From positions 248,001 through 312,000 of the forward strand of contig JAFQBB010000020.1 of assembly GCA_017416805.1 (NCBI GenBank): a stretch of 64,000 nucleotides of DNA. Reading direction: 5' to 3'. The translations under genes and the position numbers were made by a program. The number at the start of each line of letters is the position of its first letter. Position 1 is the first letter of the stretch. The notes below the pieces were generated by a model, which ran no database searches, was not told the DNA's origin, and saw only the letters and a list, made by a program, of their open reading frames with translations. The stretch is from Bacteroidaceae bacterium (GTDB lineage: Bacteria; Bacteroidota; Bacteroidia; Bacteroidales; Bacteroidaceae). Below, piece by piece: positions 1 to 64,000 of the stretch.

Positions 1-27
1 AAAAGCTAATCCTAACCAGAGCACTTT

Positions 28-305
28 TGATTTATGATTTATGAATTATGATTTCTTTTTTGAACACTGAGACGCAGAGTTTTTTTGAGTTCTGAGTTTT
101 GAGTTCTGAGTTTTGAGTGAGTAGTGCCGCATGGCCAATTTCAATCCGCGTCATCTGCGTCATCTGCGGATGAAAAATTTTCCGCGCCGCATGGCCACTC
201 AGCACTCATAACTCAGCACTCAGCACTCAAAAGGAGGAGCGCCGCATGGCCTACTCGTCACTCGTAGCTCGTCACTCGTAGCTCGTAGCCCGTCACTCGT
301 AGCTA
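28..305. repeat. Composite word-repeat array upstream of the truA stop (locus A)
   Basis: This stretch has no credible gene. It is a patchwork of short repeated words: TTATGATTTATGAATTATGA (about 32-51), an ACACTGAGACGCAGAG block (64-79), GAGTTCTGAGTTTTGAG (87-118), ATCCGCGTCATCTGCG (144-170), CTCAGCACTCATAACTCAG (197-228) and CTCGTCACTCGTAGCTCG (253-305). The blocks are separated by three copies of GCCGCATGGCC (126-136, 186-196, 241-251). It ends one base before the truA stop codon. Bases 1-27 show nothing recognisable. The same words recur in other gaps of the window. Confidence 0.8.
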
Positions 306-306
306 A

Positions 307-1041
307 TTAATATCCTACATCTTCCAGAAAGAGGGCGTGTCCGGGGGCAGAGGTGCCTGCTTTGCCACGGTCTTTCTCTTCGATGACTTTCCGGAAACCT
401 TCGATGGAAAGTTTGCCACGACCCACTTCGAAGAGGGTGCCTACGATGGCGCGCACCATGTTGCGCAGGAAACGGTCGGCTTGGATGGTGAAGACCCACT
501 CCGTCTCGCTTGTCTGCTCCCAGCGGGCTTGCATGATGCGGCAATTGTTGGTCTTTACATCGGTATGCAACTTGCTGAAGCTGGTAAAGTCGGTGTAGTC
601 GAAGAGTGTTTCGGCTGCACGGTTCATGGCCTCGAAGTCGAGCGGTTTTCCGATAATCCGGCACATGAATTGGCGGTTGAAGGGTGTCTTGCGGGTGGTC
701 ACATAGTAGCGGTAGGTGCGACTTGTGGCATCGAAGCGGGCATGAGCATCGGGCTTTACCTCACAGACCTTATATATACAGATGTCTGGCGGAAGGATGC
801 GGTTCAACTTTTCGGCTACGGCTTCGGTGTCCAACGGCTCTTCCCAGTCGAAGTGTGCCACCATCAGGCGGGCATGTACTCCGGCATCCGTCCGTCCGGC
901 ACCTGTCACCTCCACTTTCTTTCTGAGGAAAGTCTCCAGTGCCTCCATCAGAGTCTGTTGCACACTCCTGCCGTTCGGTTGGATTTGCCATCCGTGGTAG
1001 TTGGTGCCATCGTATCCTAAATAGATGAAATACCTGTTCAT
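307..1041 (-). CDS. truA: tRNA pseudouridine synthase A (TruA)
   Basis: Converts uridines 38-40 of the tRNA anticodon stem-loop to pseudouridine. The 244-aa product has the family hallmarks: N-terminal [13 protein letters not shown], the catalytic loop [11 protein letters not shown] with the nucleophilic Asp at about residue 52, the RTYRYY strand, and a C-terminal [13 protein letters not shown] segment. The open frame extends nine codons upstream, but those codons (LYFVNRKLY) translate a word-repeat hairpin, so the ATG at 1041 beginning [12 protein letters not shown] is the better start. That start codon lies inside the left arm of the hairpin. The gene follows a DUF5715 lipoprotein gene by 31 bp and is the last of a minus-strand series. 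Length and motifs are typical, so the assignment is secure. Confidence 0.96.
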
Positions 1042-1069
1042 GTACAATTTACGATTTACAAAGTACATG
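1039..1069. repeat. Word-repeat hairpin overlapping the truA start codon (locus B)
   Basis: Arms CATGTAC (1039-1045) and GTACATG (1063-1069) enclose AATTTACGATTTACAAA. The ACAATTTAC/ATTTACAA words are the same vocabulary as the array at 17060-17203. The truA initiation codon is part of the left arm, so the hairpin could occlude the start in the mRNA; that effect is inference. Confidence 0.6.
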
Positions 1070-1072
1070 CCT

Positions 1073-1744
1073 TTATCTTGCCGTGATGTGGAAGCATCCT
1101 TGCTTCAGTTCGTACTTCACGTAGCAATCGCCCTGCTTCTTCAGGTCGCGCAATACCTCGGCAAGCACTATCTTCAGGGTGTCTTCCCTTACCGGTTGCA
1201 GGGGATATCCGTCGGGGTCGGCCACTTGGTCGAAGCGCTTGTAGCTGATGTCAAACGTGGTGCCATGGCGATGGGCCGACTTGTCCGAAGCGTTCACATT
1301 TCTTTTACGCAACTTTTTCACATCTGCATCGGTGCGCAATACGGAAGTGACGATGACTTTATAGGGATTCAGCCCTTTGTTTTCCAGCGAGTCGAGGAAG
1401 TTTTTGCCCACATTGTCCAGCAGGTCGTTTGCTTTGGGCACCAGAAAGGGGATGGAGTGGGTGAGTGGGTCGAGCGTGTAATAGTCGCATGTCTCCACCA
1501 GATCCAGTTTGCGTGTCATCTGTTCGGCCGCTTCCCGGTCGGCAATGGGCCTGATGCCTATAGCTTGTGCCGCTTTCAGGTGTGTGTCGTTCAGGTCGTT
1601 GAATGCCCGCTTGTAGCTCACCACACCACGTATGTTTCGTGGATTGTTCATCTTCATGGGCTTTTCCCCTTGGCAGGCATCGAATGTGCTTATGCCCAAT
1701 AGGGCCAGTGTCCCGATGAATACATATTTGAGTAGTCTTTTCAT
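1073..1744 (-). CDS. DUF5715 lipoprotein, DD-peptidase (M15)-like
   Basis: A 223-aa exported protein of the Bacteroidales DUF5715 family. The N-terminus ([20 protein letters not shown]) is a signal peptide and a Cys follows soon after (FDAC), so it is probably a lipoprotein, although this lipobox is atypical. The C-terminal half contains [13 protein letters not shown], which fits the SxHxxGxxxD zinc-site pattern of M15/VanY D,D- or D,L-carboxypeptidases, and ends with CFHIT, a candidate second metal-ligand histidine. A peptidoglycan-peptide hydrolase role is therefore plausible but inferred. I chose the ATG at 1744 because it begins the signal peptide; the frame opens 15 codons earlier and would overlap the next gene. 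It lies 37 bp downstream of the cytochrome assembly gene. Confidence 0.75.
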
Positions 1745-1781
1745 ATCGTTTGTAAGATTTTGCGGAGCAAAGATACTGAAT

Positions 1782-4034
1782 TTATGCATAACTATGCATT
1801 CCCCCGAGGAAAAAGTTCACACCGAAATAGGTAATCAGCACCGCAAGGAAGGCAAAGATGAGGTAGATGTGGAAAAACTTGGGGCGCTTGAACCACGGGA
1901 GGGAAGCCGCGTGCAAGGGGAGGGCATAGATGAGCATGGTGATGAGTGCCCACACCTCTTTGGGGTCCCATCCCCAATATCTGCTCCACGAAACATTGGC
2001 CCACACGGCACCGATGAAAATGCCTGCCGTCAGAAGGAATACGGCCGGATAGAGCAGCAGGCGGCTATAGGTCATCAATTGCTCCGCCTCGCGAGGCAGA
2101 CAGAGTGCCCACACACCATTCAGCAGGATAAAGGCAAACAGGGCATACGCCATCATGATGACCGACACGTGGAGGCTCAACCATGGGGAAACCAGCACGG
2201 GCATCAGTGGGGTGATCTGTGGATTCATCTGTCCCAAATAGGCTACCAATAATGTAAATCCCGAAAGCAGGAAACCGAAGCCCAATGCCGGACGGAAACG
2301 ACGGGACATGAAGAGGGCAAATGCCATGATACAGAGGGCCAGGAATTGCATCGTCTCATACCCGTTGCTCAAAGGGATGCGCCCGCCTATGTACCACCTG
2401 AGCAGGTAGCCGGTGAGGTGGAAGGTCAGAGCTACGAGTAATGAGCTACGAGCTGCGAGTGAGAGGTACGACTTGCTTGTAGCTCGTAACTTGTAGCTCG
2501 CAGCCAGTATAAGTATCCCCATCGTCAGGTTGAACATGAAGAGTATCTTCGTGAAGGGGATACGGTTGTATAGGAGTTCGGCTTGTAGTTTCTCTTTGCT
2601 CAGCGGCTCCACACTTCCGTCCGTGGGAAGTGGGCGGATGAGGGTGCCGTTTTGAAGCATCATCACCAAGGCCACTTTCTCGTCCGTCTCGATAGCCGCT
2701 TTCTGGAGGGGCGATGGCTTTATGTCCGTTGGTGCGGAGAAGTCCCGGATATATGGCTTCAATCTGTAGGTCGTCATCTTGTCAAATTCAAACAAGTCCA
2801 CCATGCGGGCATATTTCCCTTCTATGCCCAATGCCGCCCGTAGTCCGGCACTCTTTATCTTGATGGCCGGCACGTATGCCCACTCTTCGGGATGGCGTTG
2901 CCAACTGAGGAGAATCTGCTCGGGCGTGAGGCCGCTGAACGATTCCTTGCCATAGAGTTTCTTCACAAAATCGCGCGCCAACGTGTTCAGGGGCACTACG
3001 CGGTCGTGGTAGATCACCTGCATCCCGACTTTCTCCTCGGCCTCCTCGAGGGGGACGATGGGGAGCTTCTTTGTACCTTGGGCAAAGGTGCCGCTTACAA
3101 AGGCGAATGCCATAACGGCCATGAGTAATGGCACACCGATGAAGCGGAATAAGCGGAAAGACACTGGTTCTTTTTCATTCCTCAGTTCATCATTACCCTT
3201 TGAGAATCCTTCCGTGTCTGTCTGTTCTTTCCGTTTCATCCGTGTGCCATTCTCCGTATCGCATTTACTCGTAGCTTTCTTCAATAGTCTTCTGAATCCG
3301 CCACGCGGATGCACCATCATCCCTATCATAGCTATGAGCAGCAGGAGGTATCCTGTATAGGTGAGGCCTGTCCCCCACGGGTCGTAGTTCACACTCAGCC
3401 ATGTGCCCCGTCCGTCCTCGTCGTAGGAGGATTGATAGAAACGATATCCCTTGTGCGTGAGGATGTTGTTCATGGAGATGGTATATCTAAGTGGAGAGTG
3501 AAGGGTGAAGAGTGAAGAATCTTGTTCTGCATGGCCACTCGTAGCTCGTAGCTCATCACTCGTAGCTATGCTCACATAATCCGCCGGAGCCTTTGTGCCC
3601 GGATAGTAGTCGATATAAAATGTGTCGAGTGTCAATGTGAAGGGCAAGTCGCGCATCAGCCGTGTCCCTTCCTCCATGTATTGGAAAGAGTGTTCTCCTT
3701 GGCGCAGGTGCATGATACCTTTGCTGCTTGTCAAGTAGGTGGTCAGTGCTCCCGCCAAGATGAGGAGGAAGGAAAAGTGCAGAAGAACTTTCGGCCACAC
3801 CTGAAAGGCTCCCTTGGCGAAAAAGGAAAAAATCATCAGCACACTGAGAATACCCCACAACACCATGAAGGGCACCGAGTGATAGATATGCTCCGTCGCG
3901 AAGGCAGTGCCTTGCGCGTGCTCCACCAGCGTGGCCGTGGCCAACACCACGGTGAGCAGGACGTAGAAGGCGAGGGTTGTTGTTTTGAGTATAGAACTTG
4001 CCATTTTTTGGTTATAGTGCCGCAATTCCTTCAT
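1782..4034 (-). CDS. Cytochrome c biogenesis fusion protein (ResB/CcsB + CcsA)
   Basis: A 750-aa polytopic membrane protein of the system II cytochrome c assembly pathway, which delivers heme to periplasmic apocytochromes. The N-terminal third has the ResB-like layout of two hydrophobic helices, a periplasmic segment and a third helix near GYLLLLIAMIGMMV. The C-terminal third is CcsA-like, with the WWD-type heme-handling motif WSRYWGWDPKEVWAL followed by more membrane helices. Two or three intergenic word-repeat arrays lie inside the frame, encoding ATSDELRATSGHAEQ, ASYKLRATSKSYLSLAARSS and possibly a linker near KCDTENGTRMKRKEQ, all without breaking it. The start overlaps the upstream Rid-family gene by 23 bp; an ATG ten codons in (4004) is an alternative. 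The absence of nrfHA beside it is notable but not decisive. Confidence 0.88.
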   Translation of the reverse strand: MKELRHYNQKMASSILKTTTLAFYVLLTVVLATATLVEHAQGTAFATEHIYHSVPFMVLWGILSVLMIFSFFAKGAFQVWPKVLLHFSFLLILAGALTTYLTSSKGIMHLRQGEHSFQYMEEGTRLMRDLPFTLTLDTFYIDYYPGTKAPADYVSIATSDELRATSGHAEQDSSLFTLHSPLRYTISMNNILTHKGYRFYQSSYDEDGRGTWLSVNYDPWGTGLTYTGYLLLLIAMIGMMVHPRGGFRRLLKKATSKCDTENGTRMKRKEQTDTEGFSKGNDELRNEKEPVSFRLFRFIGVPLLMAVMAFAFVSGTFAQGTKKLPIVPLEEAEEKVGMQVIYHDRVVPLNTLARDFVKKLYGKESFSGLTPEQILLSWQRHPEEWAYVPAIKIKSAGLRAALGIEGKYARMVDLFEFDKMTTYRLKPYIRDFSAPTDIKPSPLQKAAIETDEKVALVMMLQNGTLIRPLPTDGSVEPLSKEKLQAELLYNRIPFTKILFMFNLTMGILILAASYKLRATSKSYLSLAARSSLLVALTFHLTGYLLRWYIGGRIPLSNGYETMQFLALCIMAFALFMSRRFRPALGFGFLLSGFTLLVAYLGQMNPQITPLMPVLVSPWLSLHVSVIMMAYALFAFILLNGVWALCLPREAEQLMTYSRLLLYPAVFLLTAGIFIGAVWANVSWSRYWGWDPKEVWALITMLIYALPLHAASLPWFKRPKFFHIYLIFAFLAVLITYFGVNFFLGGMHSYA
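2429..2505. repeat. In-frame word-repeat hairpin inside the cytochrome assembly gene (locus C)
   Basis: AGCTACGAGTAATGAGCTAC and GAGCTGCGAG (2430-2460) face TTGTAGCTCGTAACTTGTAG and CTCGCAG (2477-2503), giving an imperfect inverted repeat built from the word TAGCTCGTA. The word is otherwise intergenic in this window (loci A, E, I, M). Here it is translated in frame as roughly ASYKLRATSKSYLSLAARSS between two membrane segments. Confidence 0.75.
3205..3275. repeat. Possible third in-frame word-repeat array in the same gene
   Basis: Tandem-like words TCCGTGTCTGTCTGTTC and TTCCGTTTCATCCGTGTGCC (about 3210-3248) are followed by ACTCGTAGCT (3267-3276). They encode a charged linker around KATSKCDTENGTRMKRKEQT. 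The arrangement resembles the other arrays, but the repeat structure is weaker. Confidence 0.4.
3488..3568. repeat. In-frame word-repeat array inside the cytochrome assembly gene (locus D)
   Basis: A GAGTGAAGGGTGAAGAGTGA block (about 3495-3517) is joined by the separator GCATGGCC (3529-3536) to CTCGTAGCTCGTAGCTCATC and ACTCGTAGCT (3538-3567). This is the block, GCATGGCC, TAGCTCG block architecture of locus A. It encodes the periplasmic stretch SIATSDELRATSGHAEQ plus DSSLFTLHSPLRY without a frameshift. Confidence 0.75.
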
Positions 4035-5148
4035 TTTCCATCCGTTTCACCGCCATGCACTCCATTTCGATGAGCCAGCCGGGTCGGCAGACGGGGGCAA
4101 GGAGGAAGACGGTTGGGTGCGTGGGGAAACGCTCTTCGAACATCTGTCGCACCACGGCATAGTCGGCCGTATCGCGCAGATAGACAATGAGATGGGCTGC
4201 ATCATCAAACGTGCAACCGGCTTCGTCCAGCAGTGTCTCCACATTCTCCCACATGCGCAGGGTTTGTCGGCGTATGTCGCCCGTGTGCACCACTTCGCCA
4301 CGGTTATTGATGCTGGCCGTACCCGAGATGAAGACATGTCGGCGGTCGCCATAATCCACATAAGTGCCGCGCTCGAAGCTCACCCCATATTCAGAGGTGC
4401 GGTTCAGGTGGGTCGGTGCATAGAGGTGGTGTATCTGTTCGGGCTTCACCCCATCGATGGCATAGGTGTCCATGGTCACCATCACCTTCGGGTCGCCATG
4501 CCGGCCGGCAATGCCTGTGCTGGCTATGAAGTGGGTCTTGTCCGTCAGGTTCTGAGTGGCAAAGACATCATTTCTGCCCTTCACCACACCGGCATAATTC
4601 ACATCCACATTCTGTACGAAGAACCATGTGCGGATGCAGTGGTCGGCCAACCGGCATCCCTGTTCGCCCAGTTGGAGGATGTAGTCACCCAGCAGGAGGC
4701 GTGTCTGATACTCCGATGTGGCGGCGCGGTTCATGGCCGTGCCTCCCCACAAGTGGCGGTAAGCCCCATGCGCAACCTCGTACAATCCGCCAGGCAAGGC
4801 GCGTGTCCGGACATCCGTCATCAGGTACGCCCACAAGGCAATCTTTGTCCCATCCAAAGGCGGTTGCTCCACCAGTGAGAGGGCACATCCCGCGTGCTCC
4901 ATCTCCTGTGTCATCAGGTAGTCCGCCTGATTGGCCGCATCGCTCAGGAAGTAGCGTTTGAATACCGCTACGGCCCCCTTTGCTTCGCCTTTCAGGAAGT
5001 TGTCGTAGGCTCCCAGTACAGCCTCCACCTGCTCGTGGTAGGTCAGTGTCGGGTCGGTCACGTGAATCATGGCGTGCAGCTCCGTCACCCCACCTGCGGC
5101 ATCAAATTTGAAGAATTCTATTTTTGTTTTGCTCAGTATCTTGTCCAT
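4012..5148 (-). CDS. Rid (YjgF/UK114)-family protein, FkbO-like two-domain
   Basis: A 378-aa protein whose C-terminal ~130 residues carry a YjgF/RidA-type fold: YGVSFERGTYVDYGDRRHVFISGTA, then ENVETLLDEAGCTFDDAAHLIVYLRD and PVCRPGWLIEMECMAV. The N-terminal ~200 residues form an additional related domain, as in chorismatase-like (FkbO/Hyg5) and other long Rid proteins. Typical RidA proteins (~125 aa) deaminate reactive enamines and imines; the substrate of this long form is unknown to me. It is probably cytoplasmic, with no signal peptide. The ATG at 5148 (MDKILSKTKIEFF) is preferred over one seven codons upstream. Its 3' end overlaps the cytochrome assembly gene, so the two are probably co-transcribed, but a shared function is not evident. 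Confidence 0.7.
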   Translation of the reverse strand: MDKILSKTKIEFFKFDAAGGVTELHAMIHVTDPTLTYHEQVEAVLGAYDNFLKGEAKGAVAVFKRYFLSDAANQADYLMTQEMEHAGCALSLVEQPPLDGTKIALWAYLMTDVRTRALPGGLYEVAHGAYRHLWGGTAMNRAATSEYQTRLLLGDYILQLGEQGCRLADHCIRTWFFVQNVDVNYAGVVKGRNDVFATQNLTDKTHFIASTGIAGRHGDPKVMVTMDTYAIDGVKPEQIHHLYAPTHLNRTSEYGVSFERGTYVDYGDRRHVFISGTASINNRGEVVHTGDIRRQTLRMWENVETLLDEAGCTFDDAAHLIVYLRDTADYAVVRQMFEERFPTHPTVFLLAPVCRPGWLIEMECMAVKRMENEGIAAL

Positions 5149-5221
5149 GCCACTCTTTTTAAAACACAAAGGTACGACAAAACTTTCAGTTATACAACTT
5201 TGAACTTTAAACTTTAAACCT

Positions 5222-5315
5222 TCTCAAAGGAACAGTGCCGCATGGCCCACTAGTCACTAGTAGCTCGTAGCTCACACTCATAACTTGTAGCTAGTCACTA
5301 GTAGCTAGTCACTAT
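5222..5315. repeat. Word-repeat array between the Rid and ABC-F genes (locus E)
   Basis: The separator GCCGCATGGCC (5237-5247) is followed by CACTAGTCACTAGTAGCTCG, TAGCTCACACTCATAACTTG and TAGCTAGTCACTAGTAGCTA, ending flush with the ABC-F stop codon at 5317. It has the same architecture as locus A with a slightly shifted vocabulary (CTAGTCACTAGTAG). No gene or terminator is seen in the 168-bp gap. Confidence 0.75.
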
Positions 5316-5316
5316 C

Positions 5317-6954
5317 TCACTTTTTCCTCTCCAACTCCTGCAGGTTCTCCATCTTCTTGGTTTCGAGGAATTCGTAGATGCCGCAGAGGTGTTCGCGTAC
5401 GCGCTGGTTTCCGAACTCATAGACTTTGGTGACGAGGCCGTCGAGGAAGTCGCGGTCGTGGCTGACGACGATGAGCGTGCCGTCGAAATCGATGAGGGCC
5501 TGCTTGAGGATGTCCTTGGTCTTGATGTCGAGGTGGTTGGTAGGCTCGTCGAGGATGAGGAGGTTAACGGGCTCGAGGAGGAGCTTGAGCAATGCCAGTC
5601 GGGTGCGCTCGCCTCCGGAGAGTACCTTCACCTTCTTCATGGATTCCTCAGGGCCTCCGAACATGAAGGCACCGAGCAGGTCGCGAATCTTGTTGCGCAC
5701 ATCGCCCTTGGCCACATCGTCGATGGTTTGGAAGACGGTGAGGTTCTCGTCGAGCAGGGATGCCTGATTCTGGGCAAAGTAGCCTATCTGCACGTTGTGT
5801 CCGAGGGTGAGGGTACCGTCGTGAGGGATTTCACCCATGATGCTCTTGACCATCGTACTCTTTCCTTCTCCGTTACGTCCGACAAAAGCAATCTTGTCAC
5901 CACGCTCAACCATGAAGGTGGCATCTTTAAAGATGAGGCGGTCGTAACTCTTTCCTACACGATCGGCTATGACCGGATAGTTTCCGCTACGGGGCGAAGG
6001 GGGGAACTTGAGGCGCAAGCGTGAGGTGTCTTCCTCATCGACTTCGATGATTTCGAGTTTCTCGAGCATCTTCACACGGCTCTGCACTTGGAGGGTCTTA
6101 CTGTACGTGCCCTTGAAGCGCTCGATGAAGTCCTTGGTCTCCTGAATCATCTTCTGTTGCTCCTCGTACTGCTTCTGTTGCTGTTCGCGGCGCTCCTTGC
6201 GAAGCTCGAGGTAGTGGCTATAGGTGGCCTTGTAGTCGTAGATGCGCCCCATGGTGACCTCGATGGTGCGGGTGGTGATGGAATCTACGAACTTACGGTC
6301 GTGGCTGATGACGATGACGGCCTTGGCACTGTTGATGAGGAACTCTTCGAGCCACTGGATACTCTCGATGTCGAGGTGGTTCGTAGGCTCGTCGAGCAGG
6401 AGTACGTCGGGGTTCTGGAGGAGCAGCTTGGCCAACTCGATGCGCATGCGCCATCCGCCACTGAAGGAGGAGGTTGGCTTGTCGAAGTCGGTGCGCTCGA
6501 AACCAAGGCCGAGCAGGGCTTTCTCCACATCTTCCTCGAAGTGGGTGAGGTCGATGGCATAGAACTTCTCGCTCATGGCCGCCACCTTCTCGATAAGCTC
6601 CATGTAAGAGTCGCTCTCGTAGTCGGTGCGCTCGGCCAGTTCCTTGTTCATGGCTTCAATCTCGGCCTCCATGGCATGGAGGTGGGCAAAAGCCTGGCTG
6701 GCCTCTTCGAAGACGGTGCGCCCGTCCTCGGTCATCAGGTGCTGGGGCAGGTAGGCAATGACGCAATCCTTCGGTGCAGAGACCTTTCCGCGGGTAGGTT
6801 GGCGCACACCGGCCAGAATTTTCAACAAAGTGCTCTTGCCGGCACCGTTCTTTCCCATGAGGGCGATGCGGTCCTTCTCATTGATTTGAAACGAAATGTC
6901 GCTAAAGAGGGTAGTGCCTCCGAACTCTACGGTGAGGCCGTCAACTGAAATCAT
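5317..6954 (-). CDS. ABC-F family ATPase (ribosome-associated, Uup/EttA-type)
   Basis: A 545-aa soluble protein with two ABC cassettes and no membrane segments. The first Walker A is GKNGAGKST at residues 34-42, with signature SGGWRMRIELA and Walker B LLLDEPTNHLD. The second cassette has GRNGEGKST, LSGGERTRLAL and LLILDEPTNHLD. Between them lies the charged helical linker (QQQKQYEEQQKMIQETKDFI) typical of ABC-F proteins. The family binds the ribosomal E site and modulates translation or antibiotic resistance; the subtype cannot be called by eye. Both flanking gaps are filled with word-repeat arrays, so operon partners are unclear. Confidence 0.93.
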   Translation of the reverse strand: MISVDGLTVEFGGTTLFSDISFQINEKDRIALMGKNGAGKSTLLKILAGVRQPTRGKVSAPKDCVIAYLPQHLMTEDGRTVFEEASQAFAHLHAMEAEIEAMNKELAERTDYESDSYMELIEKVAAMSEKFYAIDLTHFEEDVEKALLGLGFERTDFDKPTSSFSGGWRMRIELAKLLLQNPDVLLLDEPTNHLDIESIQWLEEFLINSAKAVIVISHDRKFVDSITTRTIEVTMGRIYDYKATYSHYLELRKERREQQQKQYEEQQKMIQETKDFIERFKGTYSKTLQVQSRVKMLEKLEIIEVDEEDTSRLRLKFPPSPRSGNYPVIADRVGKSYDRLIFKDATFMVERGDKIAFVGRNGEGKSTMVKSIMGEIPHDGTLTLGHNVQIGYFAQNQASLLDENLTVFQTIDDVAKGDVRNKIRDLLGAFMFGGPEESMKKVKVLSGGERTRLALLKLLLEPVNLLILDEPTNHLDIKTKDILKQALIDFDGTLIVVSHDRDFLDGLVTKVYEFGNQRVREHLCGIYEFLETKKMENLQELERKK

Positions 6955-6966
6955 GAATTTTATTAT

Positions 6967-7165
6967 GAATTACGAATTAGGAGTTAGAGGAAATTTTTAG
7001 GAGTTAAAGGAGTTATCATTCGCTTCGCGCATTAGGAGTTAAAGGAGTTAAAGCCGATAGTTCTGCTTACATAATTGCGAAACATTTGGCTAGCAAGCTT
7101 TGCTTGCGATAACTCCTAGACCCGAAGGGCCGATAACTCCTTTTAACTCCTTTAACTCCTAATGA
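6967..7165. repeat. Long palindromic word-repeat array (locus F)
   Basis: The left part repeats AGGAGTTAAAGGAGTTA (6976-7050). The right part holds the inverse, CTCCTTTTAACTCCTTTAAC (7135-7157) and GATAACTCCTAG (7109-7120). The whole gap between the ABC-F and DASS genes is thus one imperfect inverted repeat. Small perfect hairpins sit inside it: GCAAGCTTTGCTTGC (7096-7110), and GCTTCGCGC and CCCGAAGGG. No gene is visible. Confidence 0.8.
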
Positions 7166-7171
7166 GAAAAA

Positions 7172-8689
7172 TTATCCAAAGAATCCGATGTTGCCCAACA
7201 GGATCAACATGCCATAGCCCAAAATCAAGCCGATGATACCCATGATGAGTCCGGCCTTGGCCATGTGTTTCTGTTCAATCATGCCTGTACCGTGTGCCAA
7301 TGCATTCGGCGGGGTAGAGATGGGCAAGCACATAGCCACAGATGCGGCGATGGCGATACCGATCAGCAAGCAGGCTACACCACCCAGAGGAGCCAGCTCG
7401 GCGGTCATACTCTTACCAACTACGGCAAGGATGGGCACCAAGAGGGCGGCAGTAGCGGTGTTGGAGATGAAGTTTGAAAGTGTGTAGCAGATGATTCCAC
7501 CACCAATCAATACCAGCAATGCAGGCCATGTGTTGAACGGAATGGCGTTGATAAGGTTGTTGGCCAATCCAGTCTCGTTCAGGGCTACACCGAGGGCGAA
7601 ACCACCGGCAACCATCCAGAGTACGGCCCAGTTGATTTCTTCCAAGTCGCGACGGGTCAAGACTCCGATACCGGCAAACACGGCGATGGGGAGCAAAGCT
7701 ACAACGTTAGAGTTTACACCTGTTACTTTATCGGTAATCCACAACAGGATGGTGATGCAGAATGTGATGTAAACGATGATTGAACGCCAGTCTTTCTTGG
7801 CCTCACCTTCAATCTTCAACTCGATATTCTTCTGCTTGAAGGGGAACATCTTCAACAAGAGCACCCAACCGATGATGAGAATCAGGATGGTGAAAGGCAA
7901 CATGAACATCATCCATTCTCCGAATCCGAGGTTCAGGTTAAGACCTTCGGGGTCGTTCAAGTACTTCAAGGCGATGGCGTTGGGAGGTGTACCGATAGGA
8001 GTACCAAGACCACCCACGTTGGCACCGATAGGAATAGCCATGGCCAAGGCAATCTTACCCTTACCGTCGGCAGGGAGAGCCTTCAACACGGGAGCAAGGA
8101 AGGTGAGCATCATGGCGGCAGTAGCGGTATTGCTCAAGAACATGGAGAAGATACCTGTCACCAACACGAAGCCGAGCAACACGAAACGTGACTGGGTGCC
8201 GAAGGGCTTCAGCATCACCTTGGCCAGGAATGAATCCAAACCTGTCTTGGTGGCGGCAATAGCCAGTACGAAACCACCCAAGAAGAGCATGATGATAGGG
8301 TCAGCAAAACAGTAAACGATAGATTTGTACTTGATGAGTGTGCCCAACTGCTCGGCATTGTAGCCCTCGCGGAAGAGCCAAAGGGCACTGTCCGAAGCGG
8401 TGAAGAGCAATACCACCATTACGATAACTGAAGTTACCCAAGCGGGTACGGCTTCGAAAATCCACATCAGGGTGGCAAATGCGAACACGGCGATAACGCG
8501 TTGCTCAACATAAGTCAAACCCGGGATGCCGAAAGATTCGGTGGGGAGTAACCACAAAAGCAGGGATACACCTACTGCTACAAGAATTTTGATAGTCTTT
8601 GAAAGGGTCTGGTCATCAGACAGACGTCTCTCTTTTCGTTTCTTCTGGTATTCTTCTACCAAATGGAAACCGGGGAAAATTTTAAACAT
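7172..8689 (-). CDS. SLC13/DASS-family sodium:carboxylate symporter
   Basis: A 505-aa polytopic inner-membrane transporter. Both copies of the family's Na+/substrate motif are visible: SNTATA at 186-191 with GTPIGTPPNAIA at about 230-241, and in the second half SNFISNTATAALL with PISTPPNALAHGTG. This twofold pseudo-symmetry and the length match bacterial SdcS-like succinate/fumarate/malate symporters. A dicarboxylate substrate would suit a succinate-producing anaerobe, but that is inference. The next upstream gene on this strand is an AspT/YidE-type transporter 100 bp away, with a word-repeat array in the gap. Confidence 0.9.
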   Translation of the reverse strand: MFKIFPGFHLVEEYQKKRKERRLSDDQTLSKTIKILVAVGVSLLLWLLPTESFGIPGLTYVEQRVIAVFAFATLMWIFEAVPAWVTSVIVMVVLLFTASDSALWLFREGYNAEQLGTLIKYKSIVYCFADPIIMLFLGGFVLAIAATKTGLDSFLAKVMLKPFGTQSRFVLLGFVLVTGIFSMFLSNTATAAMMLTFLAPVLKALPADGKGKIALAMAIPIGANVGGLGTPIGTPPNAIALKYLNDPEGLNLNLGFGEWMMFMLPFTILILIIGWVLLLKMFPFKQKNIELKIEGEAKKDWRSIIVYITFCITILLWITDKVTGVNSNVVALLPIAVFAGIGVLTRRDLEEINWAVLWMVAGGFALGVALNETGLANNLINAIPFNTWPALLVLIGGGIICYTLSNFISNTATAALLVPILAVVGKSMTAELAPLGGVACLLIGIAIAASVAMCLPISTPPNALAHGTGMIEQKHMAKAGLIMGIIGLILGYGMLILLGNIGFFG

Positions 8690-8752
8690 AACTGGTTAGA
8701 TGTTAATTATTTGTTATTTGGTTAATTGATTGTTTCCCTTTTTTATTTAGTT

Positions 8753-8791
8753 GTCTTTAAGGTCTTTAGGGTCTTTAAAGACTTTAGGGAC
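8753..8791. repeat. Word-repeat array at the stop of the AspT-like gene (locus P)
   Basis: GTCTTTAAGG, TCTTTAGG, then the perfect palindrome GTCTTTAAAGAC (8771-8782), then TTTAGGGAC, ending one base before the stop codon at 8792. It may act as a hairpin 3' end for the minus-strand transcript. Confidence 0.6.
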
Positions 8792-10468
8792 TTATCCGCA
8801 AAGCACCAATATGATCACTTGTGCCGTCAGGATGCGGAGGAACATGGCCAAGGGATATACCGTGGTGTAGCCTACGGCCGGTGCATCGTTGCCTGCCGTC
8901 TGGTTGGCGTATGCCAAGGCGGGAGGGTCGGTGGTCGAGCCGGCAATGAGTCCCATCAGGGTGAAGTAGTTGAGCTTGTATTTCAAACGGGCAACCAATC
9001 CCATGATGAGGATGGGGAGGGTGGTGATGAGGAATCCGCAACCGACGTAAAGCAAGCCGTCGCCTTCGACAACCGTGTTTACAAAGTTGGCACCCGCCTT
9101 GATGCCTACGCTGGCAAGGAAAAGGGCAAGGCCTATTTCGCGCAACATCAGGTTGGCACTCATGGTGGTATAGGTCACCAGCTTCAGCTTGTATCCGAAG
9201 CGGGCAATGAGGATGGCAACGATGAGCGGGCCTCCGGCCAATCCGAGCTTTATGGGTGTGGGCATACCTGGGATGGCTATGGGCAGGCTACCGAACAGGA
9301 TGCCGAGGAAGACTCCTACAAAGATGGTGACAATGTTAGGATGGTCGAGCCGCTTGAGCGAATTGCCCATCTTGTGTGCCACACGCTCTACGGCATCTTG
9401 CGGACCTACTACCATCAGACGGTCGCCGACCTGAAGCTTCAGGTGGGGGTTGGCAAAGAGGTCCATACCTGAACGGTTGATGCGGGTCACATTGACTCCA
9501 TAGATACTGCTGAAATGCAATTGCCCGAGGCTTTTTCCGTTTACCTTTGATTGTGTCACTAAAATGCGGCGCGAAATGAGGGGTGAGCTGATATCCTGCT
9601 GTTCCCAATCCACCTCGATTCTTTTCCCAATGAAGGCGATGATGGCCTCGGCATCATCTTCGGCACAGACAATGAAGAGCTGGTCGCCCACGTGAAAAAT
9701 GGTATCGCGGGTGGGGATGCTGACGTGTCCGTTTTGCAGGATGCGCGAGCAGACGAAATCGCGGTTCAGGAACTCGCGTACGGCCATCAGGGACTTCCCG
9801 TTCAGAGCTTCGTTGTGTACCTCCACATGCATCAGGTGTGGTTTGATGTGGGGGTTGGCCTCCTCCTCTTGTTTCAGTTCTTCTTCCTCTTTCTTCAAAT
9901 TCACGCGGCAAAGATGGCGTAGCAGGATTGTTGCTCCGATGATGCCTACCACTCCGAGGGGATAGGCACAAGCATATCCGTTGGCAATGTCGGGGCCAGT
10001 GTATCCCGTTTGGCTCAGCGCCTCGCTGGCGGCACCAAGTCCGGGTGTGTTGGTCACGGCTCCACAAAGTACACCTACCAGCATGGGAAGGTCTTCGGGA
10101 TTGAACAGGGTCAGCCACAAAACGAGCATCACCACGATGTTGAGCAATACCACACCTGTGGCAATGAGGTTCATTGTCACGCCTCCCTTCTTGAACGAAG
10201 AGAAGAACGAGGGGCCTACTTGAAGTCCGATGCAGAAAACAAAGAGTATGAGCCCGAAATCTTGGATGAAGTTCATGATTTCGCGGTTACCAGTGAAACC
10301 GAAATGTCCCAATAGGATGCCGACGAAAAGTACGAAGGTGACACCTAAAGAGACTCCGAAAATCTTCATTTTACCAAGCAATACACCGCTTGCTATGACA
10401 AACGAGTAGAGTAGCACGATGTGTGCTATCGAATTTGTGTTGAACAATAAGTTTTCTAACCAGTACAT
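8792..10468 (-). CDS. AspT/YidE-type transporter with paired TrkA-C (RCK_C) domains
   Basis: A 558-aa membrane protein laid out as membrane half, two cytosolic regulatory domains, membrane half. The N-terminal half carries helices around [19 protein letters not shown] and [20 protein letters not shown]. The centre carries two RCK_C/TrkA-C-like modules ([19 protein letters not shown]... and [14 protein letters not shown]...[15 protein letters not shown]). The C-terminal half repeats the AspT fold ([20 protein letters not shown]). AspT itself exchanges aspartate for alanine; YidE/YbjL relatives have unknown substrates, so none is claimed. I chose the ATG at 10468 because the 21-codon upstream extension covers a clear promoter. 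Confidence 0.85.
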
Positions 10469-10492
10469 AAAATCTTTCTGTAAAAAACGCTG

Positions 10493-10523
10493 CAAAATTA
10501 TGTAAAATGAAAATGTCGGCAAA
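10493..10523 (-). promoter_or_regulatory. Bacteroides-type promoter of the AspT-like gene
   Basis: On the minus strand the -33 element TTTG (10520-10523) and the -7 element TAATTTTG (10493-10500) are separated by 19 bp, matching the Bacteroides consensus TTTG-N19-TAnnTTTG. Transcription would begin near 10486, leaving a leader of about 20 nt before the chosen start. Confidence 0.75.
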
Positions 10524-10829
10524 TCTTTCATCGTTTTATTTTTATTGGGTTTTTATGCAAGGGAATTTTCTGCGCGCGTGAAAATATAAATAGGTGCAGT
10601 TTGTAATGTCGGGTTGGCAATTTGAGCAAAAGACAGGGTTTTACTTGTAATTGGCATGAAAAAAATTTTTTTTCTCTCCTCCAAAACTTTTTTTCAGGTA
10701 GGGGAGAAAAAATGCGCGAATAATACCGTCATTCTTCATTTATTTCTTTACCTTTGCACGGTATTATGTAAGAATCAGAATAGAAAAAATACACAAACAG
10801 TATAAACATTAGTAATTTTAAACAAGACT
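10524..10829. other. Divergent intergenic region upstream of mutA
   Basis: This 306-bp stretch holds no open frame of note. It contains an inverted repeat TTTTTTCTCTCC (about 10667-10678) and GGGGAGAAAAAA (10701-10712), and the mutA -7 element. No B12-box-like or other riboswitch signature could be seen despite the B12-dependent enzyme downstream. Confidence 0.6.
10749..10756 (+). promoter_or_regulatory. Putative -7 element (TACCTTTG) of the mutA promoter
   Basis: TACCTTTG fits TAnnTTTG exactly and is followed by a purine-rich leader of about 65 nt to the mutA ATG. No convincing TTTG is present at the -33 position, so activity may need an activator or rely on the -7 alone. Confidence 0.55.
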
Positions 10830-12695
10830 ATGGCAAATAGTAAAGAAAAACTTTTCGCTGACTTTGCGCCGGTCTCTACCCAAGAGTGGTTGGACAAGAT
10901 CAATGTTGACTTGAAGGGCGCGGACTTTGAAAAGAAATTGGTTTGGAAGACCAATGAGGGTTTTAAAGTGAAGCCCTTCTATCGCAAGGAGGACCTGGAG
11001 AACCTGAAGACTACCGAGGCTTTGCCCGGCGAGTTCCCCTACTTGCGTGGTACAAAAAAGAATGATAACACTTGGTTTGTGCGTCAGGACATCAAGGTGA
11101 ATTGTCCGAAAGAGGCCAATGCCAAGGCTCTGGACATTTTGAACAAGGGGGTGGACTCTATCGGATTCAATATCAACAAGAAGGATCTTTGCCCCGAATA
11201 CATTGAGACCTTGCTTGAAGGCATTTGTGCCGAATGCGTGGAGTTGAACTTCTCCACCTGCCAGGGTGCCACCGTCATGTTGGCCGGATTGCTCGTGGAG
11301 TATTTCACCAAGAAAGGTTACGATTTCGATAAGTTGCAAGGTTCTATCAACTACGACCCCATGGGCAAGATGCTCACCAAGGGTAAGGATGTGAGCAACT
11401 ATATCATGGCTGCCAAGACGTTGGTGGAAATCATGAAGGCATTGCCGAAGTATCGTTGCATCACGGTGAACGCCATCGAACTGAACAATGCCGGCTCGTA
11501 TATCAGCCAGGAGTTGGGCTACGCCCTCGCTTGGGGTAACGAATATTTGAACGCCCTCGTAGAAGCCGGTGTGGATGCTACCGAAGCGGCCAAGAAAATC
11601 AAGTTCAACTTCGGTATCAGTTCGAACTACTTCCTCGAGATTGCCAAATTTCGTGCCGCACGCATGCTTTGGGCGAACATCGTGAAGGAATATGAGCCCA
11701 AGTGCGATTGCGCTTGCAAGATGAAGGCTCACGCCGAGACTTCAACGTTCAACCTCACCTTGTTCGATGCACACGTAAACATGCTCCGTACTCAGACAGA
11801 GGCCATGAGTGCTGCCCTTGCCGGTGTGGACTCAATCACCGTGTCTCCCTTCGACAAGGTTTATCAGGTGGCCGATGACTTCTCTGAGCGCATTGCCCGC
11901 AACCAGCAACTCCTCCTCAAGGAAGAGTGTCACTTCGACAAGGTGGTTGACCCTGCCGCAGGTTCTTATTATATAGAAAACCTGACCGCAAGCATTGCCC
12001 AACAGGCTTGGACAATTTTCCTCGGTGTGGAAGAGGAGGGCGGTATGATGGCCGCCATCAAGGCCGGCAAGGTGCAAGAGGCAGTGAATGCCAGCAATCA
12101 GGCACGCCACGAGGCCGTGTCAAAGCGTCGCGAAATCCTCCTCGGCACCAACCAATATCCTAACTTTACCGAACTTTCTGAAGGCAAGGCCCCGATGGGA
12201 TGTCAGTGCTGTTGTGGTGGCGAACACAAACATGAATGTGAAAAGCCGTTCGCCACATTGGACAAGAGTCGTGCCGCCAGTGAGTTCGAGGCTCTCCGTT
12301 TAGAGACTGAGAACTCAGGCAAACGTCCGAAAGCATTCATGCTGACCATCGGTAACCTGGCCATGCGTCAGGCACGTGCCCAATTCTCATGCAACTTCTT
12401 GGCTTGTGCCGGATATGAAGTGATTGACAACCTTGGCTTCCCCACCGTGGAAGAAGGTGTAGAAGCTGCCATGAAGGCCGGTGCCGACATCGTGGTGCTC
12501 TGCTCAAGCGATGACGAGTATGCCGAATATGCTATCCCCGCCTACCAGGCGCTCAACGGACGTGCCATGTTCATCGTAGCTGGCGCTCCCGCTTGCATGG
12601 ACGACCTGAAGGCCGCCGGCATCGAGAACTTCATCCACGTGCGTTGCAACGTATTGGAAACCCTGCGTGGGTATAATGCGAAACTATTAAAATAA
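10830..12695 (+). CDS. mutA: Methylmalonyl-CoA mutase small (beta) subunit
   Basis: A 621-aa non-catalytic subunit that pairs with MutB to interconvert succinyl-CoA and methylmalonyl-CoA in propionate production. The N-terminal helix DFAPVSTQEWLDKINVDLKG, the barrel segments [18 protein letters not shown] and VDPAAGSYYIENLT, and a C-terminal Rossmann-like domain (ADIVVLCSSDDEYAEYAIPA) match the family. The C-terminal domain lacks the DxHxxG cobalamin motif, as expected for the small subunit. The linker before it holds an unusual Cys/His cluster (C458, C460-462, H466, H468, C470). The gene follows a TACCTTTG promoter element and is separated from mutB by a 490-bp insertion carrying a GxxExxY gene. 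Confidence 0.95.
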   Translation: MANSKEKLFADFAPVSTQEWLDKINVDLKGADFEKKLVWKTNEGFKVKPFYRKEDLENLKTTEALPGEFPYLRGTKKNDNTWFVRQDIKVNCPKEANAKALDILNKGVDSIGFNINKKDLCPEYIETLLEGICAECVELNFSTCQGATVMLAGLLVEYFTKKGYDFDKLQGSINYDPMGKMLTKGKDVSNYIMAAKTLVEIMKALPKYRCITVNAIELNNAGSYISQELGYALAWGNEYLNALVEAGVDATEAAKKIKFNFGISSNYFLEIAKFRAARMLWANIVKEYEPKCDCACKMKAHAETSTFNLTLFDAHVNMLRTQTEAMSAALAGVDSITVSPFDKVYQVADDFSERIARNQQLLLKEECHFDKVVDPAAGSYYIENLTASIAQQAWTIFLGVEEEGGMMAAIKAGKVQEAVNASNQARHEAVSKRREILLGTNQYPNFTELSEGKAPMGCQCCCGGEHKHECEKPFATLDKSRAASEFEALRLETENSGKRPKAFMLTIGNLAMRQARAQFSCNFLACAGYEVIDNLGFPTVEEGVEAAMKAGADIVVLCSSDDEYAEYAIPAYQALNGRAMFIVAGAPACMDDLKAAGIENFIHVRCNVLETLRGYNAKLLK

Positions 12696-12703
12696 GTTTG
12701 TTT

Positions 12704-12731
12704 GAACACAGAGACACGGAGACACAGAGTT
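12704..12731 (+). repeat. Left 28-bp terminal inverted repeat of the GxxExxY unit (locus G)
   Basis: The segment begins GAACACAGAGACACGG and ends ACACAGAGTT. It is the exact reverse complement of 13141-13168. It lies 8 bp after the mutA stop and 4 bp before the GxxExxY start codon. The word ACACAGAGACAC recurs at 50981-51005. Confidence 0.9.
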
Positions 12732-12735
12732 CTTT

Positions 12736-13134
12736 ATGTTTAACTTTACGCGAGAAACATATAATTATTTGAGCCAATATATCATAGGTGCGGCGATTGA
12801 AGTTCACAAGGAACTCGGCCCAGGTTTATTGGAATCGGTTTATGAGACTTGCATGGTTGAAGAATTACAGAACCGAGGACTTCGTGTTGAGAGTCAAGTA
12901 ATTCTCCCGTTATATTATAAAGGAGTTAAATTGGATAAGGAATTCAAAATAGATTTGTTAGTAGAGGACGAAATTGTAGTGGAACTTAAATCTGTTGAAG
13001 AACTAAAGACCGTACATGAAGTCCAATTGTTGACTTATCTGAAATTGGCCAATAAAAAATTGGGATTACTGATAAATTTCAATGTCCCTGTATTGACGCA
13101 AGGAGTAAAGAGACGGATAAATGGAGAACTTTAA
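12736..13134 (+). CDS. GxxExxY family protein (PD-(D/E)XK nuclease-like)
   Basis: A 132-aa cytoplasmic protein with the family's naming motif G30-LL-E33-SV-Y36. A PD-(D/E)XK-like core follows: D73 in FKIDLLVEDEI, E83-L-K85 in VVELKSV, and QLLTYLKL at 97-104. The family is widespread in Bacteroidota and other phyla, often in many copies; its function is unestablished as far as I know. The gene is AT-rich compared with mutA and mutB and lies between them inside perfect 28-bp inverted repeats, so it looks like an insertion into a mutAB operon. No separate promoter is evident; it is probably read through from mutA. The left repeat sits 4 bp upstream of the ATG and may affect ribosome access. Confidence 0.88.
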   Translation: MFNFTRETYNYLSQYIIGAAIEVHKELGPGLLESVYETCMVEELQNRGLRVESQVILPLYYKGVKLDKEFKIDLLVEDEIVVELKSVEELKTVHEVQLLTYLKLANKKLGLLINFNVPVLTQGVKRRINGEL

Positions 13135-13140
13135 ATAAAA

Positions 13141-13168
13141 AACTCTGTGTCTCCGTGTCTCTGTGTTC
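13141..13168 (-). repeat. Right 28-bp terminal inverted repeat of the GxxExxY unit
   Basis: The segment begins AACTCTGTGTCTCCG and ends GTCTCTGTGTTC. It is a perfect inverted copy of 12704-12731. It starts 6 bp after the GxxExxY stop and ends 17 bp before the mutB ATG. No clean target-site duplication is visible outside the repeats. Confidence 0.9.
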
Positions 13169-13185
13169 TAAAAATAAATAAGAAT

Positions 13186-15330
13186 ATGCGTAAGAATTTT
13201 AAAGATATAGACGTGTTTGCCGGATTCAAAGCTCAAAATGGAGCTGAATGGCAACAAGCCAATGGCATTGAAGCCAATTGGAAGACACCGGAGCAGATTG
13301 ATGTGAAGCCGGTATATACGAAGGAAGACCTCGAAGGGATGGAGCACCTCGACTATGTGGCAGGTATTCCTCCTTACCTCCGTGGCCCTTATTCAATGAT
13401 GTACACTTTCCGTCCGTGGACAATCCGTCAGTATGCCGGATTCTCTACCGCCGAGGAGAGTAACGCATTCTATCGTCGTAACTTGGCCAGTGGTCAGAAG
13501 GGACTTTCCGTAGCCTTCGACCTCCCCACACACCGTGGATACGACCCCGACCACGAACGTGTGGTAGGTGACGTAGGTAAGGCTGGTGTGTCCATCTGCT
13601 CATTGGAGAACATGAAGGTGCTGTTCGACGGTATTCCTTTGAACAAGATGTCCGTGTCAATGACCATGAACGGTGCCGTACTTCCCGTCCTCGCCTTTTA
13701 CATCAATGCAGGATTGGAGCAGGGTGCCAAGTTGGAAGAGATGGCAGGTACCATCCAGAATGACATCTTGAAGGAATTCATGGTGCGTAATACCTACATC
13801 TATCCGCCCGCATTCTCTATGAAGATTATCTCTGACATCTTCGAATATACTTCACAGAAGATGCCTAAGTTCAATAGCATCTCCATCTCTGGTTACCACA
13901 TGCAGGAAGCCGGTGCTACGGCCGACATCGAGTTGGCTTACACCCTTGCCGATGGTCTTGAATACCTCCGTGCCGGTGTGGCCGCAGGTATCGACATTGA
14001 CGCCTTTGCACCGCGTCTCTCATTCTTCTGGGCCATTGGTATGAACCACTTTATGGAGATTGCCAAGATGCGTGCCGCCCGTATGTTGTGGGCCAAGATT
14101 GTGAAGCAGTTCAACCCGAAGAATCCGAAGTCATTGGCTCTTCGTACCCACTCACAGACTTCAGGCTGGAGTCTCACCGAGCAGGATCCGTTCAACAATG
14201 TAGGACGTACCTGTATCGAAGCGATGGCCGCAGCCCTTGGTCATACTCAGTCACTCCATACCAACGCATTGGACGAAGCCATTGCATTGCCTACTGACTT
14301 CTCGGCGCGTATTGCCCGTAACACTCAGATTTACATTCAGGAAGAGACCAACGTGTGCAAGAACGTTGACCCATGGGGCGGTTCTTACTACGTAGAGGCT
14401 TTGACCAACGAGTTGGCTCACCGTGCATGGGAGCACATCCAGGAAATCGAAAGCCTCGGAGGTATGGCCAAGGCTATCGAAACAGGTATTCCCAAGATGC
14501 GTATCGAAGAGGCCGCAGCCCGCACTCAGGCACGTATCGACGGTGGCACACAGACTATCGTGGGTACTAACAAGTACCGTCTGGAGAAGGAAGACCCCAT
14601 CGACATCCTGGAAGTTGATAACACCGCCGTGCGTCTCGAGCAGATTGAGAACCTCAAGCGTCTGAAGGAAGGTCGCAACGAGGCCGAAGTGCAGAAGGCT
14701 CTCGAAGCCATCACCCGTTGTGTGGAGACCAAGGAAGGCAACCTGTTGGAACTGGCCGTAGAGGCCGCTCGCGTGCGTGCAACATTGGGCGAAATCTCCG
14801 ATGCTTGCGAAAAGGTTGTCGGACGTTACAAAGCAATAATTAGAACTATATCAGGCGTGTATTCATCAGAAAACAAGAAGGATGCAGATTTCGTACGTGC
14901 GTGCGAACTGACCGAAGAATTTGCGAAGAAAGAGGGACGTCGTCCGCGTATCATGATTGCCAAGATGGGTCAGGACGGACACGACCGTGGTGCAAAAGTT
15001 GTAGCTACAGGTTATGCCGATTGTGGCTTCGATGTGGATATGGGACCGCTCTTCCAGACTCCTGCCGAGGCTGCTCGCGATGCCGTAGAGAACGACGTAC
15101 ATATCGTAGGTGTATCTTCACTCGCCGCCGGACACAAGACTCTCGTGCCGCAGATTATCGATGAGTTGAAGAAACTTGGTCGTGAAGACATCATGGTGAT
15201 TGCCGGTGGTGTTATTCCCGCTCAGGATTACGACTTCCTCTATCAGGCAGGCGTAGCCGCCATCTTCGGCCCTGGTACATCCGTATCAAAAGCCGCATGC
15301 CAGATACTTGAAATGTTGCTTGAGGAGTAA
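13186..15330 (+). CDS. mutB: Methylmalonyl-CoA mutase large (alpha, catalytic) subunit
   Basis: A 714-aa adenosylcobalamin-dependent mutase subunit. The N-terminal TIM barrel has [56 protein letters not shown] and the [12 protein letters not shown] segment. The C-terminal domain has the cobalamin-binding motif DGHDRG (D597, H599, G602). The frame opens 13 codons earlier, but those codons (SPCLCV...) translate the terminal repeat of the GxxExxY unit, so the ATG at 13186 is the start. Normally mutA and mutB are nearly adjacent; here the inserted unit may reduce coupling. pfp follows after 81 bp. Confidence 0.97.
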
Positions 15331-15411
15331 TAAGGATAGTGTTAAAACGCAATTTGAAACAAAATTTATTATAATATTAACATTAACTTTTAGTAAAGTA
15401 AAAAGAAGATT

Positions 15412-17052
15412 ATGACAAAAAGTGCATTGCAGATTGCTCGTGCAGCTTATCAGCCCAAGCTTCCCAAAGCATTGAAGGGCGCAGTAAAAGTAGAAGAGGG
15501 TGCTCCCACCCAGTCGGTTGCTGACCAAGAGGCTATCAAGGCTCTGTTTCCCAACACATACGGAATGCCCTTGATTAAGTTTGTAGAAGGTGGGGCTATG
15601 GATTATCCTGCCATCAACGTAGGTGTTATCCTTTCCGGTGGTCAGGCCCCTGGTGGACATAATGTGATTTCTGGCCTTTTCGATGGTATCAAGGCTCTCA
15701 ACAAGAAAAGCCGCCTTTTTGGCTTTATCCTTGGTCCTGGTGGTTTGGTTGACCACAACTACAAGGAGTTGACCGCCGACATTATCGATGAGTATCGCAA
15801 TACTGGTGGTTTTGATATCATAGGTTCAGGACGTACCAAGTTGGAGAAGGAGGATCAGTTCGAGAAGGGCTTGGAGATTATCAAAGAACTTGGTATCAAT
15901 GCATTGGTAATTATCGGTGGTGATGACTCTAACACCAATGCTTGTGTGTTGGCCGAGTATTATGCTGCCAAGAAGTGTGGTGTACAGGTAATTGGTTGTC
16001 CCAAGACTATTGATGGAGACTTGAAGAACGAGATGATTGAGACTTCATTCGGTTTCGATACTGCATGTAAGGTTTACTCTGAGGTTATCGGTAACATCCA
16101 GCGCGACTGTAACTCTTCACGCAAATACTGGCACTTCATCAAGTTGATGGGTCGTTCAGCTTCTCATATTGCCCTTGAGTGCGCTCTCCAGACTCAGCCT
16201 AATATTTGCATCGTTTCTGAGGAAGTAGAGGCAAACAATATGTCTTTGGATGATGTCGTTACCTATATTGCCCAAGCTGTAGCCAATCGTGCGGCTCAAG
16301 GTAACAACTTCGGTACAGTGTTGATTCCCGAAGGCTTGATTGAGTTCATTCCTGCCATGAAGAAATTGATTGCAGAGTTGAATGACTTGTTGGCCGCTAA
16401 TAAGGAGTTTGCTATGATCAAGAAGAGCGCTCAGCGCGAATGGGTTATCTCTAAACTCTCAGAAGAGAATGCCGCTATCTATGCATCTTTGCCCGAGGGT
16501 GTTGCCCGCCAGTTGACTCTTGATCGTGACCCTCACGGAAATGTTCAGGTATCATTGATTGAAACAGAAAAACTCCTTTCTGACATGGTGGCAGTGAAGT
16601 TGGCTCAGTGGAAAGAAGAGGGTAAGTACGTAGGTAAGTTTGCTGCCCAACACCACTTCTTCGGTTACGAAGGACGTTGCGCTGCTCCCTCTAACTACGA
16701 TGCTGATTATTGCTATGCTTTGGGTTACACAGCTTCTATGCTGATTGCTAACGGAAAGACAGGTTACATGTCAAGCGTACGCAACACTACAGCTCCTGCT
16801 GAAGAGTGGATTGCCGGTGGTGTGCCCATCACTATGATGATGAACATGGAGCGTCGTCATGGCGAGATGAAACCTGTTATCCAGAAGGCGCTTGTGAAAC
16901 TTGATGGTGCTCCCTTCAAGGCTTTTGCGGCCAAACGTGATGAATGGGCCCTTGAGACTGCTTACGTTTATCCCGGTCCTATCCAATACTTCGGACCTAC
17001 TGAAGTGTGCGATCAGCCGACTAAGACGTTGGCTCTCGAGCAGAGCAAGTAA
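15412..17052 (+). CDS. pfp: PPi-dependent 6-phosphofructokinase
   Basis: A 546-aa enzyme of the long PFP clade, reversibly phosphorylating fructose 6-phosphate with pyrophosphate. GGQAPGGHN lies at 76-84 and GGDDSNTNA begins at 169; the second Asp of GGDDS is the usual marker of pyrophosphate rather than ATP use. The catalytic [10 protein letters not shown] is at 197-206, followed by the conserved SFGFDTA and [20 protein letters not shown]. The 81-bp gap after mutB is AT-rich with no terminator. A word-repeat array follows the stop. Confidence 0.95.
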
Positions 17053-17059
17053 CTTTATT

Positions 17060-17203
17060 TACAAGGTACAATTTACAAGGTACAATTCTATTCCATTTTA
17101 CTTCGGGAAAGAAGGGTGCCAGATAAATTGTACCTTGTATTTATAACAAGTGCTTTGTGAATTGTACTTTGTAAATGGTAAATTGTATATTGTAAATTTT
17201 AAT
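17060..17203. repeat. Word-repeat array between pfp and the GH25 gene (locus H)
   Basis: Direct words ACAAGGTACAATTTACAAGG (about 17060-17079) and TACAATTC are followed by inverse words AAATTGTACCTTGTA (17124-17138) and GAATTGTACTTTGTAAATGG. It is one large imperfect inverted repeat. In the GH25 frame it would read ELYFVNGKLYIVN, nearly the same artefact as at truA. No promoter is obvious. Confidence 0.75.
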
Positions 17204-18070
17204 ATGGTTCTGCAACCACGAAAAACACCTTCCAAGAGGAAAAAAGGGCGAGCTGGAAAGAAAGCCATGGATATGAGTCCGTGGCAGAGGCTTATGCAGC
17301 GCCTTTGTGCACCCTTTTTGCGCGATGGCGAATTGGCGCCGTGGGCCATTTGGGGAGGAGCATCATTGATAGGTGTGGGTTATATCGTGGTTGTCTATTT
17401 CTTCTTCTTCCGTCCGTACCTGATGCGCGAGGAGGTACAGGACATTTATTTTCTCCGCCCTTATGTTCATGGAGTGGACATCTCTCATCATCAGGGGGAT
17501 ATTGATTGGAGTAAGGTCAGTCAGGCCACCGTCCGTGAACGCCCTATCAATTTTGTTTTCATGAAAGCTACCGAGGGAGGAGATTTTGTGGACGACAGTT
17601 TCCGTCACAATTTTTCTCAAGCCCGCGAATCTGGTCTTGTACGTGGGGCCTATCATTTTTTCCTTCCTGATGTACCAGCCGAAGTGCAGGCTCGCAATTT
17701 TATCAGTCAGGTAAAACTGCAACCTGGCGATCTGCCTCCAGTCCTCGACATTGAGGTTGTAGGAAAGGGTGGGGTAGAGCAACTTCAGCAACGGGCCGCC
17801 ACTTGGCTTTCCCTTGTGGAACGTCACTATGGTGTGGCTCCCATCATCTATGCTTCTTACAAGTTCAAGACCACTTACCTCAATAATCCTCCTTTCACCC
17901 GCTATCCCTACTGGATAGCCCACTATTATGTGAAAGATTTGGAGTACACCGGTCCTTGGAAGTTTTGGCAACACACCGATCGTGGCCGTCTTGATGGTAT
18001 CAGTACCCATGTCGATCTCAATATCTTCAATGGCAATCTGGAAGAATTGATGCAGTTGGCCATCAAGTGA
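17204..18070 (+). CDS. Membrane-anchored GH25 lysozyme-like muramidase
   Basis: A 288-aa protein with a basic N-terminal tail, one membrane helix (about residues 46-69, AIWGGASLIGVGYIVVVYFFFF) and an external GH25 domain. Catalytic-site features are visible: the N-terminal VDISHHQGDIDW with D92, and the LDIEVVG strand with the D182/E184 pair. YASYKFKTTYL and WKFWQHTDRGRLDGI complete the fold. The family cleaves the MurNAc-GlcNAc bond of peptidoglycan; the anchor suggests a role in the cell's own wall rather than secretion. The ATG at 17204 is preferred because the 18 codons upstream lie in a word-repeat array. Confidence 0.88.
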   Translation: MVLQPRKTPSKRKKGRAGKKAMDMSPWQRLMQRLCAPFLRDGELAPWAIWGGASLIGVGYIVVVYFFFFRPYLMREEVQDIYFLRPYVHGVDISHHQGDIDWSKVSQATVRERPINFVFMKATEGGDFVDDSFRHNFSQARESGLVRGAYHFFLPDVPAEVQARNFISQVKLQPGDLPPVLDIEVVGKGGVEQLQQRAATWLSLVERHYGVAPIIYASYKFKTTYLNNPPFTRYPYWIAHYYVKDLEYTGPWKFWQHTDRGRLDGISTHVDLNIFNGNLEELMQLAIK

Positions 18071-18229
18071 TAATTCTCCTATTGTAAAGATTTAGTCATT
18101 TGCAATGTAAAGAAAATGGAAAAATGAGCGCTTTACAGATGTCATTATAGAACTAACCCTACCATAGATTGAAACTGATAATACTTTGTCTATATATTGA
18201 AAATCAGTTGTTTATGGGTTGAATTAAAT
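18071..18229. other. AT-rich non-coding spacer after the GH25 gene
   Basis: No open frame, hairpin or promoter could be supported in this part of the 582-bp gap; the dispersed repeat fills most of the remainder. Confidence 0.5.
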
Positions 18230-18584
18230 TTTGTGTTTTTTTCTCCGAAAGAAATTCTTGTTCAATAATACGCGATTCTTACGCGGTTAATCCTGTATAA
18301 TTATGCATTCAAGAGCGGTGTGGGAGCAATTGCAACCTCCGTCCGTTGGTGCTTTTCGGGACGACCTATCCTAAACGTCCGAAGAATCGCTCCTAAACTT
18401 CTGTTGAAGTTCTCCTACGCACAATCCGAATCTCTGGTGCGCATGGACGGAACTTCTCCTACGCTTCCTCGGATGTTTAGGAGAGGAAGAGCGGAACCCC
18501 TCGTTTGTAATCAGTTTCTCAAACTTTTCTCCCTTTGCCCTTATGTATATTTATTCAGAAATGCGTCCGTTACGAAGCGTTTCG
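18230..18584 (+). repeat. Dispersed ~355-bp hairpin-rich repeat, copy 1
   Basis: This segment aligns along its length with the reverse complement of 61183-61540. Shared landmarks in order are TACGCGATTC (18269-18278), AATCCTGTATAATTAT (18289-18304), CCTATCCTAAACGTCCGAAG (18365-18384), GCTCCTAAAC, GTTCTCCTACGC, TTCTCCTACGCTTC (18453-18466), TTTAGGAG, TATGTATATTTATTCAGAAA (18542-18561) and CGTTACGAA. Words such as CCTAAACGTCCG and their inverses (GGATGTTTAGGAG) recur within it, giving several potential hairpins. A 92-codon frame inside it has no counterpart in copy 2, so it is treated as non-coding. Confidence 0.85.
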
Positions 18585-18652
18585 TTTCAATGAAATAGAG
18601 AGAAAATGACTATGCAGGATTTGTTACTGATGAGTGTAAAGAATAATAAATC

Positions 18653-19501
18653 TTATACCTTCTCCGCCACAACCATGGCCCAACGATTGTTTTCGTGGTG
18701 CTCCACGAAGGTAAGTCCATTGGTAGTAAGGCTTTGTCGGATGACGGGGATGTCGTCCACATAGAATCCGCTGAGGAAGATACGGCTGCCAGACTTCATG
18801 CACAGGGCATATGCGTCCATGTCGGTAGTGAGTATGTTGCGGTTGATGTTGGCAATGATGAGGTCGAAAGTGGGGCGTTCGGTACGGAGTACGTCAGCAT
18901 TGCCCAAGCGGACGGTGATGCAATCGATATGGTTCAGGCGGATGTTGTCGGCCGAGTTGCTGACGCACCAATCGTCAATATCGATGGCGGTAATGGGTGA
19001 GGCACCACGCTTGGCTGCGAGGATGGCAAGGATGGAGGTGCCGCATCCCATGTCGAGCACACTTTTATCCTTCAGCTCTGTCTCCAACAGGCGGCTGACA
19101 ATGAGGTTGGTGGTTTCGTGATGTCCTGTGCCGAACGACATTTGCGGATTGATGAGTATGTCATATTCCATTTTGGGGATATCCTTATGGAAGGTACTGT
19201 GGATAACGCATTTGTCACCAATGATGATGGGTTGGAAGAAGTTCTTTTCCCACTCTTCGTTCCAATCTTTGTCTTCCTGCTCCTGAGCCGTGTAGGCAAT
19301 AGCTACGTCGGGTAGGGGGAAGTCGGCAATGACGGCATTGATAGCCTCTTCATCGTATAGCTTTTGTTGGATATAAGCTTTCAGCAGATTCTCTTCTTCT
19401 ACAAAACTTTCAAAACCGATGTCACCAGTCAGGGCGGTAAGTACATCTTGAGCTGTTTCGCTCCAAGGGGTAAGGGTGAAGGCTACTTCTATATAGACCA
19501 T
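18653..19501 (-). CDS. prmA: Ribosomal protein L11 methyltransferase
   Basis: A 282-aa SAM-dependent enzyme that trimethylates ribosomal protein L11. The N-terminal substrate-recognition domain (VYIEVAFTLTPWSETAQDVL) is followed by the class I methyltransferase core: MSFGTGHHETT, LDMGCGTSILAILAAKRG as the SAM-binding motif I, ITAIDIDDWCVSNSADN and FDLIIANINRNIL. It is a single gene on its strand between the dispersed repeat and a divergently transcribed secreted-protein gene. A short AATTATGAGTTGTGAGTTAT word block sits just upstream of the start. Confidence 0.94.
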   Translation of the reverse strand: MVYIEVAFTLTPWSETAQDVLTALTGDIGFESFVEEENLLKAYIQQKLYDEEAINAVIADFPLPDVAIAYTAQEQEDKDWNEEWEKNFFQPIIIGDKCVIHSTFHKDIPKMEYDILINPQMSFGTGHHETTNLIVSRLLETELKDKSVLDMGCGTSILAILAAKRGASPITAIDIDDWCVSNSADNIRLNHIDCITVRLGNADVLRTERPTFDLIIANINRNILTTDMDAYALCMKSGSRIFLSGFYVDDIPVIRQSLTTNGLTFVEHHENNRWAMVVAEKV

Positions 19502-19857
19502 GTTGTAATTATGAGTTGTGAGTTATGTTATGAACAGTGGCTATGCCTTAATAAAACATTCACGAGAGGTTTTGATGAGCGATAGCAGACTGATTCCGAA
19601 TTAATGATGCGCGAAAGTACTGCTTTTTGCTTATAATCCATCTTTAAATTCCTTAAAATCTGAAAAGAAGGCGAAAAAGAGGCAGGGAAATGTGAAATAT
19701 AGGGAAAAACAATGTAAAAAAAAGAGCAATTTGCTATAAAAATCAATAGAGTTGTTTATTTTTGCAGTAAAGATTTGCGGATTATGAGTGAGAAAAGATA
19801 GAAGGAGATGGGATAATCCGTGCAGAAAGGAAGTATGAACAATAAAATAGATGAGGT
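19502..19857. promoter_or_regulatory. Divergent intergenic region between prmA and the Trp/His-rich gene
   Basis: This 356-bp gap holds a word-repeat fragment AATTATGAGTTGTGAGTTAT (19508-19527, locus N). It has a weak minus-strand -7-like site CGAAAGTA (19612-19619, one mismatch to the consensus) for prmA. It also has an exact plus-strand -7 element TATTTTTG (19757-19764) with TTTG at 19730-19733, spacing 23 bp and slightly long. No small gene was found. Confidence 0.55.
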
Positions 19858-21249
19858 ATGAAAAAGTTAGCATTATTATCGTTACTGGTTGTGGTATTGC
19901 CACATATCAGTATGGCACAGAGTGTGGACGATGACCTCTATTTTGTTCCTAAGAGCAAGAAAGAGAAGAAAGAGACTACGGTGACCCGCACGGAAAGGGT
20001 GACTACCGTTACTTCGACAAAGACGAGTAAGACTACCTTGGACGATACTCCCCAAGAGGTTCGTTTTACATCATCGGGACGTTTCGCTTCGGCTGATGTT
20101 GTGCTTGACGCCGCAGGTGTGGAGCGCGATGTGGATGCTTATAACCGACGCTATTCTTTCAGTCTGGATACAGCCACGACAACCCGCTATGTGGTTGAAA
20201 CGGAGGAAGTCGTAGAGAAAGAAAGTGAATGGACGGACAATTTTACCTCTTCGGAGGGCGACTATCAATATGCTACGCGCTTGGTACGTTTCCGCAGTCC
20301 GCGAGTAGCTGTTCCCGTGAGCAGCCCGCTTTATTGGGATTTGGCCTATACATGGTCGCCATACGATTGGGATGTGGTCTATACTGATGGCTATTATGCT
20401 TATGTGGCGCCTGTCTGGAGTAACCCATATTGGTGGGATTGGCATTACGACCCATGGCGTTGGCACAGAGGTTGGAGTTGGCATGTGGGATGGGGCACAG
20501 GTGGCTGGCACTTCGGCTTTGGCTGGGGATGGCATGACCCATGGTATCATCATCATCACTATCCTTATCATCCTCCTTATTGGGGACATCATCATCATCC
20601 CCATCACGGCCCGCATTTCGGTGGAGGACATGTAGGTGGATGGCGTAACGGCTTTTATTATGACAATCGTCGTCGGATAGGAACTCGTCCGGCTGTACGT
20701 GCCCAACGACAAGAAGTGGCACCTGTACGTGCAAGTAGGGGAAATGATCGTGGTACTGCCGTTGCTTCCCGTACGTCATCTGGACGTACGGCGACAGGGC
20801 GTGCATCCGATAGTGCCGTACGCTCAAGCTCAACCCGTGGCTCACAGACAGGAAATGTGGCGACCACTACAAATAGTGGACGCAATAGTCGGAGTACGGT
20901 GGGAAGGAATAGTAACCAGACTTCAACATCGACCCGTCAGAGTCAGGCTACGACAAACAGGAATTCGGAGAGCAATGTCCGTAGCAATAGTGGGCGCAGT
21001 AGTCGCAGTTCTTCAAGCTATTCAACAGAAAACAGCTCACGCAGCTCTTCGCGCAGTTCTTCAGGAAACTACAGCCGTAGCAGCAGCTCTACGCGTAGTT
21101 CTTCAGGCAGTTATTCGTCAGGGCGTAGCAGCTCTTCACGTAGTTCTTCAGGTAGTTATTCGTCAGGACGTAGCAGCTCCTCACGTAGCTCCGGTATGGG
21201 TGGAAGCACTCGTTCAACTGGTGGCGGACGGTCGGGTGGACGCCGGTGA
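19858..21249 (+). CDS. Secreted protein, Trp/Tyr/His-rich core and Ser/Arg repeat tail
   Basis: A 463-aa protein I do not recognise. A cleavable signal peptide (MKKLALLSLLVVVLPHISMA) is followed by a Thr/Lys-rich spacer, then a core at about 160-260 very rich in Trp, Tyr, His and Gly (WSNPYWWDWHYDPWRWHRG, HHHHYPYHPPYWGHHHHPHH). The tail of about 190 residues is low-complexity Ser/Arg/Thr/Gly with near-repeats of RSSSGSYSSGRSSSS. The His clusters could bind metals and the tail is very basic; both are inference. It is followed 46 bp later by an outer-membrane barrel gene, so both may act at the outer membrane. Confidence 0.8.
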   Translation: MKKLALLSLLVVVLPHISMAQSVDDDLYFVPKSKKEKKETTVTRTERVTTVTSTKTSKTTLDDTPQEVRFTSSGRFASADVVLDAAGVERDVDAYNRRYSFSLDTATTTRYVVETEEVVEKESEWTDNFTSSEGDYQYATRLVRFRSPRVAVPVSSPLYWDLAYTWSPYDWDVVYTDGYYAYVAPVWSNPYWWDWHYDPWRWHRGWSWHVGWGTGGWHFGFGWGWHDPWYHHHHYPYHPPYWGHHHHPHHGPHFGGGHVGGWRNGFYYDNRRRIGTRPAVRAQRQEVAPVRASRGNDRGTAVASRTSSGRTATGRASDSAVRSSSTRGSQTGNVATTTNSGRNSRSTVGRNSNQTSTSTRQSQATTNRNSESNVRSNSGRSSRSSSSYSTENSSRSSSRSSSGNYSRSSSSTRSSSGSYSSGRSSSSRSSSGSYSSGRSSSSRSSGMGGSTRSTGGGRSGGRR

Positions 21250-21295
21250 ATAACATTCCTTTCTGAAGAAGAATTAATAATGAAAGAATGAAGTA

Positions 21296-23005
21296 ATGAA
21301 ACTCAAAAAGATTATAAGTGTAATAGTAATCGCACTCATTTCGGGAAGTGCCGTGTGGGCTCAGACTCAATACGATGCGGAGCGCTTCATCAGTACCGAT
21401 TTGAATGGGACAGCCCGTTTTGTCGGAATGGGAGGCGCCATGAGTGCTCTTGGTGGTGACATCTCCACGATGGGGACTAATCCTGCCGGTATCGGACTCT
21501 TCCGTCGTAACGATGTGTCGGGTACATTCAGTTTGAACAATACGCGGGTTGAAGCAAATTTTGGAGGTGTGACAGGTAAGGATGACCGTTCGCGCCTTTC
21601 GTTCGATCAGTTGGGAGTTGTGTTCAGTACCAGAATGGGTGATGAACTTCGTTTCGTGAATTTCGGTATCAACTACCGTAAGCAACGCAACTTCAACAAG
21701 CGGATGACTATGTATGGTGACTTGATGGGGCTTTCGCTTACTGACCAGATAGCCTGGATGGGAAACTGTTATAATCCAATCCCTTTGGAAGATTACTATC
21801 AGATGTATGATGACCTGAATGCAGATTATTATACCAGTCCTGATTGGGAAGATGTATCGTGGTTGACAATATTGGGAATACAAGGTGGACTTATTGGACC
21901 CGACCAAGGAACGGATGGCAATACAGAATGGGGAGATGTTCCTTCAGAAGAAGGAAAAGGTCGAAATGGTAATCCTATAATAAATAAAAAAGGTAATCCT
22001 ATAACAAATGAAAATGGAGAGCCGCTTTACGATTATCTCCATTATATAGGAATGCCAGGTTACGATGCGCAGTATAAGAGTCGTGAAACAGGTGGAGTGA
22101 ATGTGGTTGACCTTAATATGTCTTTCAATGTCAATGACCGTTTTTATTTCGGATTGACGGTTGGGGTGTATGATGTCAATTATGAACGCACATCGTCCTA
22201 TACAGAATGGGGAGAGTTTGACCATTTACCAACAGATTTTACTTTGACCAATTCATATCGTACGGAAGGAACAGGTGCCGACCTTAAGTTGGGTGCCATA
22301 TTCCGTCCTATTGAAGAGTCTGCTTTCCGCTTTGGCTTGGCTATTCATACCCCTACCTACTACAAACTGTCCGATCGGCATTCGGCCGAGCTTTTCTCTA
22401 CGGTTTCCAATATGGCCTATACCGGAGGAACCTCTGTTGCTACCCGTGATTACGAATTGCTTACTCCCTGGAAGTTCAATTTCAGTCTTGGACATACTAT
22501 CGGGACCTCTGTTGCAATAGGGGCAGAGTATGAATATGCAGACTATTCCTCGGCCAAGCTTCGTTGGGACGAGTTTGAAGACATGTATGAGGAAACGTCA
22601 TGGATAGAGGAGGACTTGAAAGGTGTGCATACATTCCGTTTGGGTGTGGAGGCCAAACTGATACCCGAGTTCAGCCTGCGTGCCGGATACAATTACAGTT
22701 CGGCGGCTTTTGACAAGAGTGCCTATAAGTTCCTGTATTCAAATGATCCCCGTACGGATGCAGAATATGAAAATACCTTGGCACGAAACATCTTTACGGT
22801 AGGTATGGGTTATCGTTTCGGACAGTTCTATCTGGATGCCGCTTACCAGTATGCATGCCAAAAAGGTGAATTTTATCCATTTGATAGTTGGTATAGCTGG
22901 GATGCAGGGGTTGATTTCCCCAATACTGCTGATGGACTCCTGCCTGCCACCAAGACAAAGACTGAACGCGACCAGGTGATGTTTACTTTTGGTTATCGTT
23001 TCTGA
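21296..23005 (+). CDS. Outer-membrane barrel protein, OmpP1/FadL-like
   Basis: A 569-aa protein with signal peptide MKLKKIISVIVIALISGSAVWAQ and the N-terminal signature RFVGMGGAMSALGGD plus TNPAGIGLF seen in FadL/TodX-type hydrophobic-compound channels, which Bacteroides annotations often call 'hemin receptor'. Alternating-hydrophobicity strands continue to a C-terminal VMFTFGYRF with terminal Phe, as expected of BamA-assembled barrels. A long loop around residues 215-245 is rich in Asn/Gly/Lys (GRNGNPIINKKGNPITNENG). The substrate is unknown. It probably shares an operon with the Trp/His-rich gene upstream. Confidence 0.8.
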   Translation: MKLKKIISVIVIALISGSAVWAQTQYDAERFISTDLNGTARFVGMGGAMSALGGDISTMGTNPAGIGLFRRNDVSGTFSLNNTRVEANFGGVTGKDDRSRLSFDQLGVVFSTRMGDELRFVNFGINYRKQRNFNKRMTMYGDLMGLSLTDQIAWMGNCYNPIPLEDYYQMYDDLNADYYTSPDWEDVSWLTILGIQGGLIGPDQGTDGNTEWGDVPSEEGKGRNGNPIINKKGNPITNENGEPLYDYLHYIGMPGYDAQYKSRETGGVNVVDLNMSFNVNDRFYFGLTVGVYDVNYERTSSYTEWGEFDHLPTDFTLTNSYRTEGTGADLKLGAIFRPIEESAFRFGLAIHTPTYYKLSDRHSAELFSTVSNMAYTGGTSVATRDYELLTPWKFNFSLGHTIGTSVAIGAEYEYADYSSAKLRWDEFEDMYEETSWIEEDLKGVHTFRLGVEAKLIPEFSLRAGYNYSSAAFDKSAYKFLYSNDPRTDAEYENTLARNIFTVGMGYRFGQFYLDAAYQYACQKGEFYPFDSWYSWDAGVDFPNTADGLLPATKTKTERDQVMFTFGYRF

Positions 23006-23119
23006 AGGATAGAAAATAAAAGCCTTGAGCGCAACAACCAAACTGTTCTTCTGTTTGTTAGTAAGGTGTAGGGATTTAAAACCCTGCATGAATGAAAAAA
23101 CGAAGAAAGGGATTTGTTT

Positions 23120-23263
23120 ATGGAAAGAAAGTTTTGGGTAGGTTTGGGAGTGTTGTTGCTCATTGTCCTCTTGCTTTGGTGGCTTTATGTAGCCATGTTG
23201 GTCAATGAGGACGAGAGTTTGGCCATGATGCATAATATGTTGTTGCAAAAAATGAATGTATGA
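23120..23263 (+). CDS. 47-residue single-span membrane peptide
   Basis: A short frame, MERKFWVGLGVLLLIVLLLW..., with one strongly hydrophobic helix (residues 6-24) and a polar C-terminus (NEDESLAMMHNMLLQKMNV). A GAAAGGG ribosome-binding site lies about 9 bp upstream. Its stop overlaps the next start as ATGA (23260-23263), so translation is probably coupled to the DUF308 gene. It may be an accessory subunit of that protein. No family is recognised. Confidence 0.65.
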   Translation: MERKFWVGLGVLLLIVLLLWWLYVAMLVNEDESLAMMHNMLLQKMNV

Positions 23264-23865
23264 AAAAAGGTTCAATTGATATGGCTTATTCCCTGCTTCG
23301 TGGGGTAACAGCTTTGTTGATAGGCGTCTTGTTGGTCTTTTGGCCTCAGAGTGCTGTGTTGTATCTGATAATGGTGCTCGGATGTCTTTTCCTTATCCCC
23401 GGTTTGTTTTCCCTGTTGGCATATTACCGGCATAAGTCGGCGGATGGTGCATCTCATCGTTTCGGGTGGTCTCAAGTGTTGAGTGTAGGTAGCATCCTGT
23501 TTGGCTTGTGTCTTATTGTCCGTCCGATGTTTTTCGAAGCGATCCTGATGTATGCGTTGGGTATAATCCTCACTTATGCCGGATTGAGTGAAATTATCCA
23601 TCTTGTTTCTGCCCGCCAATGGGTGCGTGTGCCTGGAGGTTTCTATGTCACTCCTGTATTGGTCATGCTGGTAGGCATTTTCATCCTATTCAATCCTATC
23701 GAGTCGGCCAACGTACCTTTTATTATATTAGGTATAGGATGCATGGTGTACGGCCTTTCCGACATGGTGAATGTCATCAAGTTCCGCCGTCGCAACAGCG
23801 ATGTGGAAGAGGTGCAGGTGGTGATTGATGAACCGAAGGAAGAGGAAATTTTGGTAGATGGATAA
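23260..23865 (+). CDS. DUF308/HdeD-family membrane protein
   Basis: A 201-aa protein with six hydrophobic segments arranged as the paired-helix repeats of DUF308 (HdeD): LLRGVTALLIGVLLVFWPQSA, YLIMVLGCLFLIPGLFSLLAY, VLSVGSILFGLCLIV, ILMYALGIILTYAGLSEII, VLVMLVGIFILFNP and IILGIGCMVYGLSDMVNVI. The C-terminal tail is acidic (VEEVQVVIDEPKEEE). HdeD is linked to acid resistance in enterobacteria; the role here is unknown. It overlaps a 47-residue peptide gene by 4 bp and is followed by a strong terminator. Confidence 0.82.
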   Translation: MKKGSIDMAYSLLRGVTALLIGVLLVFWPQSAVLYLIMVLGCLFLIPGLFSLLAYYRHKSADGASHRFGWSQVLSVGSILFGLCLIVRPMFFEAILMYALGIILTYAGLSEIIHLVSARQWVRVPGGFYVTPVLVMLVGIFILFNPIESANVPFIILGIGCMVYGLSDMVNVIKFRRRNSDVEEVQVVIDEPKEEEILVDG

Positions 23866-23922
23866 TACTCTGATTAGTAAATGAATACGAATGGCTGATT
23901 CTTCTTTGAAGAAAGGCCGGAG

Positions 23923-23968
23923 AAACTCACACGTAAGTTTTCCTGAACTTACGTGTGAGTTTTTTTTG
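23923..23968 (+). terminator. Rho-independent terminator after the DUF308 gene
   Basis: Perfect 17-bp arms AAACTCACACGTAAGTT (23923-23939) and AACTTACGTGTGAGTTT (23946-23962) with a 6-nt loop, followed by a T run to 23968. Confidence 0.9.
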
Positions 23969-24082
23969 ATTTGCGTGCGAGTTCAAGCATTCTTTCTCGT
24001 GAGTGTGAAGCGGCTTGTGTCTTGGAAAATCCTTGCTTCCCTTCTTGTGTTAAAAAAAACATTGTTAACATAGTTTAACAAT

Positions 24083-24118
24083 GGGGGGGGGTGGTATAGT
24101 ATATTATAGTTAATTTTG
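24083..24118 (+). promoter_or_regulatory. Fimbrial operon promoter with a G9 tract at the -33 position
   Basis: The -7 element TAATTTTG (24111-24118) fits the consensus. Where the -33 TTTG should lie, there is instead a homopolymer of nine G (24083-24091) exactly 19 bp upstream, preceded by the hairpin-forming ATTGTTAACATAGTTTAACA. Slippage in the tract could change promoter spacing. Confidence 0.55.
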
Positions 24119-24198
24119 CGGACTGTTTATCCCTGCTAGTATATAAGCGTATCACACACAGCCTATAAGCCGATGGTGTAGAGTAACAAAAATGAATC

Positions 24199-25473
24199 TT
24201 GAAAGTGAAACGGACGGTAAAAATAGTTGCATTATTGGTATTGCTGCTTTCTATGGCCGCAGGGGGCTTTGCACAGTCGTCTGTCAAGCATGGATATCAG
24301 AAGAGTCTGTTGGGCATCGAGGTTCATTTCCGGTTTGACAAGTCATTGCTCGACCTTCATTATATGGGCAATGCTCAGGCACTGGAGCGTTTTGCTTACG
24401 TGATTGACTCCATCGGTCTGTCCAAGATTGATTCTGTGGTCATCGTTTCACAATCTTCTCCTGAAGGTGTGTATGAACACAACCTGAAACTTTCACGCCT
24501 TCGTGCAGCCACCATGCATCGTACGATTGGGCAACGTCATCCCGAATTGAATGACCGTCTCTATGTGCATCCCGACGGTGAGTCGTGGGAGCGCTTGCGT
24601 GAATATGTGACCAGCGACAAGAAGATGAAGCAGACAACCATCGACAAGGTTGTCAGCATTATCGACTCTGATGTCAACGTCGGTACCAAGAAGTGGCGTT
24701 TGCAGCAATTGCCCATCTACCGGTATTTGGTTCAAACTTACTATCCGCGTCTTCGTAATTCAGTGTTCTGCATCGTTTACTACGAAACTGCTGCTGTCGA
24801 GAAGATTCCGGTGGAGGTGGCCGGGAAAGAAGAAATAGTTGAGGTGTCCGAAGAGACGGAGGTGGTTCCTGCCGACACCGTGTCTGTTTCTGAACCTGAG
24901 CCGGCACCTGCCCCTTCCCCTTCACGCAAAATCGTGTGGGCACTCAAGAGTAACTTGCTCTACGACCTGGCCCTTGTTCCTAACTTGGGTGCAGAACTGA
25001 GCCTTGGTAAGGGATGGAGCATTGCCGGTTCGTGGGAATATGCCCGATGGAACACCGACAGTTGGTGTTGGCGCATCTATGGAGGCGAGTTGGCACTGCG
25101 TAAATGGTTGGGCCGTACTGCCAAGGAGCGTCCCCTTAGCGGGCATCATGTAGGAGTGTATGCCCAAGCCTTTACTTACGATTTTATGGCTTTTGGCCAT
25201 AAGGGGTATATGTCCGGCGAGCCGGGAGATAACCTGTTCAAGCATCCTTCGTATGTCATGGGTGTGGAGTATGGTTATTCACTTCCCATTGCCCGCTGTT
25301 TGAATCTCGACTTTGTGTTGGGTGTGGGCTATCAGGGCGGTAAGTACAATGAATACCGCATTGTCGACGATTGCTACGTATGGCAAGCCCGCAAGAATCG
25401 CAGTTTTGTCGGTCCTACAAAGGCTGAGGTCTCACTTGTGTGGCTCTTTGGCCAGAAAGGAGGTGTCCGATGA
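24199..25473 (+). CDS. DUF3575 protein, fimbrial-locus outer-membrane protein
   Basis: A 424-aa exported protein that opens a fimbrial operon. The N-terminal half after the signal peptide resembles an OmpA-like domain (VHFRFDKSLLDLHYMGNAQAL, VVIVSQSSPEGVYEHNLKLSRLRA). A Glu/Pro-rich hinge follows (about 215-242). The C-terminal half is the DUF3575 barrel-like domain (WALKSNLLYDLALVPNLGAELSLG, GVYAQAFTYDFMAFGHKGY, AEVSLVWLFGQ). Such proteins accompany type V pilus genes in Bacteroides and may anchor or assemble the fibre (inference). The start is uncertain: TTG at 24199 or GTG at 24205, with no in-frame ATG. The stop overlaps the next gene as ATGA. Confidence 0.82.
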   Translation: MKVKRTVKIVALLVLLLSMAAGGFAQSSVKHGYQKSLLGIEVHFRFDKSLLDLHYMGNAQALERFAYVIDSIGLSKIDSVVIVSQSSPEGVYEHNLKLSRLRAATMHRTIGQRHPELNDRLYVHPDGESWERLREYVTSDKKMKQTTIDKVVSIIDSDVNVGTKKWRLQQLPIYRYLVQTYYPRLRNSVFCIVYYETAAVEKIPVEVAGKEEIVEVSEETEVVPADTVSVSEPEPAPAPSPSRKIVWALKSNLLYDLALVPNLGAELSLGKGWSIAGSWEYARWNTDSWCWRIYGGELALRKWLGRTAKERPLSGHHVGVYAQAFTYDFMAFGHKGYMSGEPGDNLFKHPSYVMGVEYGYSLPIARCLNLDFVLGVGYQGGKYNEYRIVDDCYVWQARKNRSFVGPTKAEVSLVWLFGQKGGVR

Positions 25474-26465
25474 AGCAGCTTCGTCTCCTGATATGGGTGC
25501 TTGTAATTTTTGCGGTGGTCTCATGTGAGCAGAAGGATCTCTGCTACGACCACGAGCCTCATGCTCACCGTACACAATTCCAATTGCGTCTGTCCTTTGA
25601 CTGCGAGTGGGAATACAACATCGAGAACCACATCGACTGGGAACAGCAGTGGAAACCCGAGTATGGTATCGCCTACGAAGACATTGCTCCCAAGGAGCCC
25701 GAAGGCGTGCGCGTACATATATATAATGAGGACGACCAGACGGAGACTGTGCGCAACCTCACCCGTCAGCACAATACTATCAGCTTCAACGAGGAGGGAC
25801 ATTACGACATGATTTTCTACAACAACGATACCGAGTATATCTTGTTCGAGGGGCTCGACTCTTTCCACACTGCCAAGGCCACCACGCGTGGCGGTCATGT
25901 GCGCAATGCTGTGATGAATACCCCCGACATGCTTTTTGGCGCGTTTGTCGACTCTATCTTCGTAGAGCGTCAGGCTGTGCCCGATACACTCGACGTCGTT
26001 CTTCGTCCTTTGGTATATACCTACCTGCTCCGTTTCGAGGTGACCAAGGGTGCCGGGCTCATCAAACATGCCGATGGTGTGCTCAGTGGCATGGCCACAG
26101 GCGTGCACCTCAGTAAGGGGCATACGACCACCTCTACGGGACTGCTCACCTTTGAGTGTACCATGCAGGGCGACTATGGTGTACAGGCGTTGGTGCGCTC
26201 ATTCGGTATTCCCGGTTATCCCACTCCACACTATTCGCGTGGCTATGAGGAGACCTATCCCCATGAACTGTACCTCAACGTATCGCTCACCAATGGTAAG
26301 ACACAATCCTTCAAGTACGACATCACCGAGCAGATGCGCAAACAACCGCATGGTGGTGTCATATTGATACAGGATATGGAGATTGAGGAGAACTCCACCG
26401 GTGGAGGGGCATTCAATGTTGGTGTTGATGGATGGGGTGAAATAGTACATGTGCCGCTCAACTAA
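25470..26465 (+). CDS. DUF5119 fimbrial-locus lipoprotein
   Basis: A 331-aa lipoprotein (MKQLRLLIWVLVIFAVVSC, lipobox Cys at residue 19) of the DUF5119 family, which occurs in Bacteroides fimbrillin operons next to DUF3575. The body is beta-rich with no catalytic motif seen. It may be an anchor or regulator of fimbria length, by analogy to Mfa2/FimB-type subunits; that is inference. I chose the ATG at 25470, which overlaps the upstream stop by 4 bp, over one ten codons earlier. Confidence 0.8.
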   Translation: MKQLRLLIWVLVIFAVVSCEQKDLCYDHEPHAHRTQFQLRLSFDCEWEYNIENHIDWEQQWKPEYGIAYEDIAPKEPEGVRVHIYNEDDQTETVRNLTRQHNTISFNEEGHYDMIFYNNDTEYILFEGLDSFHTAKATTRGGHVRNAVMNTPDMLFGAFVDSIFVERQAVPDTLDVVLRPLVYTYLLRFEVTKGAGLIKHADGVLSGMATGVHLSKGHTTTSTGLLTFECTMQGDYGVQALVRSFGIPGYPTPHYSRGYEETYPHELYLNVSLTNGKTQSFKYDITEQMRKQPHGGVILIQDMEIEENSTGGGAFNVGVDGWGEIVHVPLN

Positions 26466-26523
26466 TTTGGTGAGAGAGACAATAAATTATCAAAATAGAA
26501 AACAAACAGAAAAATAACATATA

Positions 26524-26573
26524 ATATTAACTATTTAAAATTTTCAACATATTAACTATTTAAAATTTTCAGC
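26524..26573 (+). repeat. 25-bp tandem duplication in the fimbrillin leader
   Basis: Two adjacent copies of ATATTAACTATTTAAAATTT plus TCARC (26524-26548 and 26549-26573) differ at one base and end 3 bp before the fimbrillin ATG. The unit contains the palindrome AAAATTTT. The duplication sits where it could alter ribosome loading or leader length of the most abundant subunit. Confidence 0.8.
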
Positions 26574-26576
26574 ATT

Positions 26577-27722
26577 ATGAAAAAGCAATTTTTATTACTT
26601 GGTCTGGCTGTAGCAGCCATGACAAGTTGTACCAGCGATGAGGTACTTGAACAAGTGCAGCCTACAAAGCAAGCTATCGGGTTTGAATCGTTCGTAAACA
26701 AAACAACAAGAGCTATCACAACCACCGATGCACCTGGACAGACAGGAACTGATGGTGCAATTAGTGCTATATCAGGTTTGAGTAAGTTCTTTGTTCATGG
26801 CTTCTATGGAAATGACGCAGTAGTCTTTAATGGTATTCCTGTAACCAGAGCCATTACAGATGGTAAAGCCCCATGGAGCTATGATTTGGACACAAATACC
26901 AATGAAGATGACCTTGCTTACTGGACTAGAAACATCTATCAGTTTGGAGCATACGCTAATGGTAATAACACCGATCCCATCGCTGGCGTGGAATTTGTTA
27001 TGGGGCCGTCTACAGTAGACTTGACCATTCCATCATACACAGTAACTGACAACAACGACTTGGTTGCAGACATTGTAACTGTAGATAACAGCGGTCTGAC
27101 CAATCCTAAGGTTGATCTTTCCTTTGAGCACATGCTTACAAAGGTTCGGTTCACCGTTATCAACAATGACGCAAAATACAAAATGAGAATTGTGGAAGCA
27201 TTGGTTATTAATGGTGCAAAAAACGAAGGTGAATGTGTTATTTCCAAGAATCCTAATACAGACTCGAATGTTCAGGCATTGCTTACAAGCTGGACACCAG
27301 CCGTCGGTGCAAATGCTATTGAATATAAGCCCAACTTCTTGTCAACTTTAAATGTAGGCGAAGATCATGTAAACTCTAGCATTAATAATCTGGGAACTTC
27401 AGTGGCAGGCCAATACATAGCTATAAGTGAAAGAATCATATCTGAAGAGTTCCTTGTGATGCCTCAGGACCTCACAAATGTTGTAGAATTTAGCATCAAG
27501 GCTGAATTCTATGATGATAACAATCAAGTTGTAGCAGAAAAAGAACTAAATTTGCCTGTTCTCGGAACAGAAGAGAATAGTAAGCAGATGTGGAAAGCAA
27601 ATACCGTATATAATTACACTATCGGCTTGCCCACTTCCGCAGCACCTATCCAATTCGGTACAATCGGTGTTTCTACATGGGGAGCCACTGAGATTATCGA
27701 GCTGAACACAGAGGATTATTAA
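26577..27722 (+). CDS. Fimbrillin family lipoprotein, likely major pilin
   Basis: A 381-aa type V pilin-like protein. The signal peptide ends in a lipobox (AAMTSC, Cys18), and TTRAIT with R45 gives an Arg-X site like those at which fimbrillins are processed before donor-strand assembly. Two Ig-like beta domains are expected; VDLSFEHMLTKVRFTV is the Mfa-like core signature. It is the first of four consecutive fimbrillin-type genes, it alone has the duplicated leader, and it is followed by an mRNA hairpin, which fits a highly expressed stalk subunit (inference). Confidence 0.85.
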   Translation: MKKQFLLLGLAVAAMTSCTSDEVLEQVQPTKQAIGFESFVNKTTRAITTTDAPGQTGTDGAISAISGLSKFFVHGFYGNDAVVFNGIPVTRAITDGKAPWSYDLDTNTNEDDLAYWTRNIYQFGAYANGNNTDPIAGVEFVMGPSTVDLTIPSYTVTDNNDLVADIVTVDNSGLTNPKVDLSFEHMLTKVRFTVINNDAKYKMRIVEALVINGAKNEGECVISKNPNTDSNVQALLTSWTPAVGANAIEYKPNFLSTLNVGEDHVNSSINNLGTSVAGQYIAISERIISEEFLVMPQDLTNVVEFSIKAEFYDDNNQVVAEKELNLPVLGTEENSKQMWKANTVYNYTIGLPTSAAPIQFGTIGVSTWGATEIIELNTEDY

Positions 27723-27742
27723 AATAATTAGGCACACCCCAA

Positions 27743-27774
27743 CAGATGAATCTCTCGCACGAGAGATTCATCTG
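27743..27774 (+). promoter_or_regulatory. Intra-operon stem-loop after the first fimbrillin gene
   Basis: Perfect 15-bp arms CAGATGAATCTCTCG and CGAGAGATTCATCTG separated by CA. No T run follows, so it is more likely an RNA-processing or stabilising hairpin, or a partial terminator, than a full terminator. It would favour higher levels of the upstream pilin message. Confidence 0.7.
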
Positions 27775-27824
27775 TTCCCCACAAAGACAGGAAAAAGACA
27801 GAAAACCAAGACATACATTTTTGT

Positions 27825-28781
27825 ATGAAGTACCTACTGAAAATACTTTTACTGACATCGCTGTGCATAGCTTGTCATTCCGATTTGGAGGACGAGAAGA
27901 TTCCTCATGGTATGACAAAAGCATCCATCGGATTCAAGGCCGCAGTGGACAATACCCGTGCCATAGTTGAAAACGACACTCCTATCAAAAACAATGGATT
28001 CAGCGTATGGGGCGGATACGAAGGCAATGCCCCAGTATTTGATGGTAGAAAAGTAACCTTTAACTCAACAAACAACGAATGGGAATATACAGAAGAAGAG
28101 TACTGGACTTATAACACCTATAACTTCCATGCTGTATATCCATCACCAGAGGTTGGTGCTTATACTTCAGCAACAATAAGCAATGGCATATTCACTATTG
28201 AGGGGTTTGATGCAACAAAAGAGTACGATTTGTTATACGCCAACCAGTTTGGCATTGATGGCAGCAATCCTCCCAGTAGTGTAGACTTCCAATTCAAGCA
28301 TCTGCTTACTAAAGTGTCACTCTCCCTAACCCTACACGAAGACAATAAGAATGATGTCATTACGGTAACAGGAGCCTATTTGTCGGGATTATACACTAAA
28401 GGTTCGTATACGAATGGCCCAAACACAACTGAAAGTTGGGTGAATCTGGATAATTCGAGCTATGTGGGAAAAGAGACAAACACTCGACTAACCTACGGAA
28501 CTGATCAGCCATTCATTGAAAATCATTTGATGATACCGCAGACGTTCTCCGGTGAGCATACTGTCTATTTGGTGGTGCAGTACACCTTTACGCAACAAGG
28601 GAGTAGTACTACTTCAAACAAATCATTAGTAGTGCCTCTGCCTTATAGCACCCAATGGACTATAAATACCAGCATTGCATACAAAGCGACAGTACATGTC
28701 GATCACAATATAGAGTTTGCCATCCCTTCTGTGGAGGAATGGGGTTCGGAACAGGCAGGTGGAGCCATTATCATCAAATAA
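27825..28781 (+). CDS. Fimbrillin family lipoprotein (minor subunit)
   Basis: A 318-aa exported protein with a lipobox (LLTSLCIAC, Cys17), an Arg site in NTRAIV (R45) and the family signature VDFQFKHLLTKVSLSL. Two beta domains are likely, the second ending in AIPSVEEWGSEQAGGAIIIK. It is similar in layout to the preceding fimbrillin but shorter, and probably an accessory or tip-proximal subunit. The next gene starts 6 bp later. Confidence 0.8.
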   Translation: MKYLLKILLLTSLCIACHSDLEDEKIPHGMTKASIGFKAAVDNTRAIVENDTPIKNNGFSVWGGYEGNAPVFDGRKVTFNSTNNEWEYTEEEYWTYNTYNFHAVYPSPEVGAYTSATISNGIFTIEGFDATKEYDLLYANQFGIDGSNPPSSVDFQFKHLLTKVSLSLTLHEDNKNDVITVTGAYLSGLYTKGSYTNGPNTTESWVNLDNSSYVGKETNTRLTYGTDQPFIENHLMIPQTFSGEHTVYLVVQYTFTQQGSSTTSNKSLVVPLPYSTQWTINTSIAYKATVHVDHNIEFAIPSVEEWGSEQAGGAIIIK

Positions 28782-28787
28782 TGTGAT

Positions 28788-29795
28788 ATGAGACGCATAT
28801 ATTCCTACATAATAGCACTCTCACTATTCATGCTCTTTACAGGGTGTGAGGAATCCCTTATAACTTCCCCCGAGGCGGAGATTGAGATTCCGACCGGCAA
28901 TTACATCCATTTCAATACCCAGGTGAGCACAAGGGGTACATTAATTACTGACATGAAACGCAACTTTGCTGTCACAGCGTTCGATTACGACAAAGACTGG
29001 AGTACAGCAGTAGCGACTGCACTGCCAACGTTTATGCACAACCAGTTGGTAACATGGAATGGTTCGTTGCACACATATGACACCAATACTTCAGAATCTG
29101 GTAATCAATTAAAGGAATGGGAAGAAGGCAAGAAATACACCTTCTTCGCCCACCAGCCAACTGATCTGACTATAAGTTCCAGCACCACGTATGGTACTCC
29201 TTACCTTACCTATACCCTTCCTGCTGATGTTGCAAATATGGTCGATATCATGACCGCATCCGTATTTGATACCGACAATACGCTAGGCAACACTGTAGGG
29301 CTCACTTTCAAGCATCGTTTGACTGCCTTAGGCATACAGATCAGAAACCTGAATAAAGACAACTCTATAGAATTAGACAAACTGAACATATCGTTCATCA
29401 ACAATACACTGAAATATAATAAAGCGACAATACCATTGGACGCATCAATGGAAATGACACGAACTGTAAGTGGTAGTGTTTCCCAAGGACCTTATTCTTT
29501 TATTTCATCAGGTGCGATTTCTATACCAGCATTAGAGACTGTGAGCTTGGATAATGCAATGATATTCATCCCACAGGAAGGGACAAGTACAGATGATTTC
29601 TTGCAGGGCAACATCACTTATAGTTATTCTGATAAGAATTCCGATGAGGAACCTCAGACTTTTAATGTTGGCCGAGATATGAAGGCGGGCCGCAAGTATT
29701 ACCTGCAGATGACTTTCTCGGCTGGTGCCATTACCATTGCCATTATTGAATCAGGTGAATGGACAGACAAAGATGTAGATATAGAATTTGAATGA
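28788..29795 (+). CDS. Fimbrillin family lipoprotein (minor subunit)
   Basis: A 335-aa exported lipoprotein (LFMLFTGC, Cys20) with STRGTL giving an Arg-X processing site near residue 49 and VGLTFKHRLTALGIQI as the Mfa-like core. The C-terminal KAGRKYYLQMTFSAGAITIAI and SGEWTDKDVDIEFE resemble other fimbrillins. Its stop overlaps the next gene's start, so translation of the two is probably coupled. Confidence 0.8.
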   Translation: MRRIYSYIIALSLFMLFTGCEESLITSPEAEIEIPTGNYIHFNTQVSTRGTLITDMKRNFAVTAFDYDKDWSTAVATALPTFMHNQLVTWNGSLHTYDTNTSESGNQLKEWEEGKKYTFFAHQPTDLTISSSTTYGTPYLTYTLPADVANMVDIMTASVFDTDNTLGNTVGLTFKHRLTALGIQIRNLNKDNSIELDKLNISFINNTLKYNKATIPLDASMEMTRTVSGSVSQGPYSFISSGAISIPALETVSLDNAMIFIPQEGTSTDDFLQGNITYSYSDKNSDEEPQTFNVGRDMKAGRKYYLQMTFSAGAITIAIIESGEWTDKDVDIEFE

Positions 29796-32173
29796 TTATG
29801 AACAGATTATTGGCAACTATCAGATATACTTTGATGGCAGTAATGTGCCTCTGCTTCTGCACATGTGCAGTGGACGAAGAGATGTTTCAAAAGGGCAACG
29901 ACTCGCTCATACAAGTTGTTGGCCGTGTCACCACGTATGATGAATGCAATGTTACTTCCCGTGGTATCAAGACGAGCGATGAATCGCACATCAGCAGCAT
30001 GTGCCTGTTTATCTTTGACAATGCCGGGCAATGTATCAACATCCAATATCTGGAGGGAGCCAATCCTACCTTCATCGTTGACCGTGAACTCCTTGCTGAA
30101 GCTACCACAAATGAATTGACAGCATGCCAACTGTACATTGTTGCCAATGTCGATGACAACGTCATATACAACACCTGGGGATTTTCCCATAGCAACAACA
30201 AACCTGAGACAAACTTTTCTTTGACCGACTTCCTCTCAAAAAGCTGTGCCACTAGCGCTACCCAAATGCTTACCAAAGGGTTTCCCATGATAGGAAGTTT
30301 GGTGCAGAGTCTGGATACTGAAGCCGAGTTGAGCGGTGCTGTATTGGAGATTCCGCTCGATAACCTCTATGCCAAGATTGTATTCAATATTCAAGTCAAC
30401 CTTCATCAGGATGCAGCAGAGGGTGTGACTCCTTCATTCCAACTATCACAATGGGAAGTGCATAATCTGCCTACAGGAGTGAGCCTACAGGGTGCTTCTA
30501 ATGGAGAGACTTCGTTCTATAATACTGTACATGCTACCCATTACACCTCACGTGCCGTAACAGGCAGCAACCCTGTCAGTGGTTCCAATGTGTTGAGCTT
30601 TACCTTCTATATGCCTGAGCACATGATGGACGCAGGAACCGGATACAGCTATCCTGATGGAATCAAAGATGCAGATAAGCAACGCTACAAACCTCTATTC
30701 GCAACAAATGGAAAGCCCACCTACGTAAAGATAAAGGGCAACCTCATCGACCATCAGGGACACAATGCCGGAATGGAGTACGATGTATATCTGGGCTCAA
30801 ACAACACTGACAACTTCCAGGTGGAGCGTAATTGCCAATACAATAACAACATCACGATTACTGGTGGAACCAACCATAAAGAAGCTCAAGACGGAACAAT
30901 CTCAGTGGACCATCGGGTGACCATGGGTAATAGCGGCTATTACATCGCCATTGAGCAGGAGGCCACGCTTGATGCTCACTGGAATGTGGTCCCCATGGAC
31001 CTATATATTGACGATGGGCAAACCGTTACGGTAACTATTGACAATAAGCCTGACACAGGCAGCCCTTATTCATGGATTCGAATGGAGCGGATACCATCTG
31101 CTAATATGAAAGACGGTACATTACCCGATGGTCTTACAGAGACCACCAATACAATTACGGGGAATGACTACACTGCCTATCATGGCATCCGCAATTACTT
31201 CACCACAGATTTGGTGACTGAAACTTTGTTTGATAATACTAGTTACACATGCAGCAACCGCGACCGCATCTATTTCTATATCGACGAGAATATCAGTCTC
31301 TCAGAGCGAACAGCTACGGTCAGTTTGTCATTCAGTGGAGATGCATCAAAAAGCCGCAAACTGACGTTTACACAGATAGGATTGACAAAAGTTGTTGTAT
31401 ACAATAGAGATCAAGGAGGTAATTTGACTACAGAAAAACAGACCATCTATATAGAAGATAAAGAAGAATACCTCTATCATTATGATCCGCTGAACACATA
31501 CAACACAACCCAAGTCTATAACGGACTTCCATGGGGACATGCAGGTACTAATGTTGGTGGTGGTACTTATGGCGACCCTTTTTATGAAGGACTCAACTAT
31601 ACCAATACAATTGTGGGGAATAATACGGGATATAAAATTAATGATATTCCAGAAACTGCGGCAGAATATTGCTGCAACAAGAACAAAAAAGATCCTGCTA
31701 CAAATAAAACACCCACATTGTCAGAGAACGGTGGAGGATGGTATCTGCCTGCTATTCGCGAGATGGAAGCTATTATGAGAACACATTTCGATAAGTACGA
31801 GGAGTTTCAGAATAACTTCTATTGGTCAAGTGCATCGGCAAAGAAACCCCGATATATATTTGGAATTGCTGTTGGAACTGTTGAAGATACCGACAGAGCC
31901 CGTGCGACCCGAGTGAAGGTCACCTTTAATAATGGTGAGAAAGTGTTTAACTACTACGAAAGTGGCTCAACGGATGACAAAGACAATTATAATACCAATG
32001 TAGATTATGACTATTTCGTGCCTAATGGCACATATAGTAATTATTCTGAAATACAGGGTGGATATAAGGATAGCAAATTCCGTGGTGGTCGTGCACTACG
32101 ATCAGAATCATTCCGCATTCGGGCAGCTTACAGACCTGCAAGTGGAAAAAACGTACCTCAGACTGCAGAATAA
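29792..32173 (+). CDS. DUF4906 fimbrial tip-like protein with a C-terminal FISUMP/DUF1566-like domain
   Basis: A 793-aa lipoprotein (MCLCFCTC, Cys25) ending the fimbrial operon. The first ~380 residues are fimbrillin-like (VTSRGIKTSDESHISSMCLFIF; YAKIVFNIQVNLHQ). A beta-sandwich middle resembles DUF4906 proteins. The last ~200 residues hold GGWYLPAIREMEAI and NNFYWSSASAKK, the pattern of FISUMP/DUF1566 (Lcl-like) C-type-lectin-fold domains, and end in SFRIRAAYRPASG. Size, terminal position and lectin-like domain suggest the tip adhesin (inference). The start could also be the ATG at 29798. Confidence 0.75.
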   Translation: MIMNRLLATIRYTLMAVMCLCFCTCAVDEEMFQKGNDSLIQVVGRVTTYDECNVTSRGIKTSDESHISSMCLFIFDNAGQCINIQYLEGANPTFIVDRELLAEATTNELTACQLYIVANVDDNVIYNTWGFSHSNNKPETNFSLTDFLSKSCATSATQMLTKGFPMIGSLVQSLDTEAELSGAVLEIPLDNLYAKIVFNIQVNLHQDAAEGVTPSFQLSQWEVHNLPTGVSLQGASNGETSFYNTVHATHYTSRAVTGSNPVSGSNVLSFTFYMPEHMMDAGTGYSYPDGIKDADKQRYKPLFATNGKPTYVKIKGNLIDHQGHNAGMEYDVYLGSNNTDNFQVERNCQYNNNITITGGTNHKEAQDGTISVDHRVTMGNSGYYIAIEQEATLDAHWNVVPMDLYIDDGQTVTVTIDNKPDTGSPYSWIRMERIPSANMKDGTLPDGLTETTNTITGNDYTAYHGIRNYFTTDLVTETLFDNTSYTCSNRDRIYFYIDENISLSERTATVSLSFSGDASKSRKLTFTQIGLTKVVVYNRDQGGNLTTEKQTIYIEDKEEYLYHYDPLNTYNTTQVYNGLPWGHAGTNVGGGTYGDPFYEGLNYTNTIVGNNTGYKINDIPETAAEYCCNKNKKDPATNKTPTLSENGGGWYLPAIREMEAIMRTHFDKYEEFQNNFYWSSASAKKPRYIFGIAVGTVEDTDRARATRVKVTFNNGEKVFNYYESGSTDDKDNYNTNVDYDYFVPNGTYSNYSEIQGGYKDSKFRGGRALRSESFRIRAAYRPASGKNVPQTAE

Positions 32174-32240
32174 AGTAAACAGGGACTAATGGTTGTGTTG
32201 AGTCCGCTTCCCAATAGAAGCTACTATTGCTTGAGAGAGT

Positions 32241-32288
32241 AAAAAAACAGGTTCATCACTTGACTTGTCGGATGAACCTGTTTTTTTT
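32241..32288. terminator. Bidirectional terminator between the fimbrial operon and glnN
   Basis: A7 (32241-32247), arms CAGGTTCATC (32248-32257) and GATGAACCTG (32271-32280), then T8 (32281-32288). It works in either direction for the convergent genes. Confidence 0.9.
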
Positions 32289-32312
32289 GTTTCCATCGTG
32301 AAAACAAGTTTC

Positions 32313-32362
32313 CAAATCCGTTCTTTAACTTCTCAACGCTTTAACGCTTCAGTGCCTCAACG
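32313..32362. repeat. Word-repeat array overlapping the glnN stop (locus Q)
   Basis: The words TTTAACTTCTCAACG, CTTTAACGCTTCAG and GCCTCAACGA run through the glnN stop codon (32357-32359), so the last sense codon lies in the array. It is weaker than the other loci. Confidence 0.45.
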
Positions 32363-34546
32363 AATAAACAACAATTCGCGATACTTCGGCAATGGCCACA
32401 TCTGGTTGTCCACGATGAGCTCCAGTTCGTCTATGTGATAACGGATGCTTTCCAGCATAGGGGTGACGGTGTCGTGGTATGCTATGGCTTTTTCACGCTC
32501 ATTTTCGATACGGTTGGCTACTTTTCGTGCCTGTATCATGCAGGCTACATTCTCTTCGATAAAGTTGTTGTGTTCTGCAATCTGTTCGATGAGACCAATG
32601 TTTTTTGCCGTGAGCCATGAGGCTTTTTCTGCAGGAAAGAGTTTGGTCGTGCGGTAGGCATTGTCAATGAGCTCGCTTTGATATTTGGTAGCCACGGGGA
32701 TAATGTGGTTCATGGCCAAGTCACCCAATACGCGGGCTTCAATCTGTATCTTCTTGGTGTATGTTTCCCATTTTACTTCGTTGCGTGCTTCTAACTCTTT
32801 GCGTGTCATTACCCCTGTCTGTTCAAACATGGCAACGGTTTCGGGTTTCAAATAGTTGTCGAAGATAAGCGGACAGCTCGTCTCGCAATCCAATCCCCGA
32901 CGGGCGGCTTCTGTTTTCCATTCATCGGAATATCCGTTACCATCAAAACGGATAGGTTTGCTTTCTTTTATAAGTCGGCGCAATACGCTGAGAATGGCAG
33001 GGATTTTTTCTTCACCGCTGTTGATAAGTGCATCTACTTCTGTCTTGAAGTCGGCCAGTTGCTCGGCTACGGCCGAGTTGAGGGCTATCATGGCGCTGGC
33101 ACAATTACCTTCTGACCCTGGTGCGCGAAACTCGAATCGGTTTCCTGTGAATGCAAAAGGCGAAGTGCGGTTTCGGTCGGTGTTGTCAATGAGCAGTTCT
33201 GGGATTTGAGGAATGTCGAGTTTCATACCCCGTTTGCCTTCGATGTTTACCAATTCATCGTTGCTGCTCATTTCCAATCTGTCCAGCACCTCGCTGAGTT
33301 GCTTGCCCAAGAAACTGGAAATGATTGCTGGAGGTGCTTCGTTTGCTCCCAATCGGTGGGCGTTGTTGGCACTCATGATACTGGCTTTCAACAGACCGTT
33401 GTGACGATATACGGCCATCAGCGTGTTTACCACGAAGGTGACAAACCGCAGGTTGTCTTCAGGTGTTTTTCCTGGTGCATGGAGTTGGAGACCAGTGTCT
33501 GTACCGAGTGACCAGTTGTTGTGCTTGCCGCTTCCGTTTACTCCCTTGAAAGGCTTTTCGTGGAGCAAAACGCGGAAACCGTGATTGCGTGCCACGTTGC
33601 GCATGAGCGACATGAGTTGCATGTTGTGATCTACGGCCAGGTTGCACTCTTCATAAATAGGGGCCAGCTCGAATTGGTTGGGTGCCACCTCGTTATGACG
33701 TGTCTTGACGGGGATACCTAATTCAAGCGATTTGATTTCAAGGTCTTTCATGAATGCCACAACCCGTGGGGGAATGGCACCGAAATAATGGTCCTCGAGT
33801 TGTTGGTTCTTTGAAGATTCATGTCCCATCAGGGTGCGGCCTGTCAAAAGAAGGTCGGGGCGTGCGGCATAAAGCCCTTCATCTACGAGAAAGTATTCTT
33901 GTTCCCAACCTAAATAGGTAAAAACTTTTTTAACTTCAGGGTTGAAATAGTGGCATACGTCCAAGGCGGCCTGATTGACGGCACGAAGTGATTTCAGTAG
34001 GGGGGTCTTGTAATCAAGTGCTTCGCCTGTATAGGCTATGAATACAGTAGGAATACACAGTGTGTCATCAACAATGAAGACCGGTGAGGAGGGATCCCAT
34101 GCCGAATAGCCACGGGCTTCAAACGTGTTGCGGATTCCGCCGTTAGGGAAAGAGGAGGCGTCAGGTTCTTGTTGTACTAACAATTTACCGCTGAATTCTT
34201 CAATCATTCCTCCATTTCCATCGTGCTCGACAAAAGCATCGTGCTTCTCGGCTGTGCCTTCGGTCAAGGGTTGGAACCAATGGCTATAGTGGGTGACTCC
34301 CAAACTGATAGCCCAACTCTTTATGCCTGATGCCACTTCGTCAGCCATGTCGCGGTCAAGGGGAGCTCCGTTGTCAATGACGTCAATCAGTTTGTTATAA
34401 ATATCAGGTGCCAGATATTGTTGCATTTTGGCACGGTTGAATACGTATTTGGCAAAATATTCGGTAGGTCTTTGCGAGGGTTGCTTTACCTCTACGGCCT
34501 TTTTCCCGAATGCGGCTTCTATAACTCTGAATCTTAATTTCGGCAT
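32357..34546 (-). CDS. glnN: Type III glutamine synthetase (GlnN)
   Basis: A 729-aa ATP-dependent glutamate-ammonia ligase of the GSIII class found in Bacteroidales. KYVFNRAKMQQYL, THYSHWFQPLTEGTAEKHD, YLGWEQEYFLVDEGLYAARPDL, KTRHNEVAPNQFELAPIYEE and LHEKPFKGVNGSGKHNNWSL are the GSIII metal-, glutamate- and ATP-site regions. The ATG at 34546 (MPKLRFRVIEAAFG) matches the family N-terminus; the frame runs 68 codons further upstream through the promoter region and is rejected. It assimilates ammonia. A TACTTTTG -7 element lies at 34625-34632. Confidence 0.96.
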   Translation of the reverse strand: MPKLRFRVIEAAFGKKAVEVKQPSQRPTEYFAKYVFNRAKMQQYLAPDIYNKLIDVIDNGAPLDRDMADEVASGIKSWAISLGVTHYSHWFQPLTEGTAEKHDAFVEHDGNGGMIEEFSGKLLVQQEPDASSFPNGGIRNTFEARGYSAWDPSSPVFIVDDTLCIPTVFIAYTGEALDYKTPLLKSLRAVNQAALDVCHYFNPEVKKVFTYLGWEQEYFLVDEGLYAARPDLLLTGRTLMGHESSKNQQLEDHYFGAIPPRVVAFMKDLEIKSLELGIPVKTRHNEVAPNQFELAPIYEECNLAVDHNMQLMSLMRNVARNHGFRVLLHEKPFKGVNGSGKHNNWSLGTDTGLQLHAPGKTPEDNLRFVTFVVNTLMAVYRHNGLLKASIMSANNAHRLGANEAPPAIISSFLGKQLSEVLDRLEMSSNDELVNIEGKRGMKLDIPQIPELLIDNTDRNRTSPFAFTGNRFEFRAPGSEGNCASAMIALNSAVAEQLADFKTEVDALINSGEEKIPAILSVLRRLIKESKPIRFDGNGYSDEWKTEAARRGLDCETSCPLIFDNYLKPETVAMFEQTGVMTRKELEARNEVKWETYTKKIQIEARVLGDLAMNHIIPVATKYQSELIDNAYRTTKLFPAEKASWLTAKNIGLIEQIAEHNNFIEENVACMIQARKVANRIENEREKAIAYHDTVTPMLESIRYHIDELELIVDNQMWPLPKYRELLFIR

Positions 34547-34624
34547 AATATTGTCGTAATATGTTGGTTCATTTTTCTTCCCTGTCTTTCCGATATTTTT
34601 TTCAGACAGGGTAGAAATTGGGTG

Positions 34625-34632
34625 CAAAAGTA
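34625..34632 (-). promoter_or_regulatory. Putative -7 element (TACTTTTG) of glnN
   Basis: CAAAAGTA on the plus strand is TACTTTTG on the minus strand, matching TAnnTTTG. It gives a leader of about 70 nt to the chosen glnN start. No TTTG is seen at -33. Confidence 0.55.
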
Positions 34633-34728
34633 GTCGTATTTGTGGAAATTTCATTATGATTTGCCAATTAAATTTATCCTCTGTGACAATAAATTCATAA
34701 AACGTGCATAGGTACGGGATAAAATTAC

Positions 34729-34736
34729 TACTTTTG
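34729..34736 (+). promoter_or_regulatory. Putative -7 element (TACTTTTG) of the exopolysaccharide operon
   Basis: An exact match to TAnnTTTG, about 95 bp before the sugar transferase start. No flanking inverted repeats of an invertible promoter were found here. The leader (34770-34825) has GGATGGCGTGGATGGCATGC-type short repeats. Confidence 0.55.
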
Positions 34737-34831
34737 CAATAAATTTGCAAGATGTACGTTCTTTACAATAGAACCGGATGGCGTGGATGGCATGCGTTGC
34801 ATGTGGCGCGAAGGGTGTACGCAACAAAGAA

Positions 34832-35464
34832 ATGATAGAAAATTGGAATGAAATAACATCGCAAGATGCGATGAATGCTTTTGAGAGAGGAATAAAGAGA
34901 GGGGCAGACATTGTTTGTTCAATGTTGGCATTGATTCTTTTATCTCCTGTTTTTCTGCTTATTTATATAATCCTGAAATTGGATGGGTGCAAGAAACCGT
35001 TGCTTCGGCAGGAGCGCATCGGATACGGAGGCAGGCCTTTCATCTTGTACAAGTATCGCACTATGGTGACCGAGGCCGAAGCGGACGGTGTGCCACAGTT
35101 GGCTGTAAAGGATGATGCCCGGTTGACTAAGACGGGAAAGTTTCTGCGTGAGTATCATTTGGATGAATTGCCACAATTCTGGAATGTGTTGAAGGGTGAC
35201 ATGTCCTTGGTCGGACCCCGTCCGGAGCGGAAGTATTTTATAGATAAAATCTTGGAGGTAAACCAAGATTATCCTTATGTTTACGCCATGCGTCCGGGAT
35301 TGACCTCGCGTGCCACGATAGAGAATGGCTATACGGATACGATGGAAAAAATGATCCGGCGCCTGGAAATGGATATTGAATATTTGAAGACACGTTCATT
35401 GTGGGGCGATTGCGTCATTATCGGACGTACATTGGCATCGTTTTTGAGTGGAAAGAAATTTTGA
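34832..35464 (+). CDS. Initiating sugar transferase (monotopic phosphoglycosyl transferase)
   Basis: A 210-aa enzyme of the bacterial sugar transferase family (PssY/WcaJ C-terminal type) that loads the first sugar phosphate onto undecaprenyl phosphate. The re-entrant hydrophobic helix (IVCSMLALILLSPVFLLIYII), the catalytic YKYRTM region and the conserved LDELPQFWNVLKGDMSLVGPRPE are present. It starts the exopolysaccharide locus. The ATG at 34832 is preferred because the 18 codons upstream (MAWMACVACGAKG...) are repeat-like leader. The downstream export gene follows within 20 bp. Confidence 0.92.
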   Translation: MIENWNEITSQDAMNAFERGIKRGADIVCSMLALILLSPVFLLIYIILKLDGCKKPLLRQERIGYGGRPFILYKYRTMVTEAEADGVPQLAVKDDARLTKTGKFLREYHLDELPQFWNVLKGDMSLVGPRPERKYFIDKILEVNQDYPYVYAMRPGLTSRATIENGYTDTMEKMIRRLEMDIEYLKTRSLWGDCVIIGRTLASFLSGKKF

Positions 35465-35484
35465 ACAAGAATATAACTGATAAT

Positions 35485-37986
35485 ATGAGAGAATTTATGC
35501 GTAGATACGCTTTAGCTTTGTTGGTGTTCGTGGCGGGTTCGGCAACCGTGTTGGCGCAAACCATGTCGGATGAGCAGGTGATAGAATATATTCTTCAAGA
35601 ACAAGACAAGGGAACTTCCCAGTCACAGATAATCAAGCAATTGGTGAGTCGCGGTGTGACCATGGAGCAGGTGAACCGCTTGAAGGCAAAGTATGGCCAG
35701 CAGGCTAAGGGGGTAGTGGGAGGTACCGAACTGCTCAAGAAAGTGCGTACACGTCAAAAGTTGGAATTGACGACACCTCAGCAAAAACAACGTGACTACA
35801 TGATAAAGTCTGCTGACGATAAGTCAAAGCAGACGGGGAAACTCTCTCAAGAACAAATGATGCTTGAGGGGTTGGACTTCATCATGCCTGATACATTGGA
35901 CCTTTATAACGAAATGTATGCGAAAGAATCTTCAAAGAAAATTTTTGGTCATGACATTTTCAGCAATAAAAACCTTTCTTTCGAACCCAATCTCAATATT
36001 GCTACTCCACAGAATTATCGTTTGGGGCCTGGTGACGAAGTGATCGTTGATGTTTGGGGTGCTTCGCAAAACACCATTCAAGAAACGATCTCTCCCGATG
36101 GCGCTATACAGGTCGATGGTGTTGGTCCTGTTTATTTGAGTGGTATGACGGTAAAAGAGGCCAATGAGTATTTGAAGTCTGAACTTGAAACGATTTATTC
36201 CGATCCGGATACCCAACTCAAACTGACCGTCGGTCAGATACGAGGCATTCAGGTCAATGTGATGGGTGAAGTGGAAAATCCTGGAACTTATACACTTTCT
36301 TCTTTTGCGACAGTGTTTCATGCACTTTATCAAGCAGGTGGCATGAACGAGATTGGTACACTCCGTTCGGTGAAAGTTTATCGAAACAACCAGTTGCTGG
36401 CCACTTTGGATATTTATGATTACATCTTGAATGGCAAAATGGCCGATGATGTACGTCTGATGGATGATGATGTTATAGTTGTCGGAACCTACGAATGTTT
36501 GGTTAATGTGGCAGGTAAGGTGAAACGTCCGATGTTTTATGAGATGAAGCGCAACGAGAGTGTCGGAACTCTGCTTGATTATGCCGGTGGATTTACAGGC
36601 GATGCTTATACAAAGAATGTCCGCCTTATCCGGAAGAGCGGGCGCGAGTATCAGATATATAATGTAGATGAATTGGACTTCAATACATTCCAATTGATGG
36701 ACGGTGATTCGCTGAATATTGATTCCGTATTGCCCCGATTCTCAAACATGGTGGAACTGAAGGGGGCTGTATATCGTCCGGGCATGTATCAGATAGGCGG
36801 GCGCATCACTACAGTACGCCAATTGATTGAAGCTGCCGAAGGAACAATGGGCGATGCTTTCTTGAACCGTGCCGTACTTCATCGCAAACGCGAGGACTTC
36901 TCCCTTGAAGTTATTTCTGTTAATGTCAAAGGTGTTATGGACGGAACTGTTGCCGACATAGCCTTGCAGAATGAAGATGTCCTGATGATTCCCAGTATTC
37001 ATGATATTCGGGAAGAGCGTGTTCTTGCTATTCATGGTGAGGTGTTATTCCCTGGGACGTATGTTTATGCGGCCAATACCACGTTGGAAGACCTCATCCT
37101 GCAAGCAGGTGGATTGAAGGAATCTGCTTCAACAGTGCGTGTTGATGTGGCTCGTCGAATCAAGGACGCTACAGCTACAAAAGACCGTAATGAAACGGCC
37201 GAGACCTACAACTTCTCATTGCGTGATGGTTTTGTCGTTGATGGAGAAGCGGGCTTTATATTAGAACCGTATGACGAAGTATATGTACGTCGGAGTCCCG
37301 GATATCAGGAACAGCAAAATCTTAAAGTAGAGGGTGAGGTCCTTTTTCCCGGTACTTATGTGCTGGCCAAAAAGAATTATCGGTTGAGTGAATTGATAGA
37401 GGCCGTAGGCGGACTTACCAACGAGGCATACGTGAAGGGTGCCCGTTTGGAGCGTCAGATGACCATGGAAGAACAAGTACGTATGAAAGCAGCTCTCCGT
37501 GCCTCCAAGTTAGGAGGAAAAGACTCTATTGATATTGACAAACTTGATTTGTCAACAACCTATAGTGTCGGAATCGAGTTGGACAAAGCGTTGGAAGATC
37601 CCGGTAGTGAGCAGGATGTAGTGCTTCGTGAGGGAGACCGTCTTGTAGTGCCCCAATACATCAATACCGTCAAAATCAACGGTGAAGTCATGTATCCGAA
37701 TACTGTATCCTATCTCAAAGGCAAGAAGTTGAAACATTATATTGAGCAGTCTGGAGGATATTCATCCAATGCCAAAAAAAGTCAGACCTATATCGTTTAT
37801 ATGAACGGTACGATAGCTCGTGCCAAAGGTGGGGGTAAAAACTTGATACAGCCCGGTTGCGAAATCATAGTACCGACAAAACCTGACCGAAAAGGTCTTT
37901 CTTTGCCAGAAATTTTGAGTATCGGTACATCTACTGCCTCTTTGGCCACTATGATTGCTACTATTGCTAACCTGATAAGTAAATAA
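35485..37986 (+). CDS. Wza-like polysaccharide export protein with SLBB repeats
   Basis: An 833-aa outer-membrane export protein with a signal peptide (MRRYALALLVFVAGSATVLA). The polysaccharide-export domain begins at YRLGPGDEVIVDVWGASQNT and is followed by a series of SLBB modules recognisable by VNVMGEVENPGTYTLSS, VLAIHGEVLFPGTYVYAAN, LKVEGEVLFPGTYVLAKKNY and VKINGEVMYPNTVSYL. The C-terminus has a hydrophobic stretch (TSTASLATMIATIANLI) that may cross the outer membrane. The many SLBB repeats are typical of Bacteroidales and would form a tall periplasmic channel. The ATG at 35485 avoids the 28-codon overlap with the sugar transferase. Confidence 0.9.
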   Translation: MREFMRRYALALLVFVAGSATVLAQTMSDEQVIEYILQEQDKGTSQSQIIKQLVSRGVTMEQVNRLKAKYGQQAKGVVGGTELLKKVRTRQKLELTTPQQKQRDYMIKSADDKSKQTGKLSQEQMMLEGLDFIMPDTLDLYNEMYAKESSKKIFGHDIFSNKNLSFEPNLNIATPQNYRLGPGDEVIVDVWGASQNTIQETISPDGAIQVDGVGPVYLSGMTVKEANEYLKSELETIYSDPDTQLKLTVGQIRGIQVNVMGEVENPGTYTLSSFATVFHALYQAGGMNEIGTLRSVKVYRNNQLLATLDIYDYILNGKMADDVRLMDDDVIVVGTYECLVNVAGKVKRPMFYEMKRNESVGTLLDYAGGFTGDAYTKNVRLIRKSGREYQIYNVDELDFNTFQLMDGDSLNIDSVLPRFSNMVELKGAVYRPGMYQIGGRITTVRQLIEAAEGTMGDAFLNRAVLHRKREDFSLEVISVNVKGVMDGTVADIALQNEDVLMIPSIHDIREERVLAIHGEVLFPGTYVYAANTTLEDLILQAGGLKESASTVRVDVARRIKDATATKDRNETAETYNFSLRDGFVVDGEAGFILEPYDEVYVRRSPGYQEQQNLKVEGEVLFPGTYVLAKKNYRLSELIEAVGGLTNEAYVKGARLERQMTMEEQVRMKAALRASKLGGKDSIDIDKLDLSTTYSVGIELDKALEDPGSEQDVVLREGDRLVVPQYINTVKINGEVMYPNTVSYLKGKKLKHYIEQSGGYSSNAKKSQTYIVYMNGTIARAKGGGKNLIQPGCEIIVPTKPDRKGLSLPEILSIGTSTASLATMIATIANLISK

Positions 37987-37991
37987 GAGGT

Positions 37992-39089
37992 ATGGAAGAG
38001 AAAGAGAAGAAGCAGATTAGTCGAGAAATAGATATAATTGCAGCGATTACAAAAGTCCTGAAAGAGTGGAAACTCTTATTTAAGGTTTGTTTCGTTGCTG
38101 GAATTATTGGAGTGATAGTCGCTCTGAATACTCAACGTCGTTATACTACAACAGTTTTAATGGCACCAGAGGCATCAAATACATCTTCTTCTTTAGGAAG
38201 TTTAGGTTCTATGGGAGCCATGTTGGGACTGAATCTTGGTTCTATGATGACATCAGATGCAATATATCCAGAAATATATCCCGATGTTTTAGCCACTACA
38301 GATTTTGTTGTAGATTTGTTTGATGTGCCCGTTATTCCTTTGGATTCAGTAAATAGTAAACCTTATTACAAGCATTTGATAGAAAGTAATAGAACTCCTT
38401 TTTGGGACTATCCGAAAGCTTTGATGGTGAAACTGATAGAACTTATAAAGAATGATACGACTAACGTATTAGGGACAAAGAAGATAGATCCTTTCCGATT
38501 GACAAAAAAGGAGGCTGGTATGATAACGTGGATTGGTTCCAATATTTCTGCTATCGTTGATAAAAAGACAAGTGTTATAACCTTGAGCGTTACAGATGTC
38601 GATCCGCAAGTATCAGCTCTTATGGCGGATACTGTGATGCAACGTTTACAAGATTATATCACGCTGTATCGTACCAAGAAGGCACGTCATGATTTGGAAT
38701 ATATAAAAGAACTTTATGGGCAGGCCCGACAGGAATACATGGAAGCCCAGAAGAAATATGTTCAGGCATCAGATGCAAACCGCAATGTTTTTTTAGAATC
38801 CCTAAATTCACACATCAAGAATTTGGAGAACGAGATGCAGTTAAGACTTACGGTCTATACAGAGACTGCTCAGCAGCTGCAATTGGCAAAGGCAAAGGTA
38901 CAGGAGCAGACACCGGCTTTCACCGTTCTTCAATCAGCCAGCATACCCGTACGTCCGTCAAGTATGCCTAAGATGGTTGTCGCATTTGTATTTGTGGTTT
39001 TGGGCGGTCTTTTAGATGCTGCTTGGGTTCTATTCTTACGGGATTTTTATCATAATTATAAGAAGAAGAAAAGTAAAGAAACAGTATGA
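37992..39089 (+). CDS. Wzz-type polysaccharide chain-length determinant
   Basis: A 365-aa polysaccharide co-polymerase with two membrane helices: near the N-terminus (LLFKVCFVAGIIGVIVAL) and near the C-terminus (MPKMVVAFVFVVLGGLLDAAWVLF). The periplasmic region is coiled-coil rich (EYIKELYGQARQEYMEAQKK). The Pro-rich ASIPVRPSSMPK before the second helix is the family motif. It lacks the C-terminal tyrosine kinase seen in Wzc fusions, and no separate kinase gene is present. Its stop overlaps the next gene by 4 bp. Confidence 0.88.
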   Translation: MEEKEKKQISREIDIIAAITKVLKEWKLLFKVCFVAGIIGVIVALNTQRRYTTTVLMAPEASNTSSSLGSLGSMGAMLGLNLGSMMTSDAIYPEIYPDVLATTDFVVDLFDVPVIPLDSVNSKPYYKHLIESNRTPFWDYPKALMVKLIELIKNDTTNVLGTKKIDPFRLTKKEAGMITWIGSNISAIVDKKTSVITLSVTDVDPQVSALMADTVMQRLQDYITLYRTKKARHDLEYIKELYGQARQEYMEAQKKYVQASDANRNVFLESLNSHIKNLENEMQLRLTVYTETAQQLQLAKAKVQEQTPAFTVLQSASIPVRPSSMPKMVVAFVFVVLGGLLDAAWVLFLRDFYHNYKKKKSKETV

Positions 39090-40243
39090 TTTATTCCATA
39101 CCATATGTGATACTTGTACTTATCTACGGCTTGTTGGCAGACTATTACAGAAGTACCGACGAGGCAGGTAAGTCAAGAATCAATATGGTATGTATTGCTA
39201 TATTTCTTTTCTTTTTTGGATTCAGAGGATTTGTTTCTCATGATTGGGTTATTTATTATCCTGCATTTGAACATGTTTATTCAACCAATCTCAATGAATT
39301 ATTTAATTCATTTGATGAAACTGTCTTTGAACCAGGATTTGTATTGTTAATGTTCTGTTGTAAGATCGTTTTTGACAGTTATCATTTTATGGTATTTGTT
39401 GTGGTCTTGATTAATGCTTTTCTTTTGTTTCGTTTCATCTTCAAGAATCTTTCAAACCCTCCGTTAGCCTTGATTGTCTTCTTATGTATGGGAGGACTTC
39501 TGATGGAATTGAATCTGTTGCGCAACTCCATCAGCATACTTATCTTTTTGAATACATTGGATTACATAAGAGAACGAAAGCCGTTACCCTTTTTCTTATG
39601 GAATTTATTGGGCATGACTTTTCATTTGTCATCCATTCTTTATCTTCCTTTGTATTTTTTCCTAAATAAACGTTGTCCGAGGTGGTTGTTTTTATCTTTG
39701 TTGATAGGTAGTAATTTAGTCTTCTTATCAGGAATAAAGTTTGTAACCCCTATATTGATAGCTGTGGCTAGTAATTTGGGTGATGCTTATGTCGAATTGG
39801 TAGAGGCATATACGGAAGGCAAATACGGAGATATACAACGAACATTATCAATTGGCTATATCGAACGAGTGTTGTCCGGTGCATTGATTTTTTGTTATTA
39901 TAATAAATTGATTGAGATGCGTAAGGATAATATTATGTATATCAATGCCTTCCTTATGTTTTATACTATATTCTTTATCTTTGCAGAATTTGCTGTGGTA
40001 GGGGGACGATTGGCAAATCTTTTCACATTTTGTTATTGGGTTCTTTGGATTGATCTTCTCAAATGTATTTCGTTGCCAAATAATAAGAGACTATTTGTAG
40101 GGTATTTAATTATATATTGTTTGTTGAAGATTGTAAGTTCGACTGATGAAGAACTATTTTATTATGATAACTTGTTAACTGGGAGTAAATCCTATGAGGA
40201 AAGGTTGTATATTTTCACAAGAGTTTTTGAGGAAGCTGAGTAA
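39086..40243 (+). CDS. EpsG/Wzy-like O-unit polymerase
   Basis: A 385-aa integral membrane protein with about ten hydrophobic helices and the EpsG-type pattern FFGFRGFVSHDWVIYYPAFE, FEPGFVLLMFCCKIV and LNLLRNSISILIFL. Together with Wza, Wzz and a flippase it completes a Wzx/Wzy-type exopolysaccharide pathway. The ATGA overlap with wzz indicates translational coupling. AT-rich composition starts about here and continues through the glycosyltransferases. Confidence 0.82.
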   Translation: MIYSIPYVILVLIYGLLADYYRSTDEAGKSRINMVCIAIFLFFFGFRGFVSHDWVIYYPAFEHVYSTNLNELFNSFDETVFEPGFVLLMFCCKIVFDSYHFMVFVVVLINAFLLFRFIFKNLSNPPLALIVFLCMGGLLMELNLLRNSISILIFLNTLDYIRERKPLPFFLWNLLGMTFHLSSILYLPLYFFLNKRCPRWLFLSLLIGSNLVFLSGIKFVTPILIAVASNLGDAYVELVEAYTEGKYGDIQRTLSIGYIERVLSGALIFCYYNKLIEMRKDNIMYINAFLMFYTIFFIFAEFAVVGGRLANLFTFCYWVLWIDLLKCISLPNNKRLFVGYLIIYCLLKIVSSTDEELFYYDNLLTGSKSYEERLYIFTRVFEEAE

Positions 40244-40272
40244 AGAAAAAATAATTTGTGATTGTTTTTAAC

Positions 40273-41574
40273 ATGGATGTGCAGTGTAAAAATGATATAA
40301 AAAGTAAGAAAGATGTGGCTAAAGTGACAATTATCACTGTAGTTTATAATGATGTAATGTCTCTCAGAAAAACTATAGATAGTGTGTTGGGACAATCATG
40401 GGAAAATATCGAATATATCATTATAGATGGTGGAAGTACAGATGGTACGATTGATATTATTAAAGAAGTCGCTGATAATCTGTCATATTGGTGCTCAGAA
40501 CCTGATAATGGGGTTTATGATGCCATGAATAAGGGAATTAGGCATTCTACTGGCGATTGGATTTGTTTCTTGAATTCTGGAGATGTATTTTGTGATACAA
40601 ATTCAGTAGAAAAAATGATGAATACAGAACATAGTACAGCAGATATCTTGTATGCAAATAGTATAGAGGTCTCAGATGTAATGAATCGCAAGATAGAAGC
40701 ACAAGCTGATATAAGCAAGATGCAATATTATCCAATATATAGGCATGGTTCTTCGCTAGTAAAAGCAGATGTACAGCGCCGTTTCTTGTTTGATTTATCG
40801 AAATCAAAAGACTTAGGTTATGCGTTGGATTGGGACATGATATATAGAATGTTCCTTGCAGGGTGTAGATTTAAGAAGGTGGATATTTATCTTGAATCCT
40901 ATCAAAAAGAGGGACTATCCGATCATCCTTACCGAAATCGATGGTATAACTATTTGATTACTTCTGCAGGAAGATTCAATTTCTTGAAGTTTATATATTT
41001 TATTTATAGTTGTATCGTTTTTTTCTTTTGGCGCTCATACCTCTATAAATGGGTAAAGGCTTTCTTCATGGAATTACTGGTAAATGATTGTTTGCCTTTG
41101 ATTCCGTTTTGGGCAGTGAGGCGTGCTTATTTGCGATTAGTAAGGGCTAAGATAGGAAAAGGGAGTTTTTTGATGAAAAATGTATATATTCAAAATCCCA
41201 ATCGTTTGCGTATAGGAAAGAACTCCCATATAAATCGTGGATGTTTGCTTGATGCGAGAGGAGGTATTGAAATAGGTAATAGTGTGTCCATTTCTCATAA
41301 TGTGAATATTGTGACAGGAGGGCATGATTATAAATCCCCAACTTTTGCAGGTATTTTTGCTCCAATCTGTATTGGTGATTATGTTTGGGTCGGAGTAGGA
41401 TGTACAATATTGCAAGGGGTTAAGATTGGTAAAGGTGCAGTTATTTGCAGTGGCGCTGTTGTTACTCGTGATGTTCTTGAATATGAAGTTGTTGCAGGAA
41501 TTCCTGCAAAAAAGATAGCAATACGACCAAGCGATTTAAATTATTTGTGTCATTGGGATGTACCTTTTACCTAA
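40273..41574 (+). CDS. GT2 glycosyltransferase fused to a hexapeptide-repeat acetyltransferase
   Basis: A 433-aa two-domain protein. Residues ~15-225 are a GT-A fold family 2 glycosyltransferase (VTIITVVYNDVMSLRKTIDS, IIIDGGSTDGT, NSGDVF, LDWDMIYRMF). After a hydrophobic linker (FLKFIYFIYSCIVFFFW), residues ~295-430 form a left-handed beta-helix acyltransferase (RIGKNSHINRGCLLDARGG, IGDYVWVGVGCTILQGVKIG, SGAVVTRDV, VVAGIPAKKI). It would add a sugar and O-acetylate the unit in one polypeptide (inference). The frame also offers a GTG at 40258; the ATG at 40273 is chosen. Confidence 0.85.
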   Translation: MDVQCKNDIKSKKDVAKVTIITVVYNDVMSLRKTIDSVLGQSWENIEYIIIDGGSTDGTIDIIKEVADNLSYWCSEPDNGVYDAMNKGIRHSTGDWICFLNSGDVFCDTNSVEKMMNTEHSTADILYANSIEVSDVMNRKIEAQADISKMQYYPIYRHGSSLVKADVQRRFLFDLSKSKDLGYALDWDMIYRMFLAGCRFKKVDIYLESYQKEGLSDHPYRNRWYNYLITSAGRFNFLKFIYFIYSCIVFFFWRSYLYKWVKAFFMELLVNDCLPLIPFWAVRRAYLRLVRAKIGKGSFLMKNVYIQNPNRLRIGKNSHINRGCLLDARGGIEIGNSVSISHNVNIVTGGHDYKSPTFAGIFAPICIGDYVWVGVGCTILQGVKIGKGAVICSGAVVTRDVLEYEVVAGIPAKKIAIRPSDLNYLCHWDVPFT

Positions 41575-41705
41575 TTGTCATGTTAAGTCGTGTAGTAAAG
41601 TGCTATTCTTCAAGTGTTCGTATTGATAGTTCTGTTTGATTATGTACTAAATCTGTAGACTTGACGTTGTATATATAGTAAGAATCGAGAGTCTTTTTTA
41701 ATTTT

Positions 41706-42923
41706 ATGAAAATAGTTATTATTTCAACATACTTACCATATCCTCTTAGTTCAGGAGGCGCACAAGCGCAGTATAATATTATAGATAAGTTACAAAGTAA
41801 ACATCAAATTACGTTTGTTTTTCCTGTAAATGGTTGTAATAAGATAAGTGCAATGAGACATTTGCAGACTGTTTGGAAAAATGTAAAATTCAAGCCTTAT
41901 GGTTATTTTAAACAACTATCAAACTTATCCTTTTTTTTGAGTAAAGCAGAACGAGCAATAAAAATCCTATGTTGTAATAATAGTGAGCGTTTTTATGTCG
42001 AACGTGCATTAAAGCCTTATGGATTTCCTACGGACAGGAAGTTCGCTTCATTTGTAAATAATTGTATTGAAGAGGCTGAAGCAGATGTTGTTCAAATAGA
42101 TATGTACCCATTTCTAACGTTGGTTGATTCTTTGCCAGCAAATATTCGTAAGGTATTTGTACATCATGAATTGCGTTGGGTACGTAATGAACGTTTATTC
42201 CGAAATATAGAACTGACAAAAAAAGAACGATTATTGTTTGATGTAGAGAAGAAAAAAGAGTTAGAGTATTTGAATAAATTTGATCAAATAATAACCTTGA
42301 CAGATGTTGATAAAAAGTTGTTGAAAGAAGCGGGTGTAGTTGTGCCTATTGCGGTTTCACCCGCTTCCGTGAATGCGATTCCAATGGATTATTCGCCTTG
42401 GAATGGTTCCATAACTTTTTTAGGTGGATATGCGCACATTCCCAATTCAGAAGGAGTAAATTGGTTGATTAATAAAGTTTTTCCATTAATTGATTGGACT
42501 AAATACCCTCAAGCGAATTTTAATATTATAGGTGCAGGTTGGCCTAATCAGATTAAAAGTCCTGATAATATTTTGAAAGTAAGAAGTCTGGGATTTGTTG
42601 AAAATATAGCTGATACTATATCTGGAAGTATTATGTGTGTGCCAATACTGACAGGTAGTGGAATGAGAATGAAAATATTGGAGGCTGCGGTAATGAATGT
42701 TCCTTTTATTACAACAACAGTAGGTGTTGAGGGGCTTGACTTTAAGAATGAGAAAGCTTGTTTGATAGCTGATACCCCAGAATCTTTTGCTAATGCATTA
42801 GAAACGCTAATGACAGATTGTGAAAAATGCCGTTTGTTGACAATGAATGCCTCAAATGTCTTTTCAGAGTTGTATTCAGTTGAAGCTGTAGCAATGCGTC
42901 GTGAGAGTATCTTACAAGGATAG
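41706..42923 (+). CDS. GT4-type glycosyltransferase
   Basis: A 405-aa GT-B fold enzyme. The N-terminal IISTYLPYPLSSGGAQAQYNIIDKL and the C-terminal ITFLGGYAHIPNSEGVNWL, VRSLGFVENIADTISGS and PILTGSGMRMKILEAAVMNVPFITT match family 4/1 retaining glycosyltransferases; the last is the nucleotide-sugar E-x7-E region. A 131-bp gap separates it from the previous gene with no clear terminator. Donor and acceptor sugars cannot be inferred. Confidence 0.82.
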   Translation: MKIVIISTYLPYPLSSGGAQAQYNIIDKLQSKHQITFVFPVNGCNKISAMRHLQTVWKNVKFKPYGYFKQLSNLSFFLSKAERAIKILCCNNSERFYVERALKPYGFPTDRKFASFVNNCIEEAEADVVQIDMYPFLTLVDSLPANIRKVFVHHELRWVRNERLFRNIELTKKERLLFDVEKKKELEYLNKFDQIITLTDVDKKLLKEAGVVVPIAVSPASVNAIPMDYSPWNGSITFLGGYAHIPNSEGVNWLINKVFPLIDWTKYPQANFNIIGAGWPNQIKSPDNILKVRSLGFVENIADTISGSIMCVPILTGSGMRMKILEAAVMNVPFITTTVGVEGLDFKNEKACLIADTPESFANALETLMTDCEKCRLLTMNASNVFSELYSVEAVAMRRESILQG

Positions 42924-43025
42924 GAAGTAAATATTTCATTTTTTCATCGAAAATAGAAATAGGATTTTTATTAAGAATAAAGCATTGTAGATTGGCTGTT
43001 CATATGAAGGTGAAACTAAAGAAAT

Positions 43026-44153
43026 ATGCTGTATAGTATGAAAAATAAAACAATATTATTTTGTGATAACACTCTATGGGGATTAGTCAATTTTAGGGGT
43101 GTTGTTATTGAGTATTTCATAAAGAAAGGCTATAAAGTGATATTGGTTGCTCCCCAACGAGCGGATAGCGATATGAAGGCGGAAGTTCCAATTGGGGTTC
43201 GATATATACCGGTAGAATTAGGACGCTCTTCTCAGAATCCAATAAATGATATGAAATATTTCTTTTCTTTATATTCGATTTATAAAAGGGAAAGGCCGGA
43301 TTATATATTTCACTATACCATTAAACCGAATATTTATGGTACTTTAGCTGCTCGTCTCTTAAAAATTAAGTCAACAGCAATGATGGCGGGTTTAGGGTAT
43401 GTATTTATGGAGGACAATGTTGTTAATAGGTTAGCTCGTTCTCTGTATCGTTTTGCTTTGAGATATTCAAATAAAGTTTTTTTATTGAATAAGCAGAATA
43501 TTGAACAGGTTATTTCTAAAGGTATTTGTCGGGCAGACAATATAATTTTTTTGCAAGGCGGTGAGGGGGTTGATTTGAGGTATTTCCCTTTTGTAGATAA
43601 TAATTCCGATGAAATAACATTCCTGATGATTGGACGTATTTTGTGGGAAAAAGGATATGGCGAGTTTGTGGAAGCAGCCAAAAGAATGAAATTGATAAAT
43701 TCTAAATTAAAATTTGAATTGTTAGGACCCATTGATGAATCTTTCCCTGATTCTGTATCTCGAAAGAAGATAGAGGAAGACGAAAAGAATGGCTATATTA
43801 GCTATTTGGGTTTTACAGATGATGTCCGTGCTCATTTGAAGCGAAAGGGGATAGTAATAGTTTTACCATCATTTTATGGTGAGGGTCTAAATCGATCTTT
43901 GATGGAGGCCTGTGCGATGGGAAAACCGATTATCACAACAGATATTCCTGGCTGTAGAGAAACAGTAAGAGATGGTTTTAATGGTTATCTCGTACCCATC
44001 AAGAATGTTGATGCTTTAGTTGCTGCCATGAATACATATTGTAATCTTTCTATAGAAGAAAGAGTTGCTTGTTCAATGAATAGTCGGAAATGGGCTGAAG
44101 AGTGTTTCGATGTAAAGAATGTGATTAAGGAGTACGAGAAACTAATTAATTAG
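43026..44153 (+). CDS. GT4-type glycosyltransferase (WcaI/PimB-like)
   Basis: A 375-aa GT-B glycosyltransferase with NTLWGLVNFRGVVIEYFIKKG near the N-terminus, FHYTIKPNIYGTLAARLL, LMIGRILWEKGYGEFVEAA at the start of the donor domain, and PSFYGEGLNRSLMEACAMGKPIITTDIPGCRETV as the E-x7-E signature. The arrangement resembles lipid-linked-sugar transferases of capsule loci that act on HexNAc acceptors. The start may be four codons later (ATG 43038). Confidence 0.84.
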   Translation: MLYSMKNKTILFCDNTLWGLVNFRGVVIEYFIKKGYKVILVAPQRADSDMKAEVPIGVRYIPVELGRSSQNPINDMKYFFSLYSIYKRERPDYIFHYTIKPNIYGTLAARLLKIKSTAMMAGLGYVFMEDNVVNRLARSLYRFALRYSNKVFLLNKQNIEQVISKGICRADNIIFLQGGEGVDLRYFPFVDNNSDEITFLMIGRILWEKGYGEFVEAAKRMKLINSKLKFELLGPIDESFPDSVSRKKIEEDEKNGYISYLGFTDDVRAHLKRKGIVIVLPSFYGEGLNRSLMEACAMGKPIITTDIPGCRETVRDGFNGYLVPIKNVDALVAAMNTYCNLSIEERVACSMNSRKWAEECFDVKNVIKEYEKLIN

Positions 44154-44171
44154 TATTTAGATTTTTGACGT

Positions 44172-44909
44172 ATGATATCGGTATGTATTGCTACGTATAA
44201 TGGCGAGAAATATATTAATCAACAATTAGAGAGTATTCTTAAGCAGTTAGGAGATTCTGATGAGATTATTATTTCAGATGATGAATCAACAGATAGGACA
44301 TTGGAACTTATTAATGGATTTAAAGATAAAAGAATAAAGGTTTATAAGCATACCGAGAAGATAAAAACATCTTTTTTCTTGGATGCTCCTACTCATAATT
44401 TTGCTAATGCCTTAAAACATGCACAAGGAGAATACATATTTCTGGCAGATCAAGATGATATTTGGCTTGATGGCAAAGTGAATAAGATGATAGCTGCATT
44501 GCAAGAGGTTGATTTTGTCGTGTCTGATTGTATAATTGTGAATGATAAATTAGAATCAATTGCGGAATCATATTTCAAGGTTGCTAATACTAAATTGGGA
44601 ATTTGGAATAATATTGTTCATAGTACTTATTTGGGTTGTAGCTTAGCTTTTAGAAGGAAGGTGTTGGAACAGGCATTACCTTTTCCACAAACCATGGTAG
44701 GACATGATTTGTGGTTGGGGCTTATTGCTGAATCTTATTTTAAAGCAAAATTGTTGAATGAACCTTTGATGTTATATCGTAAACATGGTGATAGTGTTAC
44801 TACAAGTGGCTTAAAAAGTTCAAATCCGTTATATGTTAAAATTTCATATAGAGCAGTAATTGTATGGGAACTATTTAAGAAATATGTAAAAAAATTATTG
44901 GAAACCTGA
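44172..44909 (+). CDS. GT2-type glycosyltransferase
   Basis: A 245-aa family 2 enzyme: ISVCIATYNGEKYINQQLES, DEIIISDDESTDRT, YIFLADQDDIW (metal-binding acidic motif) and VGHDLWLGLIAES with a candidate catalytic Asp. LYRKHGDSVT is typical of rhamnosyltransferase-like GT2s. It is the last gene of the plus-strand arm; the converging arm ends 43 bp away with no visible hairpin terminator between them. Confidence 0.86.
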   Translation: MISVCIATYNGEKYINQQLESILKQLGDSDEIIISDDESTDRTLELINGFKDKRIKVYKHTEKIKTSFFLDAPTHNFANALKHAQGEYIFLADQDDIWLDGKVNKMIAALQEVDFVVSDCIIVNDKLESIAESYFKVANTKLGIWNNIVHSTYLGCSLAFRRKVLEQALPFPQTMVGHDLWLGLIAESYFKAKLLNEPLMLYRKHGDSVTTSGLKSSNPLYVKISYRAVIVWELFKKYVKKLLET

Positions 44910-44952
44910 TAAAGTGCGATTTGATTGCATTGCCTTAGGTGTACAAGTGAAA

Positions 44953-45618
44953 CTAATAATTATATTTTACCTTATATTCTCTAATTTTAATAATATCTTC
45001 TTGTGTAATATTTGATGTTCCTACAATTTTAAGTCCATCATAATAATCTGAGAATAGTTTGTTTAGATACTCTCGTTTGAGCCTTTCTTCCTCTTTGTAC
45101 AATAACTTTTCGTGCTCAAGAATTTGTTCTATACTAAATCTGACAGCAGTAATTCTTGCTGGTATGCCGGTCACTACTGCGTAAGGTGGAACAGGTCTTG
45201 TAATTATAGCTCCTGCTCCAATAATGCATCCTCTTCCCAAATTGCAGCCAGTTAAGATCGTAGAATTTGCACCAATCCAAACGTCTTCTTCAATTATAAC
45301 GTCGGAACTCTTGTCATTTATGTGGGAATTAACTAATAGACATTGTGGTATTCCTACAGTTGCTATATGGTTATTGGTTACAATAGTGCAATTTGGAGCT
45401 AAGACGGAATATTTCTTTATAATGATTTTTTCAGTTGGAGCATTGATAAAATGGGCTAATGCCCGTACAATCACATTTTCTTCTATAAATACATTATTTT
45501 TAGATTCAAACCATACGGGATATTCTATTATGCTATTTTTTCCGCAATAGCCTAAATTCTTTTTCAAGGGGATGAATCTTCGATATAGCATTTTTAATGC
45601 TTTTAACTTCTCAAACAT
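44953..45618 (-). CDS. Hexapeptide-repeat acetyltransferase
   Basis: A 221-aa left-handed beta-helix acyltransferase of the CatB/NodL/WcaF type: CTIVTNNHIATVGIPQ, VIIEEDVWIGANSTILTGCN, LGRGCIIGAGAIITRPVPPYAVVTGIPARI, then a helical C-terminal extension (IEQILEHEKLLYKEEERLKRE). The His in NNH is the usual catalytic base. It probably O-acetylates the exopolysaccharide. It is the last gene of the minus-strand arm, 24 bp from the related acyltransferase gene upstream. Confidence 0.84.
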   Translation of the reverse strand: MFEKLKALKMLYRRFIPLKKNLGYCGKNSIIEYPVWFESKNNVFIEENVIVRALAHFINAPTEKIIIKKYSVLAPNCTIVTNNHIATVGIPQCLLVNSHINDKSSDVIIEEDVWIGANSTILTGCNLGRGCIIGAGAIITRPVPPYAVVTGIPARITAVRFSIEQILEHEKLLYKEEERLKREYLNKLFSDYYDGLKIVGTSNITQEDIIKIREYKVKYNY

Positions 45619-45642
45619 ATTTTTTTAATCAATCTATATTTA

Positions 45643-46347
45643 TTAATAAATTTCTTGATCATGTTCATAATCGCGCATAACATTCTCTGTAAGAATTTTT
45701 ACGGGATTCCCCCCCATAACACAATATGACTTCTTTATACAATTACGTGTTACTATAGTGTTCATTCCCCAAATACAGCGCTCTGGAGTTTTTGTTGAAT
45801 GCATTATTTTACATTCTGTACCAAACCAATTATAATCTCCAATTTCAATCAGGCCACTAGCTTTTTTATATTTTTTATTAACTATATCGTATAGAGGGTG
45901 GATATTCGTATCCATAACAAGACATCCCCATCCAAAACTCGTGCTAATTCCAAATTTCATACCTTTATATGATACGATTTTTAGTGAGCCAGCATTTCGA
46001 AAATCATCTCCAAATTCAACCTTCGTTTTTTCTCCAAATACTAAATAGGAGTCATTTCCTATATTGAATTTTCCTTTAAATAAAATGGTCCCTCCATGAT
46101 TCTCCCATGAGATTCCAGTATTAGGATAGATTCCACAGGTTCTAAATCCCATTCTTATCATGCCAAATTTTATTTTATCTGTTTCAATACGAATTTTTCC
46201 TTTTAATTTGAGGAAATGCGGTTTGTAAAGAAGAATAGGTAAGCGAATGGCCTGTTTGAATGGTAGATAATGGAAATTGAAATAAATAGTTTGCGGTAAA
46301 CTATGAAGAAACTTCTTGTTTTCCCATATTTTTTTTATAATGCTCAT
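45643..46347 (-). CDS. Hexapeptide-repeat acyltransferase-like protein
   Basis: A 234-aa protein with a degenerate left-handed beta-helix: NIGNDSYLVFGEKTKVEFGDD, SFGWGCLVMDTNIHPLYDIV, IEIGDYNWFGTECKIMHSTK and GMNTIVTRNCIKKSYCVMGGNPVKI. The helix repeats are less regular than in the downstream gene. An N-terminal helical segment (FLHSLPQTIYFNFHYLPFKQ) resembles those of sugar O-acetyltransferases in capsule loci. It lies 6 bp downstream of the flippase gene. Confidence 0.75.
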   Translation of the reverse strand: MSIIKKIWENKKFLHSLPQTIYFNFHYLPFKQAIRLPILLYKPHFLKLKGKIRIETDKIKFGMIRMGFRTCGIYPNTGISWENHGGTILFKGKFNIGNDSYLVFGEKTKVEFGDDFRNAGSLKIVSYKGMKFGISTSFGWGCLVMDTNIHPLYDIVNKKYKKASGLIEIGDYNWFGTECKIMHSTKTPERCIWGMNTIVTRNCIKKSYCVMGGNPVKILTENVMRDYEHDQEIY

Positions 46348-46353
46348 ATAACG

Positions 46354-47694
46354 TTATTTAATCCAAATACCTTTGGCTCTATTATTTAAAAGTTTATTAA
46401 TTTGTATGGTGAATACTGTTGAATACAATACGTTAATCAGTATCATTGAACATACCACCCCAATGGCCCCGATATATTTTCCTAAACAAAAAGATAGTGG
46501 AATGTGTATAATTAATCCTAACATTGTTACATAAGTTTGTAATTTGACTGCACCTATTCCATTTATCATATTTATTTGAAGTGAATCCCACGAAAAAACT
46601 ATCATATATATTCCCACAGCTATTGTCATCGTTATAGGTATTGAGATCCTTTCTCCTATCCATATTTTATATATTATGGGCGATAACAATATCATGATTA
46701 TTACAGCCGCAGCAGATATAAGGAATACTGTTGACATCTTTTTGTAGATATTCTTCATCCATGTGTAATCTTTCTTGGTGTATGCATCTGTAAAGGCTGG
46801 CCATAATGGAGAAAGGAATATAGTGTAAATCATCATGGCGATTCCTAAATATTTATATGCGATGTTGTAATATGTCACTTCATTTGGACCGGATACATTT
46901 GAGATTAGGATATTGGTTGATTGAAAAAGGACTACAACCTGAACTTGTATTAAAAAGAATTTGTAACCTAAACTGAATAGTTCCTTGACGTATGATTTGT
47001 TGATGGCTTCTATTGATGGTGCAACCTTTTTGAATTTGCTCGAATATAATACAAAACTGGCTATTATTATCACTAATATGGGTAATACTGATACGGTACA
47101 AGCTAATGCAACAAGGGAGGGGGGGCAGAATTTTGTCAATAGGAAAATAGCAATTAATGAAAGAAAATTCCCCAAAACAGGAAAAGATGAGGATAACGCT
47201 ACTTTTTGGAATGCGGCGATGACCGCAGTTAATATATTCACAATCATCTGCAAACAAAAGCAGGCAATGAGAATATGCATTGCTTTTGTTATTTCTTCAT
47301 TATAAATAGTGTCAACATTTAGGAATGAAGCCCAATTAATAAAAGGGACAATCCATTCTAATATAATCCACAAAGGAATAAAAATAAGAACCATCATTAG
47401 ATAAGTGGTTGAAACTAGAGATTTACCCTTGTTCCAATCTCCCTTTGCAATAGCTTCTGCTAACTTGTTTTTCAGGCCTAAAGTAAACCCTACATCGAAA
47501 AAGTTTAGCCAAAGCATAATAGAAGATAATGTGAGCCATATCCCATACAACTCTGGTGAAATATAACCTAAAGTCATGGGTACTAATAACAAAGAAATCA
47601 ATATACTACATCCTTTTATGAATAAAGAGCCAATGATATTTTTCTTTATTGTTCGTGTCCGTTGATTATTACTGCTGAGCAATCTTTTAATCAT
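46354..47694 (-). CDS. Wzx-type polysaccharide flippase
   Basis: A 446-aa MATE/MOP-superfamily membrane protein with 12 or more hydrophobic helices, including IIGSLFIKGCSILISLLLVPMTLGYISPELYGIW at the N-terminus, the typical Wzx opening. It moves the undecaprenyl-linked repeat unit across the inner membrane. With the sugar transferase, EpsG-like polymerase, Wzz and Wza on the other arm, it makes the pathway complete. The gene is AT-rich like the rest of the locus, and 123 bp separate it from the DUF4886 gene upstream. Confidence 0.9.
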   Translation of the reverse strand: MIKRLLSSNNQRTRTIKKNIIGSLFIKGCSILISLLLVPMTLGYISPELYGIWLTLSSIMLWLNFFDVGFTLGLKNKLAEAIAKGDWNKGKSLVSTTYLMMVLIFIPLWIILEWIVPFINWASFLNVDTIYNEEITKAMHILIACFCLQMIVNILTAVIAAFQKVALSSSFPVLGNFLSLIAIFLLTKFCPPSLVALACTVSVLPILVIIIASFVLYSSKFKKVAPSIEAINKSYVKELFSLGYKFFLIQVQVVVLFQSTNILISNVSGPNEVTYYNIAYKYLGIAMMIYTIFLSPLWPAFTDAYTKKDYTWMKNIYKKMSTVFLISAAAVIIMILLSPIIYKIWIGERISIPITMTIAVGIYMIVFSWDSLQINMINGIGAVKLQTYVTMLGLIIHIPLSFCLGKYIGAIGVVCSMILINVLYSTVFTIQINKLLNNRAKGIWIK

Positions 47695-47817
47695 GTGTAA
47701 TGGTATAACAGAATCTTATAATCTGTAAATTGTAAACGTAATATTTAATAATTTAGTATCTTCTAGTATATTGCATTTTGCTAAAAAAATATTATATTAG
47801 GGAAAGAAACGGTAAGA

Positions 47818-48747
47818 CTATTTCTGATGGCAATTCTTGATGATAGCATGCATAGTTCTTATTTCCTCTAAACTGAGTGGCAAGGAATAGACAACTGTAG
47901 AATCAAGAGTTACTTCATATATGGGGCAAAATAGTGATTGGAACCATGTACAAGCCAATGCATATTTTCCTATTTGATTGTCTATGTGTATGCCGTCACT
48001 GGTGAAGTCTGTTTTGTCTTTGTTGATATGACTGTTTCTTAATGCAGAAATGCAATCTGCAGATGGGATTACATATTTGATCCGTGTCTCTTCTTGTAGG
48101 TTCCTTACTGCATTTTTGATAGAATCATACATGGTTTCAGGATTATAGCCATAGGGACGAAAAGCATTTGTCCTACATAAGGAAGAATAAGGCCATGTCA
48201 TGTGCCAGATAATTACAGCATTGGGATTTGTCGCTCTTGACAGAATGTGCTCAATCAGTCGGTTTAAATATGGTTGGTATTTCTTGTATAACCCAGAATG
48301 GGCAGAGGCCTGCTGTAGGATGATGATGTCCCATTCACAAGACAAAAGTATCTCTTGTATTGTCTTGTTGGATATTTCCTCGTTCCAACCAAAATCTTGA
48401 GGACCTTTTATTTGAAAGCAATAGACGGGTTCCTCTTTGCGGAAAAAATGTTCGTGCTGTTGCAGGGAGCATCCGCCATAAATTATTTTTCCTAAAGTGA
48501 CATTCTTTATGCAATTATAATTATTCAGGATGAGGGGGAGGTATTCCATGCTGTTGTTGGTAAAACTATTTCCTATAGCCAATATTCTTAATGAATCTGG
48601 ATGAGCAGGAAGAACTGTTTCTTGATTATGAATCAGAGCAAAGTCTGCCAATGGGTCATTTGGAATCCATTCGGGCTCTTCATGGGTACATCCCAATATG
48701 ATGCAGCATAGTGCCAGATATGGTAAAATATAGTTCTTGATATTCAT
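47818..48747 (-). CDS. DUF4886 SGNH-hydrolase-like lipoprotein
   Basis: A 309-aa lipoprotein (CCIILGC, Cys20) of the DUF4886 family. SGNH blocks are visible: ILAIGNSFTNNSMEYLP with the block I Ser, then IILQQASAHSG, and TSDGIHIDNQIG containing the Asp-x-x-His pair. These enzymes are esterase/deacetylase-like, so it could trim acetyl groups from surface polysaccharide; given the two or three acetyltransferases in the same locus this is attractive but inferred. It lies 25 bp downstream of the HU-like gene and is probably co-transcribed. Confidence 0.75.
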   Translation of the reverse strand: MNIKNYILPYLALCCIILGCTHEEPEWIPNDPLADFALIHNQETVLPAHPDSLRILAIGNSFTNNSMEYLPLILNNYNCIKNVTLGKIIYGGCSLQQHEHFFRKEEPVYCFQIKGPQDFGWNEEISNKTIQEILLSCEWDIIILQQASAHSGLYKKYQPYLNRLIEHILSRATNPNAVIIWHMTWPYSSLCRTNAFRPYGYNPETMYDSIKNAVRNLQEETRIKYVIPSADCISALRNSHINKDKTDFTSDGIHIDNQIGKYALACTWFQSLFCPIYEVTLDSTVVYSLPLSLEEIRTMHAIIKNCHQK

Positions 48748-48772
48748 GTGTTTGAAAGATATTAGTACTCTT

Positions 48773-49411
48773 TTACTCTTTATCCTTTATTCTTCTCCTC
48801 ACATATACCGTTGCGGGTCCCCGACCTTGGGTGGTGATGCCGTTGCTGGGGTTGCGACGCAATGCAATCAGTTCTTTGCAAGCGGTTGCACGTGAAAAGC
48901 CGGTCAGGCTGACATAATCATCTATGCGCATGAACCCATGCTCGTCAATAAACTGCAAGGCTCGGGCCAAACGCTCTTCGAGCGTGTAAGGTGACTTGCG
49001 CAGACGGCTTACATGACTACGCTCCAACTCGCAGTAGCTTCCGGCGCATTTGACCAATTCCTTATCAGCCCGGAAATTCACACCGTTGAGAGACAGACTC
49101 TTGGCATTGTGCTTGGGGTCTTCACCGTCCAGACTGTCCATTTCCTTGTTGCGACGGAGTCCTATGGTGGCTTTGAATGTTCCCAATCCTTCTATACTTA
49201 CCGAATATCCTGAACCAACCAGCTCGCCCAATGTTTCCACTGCTTGGGACAACACAGAGATGGCTGTGCCGCGGGATATGCCGCCGTGGTAAGTCATCTT
49301 CTGGATGAACTCTTCCATGCCAATGTTCCGGTAGGTTTTCATGCGATAATATGCTTTCTTTTCTCCTGTGCCTGCCATGTCGGGCATTTCTTGTTTGATG
49401 TACTTTGCCAT
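48773..49411 (-). CDS. HU-like DNA-binding protein with a C-terminal extension
   Basis: A 212-aa protein with an HU/IHF-type fold in residues ~25-125: RNIGMEEFIQKMTYHGGISR, AVETLGELVGSGYSVSIEGLGTFKATIGLR. The C-terminal ~80 residues look helical with a winged-helix-like segment (RIDDYVSLTGFSRATACKEL). Such long HU-family proteins occur beside polysaccharide loci in Bacteroides; a regulatory or nucleoid role is plausible. The ATG at 49411 (MAKYIKQEMPD) is chosen; the 18 codons upstream cross the promoter. A promoter and a four-copy palindrome array lie upstream, so autoregulation is possible. Confidence 0.78.
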   Translation of the reverse strand: MAKYIKQEMPDMAGTGEKKAYYRMKTYRNIGMEEFIQKMTYHGGISRGTAISVLSQAVETLGELVGSGYSVSIEGLGTFKATIGLRRNKEMDSLDGEDPKHNAKSLSLNGVNFRADKELVKCAGSYCELERSHVSRLRKSPYTLEERLARALQFIDEHGFMRIDDYVSLTGFSRATACKELIALRRNPSNGITTQGRGPATVYVRRRIKDKE

Positions 49412-49749
49412 AATGTGATAGGGTTGGTATATAATTATAATGAAGTATCTATAACATAGGTGCAAAAATACAAACAGATGGCTGTAAAAGCAAGAAAAAC
49501 TATGTTAATAATATATTTCGTGCCACAAAATATATATTTTAAACCCTGAAATATATATTTCGTGCTTTGAAATATATATTTCGTGGTTAGAAATAAATGG
49601 TATATATAATTTCCAGGAGAAAGTCTGTGTATATTAACGATTTTCGTTGATAACAGTTTGTTACTTTGGAATAAAATCCGTGCCTAAATTTATTTTTGAC
49701 ACCCCCTCAGAGTCAGGACGAGACATTGGAGTGGCTCGTAGGTCAGGTA
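49412..49749. promoter_or_regulatory. Regulatory gap upstream of the HU-like gene
   Basis: This 338-bp gap holds a minus-strand -7 element TATTTTTG (plus-strand CAAAAATA, 49463-49470) and CTTG at the -33 place (plus-strand CAAG, 49491-49494). The four-copy operator array lies at 49506-49585. The remaining 160 bp up to the coaBC stop show no frame and no terminator hairpin. Confidence 0.6.
49506..49585. promoter_or_regulatory. Four-copy palindromic operator array, 21-bp period
   Basis: A 17-bp unit GAAATATATATTTCGTG occurs intact at 49548-49564 and 49569-49585. Degenerate copies at 49506-49522 (ATATTTCGTG end kept) and 49527-49543 (AAAATATATATTTT core) are in exact register. Each unit has the palindrome GAAATATATATTTC or a variant, and starts are 21 bp apart, two helical turns, so bound proteins would line up on one face. 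It lies just upstream of the HU-like promoter. Confidence 0.75.
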
Positions 49750-50961
49750 TTAAATCCTTTGTTCTAATTCGTTGATGATATCTGTAGCCACCTCATTCTT
49801 CGGCTTCAATGGATATTCTTTGATTTCGTTTTCTGATACGATGGCAATCTTGTTGGTATCGTGGCGGAAGCCGGCGCCTTTATCGTTGAGAGAATTCAGT
49901 ACGATGAAGTCAAAGTTCTTCCGGCGAAGTTTGTCTTGAGCATGGGCCATTTCGTTGGTTGTCTCGAGGGCAAATCCTACGAGTATTTGGCCTTTGCACT
50001 TTGTTTTTCCCAAGGAAGCGGCAATATCCTTTGTGGGTTTCAGACGAAGTGTCAGGTCGTCCCCTTCGCGCTTAATCTTTTGTTCGGCTTTCACTTCGGG
50101 CGTGAAATCAGCTACGGCGGCACATAGGATGCCTGCATCGCACGTTGGGTAGTGTGTCATGGCTTCGTCGTACATCTCCTCGGCAGATTCTACATCAATG
50201 CGGTGTATGGCCGGATGTTGGCAGGTCATGTTCACGGGGCCGCTGATGAGTATCACCTCGGCGCCACGGCGGGCACACTCTTCGGCCAAAGCATATCCCA
50301 TCTTTCCTGATGAATAATTGCCGATGAAGCGTACTGGATCAATTTTCTCGTATGTGGGTCCTGCAGTAATTAATACTTTTTTTGCGGCCAACGGAGAACA
50401 AGTTTTTTCCTTGTTTGAGAAAAATTTCTTGATGGCTAATAGGATGTTCTCCGGTTCTTCCATGCGTCCTTTTCCCACAAGATGGCTGGCCAAGAAACCT
50501 TCACCCGGCTCAATGATGTGATTGCCATAAGAGCGTAGGGTGTCCAGGTTTTGCTGGGTAGAGGGGTGGGCGTACATATCCAAATCCATGGCAGGTGCCA
50601 CAAAGACAGGTGCCTTCATTGACAGGTAAGTGGTGATGAGCATATTATCGGCCACTCCATGTGCCATTTTGCCAATGGTGGAAGCTGTGGCTGGGGCAAT
50701 AATCATGGCATCTGCCCAAAGGCCAAGAGCTACGTGGCTATGCCATGTGCCATCGCGTTGGGCAAAGAAGTCGCTGATTACCGGTTTGCTTGTAAGTGCC
50801 GACAAGGTGATGGGAGTGATGAACTCTTTACCTGCCGGTGTGATGACTACTTGTACTTCGGCACCCTCCTTGATGAGGCCGCGTATCAGGATGCAAGCCT
50901 TGTAAGCGGCGATGCTTCCTGTGATACCAAGTACTATTTTTTTTCCTTGTAGTATGCTCAT
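49750..50961 (-). CDS. coaBC: Bifunctional phosphopantothenoylcysteine decarboxylase/synthetase
   Basis: A 403-aa coenzyme A biosynthesis enzyme. The N-terminal flavin decarboxylase has GKKIVLGITGSIAAYKACIL, WHSHVALGLWADAMIIAPAT and the PAMDLDMY active-site loop. The C-terminal synthetase has ITAGPTYEKIDPVRFIGNYSSGKMG and KPTKDIAASLG. The ATG at 50961 (MSILQGKKIVL) matches the family start; the frame opens eight codons earlier in a word-repeat region. It follows the exonuclease gene, as commonly seen in Bacteroides dnaN-exonuclease-coaBC groups; recN, often next, is not here. Confidence 0.95.
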   Translation of the reverse strand: MSILQGKKIVLGITGSIAAYKACILIRGLIKEGAEVQVVITPAGKEFITPITLSALTSKPVISDFFAQRDGTWHSHVALGLWADAMIIAPATASTIGKMAHGVADNMLITTYLSMKAPVFVAPAMDLDMYAHPSTQQNLDTLRSYGNHIIEPGEGFLASHLVGKGRMEEPENILLAIKKFFSNKEKTCSPLAAKKVLITAGPTYEKIDPVRFIGNYSSGKMGYALAEECARRGAEVILISGPVNMTCQHPAIHRIDVESAEEMYDEAMTHYPTCDAGILCAAVADFTPEVKAEQKIKREGDDLTLRLKPTKDIAASLGKTKCKGQILVGFALETTNEMAHAQDKLRRKNFDFIVLNSLNDKGAGFRHDTNKIAIVSENEIKEYPLKPKNEVATDIINELEQRI

Positions 50962-50978
50962 AATCTTTTCTTTTGTTT

Positions 50979-51120
50979 GGAACACAGAGACACAGAGTCA
51001 CAGAGAATATTAATGTCTCTGAATATCATGAAACTCTGAATCATTGTGCCTCTGCTTCTCTGTGTCCTAAATATCATCATCGATATTCACTTGTAGCTCG
51101 TAGCCCATCACTCGTAGCTA
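50979..51120. repeat. Word-repeat array between coaBC and the exonuclease gene (locus I)
   Basis: A left arm GGAACACAGAGACACAGAG plus TCACAGAG (50979-51005) faces an inverse GTGCCTCTGCTTCTCTGTG plus TCC (51046-51067), the same words as the GxxExxY terminal repeats but with no gene between them. A TTGTAGCTCGTAGCCCATCA, CTCGTAGCTA block follows (51091-51120) and supplies the exonuclease stop codon (51118-51120). Confidence 0.8.
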
Positions 51121-51882
51121 TTTCATTCCTAACTTAATGCGTGTCAACATCTGCTTGGTGTTCAGTGTGAAGTCTCCTTGAAGCATCCAACTGTAGTATC
51201 CCGGATCTTTTCGTAAGACCTCCTCCACGGTTTTTCCTTTGTATTTACCAAAATTGAAGGTGGGGATATTGTCTTCGTTGTATACCATGCGGCCGGCGAA
51301 ATCCACGTTGCGTGTAAAACTGGAGTATTCCGAGAGGAAAGCCATATCGTTTTGCAATGCTTCGGGATATCGGTCAAGTTGTGCCTTCAATACCTCATAG
51401 GTGGCACGTGTGTCAGCTTCGGCCGTATGGGCATCTTCCAGATTCTTGTCGCAATAGAACTTGTAGGCGGCCGATAGCGTTCGTTGCTCCAACTTGTGGT
51501 AGATGACTTGTACGTCGATGAACTTGCGGCGGCTCATGTCGATATCCACTCCTGCACGGAGAAACTCTTCTGCTAACAGAGGTACATCAAAGCGGTTACT
51601 GTTGAAACCGGCAATGTCGCATCCTTCAATGTCGTGAGCTATCTGCTTGGCCACCTCTTTAAAAGTGGGGCAGTCGGCCACATCTTCGTCATAGATACCG
51701 TGTACGGCTGAAGATTGTTCAGGAATGTGCATTTCAGGGTTGATGCGCATAGTCTTTGATTCCTCGTTGCCGTTGGGATAAACCTTCAGGTAACAAATCT
51801 CTACGATGCGGTCGGTATTGATGTTGATTCCCGTTGTCTCCAGATCGAAGAATACGAGCGGGTTCTTTAAGTTCAGTTTCAT
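51118..51882 (-). CDS. DEDDh 3'-5' exonuclease with an ExoX-like C-terminal domain
   Basis: A 254-aa DnaQ-fold exonuclease. FFDLETTG carries the first acidic pair (D13, E15); GFNSNRFDVPLLAEEF and the AHTAEADTRAT motif (His and Asp) complete DEDDh. The C-terminal ~45 residues, TFNFGKYKGKTVEEVLRKDPGYYSWML, match the small ExoX-like C-terminal module. Likely roles are replication proofreading or repair. It lies between dnaN and coaBC, with word arrays in both gaps, and its stop codon is contributed by one of them. Confidence 0.9.
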   Translation of the reverse strand: MKLNLKNPLVFFDLETTGININTDRIVEICYLKVYPNGNEESKTMRINPEMHIPEQSSAVHGIYDEDVADCPTFKEVAKQIAHDIEGCDIAGFNSNRFDVPLLAEEFLRAGVDIDMSRRKFIDVQVIYHKLEQRTLSAAYKFYCDKNLEDAHTAEADTRATYEVLKAQLDRYPEALQNDMAFLSEYSSFTRNVDFAGRMVYNEDNIPTFNFGKYKGKTVEEVLRKDPGYYSWMLQGDFTLNTKQMLTRIKLGMK

Positions 51883-51883
51883 G

Positions 51884-51983
51884 AGTTAATGAGTTAATGT
51901 GCCAATATGCTAATGTGCTAATATGCCAATTGTAAAAGTACCGGCATTGTGGCACATTGGCATATTAGCACATTGGCATATTG
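51884..51983. repeat. Palindromic word-repeat array between the exonuclease gene and dnaN (locus J)
   Basis: GAGTTAATGAGTTAATGTG is followed by CCAATATGCTAATGTGCTAA and TATGCCAATTG (to about 51931). The inverse GGCACATTGGCATATTAGCA and CATTGGCATATTG (51952-51983) abuts the dnaN stop at 51985. The whole 102-bp gap is one hairpin-forming array. Confidence 0.8.
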
Positions 51984-51984
51984 A

Positions 51985-53109
51985 TTAGTCATTCAGCATC
52001 ATCGGCATGAGCAACATGAGCAAGTCTTCATTCTCTTCTTGCTCGGCAGGAACGAGTACACCTGCACGTGAGGGATCGGCCAATTCAATGATGACATCCT
52101 GTCCGGAAAGATTGTTCAGTATGTCGATAAGGAAAGTAGCCTTGAATCCGATGCTCATGGGTGAGCCGTTGTAACTGCAATTGATGCTTTCCTCGGCCGA
52201 GGTTGAGAAATCGATATCTTGGCCTGAAAGTACCAATTGGTTTTCTTGCAGACGAAGTTTGATGAGACTGCTTGCCTGAGACGAGAATACTGATACACGC
52301 TTGAGGGCACTCAGCAGGATGGCCCGGTCAATAGTTACTTTATGTGGATTGTTTTGCGGAATCACCGAGTTGTAGTTGGGGTAGCGTCCCTCAATCAATC
52401 GGCATACCATGCGATAGTTGGGCATGGTAAAGGTGGCATTGCGGTCATCGAAATCAATACTTACACCGCCCTGTTCTTTACCCAACAGGTTCTTCAGTAA
52501 AGTGGCAGGCTTCTTGGGCAGGATGAACGCAGCCTTTTCGTTTCCTTTTGTGGCAAAATTCTTATTGCGTACCAGTTTGTGTCCATCCGAAGCCACCATG
52601 GTGATGTCTTCAGTCGTGATATCGAAGTAGATACCGTTCATGACGGGGCGAAGTTCGTCATCAGCTGTAGCAAAGAGGGCGCGGTTGATACCATTGAGCA
52701 ATGTGCCGGCTTCCATCTCTACGTGTACAGCGCTTTCGCTCAATGTTACGGGAATAGGATATTCGTCTGCGTTTTGGGCTATTACACTATATCGTCCGTT
52801 CATGTATTGGACGAGGATTTCCAACGTATTGGGATTGAATTCGAATGTCAATGGTTGTTCGGGAATTTCCTTTAAAGCATCCTGAATTGTTTTGGCATTG
52901 ATGGCAAAGCGGCAATTGCCATCATTTTCTGCAACCTCTAAAGAGGTCACCATTGTAGTTTCATTGTCTGATGCTGTCAATGACAAAATCCCATCGTTGA
53001 GTTCCAAGAGGAAACAATCCAAGATGGGTAGGGTGTTTTTTGAGTTGATAACTCGGCCAATAGCTTGTAAGTGGCTGAAAAGCGCAGTGCTTGATACTAT
53101 AAATCTCAT
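51985..53109 (-). CDS. dnaN: DNA polymerase III sliding clamp (beta subunit)
   Basis: A 374-aa clamp made of three similar domains. MRFIVSSTALFSHLQAIGRVINSKNTLPILDCFLLE at the N-terminus and RPVMNGIYFDI, DGHKLVRN, NYNSVIPQNN and the C-terminal LMLLMPMML are the conserved clamp features. It encircles DNA and tethers the polymerase. A -7 element TACCTTTG (minus strand, 53150-53157) lies 40 bp upstream. It is divergent from the DUF3127 gene. Confidence 0.97.
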   Translation of the reverse strand: MRFIVSSTALFSHLQAIGRVINSKNTLPILDCFLLELNDGILSLTASDNETTMVTSLEVAENDGNCRFAINAKTIQDALKEIPEQPLTFEFNPNTLEILVQYMNGRYSVIAQNADEYPIPVTLSESAVHVEMEAGTLLNGINRALFATADDELRPVMNGIYFDITTEDITMVASDGHKLVRNKNFATKGNEKAAFILPKKPATLLKNLLGKEQGGVSIDFDDRNATFTMPNYRMVCRLIEGRYPNYNSVIPQNNPHKVTIDRAILLSALKRVSVFSSQASSLIKLRLQENQLVLSGQDIDFSTSAEESINCSYNGSPMSIGFKATFLIDILNNLSGQDVIIELADPSRAGVLVPAEQEENEDLLMLLMPMMLND

Positions 53110-53149
53110 ATGGTTAAATCTTATTTTTTACATGTCGTTTATAATGTGA

Positions 53150-53183
53150 CAAAGGTACGAAAACTTTGTGTATCTATTGCAAA
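53150..53183 (-). promoter_or_regulatory. dnaN promoter
   Basis: Minus-strand TACCTTTG (53150-53157) with TTTG (53180-53183) at 22-bp spacing, slightly longer than the 19-21 bp usual. For the divergent gene, TATTTTCG (53222-53229) is a one-mismatch -7 candidate. Confidence 0.6.
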
Positions 53184-53251
53184 AAGGTGAAGAAAAATGC
53201 GTTTTGTAGGAAATAAAATAGTATTTTCGCCACGAATTTTAAAGTACAATC

Positions 53252-53635
53252 ATGGAATTAAGTGGTAAAATAATTGCAGTTCTCCCCGCAAGAGAGGGAG
53301 TGTCAAGAACTGGTAACCCCTGGAAGACACAGGAGTATGTGCTGGAAACACACGACCAGTATCCTCGAAAGATGTGTTTCAATTTGTTTGGAGCCGATAA
53401 GATTGATCAATTCAATATCCAATTGGGTGAGGAACTTACGGTATCGTTTGACATTGATTGCCGTCAGTGGCAGGACCGTTGGTTCAATGATATTCGTGCC
53501 TGGAAGGTAGAGCGTGTTGGAGCACAAGCCCCGGCTGCGCAGCCTGTTCCGGAGAATGCTGTTCCTTTCCCTCCTGCATCAACTGCTCCTGTGGATTTCA
53601 CAGCAGGTGACGAGAAGGATGATTTGCCTTTCTGA
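53252..53635 (+). CDS. DUF3127 OB-fold-like protein with an SSB-type acidic tail
   Basis: A 127-aa protein of the DUF3127 family (MELSGKIIAVLPAREGVSRTG, TQEYVLETHDQYPRKMCFNLFG, QWQDRWFNDIRAWKVERV). The first ~92 residues are beta-rich and compatible with an OB-fold. A Pro/Ala-rich disordered linker leads to the C-terminus EKDDLPF. This acidic tip ending in hydrophobic-Pro-Phe mimics the SSB tail (DDDIPF in E. coli) that recruits replication and repair proteins. It is divergent from dnaN, which supports a DNA-metabolism role (inference). Confidence 0.8.
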   Translation: MELSGKIIAVLPAREGVSRTGNPWKTQEYVLETHDQYPRKMCFNLFGADKIDQFNIQLGEELTVSFDIDCRQWQDRWFNDIRAWKVERVGAQAPAAQPVPENAVPFPPASTAPVDFTAGDEKDDLPF

Positions 53636-53660
53636 GCAACTCGGAATAAGGTAATACTTG

Positions 53661-53745
53661 ATTTTAGGCGCGGATTGCGCGAATTACACGGATTTAATTC
53701 GTTTGATAAAATTTCCGTGTAATTCGCGCAATCCGCGCCTAAAAT
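53661..53745. terminator. 32-bp perfect inverted repeat, bidirectional terminator-like (locus K)
   Basis: The left arm (53661-53692) begins ATTTTAGGCGCGGATTGCGC and ends GAATTACACGGA; the right arm (53714-53745) is its exact reverse complement; the loop is 21 nt. The GCGCGGATTGCGCGAATTAC word is one of the word-array vocabularies. It lies between convergent genes, three bases from the PL11 stop, so it can act as a terminator in both directions. Confidence 0.8.
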
Positions 53746-53747
53746 AT

Positions 53748-56700
53748 TTAGTTTACTTTAATAATGCGAGTCACCTTGTATTCGCCATTGTTTGTCAGGC
53801 GGATGAAATAGACTCCTGCAGGATAACTGCTCATTGAAAGGTGTTGTTCATCATCGGCCGAAAAGGTTGCAGACTCAATCAGCCGTCCGTTGGAGTCAGT
53901 GAGTTGCATTTCTACTCGGCCTTGGCAAGCATTGGATGCATCAATGTGGCATTGGTTGGTCACAATCTGCGGATAAATACGTACGGCATCTTTTCCTACA
54001 GCATGGATGCCTTCGGTCGAAGCCACACGCACAACACCTTTGCTGAGCAAATCGCTGGTGTCCCACATCATTCCCTCTGCCGGTACTCCTTTGACTATAA
54101 AATTGCCGCTTAATGTTCCGCCACATTCTATCAGAGTGAATTCTTCTCCAACGGTCATGGTGCGTCCTTCCTCGACAATAATTTCAAGTGTGTCTTTTCC
54201 AAATGAGGCATTATTTGCAATACTCAGTTTGTCATTTATCCGTCTGGCTATTTTCATGCGGACAGTAGCTCCTCCTTCAGAGGTCAACTGGCCCGTAGCT
54301 GTGAGTGTTCCCGAAAGGGCAAGGGTTTGTCCGGCCGTTACGGTTGCTCCCTTCTTGAGTATGATATTCTTTACTGTTCCTTTTCCTGATAAGGTTCCTC
54401 CATTTTGGATATTTACGATACCTGCTCCTGCTCCGGAGGTGTTGTTGACGATTACGTATCCTTCGTGAATAAAGATTGTACCTGTGTTTTCTGTTCCTGT
54501 CAAAGTCCAATTGCCTGTGCCATATTTGTGGACATTAGATGCAAGGACTCCGGCAAAAGTGGCATTCTTGTTGTTATATCCCACATTATAAGTACCGTTA
54601 CCTACCCATGAAGTTGTGACTGATGAAACCAAAGCTCCTATGCTGCTGGTCAGCGATTTGCTTGAGGAACTTCCGCTGCTGTAGTGACCCATATGGACAC
54701 CATCACCCAATGTAATGGTAGTCCCTTTGAAATCCATGGCCTTGCAAAGCCGGAAGTCGCTTCCTGTTACAGATAGTGAGCCATTGAACTTGCTCCAATC
54801 GGCCATCATGTCCGTACGGACGTAGGGGATGGTCAGAGTTACAGAACCATTGCCACTGAAACTTCCGTTAATGTGGCAACGTTTTCCTGCATTGAGGGTC
54901 AGTTCTCCTCCCTCTTTCAGCGCCACCTTGTAATTGAAGTTAGGTACAGTAGAAGTGCTATTTTGGTCAAAAATAGTAATGGTTCCATCTTCTACGGTGA
55001 TGGGTGAACCCGAATTTCCGAAGGTCGCATTCCAGGCTCCTTGCGCCAATGTTCCCTTTTTCAGGATTGTTCCTCCGGAATAGTTAGTGGCAGAGTTCAA
55101 GTTGATTTGTCCGGCACCGCTTTTTACTAACGTACCATTACCGGTTACGGTTCCTTTCAAGGCCATTGTTCCTTTATCAACCTGTATCGTAACTGTATCG
55201 TTTAGTGTCAGACCGCGATTGGTTGCAGTATTGGAATTGTTGACAACGAGTGTGGCTTTTCCCATTTTCCAGTTGCTTGCAGACGTAGATGCCGCACCGA
55301 TAGAACTGGGCATACCGCCATCGGCCAATTCTTTCACTGTCACCTTTCCGCTATTGATAATGGTTGCACCGGTATAGTCGCTCTTGGTTGTGTTCAATGT
55401 CACTTGTCCGTTGCCGTTCATGGTGAGTGAACCTGTGCCACTGAATCCTCCATTTCCATTGAATGTATAGTTCTTTTTATCATTGCTGAATGTGGCAGTC
55501 TTGATAGGCATCAAGGTGGATGTGTTGATGGTTGTTGTGGTGGCCTCGTCTGTGAATTCAATACCGTCGTTGGCTACAAATTCTGTGGGGCTACCGTTAA
55601 GGGAGAAGTTTAGAGTCTGATAATCCCATACGTTGCTTTCTGTTCCCATCCATTTTACTCCAGTTGTTGCTTCGCGCTGTTCATGTATAATAAGGTATAT
55701 GGCATTTTCTTCGTTTGCAATGGTGTAGGAAAGTCCGGTAAGGTTGCGTACAGAGAGATTCTCAACTTTTCCATTGAATGTACCGGTATATTCTATCAGT
55801 TTGTACTTGCCCGGTTCTAACTTTTCATCATAGTGCCGAATGGTGAATATGGTTTTTGCTGTAATGGACAAGTCACCTTCAACTTTTAGCAGGTCGGTTG
55901 AAGATTCGTTGGCGATATCCATCTCCAGGAATGTACGTTTGTTTATGTCCAATCCTTTTTTAAAGGTAATGGTTCCGATGGAGGAATTGTCAAATTCCTT
56001 TTTGAATATTCCAGGGGCTATGCGTCCGCCTTCGTAATTGAGGGCACCCTCAAAGGTGATATTGTTCACGATGGCATTGCCAGCCAATGTTCCTCGGGCA
56101 CGCAATTCGATATCACTGGATATTGTTGTGTTTATTTCCAATACACCTTCCGATATGACAGTCTTTCCTGTGTAAGTTAATGGTGAATTGATGGCGAGTC
56201 TTCCCATTTGGCCTTTCCATAATTCCATTTCGCCATTCAATTTTCCATTGCCATTCAGTGTTATAGACTGCCCATTTACAGGCATGGCATATACGACAGT
56301 GGGATTGATGTCCGTATTCAGGGTGAGTTCTGAATCTGTATGAAGGTCCAATAACAAACTCTTGCCGTCTGTAAATGTTTCGGTGGAAGAACGTTCGTAG
56401 TTGGTGAATGTATTGGTGGATTTCCATATCAGGTCAGTGACCATACAAGGAGGCAATTGCGGGCGTGGCATGTTGTAGCCGAGATAAAAGCCAGTATTCG
56501 GACTTTGGTAATAACCTTTGGTGGTACACTGTAGTCTGTATGCCGGATCTTCTTGCAGGCAATAGATATTGTTGATATTGGTGGTGTAGTCTGTTGTGAA
56601 TCCTACAATACCCACACATACTCCGTTCTCTTTATGCAAAAGAATCAACTCTTCACGCCAGTCACCGATGATGTCGCCCCAAAAGGCTGCACGCTTGGCA

Positions 56701-58310
56701 TAGACGGTGACATAGCGCCAATTGCTCAGCTTGGCAATCTCAATCAATCGTCCTTTGTAGAAATCCTGTATATAGACATTGTAATGACTGTCGCTGCTCT
56801 GCACGATTTCGCGGTCTGCATCACTGTCCCACCAGATACCTTCAGTAGGGTAGGGAGCAGTGTGCTCAGGTATCAGGTCACCTTTAGCGTTATATACTCC
56901 ACCCATGGTACTCCACATTTCCCAACCAAGGTGGTTTGGGTCAATGTCCATACATTCGCCACGACCTACGTCGCCGACAGAAGAAAGATACCATTTCTTG
57001 ATAGCCTTGCCTGTGGCTGCATCATAAAGTATCTGTCCCAACATGTCCCCGGCATTCTGTTGGATGGCAAAAGTCTCCAATCCCGGACGTTCGGGGTCAA
57101 TATCGCTGGTACGGAAACGGTCGCCATGGGCAATACCCGGATTGTTCAACGTGTTTCCGTTATCATCCATAGTGTATCCTCCAGTCTGCATCTCATCGCG
57201 TCCGTCACCATCTACATCAGCTATACGTATCTGGTGGAAAGCCGGTCCTCCTGTAGGTTTGCAGAATATTTCCTTCCATTCCCCTGCTTTCCCTGTACTG
57301 AAGTCGTATGAGAAAGCACTATTATAATAGGTGTGGCTTCCACCGGATGTACGTGTGTGCCATTCCATGATGACAGCAGGGTGGATACCATCTGGGTAGA
57401 ATACACCGACATGGCCCACGTGCTTGTTGTATTCATCGCCCATCAATGATGACTTGTTGGTGCGGTTATAGGCATTGTTGTAGGTCTGTTCTACCGAGTG
57501 CTTTTCGGCTCCGGTCATACCATCTACCACAGTCATATATCGGGGAGCATTGCGACTTGATTGTGTTTCATAATCTATAATGCCGTCACCATCAGTGTCA
57601 CCGGTGGTCTTACCATTCACATAAAGACCGAAAGTCTTGTTCTTGCTATCCCAGAATTGGGTGCCGTCACTGGTTTGCATGACAACGTCTCCCTTGCCAT
57701 CGCAATCCATGTCGTATGTCAGAATCATATCATCTTGTCCGGCACAACTCAATTCATTGGGGCCTAATTTGACGGTCCATAAGTGTTGGCCTGTACTGAG
57801 GTAAGCCTCTACGTAGCAGTCAAGTCCATTCGTATTACTCTTTCTGTTGACCACATAGTCCATCTCACCGTCACCATCCAAATCGACTGGCCATACATAG
57901 GCCGTGTTGTAATCAGCAGCCTTTAGTGGTGAAGCGTCGAATCGGATACTCATGAACATGTTGCGCAGGTCATAGTTGCCTACGGTATGGGCATTGCTTT
58001 GGGCTGATTCAACACCATTGTTCACTAACGTCACTGTTATCTGGCTTCCTGCAGGAACTTTTGCTGCAGTCGTCTGATAATTCGTGTTTGTCAATGGCGA
58101 GGCATTCAGCTTGACTCCATTGACATAGATGTTGTATTGTGTATCTTCTGGTTCTTGCGCCATGCGCCGCCAGGTGATGAGGGCATTATTGCCATTTTTC
58201 ACCGCTACAATACCTCGTCCCATTTGTTGTTGGATACGTTGTGCCATAGCATCTGTCATTGTCGTGCAGAGTATGACGCATGCGATTAGTTGTAAGATTC
58301 TTTTTTTCAT
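53748..58310 (-). CDS. PL11 rhamnogalacturonan lyase with beta-strand repeats and a T9SS-like C-terminal domain
   Basis: A 1520-aa secreted protein. After the signal peptide (MKKRILQLIACVILCTTMTDAMA), residues ~25-650 match family 11 rhamnogalacturonan lyases (MGRGIVAVKNGNNALITWR, AYVWPVDLDGDGEMDYVVNR, QIRIADVDGDGRDEMQTGGY) with Asp-rich Ca-binding loops. Residues ~650-1430 are repetitive beta-strand modules like autotransporter-associated repeats (ISEGVLEINTTI, FSGTGSLTMNGNGQVTLNTT, KSGAGQINLNSATNYSGGTI). The last ~85 residues (VRIYPQIVTNQCHID, YPAGVYFIRLTNNGEYKVTRIIKV) resemble type A type IX sorting domains. It degrades pectin rhamnogalacturonan I. No SusCD pair is nearby. Confidence 0.85.
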   Translation of the reverse strand: MKKRILQLIACVILCTTMTDAMAQRIQQQMGRGIVAVKNGNNALITWRRMAQEPEDTQYNIYVNGVKLNASPLTNTNYQTTAAKVPAGSQITVTLVNNGVESAQSNAHTVGNYDLRNMFMSIRFDASPLKAADYNTAYVWPVDLDGDGEMDYVVNRKSNTNGLDCYVEAYLSTGQHLWTVKLGPNELSCAGQDDMILTYDMDCDGKGDVVMQTSDGTQFWDSKNKTFGLYVNGKTTGDTDGDGIIDYETQSSRNAPRYMTVVDGMTGAEKHSVEQTYNNAYNRTNKSSLMGDEYNKHVGHVGVFYPDGIHPAVIMEWHTRTSGGSHTYYNSAFSYDFSTGKAGEWKEIFCKPTGGPAFHQIRIADVDGDGRDEMQTGGYTMDDNGNTLNNPGIAHGDRFRTSDIDPERPGLETFAIQQNAGDMLGQILYDAATGKAIKKWYLSSVGDVGRGECMDIDPNHLGWEMWSTMGGVYNAKGDLIPEHTAPYPTEGIWWDSDADREIVQSSDSHYNVYIQDFYKGRLIEIAKLSNWRYVTVYAKRAAFWGDIIGDWREELILLHKENGVCVGIVGFTTDYTTNINNIYCLQEDPAYRLQCTTKGYYQSPNTGFYLGYNMPRPQLPPCMVTDLIWKSTNTFTNYERSSTETFTDGKSLLLDLHTDSELTLNTDINPTVVYAMPVNGQSITLNGNGKLNGEMELWKGQMGRLAINSPLTYTGKTVISEGVLEINTTISSDIELRARGTLAGNAIVNNITFEGALNYEGGRIAPGIFKKEFDNSSIGTITFKKGLDINKRTFLEMDIANESSTDLLKVEGDLSITAKTIFTIRHYDEKLEPGKYKLIEYTGTFNGKVENLSVRNLTGLSYTIANEENAIYLIIHEQREATTGVKWMGTESNVWDYQTLNFSLNGSPTEFVANDGIEFTDEATTTTINTSTLMPIKTATFSNDKKNYTFNGNGGFSGTGSLTMNGNGQVTLNTTKSDYTGATIINSGKVTVKELADGGMPSSIGAASTSASNWKMGKATLVVNNSNTATNRGLTLNDTVTIQVDKGTMALKGTVTGNGTLVKSGAGQINLNSATNYSGGTILKKGTLAQGAWNATFGNSGSPITVEDGTITIFDQNSTSTVPNFNYKVALKEGGELTLNAGKRCHINGSFSGNGSVTLTIPYVRTDMMADWSKFNGSLSVTGSDFRLCKAMDFKGTTITLGDGVHMGHYSSGSSSSKSLTSSIGALVSSVTTSWVGNGTYNVGYNNKNATFAGVLASNVHKYGTGNWTLTGTENTGTIFIHEGYVIVNNTSGAGAGIVNIQNGGTLSGKGTVKNIILKKGATVTAGQTLALSGTLTATGQLTSEGGATVRMKIARRINDKLSIANNASFGKDTLEIIVEEGRTMTVGEEFTLIECGGTLSGNFIVKGVPAEGMMWDTSDLLSKGVVRVASTEGIHAVGKDAVRIYPQIVTNQCHIDASNACQGRVEMQLTDSNGRLIESATFSADDEQHLSMSSYPAGVYFIRLTNNGEYKVTRIIKVN

Positions 58311-58419
58311 GTGTGATTATGATTTATAATTTTACTTTTCTGCAAAAATCCGAAAATGTTTCTACTTTACTATATAATAATTGTTGTGAATTATGGATTT
58401 TTTTGCAGCATCATTAAAG

Positions 58420-59355
58420 TTAGTATCCTTGTCGGTACTTGTCTTCATCTTTATCCTCCAACATGCTGAGGTATGATGTATAGCGGCTCTCACTGATAAG
58501 ATGTTCCTCTACAGCTTGGCGCACGGCGCATCCGGGCTCGTGGGTATGGGTACAGTTCCCATATTTGCAATTGGCCGAATGGTGGAATATTTCTTTGAAA
58601 TAGTGTCCGACCTCTTCTTCCTCCATATCAAAAGTTCCAAAGCCCTTGATTCCAGGGGTGTCAATGATGTACCCATCATCATTGGGGGTAGGGAACATTT
58701 CAGAGAATGTCGTTGTGTGCATTCCTTTGTTGTGTACATTGGATATCTCTCCAGTCTTGACATTCAGTTGAGGCATCAGAGTGTTGATAAGGGTACTCTT
58801 TCCTACACCGGAGTTTCCTGAAAAAAGGGTGATTTGCCCTTGTAATGAATTTCTGACCTCTTCGATTCCTACCCCTGTCAGTGCCGAAACCTTGAAACAA
58901 GGATATCCGATAGTCGTGTACAGATTGATGAGTGCATCCAGGTAATGGAGGTCTTCCTCATTGTAACAATCAATCTTGTTGAATACTAACTTTACAGGGA
59001 TACGGTATGCCTCGGCCGATGCCAGGAAACGGTCGATGAAGGTGGTGGATGTTTCAGGGTAGTTGACAGTAACCACTAACAGACATTGGTCCAGATTTGC
59101 AGCCAATATATGTGATTGCTTGCTGAGGTTGCTGGCTTTGCGGATAATATAGTTCTTTCGGTCTTCAATTTCACTGATGAATGCGGTACCTTCCTGATTA
59201 AGAATAATATGGACCCAATCGCCTACAGCAACCGGATTGGTGCTGCGTATGCCTTTCAGACGGAAGTTTCCTTTGATTTTACATTCTATAAGTTGGCTCT
59301 CGTCGGTACGTACCGTGTACCAACTTCCTGTGTTCTTGATGACTAAACCGCGCAT
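58420..59355 (-). CDS. rsgA: Ribosome biogenesis GTPase RsgA
   Basis: A 311-aa circularly permuted GTPase that assists 30S maturation. The OB-fold N-terminus ([26 protein letters not shown]) precedes NKID (G4), [13 protein letters not shown] (G1) and DTPGIKGF (G3), in permuted order. The C-terminal zinc knuckle is [21 protein letters not shown]. It is followed by the PL11 lyase on the same strand and preceded by two repeat elements and frr. Confidence 0.95.
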
Positions 59356-59449
59356 TTAATTATGAATTCTGAATTATGAATTATGAATTAGAGGAACTTG
59401 CGCGTGTCATCATCTCATAATTCATAATTCACAATTCAGAATTAATTTT
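59356..59449. repeat. Palindromic word-repeat array upstream of rsgA (locus L)
   Basis: AATTATGAATTCTGAATTAT and GAATTATGAATTAG (59358-59391) face CATAATTCATAATTCACAAT and TCAGAATTAA (59415-59444). It abuts the rsgA start on one side and the 194-bp element on the other. Confidence 0.8.
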
Positions 59450-59643
59450 AGGTGGGTTCTATAAATTCGCTTTGTCGGAAAATCGGGTTTTAGCCGAGAT
59501 ATTTTTGTCAGTCGTAGAGGAAGTGTAGCGGGCTACACGACCGATTCGAGTGGCAAAAAGATCCGGATAAAGCCGATTTGGCGGCAAAAAGATTAAAGCA
59601 CTCACCATCGTTAATAATCTGTGGGAATTTATAGAACCCACCT
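59450..59643. mobile_element. 194-bp near-palindromic element with perfect 18-bp terminal inverted repeats (MITE-like)
   Basis: Ends AGGTGGGTTCTATAAATT (59450-59467) and AATTTATAGAACCCACCT (59626-59643) are exact inverse copies. The interior is an imperfect palindrome: CTTTGTCGG, AAATCGGGTTTTAGCC and TATTTTTGTCA on the left are mirrored by TGGCAAAAAGATCCGG, AAAGCCGATTTGG and CGGCAAAAAG on the right, around a perfect GTGTAGCGGGCTACAC hairpin (59523-59538). There is no credible frame. It ends flush with the frr stop codon. A related single end occurs at 63344-63375. Confidence 0.75.
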
Positions 59644-60204
59644 TTATACTGTCATAATTTCTTTCTCCTTATCGGCAAGCATTTCATCTACTTTCTTGAT
59701 GAACTTGTCGTGGAGTTTCTGGACTTTGGCTTCAGCGTCCTTCTCGGCATCTTCAGCCAGACCGTCTTTAATACCTTTCTTCAGGGCATCAATGCTGTCG
59801 CGGCGTGCGTTGCGGATACTGATTTTGGCTGTTTCAGCTTCTTTACCACACTGCTTGGCCAGCTGCTTACGACGCTCTTCGGTGAGGGGAGGAATACCCA
59901 AACGGATAATTTCGCCATTGTTGTCGGGGGTGATACCCAAATCACTGTCAATAATGGCTTTTTCAATCACGCGGAACATACTCTTGTCCCAAGGTTTGAT
60001 GGCAATGGTACGTGCATCAGGGGTACTGATGGCTGCTACGTTGTTCAGCGGTACCATGCTTCCGTATGAATCCACGCGGATACCGTCGAGGATTCTCACA
60101 TTAGCCTTACCGGCACGGATGTGTGCCAATGATTCATCCAAATACATGATGGCCATGTCCATCTTTTCTTCAGCCTCGTTGAGGCATACATTCACGTCTA
60201 TCAT
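59644..60204 (-). CDS. frr: Ribosome recycling factor
   Basis: A 186-aa protein, standard length, that splits post-termination ribosomes with [71 protein letters not shown] and the C-terminal [20 protein letters not shown] fit the family throughout. It is downstream of pyrH, the usual pyrH-frr order, with a word array in the 88-bp gap. Confidence 0.97.
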
Positions 60205-60215
60205 ATTCTTTAAAA

Positions 60216-60290
60216 TTAGTTACGAGTTATGAGCTATGAGCTACGAGTTTCCCATCCGGATGCCACTCGTCACTTGTAGCTCGTCATTTT
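60216..60290. repeat. Word-repeat array between pyrH and frr (locus M)
   Basis: AGTTACGAGTTATGAGCTAT and GAGCTACGAG (60219-60248) face CACTCGTCACTTGTAGCTCG plus TCA (60264-60286), again the TAGCTCGTA vocabulary with an inverse arm. Confidence 0.75.
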
Positions 60291-60292
60291 AA

Positions 60293-61003
60293 TCAATTAT
60301 GTACCAATGTTCCTATCTCCTCACCGTCCATCACCTTTTTCAAGTTGCCGACGATATCCATGTTGAATACATAGATGGGCAGGTTGTTTTCTTTGCACAT
60401 GCATGTGGCGGTAAGGTCCATTACCCGCAGGTTGCGTGCCAATACTTCATCGTAGGTGATGTCTGTAAACTTGGTCGCAGTGGGGTCCTTTTCAGGGTCG
60501 GCAGTATAGATGCCATCCACGCGTGTGCCCTTAAGCATGACTTCGGCTTCTATCTCAATGCCACGCAAAGACGAACCGGTATCTGTGGTGAAGAATGGAT
60601 TTCCTGTGCCGGCTGACATGATTACCACTTCGCCCTGTTCCATAGCTTCAATGGCTTTCCATTTGCTATAAAACTCTCCGATAGGTTCCATACGTACAGC
60701 TGTGAGGACACGTGCTTTGACCCCAATGGCACCCAATGCAGAACTCAAGCCCAAACTGTTGATAACAGTGGCTAACATGCCCATCTGATCACCTTTCACT
60801 CGGTCAAATCCTTTGTTGGCACCACTCAATCCTCTGAAAATGTTGCCACCACCTATGACGATACCAATCTGTACCCCCATATCGTGGATCTCCTTGATTT
60901 GTTGTGCATATTCACCAAGACGTTTTTCGTCTATTCCATATTTCTGTTCTCCCATCAGGCTCTCGCCGCTCAGTTTGAGGAGAATTCGTTTGAATTTAGC
61001 CAT
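60293..61003 (-). CDS. pyrH: UMP kinase
   Basis: A 236-aa amino-acid-kinase-fold enzyme phosphorylating UMP to UDP. KRILLKLSGESLMG, IGIVIGGGNIFRG, VKGDQMGMLATVINSL, GTGNPFFTTDTGSSLR and VDGIYTADPEKDPTA are the substrate and nucleotide motifs. The ATG at 61003 (MAKFKRILLKLSG) is chosen; the frame opens 14 codons earlier. A -7 element TATATTTG (minus strand, 61033-61040) lies 30 bp upstream. Confidence 0.97.
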   Translation of the reverse strand: MAKFKRILLKLSGESLMGEQKYGIDEKRLGEYAQQIKEIHDMGVQIGIVIGGGNIFRGLSGANKGFDRVKGDQMGMLATVINSLGLSSALGAIGVKARVLTAVRMEPIGEFYSKWKAIEAMEQGEVVIMSAGTGNPFFTTDTGSSLRGIEIEAEVMLKGTRVDGIYTADPEKDPTATKFTDITYDEVLARNLRVMDLTATCMCKENNLPIYVFNMDIVGNLKKVMDGEEIGTLVHN

Positions 61004-61182
61004 ACTTCTTTGTCGAATTTGTTTATTTGCGGCAAATATATACAAAATTCATGAGATATATCTTTATTTCTTGCAAAATTCTTTATTTTAGGGATTAGGG
61101 ATTAAGTTTGCAGACTATTCAGTTTTCTTTACACTATGAAGTAACAAATTCTGCACAACTGTTTTATTCCTATTTCTATAAA

Positions 61183-61540
61183 GTGAAACGGTTCGTAACG
61201 GGTGATTTTCTGAATAAATATACATAGAGGTGAAGAGGAGGCAGCTTGAAAAGGTTACTACAGATGAACAGTTTCGCCTTACCGCTCCTAAACGTCCGCT
61301 GAAGCGTAGGAGAACTTCCGCTCGTGCGCTCCTAAGAATCGGAGTGTGTGCAGGAGAACATCAACGGATGTTTAGGAGCGTCTCTTCGGACGTTTAGGAT
61401 AGGTCCGTTCTGAAAGGTATCGGTGGATGGGGTGTCAATTGCCCTCACGGTATCCTTAAATGTATAATTATACAGGATTGACCGTGCGAGAATCGCGTAT
61501 ATGAACAGAGATTTTCCTTCGGATGAAAAATGAATGAAAT
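61183..61540 (-). repeat. Dispersed ~355-bp hairpin-rich repeat, copy 2 (inverted relative to copy 1)
   Basis: It begins GTGAAACGGTTCGTAACG (61183-61200) and passes through TTCTGAATAAATATACATAG, GCTCCTAAACGTCCGCTGAA (61282-61301), GCGTAGGAGAAC, GGATGTTTAGGAGCG and CTTCGGACGTTTAGGATAGG (61385-61404) to ATAATTATACAGGATTGACC and GAATCGCGTAT (61490-61500). The order and spacing mirror copy 1 at 18230-18584. Similarity appears to run a further ~40 bp (CCTTCGGATGAAAAA against TTTTTTTCTCCGAAAG). Confidence 0.85.
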
Positions 61541-61576
61541 TTCAATCTTGTTGTAATATGTTGGTAATCAAGTGTT

Positions 61577-61620
61577 AGGGGCTAAGACTGTTGCTTTAAT
61601 ATTAAGCCGTCTTAGCCCCT
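61577..61620 (-). terminator. Hairpin downstream of the GH43 gene
   Basis: Arms AGGGGCTAAGAC (61577-61588) and GTCTTAGCCCCT (61609-61620) form a 12-bp stem with a 20-nt AT-rich loop. There is no T run, so it is a candidate terminator or 3' stabiliser for the minus-strand gene. Confidence 0.55.
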
Positions 61621-61687
61621 TAATGAAATCTCCGAAAGAGAATATTTTCTTGTTTCTTTACATCGTAAACAGTAAAATATTTACAAA

Positions 61688-63328
61688 TTAAAATGTTTGA
61701 TCAAACACGAAATCGTGCAGTTCGCAGATGGATGCGTTGTCTGTTGGGGAAGAAAAGACGAAGAACAAGGCATGTTTTCCATCAGTCTCCTCTATGCCTT
61801 CCAACCGGGCGGACATCTCTGTCAATTCTTGCGGAGCATCTTTGCTGATGGCGAGGGAACCGATCTTGCGGCCACCTTTCTTCTCCCACGGACTGTCCAA
61901 CATGATGTCGATGGTGCCGTCGATGCCTTGAGGCTTCAAGTGCATCCGAAGTTGTCTCTGTCCTTCATCGAGGAGGTTGAAGTTGAAGTATTTGTAACCC
62001 ACCACAGAGCCGTTGGTGTTGTTTACTACAGGATTGTGGTTGATGCAGGGGGCATAGGCATCTGTCTCTCCGTTGTAGTTGGTATATTGGGGCTGGATAT
62101 ACGAGCCGGAGAAGATGAAGTTGGGATAATCAGCTTTCATTCCTTTTGGTCCTGTATAGTAGCAGGCAATGCCGGCAGAGTGTCGCTCCAACGGATTCAA
62201 CCCCTCGATGGCAAATCCTTCAGAGGTGTATTCGCCCTCGCTTATTTCCACCTTGCCGTCAGGTCCTTCGGTCACTTTCACTTCGATAGGAGCCACCATG
62301 GCTTGGCGCGAATATTCATTTGTGCCACATTGACGGTGATAGAACACATACCACTGGCCTTCTATTTCGATGATGCTGCCGTGGGTATTGCCCGTGAGGG
62401 TGGCGGTATAGATGGTGTCGCCTTCGGCATTCGTGTCGCGTCCGCGACCGTCGATGATGGTACCACCGTAGGTGAAAGGTCCTAAGGGAGAATTGCTATA
62501 AGCATAAGCCAACGTGTAGTTCGTGCCCGGAAGTCCGAACTCCCCATCTTTACTCCAACGGCTATAGATGAACACATACTTGTCCTTTATTTTGCGCATG
62601 GACGAGGCCTCAAAGAAACGGAAGATGCCTTCCTGCTTGAGGTTTGACACCATGTCCTTCACCGCCTTTGTGCCGGGTTTTACCGTAGCCATTGTTGTGG
62701 GGTCCAACTCTGCTCCCCACGACTCTTCAAATCCCCAATAACCATACACACGGCCATCATCATCCACAAAAACAGCAGGGTCGAATCCAAGAACTCCCAC
62801 CGTTTCCGTCGGCTTTTCAGAATTCCAGTTGCAGACCTTGAACGGTCCGTCCGGACGGTCAGCCTTGGCAATCATGCCGTTTCTGCTACTGGCCTGATTG
62901 TTCGGATAGAGGTAATAGGTCTTCTTCCCGTCGGCATCGGTCACCAATGTCACGTCAGGGGCATAGAGGACATCTCCCACGCCTCCTTCGTTCAGCGGAT
63001 TTCCCTCAGCATCTACTTTCGATTCGAAAATGACACCGTCGTATCGCCATCGGCGCAAGTCATTCACCGGTGCCGACCATACCACCTGTTCGCGTCCGCA
63101 ATAAGCCGTCCGTAATGCATCGTGCGAACCATATATATATACGCGCATCTCGCCCGGGCGGTCAGGGTCTTCAAATATGTAAGGTTCTGCATCGGGGATA
63201 TATTCCCACAAGGGGAGAAACGGGTTTGAGGCCGTATAGGCTACTTCTTTTTGTGTTTCAGTTGAAGGGCTGCATCCGTAGGCAATCGTGGCCAGCATTG
63301 CTACTGATGCCAAAGTTCTCATGTTCAT
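61688..63328 (-). CDS. GH43-like glycoside hydrolase lipoprotein
   Basis: A 546-aa lipoprotein (MRTLASVAMLATIAYGC) with a five-bladed propeller domain of family 43: EPYIFEDPDRPGEMRVYIYGSHD (first Asp blade), DVLYAPDVTLV, GVLGFDPAVFVDDDGRVYGYWG, and EASSMRKIKDKYVFIYSRWS with the catalytic-acid-type Glu. The C-terminal ~150 residues are a beta-sandwich carbohydrate-binding-like module (SVVGYKYFNFNLLDEGQRQLRMHLKPQG). It probably acts on arabinan, xylan or galactan side chains; specificity cannot be read by eye. The start is ATG 63328 or 63322. A full Bacteroides promoter lies 160 bp upstream. Confidence 0.85.
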   Translation of the reverse strand: MNMRTLASVAMLATIAYGCSPSTETQKEVAYTASNPFLPLWEYIPDAEPYIFEDPDRPGEMRVYIYGSHDALRTAYCGREQVVWSAPVNDLRRWRYDGVIFESKVDAEGNPLNEGGVGDVLYAPDVTLVTDADGKKTYYLYPNNQASSRNGMIAKADRPDGPFKVCNWNSEKPTETVGVLGFDPAVFVDDDGRVYGYWGFEESWGAELDPTTMATVKPGTKAVKDMVSNLKQEGIFRFFEASSMRKIKDKYVFIYSRWSKDGEFGLPGTNYTLAYAYSNSPLGPFTYGGTIIDGRGRDTNAEGDTIYTATLTGNTHGSIIEIEGQWYVFYHRQCGTNEYSRQAMVAPIEVKVTEGPDGKVEISEGEYTSEGFAIEGLNPLERHSAGIACYYTGPKGMKADYPNFIFSGSYIQPQYTNYNGETDAYAPCINHNPVVNNTNGSVVGYKYFNFNLLDEGQRQLRMHLKPQGIDGTIDIMLDSPWEKKGGRKIGSLAISKDAPQELTEMSARLEGIEETDGKHALFFVFSSPTDNASICELHDFVFDQTF

Positions 63329-63343
63329 AATCGTCAATCTTTT

Positions 63344-63375
63344 AAGGTGGGTCCTATAAATTAGCTTTATTCGCC
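63344..63375. repeat. Solo end related to the 194-bp palindromic element
   Basis: AGGTGGGTCCTATAAATTAG followed by CTTTATTCGCC matches the left end of the element at 59450 (AGGTGGGTTCTATAAATTCG, CTTTGTCGG) with few mismatches. No matching right end was found nearby, so it is a fragment, a decayed copy or a conserved site. Confidence 0.6.
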
Positions 63376-63486
63376 ATAGCTCATCGACCATTCCAATATA
63401 TAAAATTAGAAGATATTTTCGATGAACGAAGTGAATAAAACCTCTTTTGATTTTTTTTCATTAGGGTATGGTGTCATAGGTTTGGG

Positions 63487-63517
63487 CAAATGTAAGGAAC
63501 AAAAATGACGGAGCAAA
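63487..63517 (-). promoter_or_regulatory. Bacteroides-type promoter of the GH43 gene
   Basis: On the minus strand the -33 TTTG (63514-63517) and -7 TACATTTG (63487-63494) are separated by exactly 19 bp, matching the consensus. The leader is about 150 nt and includes the solo repeat end. Confidence 0.8.
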
Positions 63518-63669
63518 GAGCTTCCATAATTTTTCATCAGCAAATGGAAAATAGGTGTCTTTATATATTTTAAGCTTCTATTGTTTATTCAAAAATGGTA
63601 GTTATTGTTTATGGATTGTACTACCCTTTCTTTGGTTTGAAACTACATTTCTCTGACCGAACTTGTGAA

Positions 63670-64000
63670 TCACTTCTTTCCAAACTCAGGGTCGATATGA
63701 AGTCTGGATGTCACTAAGAAGGTGACACCACAACAGAGCATGACCCACCAGAAGAAATGCTGGTATCCCAAAAGCTCTTGCAACCATCCGGCCATCATGC
63801 CGGGGAGCATCATGCCGAGTGCCATGAAGGCGGTGCAGATAGCATAGTGTGCGGTGCTATGCTCTCCACGGGCATAATATATAAGGTATAGCATATAGGC
63901 CGTGAAACCGAAACCGTATCCGAACTGTTCGATGAAGATGCATCCACCTATCAGATACAGACTATCCGGTAGGGCGTAGCTGAGATAGACATATACCAGG
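63670..64000 (-). CDS. MFS transporter, AmpG-like, C-terminal part (start beyond window)
   Basis: The last ~110 residues of a membrane transporter whose frame continues to the right edge. The visible sequence includes LIGGCIFIEQFGYGFGFTAY, then MLYLIYYARGEHSTAHYAICTAFMALGMMLPGM, GWLQELLGYQHFFWWVMLC and the end HIDPEFGKK. The EQFGYGFGFTAYM...HYAIC...MMLPGM pattern is that of AmpG/muropeptide-permease-like MFS proteins common in Bacteroides. The substrate is unknown. An internal ATG at 63894 is not the start. Confidence 0.8.
   Translation of the reverse strand, partial: LVYVYLSYALPDSLYLIGGCIFIEQFGYGFGFTAYMLYLIYYARGEHSTAHYAICTAFMALGMMLPGMMAGWLQELLGYQHFFWWVMLCCGVTFLVTSRLHIDPEFGKK

Follow-up and report, generated by a model that had tools for sequence, protein, structure and literature searches.

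A single-gene unit with inverted ends between mutA and mutB

The window (the whole 64,000-nt stretch of DNA analysed, from G000, a 3.16-Mb draft genome estimated to be 91% complete) contains two plus-strand genes for methylmalonyl-CoA mutase—mutA, encoding the small subunit (10830..12695; TIGR00642, E 7e-206), and mutB, encoding the mutase (13186..15330; NF006944)—with an insert of about 470 bp between them. The left terminal inverted repeat of this insert (12704..12731, plus strand), made of tandem CACAGAGA-type words, is the perfect complement of the right one (13141..13168, minus strand) over 28 bp, and 93% complementarity persists over 40 nt (12698-12737/13135-13174). The left repeat starts 8 nt past the mutA stop codon, and the right one ends 17 nt ahead of the mutB ATG at 13186. 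Enclosed by the repeats is the gene of a 132-aa GxxExxY protein (12736..13134, plus strand; TIGR04256, PF13366 PDDEXK_3), which is in sense with the mut operon and is the sole listed open reading frame of at least 60 aa lying wholly within them. A sequence-only reading had described exactly these inverted ends around one gene, and had called the insert more AT-rich than its neighbours; both descriptions hold, GC being 0.32-0.41 within the insert, compared with 0.50-0.58 for mutA and 0.44-0.56 for mutB. The unit word has six matches in the window, where 0.03 would be expected by chance. No recognised transposase gene is present in the unit, whose single reading frame is PF13366. An exact match to the promoter pattern TTTG-N17-23-TANNTTTG was likewise absent from the element and, because no promoter was recognised there, the unit would be read from the host operon.

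The window protein matches both TIGR04256 (E 6e-45, 152.3 bits; cut-off 35) and PF13366 (E 7e-44, 149.4 bits; cut-off 22), and shows no match to PF05635, the S23p family. Five residues, D73, E83, K85, Q97, and Y101, are invariant in an alignment with 12 diverse relatives, bearing out the PD-(D/E)XK-like core (D73, E83xK85) that had been read from the single sequence. The pattern of D, ExK, and QxxxY is that of a PD-(D/E)XK-type nuclease core; it is conserved in GxxExxY as in Cas4/RecB-type nucleases, and a weak HMM similarity links the family to Cas4, whereas GxxExxY proteins are only about 130 aa long and the window protein has a single cysteine. A profile search for a solved structure of a relative returned three non-significant matches (E 0.11-0.63). 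The conserved residues point to a nuclease-like protein. Related GxxExxY genes are under strong purifying selection: dN/dS could be measured for eight pairs and lies between 0.02 and 0.10 in all but one, whose value of 0.40 rests on five changes (of the remaining pairs, eleven had reached saturation and one lacked synonymous changes). A literature search, with preprints and most subscription papers outside its scope, found no description of a GxxExxY function, mechanism, or unit, and in the papers found to use the name it appears only as an annotation.

Filled and empty gaps among relatives

Within the genus, the mutA-mutB gap holds the GxxExxY unit in G000 and its sister species G002, a different gene in G005, and nothing in ten other genomes, where the two genes lie 2-17 nt apart (the junctions of G006 and G008 were unreadable and are left out of this count). 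In a wider family sample of 29 other junctions—best mutB matches with a locus, seven of them from the same genus—25 are at most 25 nt long and the other four are 44-81 nt long with no gene; seven of the 25 short junctions were computed as -4 owing to overrun of the mutA stop, as the filled G000 junction was computed as 442 and should be 489. The expectation that mutA and mutB are normally almost contiguous was therefore borne out, and the empty sites for which the junction was to be checked exist; the insert is not universal at its site. It is a discrete unit bounded by inverted repeats and absent from most relatives read. Two of the longer family junctions (L261 and L262, from G064 and G082) are 81-nt gaps whose GAACACAA...TTGTGTTC arms stand out best in L261; they look like the gene-less hairpin remnant of a unit that lost its gene.

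The wider distribution of GxxExxY is patchy. The gene was found in 57 of 151 family genomes, at up to seven places per genome, and the titles of matching records name Bacteroidota, cyanobacteria, Planctomycetota, Acidobacteria, Chloroflexota, Proteobacteria, Armatimonadetes, and Methanosarcinales, among others. With one protein query, none of 50,697 phage records and eight of 72,556 plasmid records were matched, on which counts we reject a phage or plasmid vector for the unit; a pattern-limited search of viral contigs gave five distant matches.

Filled alleles in related species show signs of movement. A 621-nt tract (12615..13235), covering the unit and 156 nt of flank, is identical between G000 and G002, while outside the unit the two differ at 73 of 2549 nt (2.9%; 11600-14613, leaving out a gapped stretch before 11600). 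At that rate 13.3 differences would be expected in the unit; the next-longest identical run is 126 nt, and uniform shuffles of the differences gave a run of at least 600 nt once in 20,000. For this one species pair, recent lateral copying is strongly indicated by the alignment. Other pairs are less clear. The unit is 96-100% identical between G074 and G123, where most of the nearest 2 kb is at 70-92%, and 98-99% identical between G027 and G074, where identity within about 1.5 kb is 84-97% upstream and 58-82% downstream; because both alignments contain other stretches at 98-100%, they are only suggestive of lateral copying. Between G121 and G074, the unit is at 91-92% beside stretches of 98-99%, which speaks against such a pattern. 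The hosts of L069 and L175 belong to one genus and have mutB 96% alike, with same-gap GxxExxY proteins only 55% alike, a further sign of lateral exchange, although a single origin of these proteins is not rejected (AU p 0.22). Transfer into the same gap is equally well explained by ordinary homologous recombination.

Inverted repeats and operon-gap placement of GxxExxY loci

All three GxxExxY genes found in G000 are bounded by inverted repeats, each of its own word type: CACAGAGA (28 bp, perfect), CACGGATTT (21 bp), and CGCAGATGA (21 bp). To place these units in a wider sample we used named and family loci, together 159 GxxExxY genes. A one-genome-per-species collection gave at least 581 matches, of which the 80 with the best scores make up the named loci, a set weighted towards the GPGLLES subfamily; the family set includes forty full-length places, mostly high-scoring, that had lacked a locus and were added. 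A gapped inverted-repeat score of at least 14 was reached at 111 of 158 loci, against 13 of 1739 shifted windows, which come from the longer named loci only because family loci were too short; the other 47 loci fall below 14. One G002 contig is present twice among the 158 loci, as L034 and L090, and there are near-copies in L071/L072, L182/L185, L203/L205, and L068/L172; leaving out L034, L090, L072, L172, L185, and L205 gives 106 of 152. Ungapped scores of at least 16 were seen at 43 of 78 family and 38 of 74 named loci versus 10 of 3411 shifted windows, again from the longer named loci, some of these ten hits probably being second GxxExxY copies (L143 and L133 each have two); controls centred on open reading frames gave 2 of 600, versus 40 of 79 family and 33 of 80 named loci. 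When the left arm of one locus was paired with the right arm of another, 62 of 1495 combinations reached 14. Arms thus match their own partner far better than the arms of other loci, and are pair-specific rather than just copies of a common word.

The proposal that GxxExxY genes in general are flanked by inverted repeats is therefore upheld, and the single-gene unit recurs across many bacterial phyla and archaea. The further idea that the gene is bound to one type of repeat word fails. Several loci have arms with TTCACC followed inward by CRCRRAG-type words, others have GGATT, GATGA, GAATT, or unrelated words, and three types occur in G000 alone; with so many different words, the protein is not tied to one of them.

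Units with strong inverted repeats sit mostly in operon gaps, in sense. Defining strong as a score of at least 18 (80 loci after L034, L090, and L205 were dropped, with a neighbour called on both sides in 70), we found 53 of 70 between two genes that both run in the GxxExxY direction, (+,+), and three between two genes that both run opposite to it. Ordinary genes of at most 1 kb in the named loci, by crude calls, gave 80 of 168 in the (+,+) arrangement (Fisher p 9e-5 versus units). In the 53 (+,+) units, the median distance is 11 nt from the upstream stop to the beginning of the left arm and 22 nt from the end of the right arm to the next start.

Particular gaps are used repeatedly: 51 of 158 loci occupy 16 gaps that are used more than once, and mutA-mutB is filled at ten of the 158 (nine when G000 and G002 count once). 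Named gaps include mutA-mutB, korA-korB, rmlD-prfC, sdhA-sdhB, trpE-trpG, and purE-ispG; at one further gap sufC is confirmed as a neighbour, and its partner, a gene without a family match, is presumably sufD. Gap identity follows the GxxExxY protein tree (18 label changes versus 38.5 when shuffled), and particular protein lineages prefer particular gaps. The preference is not absolute: the mutA-mutB proteins as one clade are rejected (AU p 0.002, for a group chosen after viewing the tree), and members from other gaps nest inside their lineage.

Among the strong-repeat loci, with three copies dropped, no clear target-site duplication was established. Direct repeats of length at least 5 at the unit ends numbered 1, 2, 2, 3, and 8 for end offsets of 0, 1, 2, 4, and 8, versus 0.4, 1.0, 1.9, 3.6, and 8.0 expected; those of at least 7 numbered 0, 1, 1, 1, and 3 versus 0.03, 0.11, 0.28, 0.54, and 0.92, and the p values for mean length ranged from 0.01 to 0.16. 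An Rfam-type search of 11 loci, most of them without a called neighbour reading frame, gave a single small-RNA match, to 5_ureB_sRNA in L122 (6628-6920, 100.5 bits), downstream of the GxxExxY unit.

A second protein family in the same gaps

The gene in the mutA-mutB gap of G005 belongs to TIGR02436/PF05635, annotated as '23S rRNA-intervening sequence protein'. In the genus, all 24 tested TIGR02436 genes have flanking inverted repeats (score at least 16) and 22 sit in (+,+) gaps; 26 of 30 loci had been taken up, the other four being weak partial matches, and one control window reached 16. In the family, where 24 of 27 loci were tested and incomplete ones skipped, 20 have flanking repeats, 17 of those 20 in (+,+) gaps, and none of 120 control windows reached 14. 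Overall, 44 of 48 tested TIGR02436 genes are in such units. Six gaps are common to both families—mutA-mutB, rmlD-prfC, korA-korB, sdhA-sdhB, a kduI|gluconate 5-dehydrogenase-like gap, and one unnamed gap—and rmlD-prfC holds GxxExxY in G000 and TIGR02436 in G002. By eye, the words of TIGR02436 units are unlike those of GxxExxY units. Overlapping rows of TAGCTCGTAGC-type words, about 21 bp apart, also occur in G000 (C56:12205-13255, C29:22266-22445) and resemble the words of TIGR02436 unit L210. Among the 151 family genomes, 50 have both families, seven GxxExxY only, 27 TIGR02436 only, and 67 neither (co-occurrence p 8e-13, ignoring kinship). Since TIGR02436 units share gaps and design without a recognised nuclease, a nuclease may not be needed, and it may be just one of perhaps several ways for a unit to be maintained.

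The presence of an rRNA-intervening-sequence family in the same gap as GxxExxY raises the possibility that the units act in RNA, as intervening sequences of mRNA: the arms would pair with each other in the transcript of the operon, and cutting by RNase III would render the insertion harmless. The rRNA intervening sequences described are 428-444 nt long, with a 28-bp terminal inverted-repeat stem, one small open reading frame, and excision by RNase III; their GC is below that of the host, they are sporadic and thought to be horizontally acquired, and their protein (S23p) has no known function (PMC4990558). The units resemble them in size, stem length, single reading frame, low GC, and sporadic spread, and their sense bias suits the same explanation, as does the predicted transcript fold, in which the arms pair (z -6.2). 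Among same-gap units (28 non-independent pairs), 76 of 131 changes in the left arm are matched in the right, but matched changes would also follow from correction, inversion, or replacement of arms at the DNA level. Selection on pairing in the sense RNA should leave an excess of G.U over A.C mismatches, and the wobble test was negative, with 166 G.U versus 200 A.C in 145 elements (leaving out L034, L090, L205, L072, L172, L185, and the four-helix near-copies L222, L232, L236, and L330). In the absence of a G.U excess we read the arms as DNA-level ends and, despite the likeness to rRNA intervening sequences, give the RNA-level explanation a low weight, at roughly one chance among five.

Gene-less hairpins and repeat words

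The word of the mutA-mutB unit recurs without a gene in another co-directional gap of the window, at 50976..51071. The inverted pair previously placed at 50979-51067 does exist there, as an imperfect one: its arms (50976-51002/51045-51071) are 81% complementary and separated by a 42-nt loop. The gap (50952-51118) lies between two minus-strand genes of 411 and 254 aa, which we take to be coaBC-like and exonuclease-like, respectively, and is a hot spot for hairpins, with other words in G006/G007 and in G008, a palindrome in G003, other sequence in G009, and only 16-33 nt in G001, G002, and G010-G014. Compared by eye with the empty G002 site, the ends of the hairpin show no duplication.

Gene-less CACAGAG hairpins are common in G000 and share the tip GAACACAGAG with the mutA-mutB element. 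By word-pattern calls, 12 of 13 pair-type word clusters in G000 loci lie between co-directional genes; in G007 the figure is 15 of 23 clusters with two neighbours, which random gaps might also give. At L017 and L028, gene-less hairpins are nested in a larger hairpin of related words. Two further word types occur in the window: a GAATT/GGATT-type pair at 53678-53694, representing another word family, and short, mutually inverted ATATATTTCGTG repeats at 49511-49598, whose word is unrelated to the others.

From the sequence alone it had been proposed that these word repeats are mobilised or maintained by the nuclease-like GxxExxY protein, with gene-less hairpins as non-autonomous derivatives; whether word arrays are confined to genomes that carry the gene had been suggested as a check. 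The strong association of GxxExxY with inverted repeats and the shared GAACACAGAG tip fit this proposal. So does the count of CACAGAG words, which rises with GxxExxY copy number across 15 genus genomes (rho 0.67, p 0.006; kinship and completeness ignored), and G010 and G013, in which neither gene family was found, have one and zero word matches. Confinement of the words to GxxExxY genomes does not follow, however: G005 has 12 exact matches and no GxxExxY found, and G007 and G006 have 79 and 23, each with one GxxExxY found that carries other words (all three assemblies are incomplete, at 76-81%). The hairpin words in the coaBC-like gap, moreover, vary from species to species, and TIGR02436, which has its own words, occupies the same gaps; word count also correlates with TIGR02436 matches (rho 0.59 in 15 genomes, with weak partial matches counted and kinship and completeness ignored). 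Since an unrelated family makes the same unit and CACAGAG hairpins occur where no GxxExxY was found, GxxExxY alone probably does not account for mobilisation, and while its link to inverted repeats and to word number stands, we consider the proposal as a whole improbable.

An equally doubtful explanation is that the hairpins are MITE/REP-like repeats moved by another enzyme, and that GxxExxY and the four-helix-bundle protein are cargo lodged between the arms. The gene-less hairpins are indeed common, sometimes nested, and variable between species at one gap, and the two cargo families are unrelated. A conserved core, GTGCCGCATGG, possibly a recognition sequence common to the hairpin repeats, has 28 copies in G000 versus two of the reversed pattern; judged by eye, most copies adjoin word arrays of various types or separate them, and the core also occurs in the arms of GxxExxY units L002/L035. 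In the window it is found exactly at 124-134 and 5235-5245 and with one mismatch at 184-194 and 239-249. Its GCC-GCAT-GGC could form a mini-hairpin, and a CGCAGATGACGCAGAT word array, of the same word as in GxxExxY unit L003, lies between two core copies at 144-168. As for the enzyme, Y1_Tnp (PF01797) has weak matches in the word-rich G007 (28.6 bits) and G008 (29.5 bits; cut-off 23). G001 and G003 likewise have weak matches that pass the cut-off, and the match in G012 is clear, but there is none in G000, G002, G005, or G006, all of which have the words; these absences make a RAYT mobiliser less probable. The pair-specific arms also speak against passive cargo, as do the finding of just two cargo families in this material and the purifying selection on GxxExxY, which suggest that the proteins matter.

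Interpretation and relation to known elements

We regard the insert, with about even confidence, as a single-gene mobile element akin to an intervening sequence but resident in operons of protein genes, which would spread mainly through homing-like copying from a gap to its counterpart. At the DNA level its inverted repeats would serve as termini or fold into hairpins, and the PD-(D/E)XK-type protein would probably cut either the empty gap or the hairpin. A filled gap would then act as template for repairing an empty one, or the unit would be carried across by ordinary recombination in the conserved genes on either side; the gene-less word hairpins would be related to this repeat system or derived from it. 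The mutA-mutB gap does show both filled and empty alleles among relatives, as a homing site would. That GxxExxY is instead a normal resident gene of its operon, with hairpins serving in regulation or termination, as sense orientation and purifying selection might suggest, is very improbable given the empty gaps, the patchy distribution (57 of 151 genomes), the unrelated gene in the same gap, and the tract identical between diverged species.

Measured against known systems, this putative mobile element stands close to the intervening sequences of 23S rRNA. The earlier statement that no mechanism has been described applies to GxxExxY itself, for which we found none, but overlooks this precedent. 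Both have terminal inverted repeats able to form a stem around a single small reading frame, low GC, and a sporadic distribution, and the intervening-sequence family PF05635/TIGR02436 occupies the mutA-mutB gap of the sister species G005. The unit differs in lying between the protein genes mutA and mutB and not in a 23S rRNA helix, in encoding a PD-(D/E)XK-type GxxExxY protein and not S23p/PF05635, and in having arms of tandem short words with no signature of RNA pairing.

Homing endonuclease genes (HEGs) are known in group I introns and inteins and as free-standing genes, and PD-(D/E)XK homing enzymes exist. The unit shares with such elements its one-gene composition, its empty and filled alleles, a lineage mostly kept to one site, and signs of co-transferred flank; it is unlike them in its inverted ends, absence of self-splicing, operon-gap sites, and only putative cleavage, and in that an unrelated gene family uses the same sites. 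REP/REPIN-RAYT systems and MITEs consist of intergenic palindromic repeats in tens of copies with rarer gene-bearing forms, an organisation also seen here, whereas G000 has no Y1 transposase match, the unit gene is nuclease-like or a four-helix protein, and the arms consist of variable tandem words.

More tentatively, and with less confidence than in the element itself, the units may form a class of minimal elements of operon gaps that spans the domains of life, each made of one gene between inverted repeats of tandem words. Its two unrelated proteins, one a Cas4/RecB-like nuclease and the other the four-helix protein of rRNA intervening sequences, would be interchangeable as cargo or drivers of one insertion process that recognises co-directional gaps and not a sequence, rRNA intervening sequences being the special case that landed in rRNA.

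As the gene of a mobile unit bounded by inverted repeats, GxxExxY gains a biology for a family found in many phyla, and its units tie that family to rRNA intervening sequences. They would account for small 'hypothetical' genes between the subunit genes of mutAB, sdhAB, korAB, and trpEG, and they make two ideas testable—that an element can enter an operon without wrecking it, and that homing can be driven by a 130-aa nuclease.
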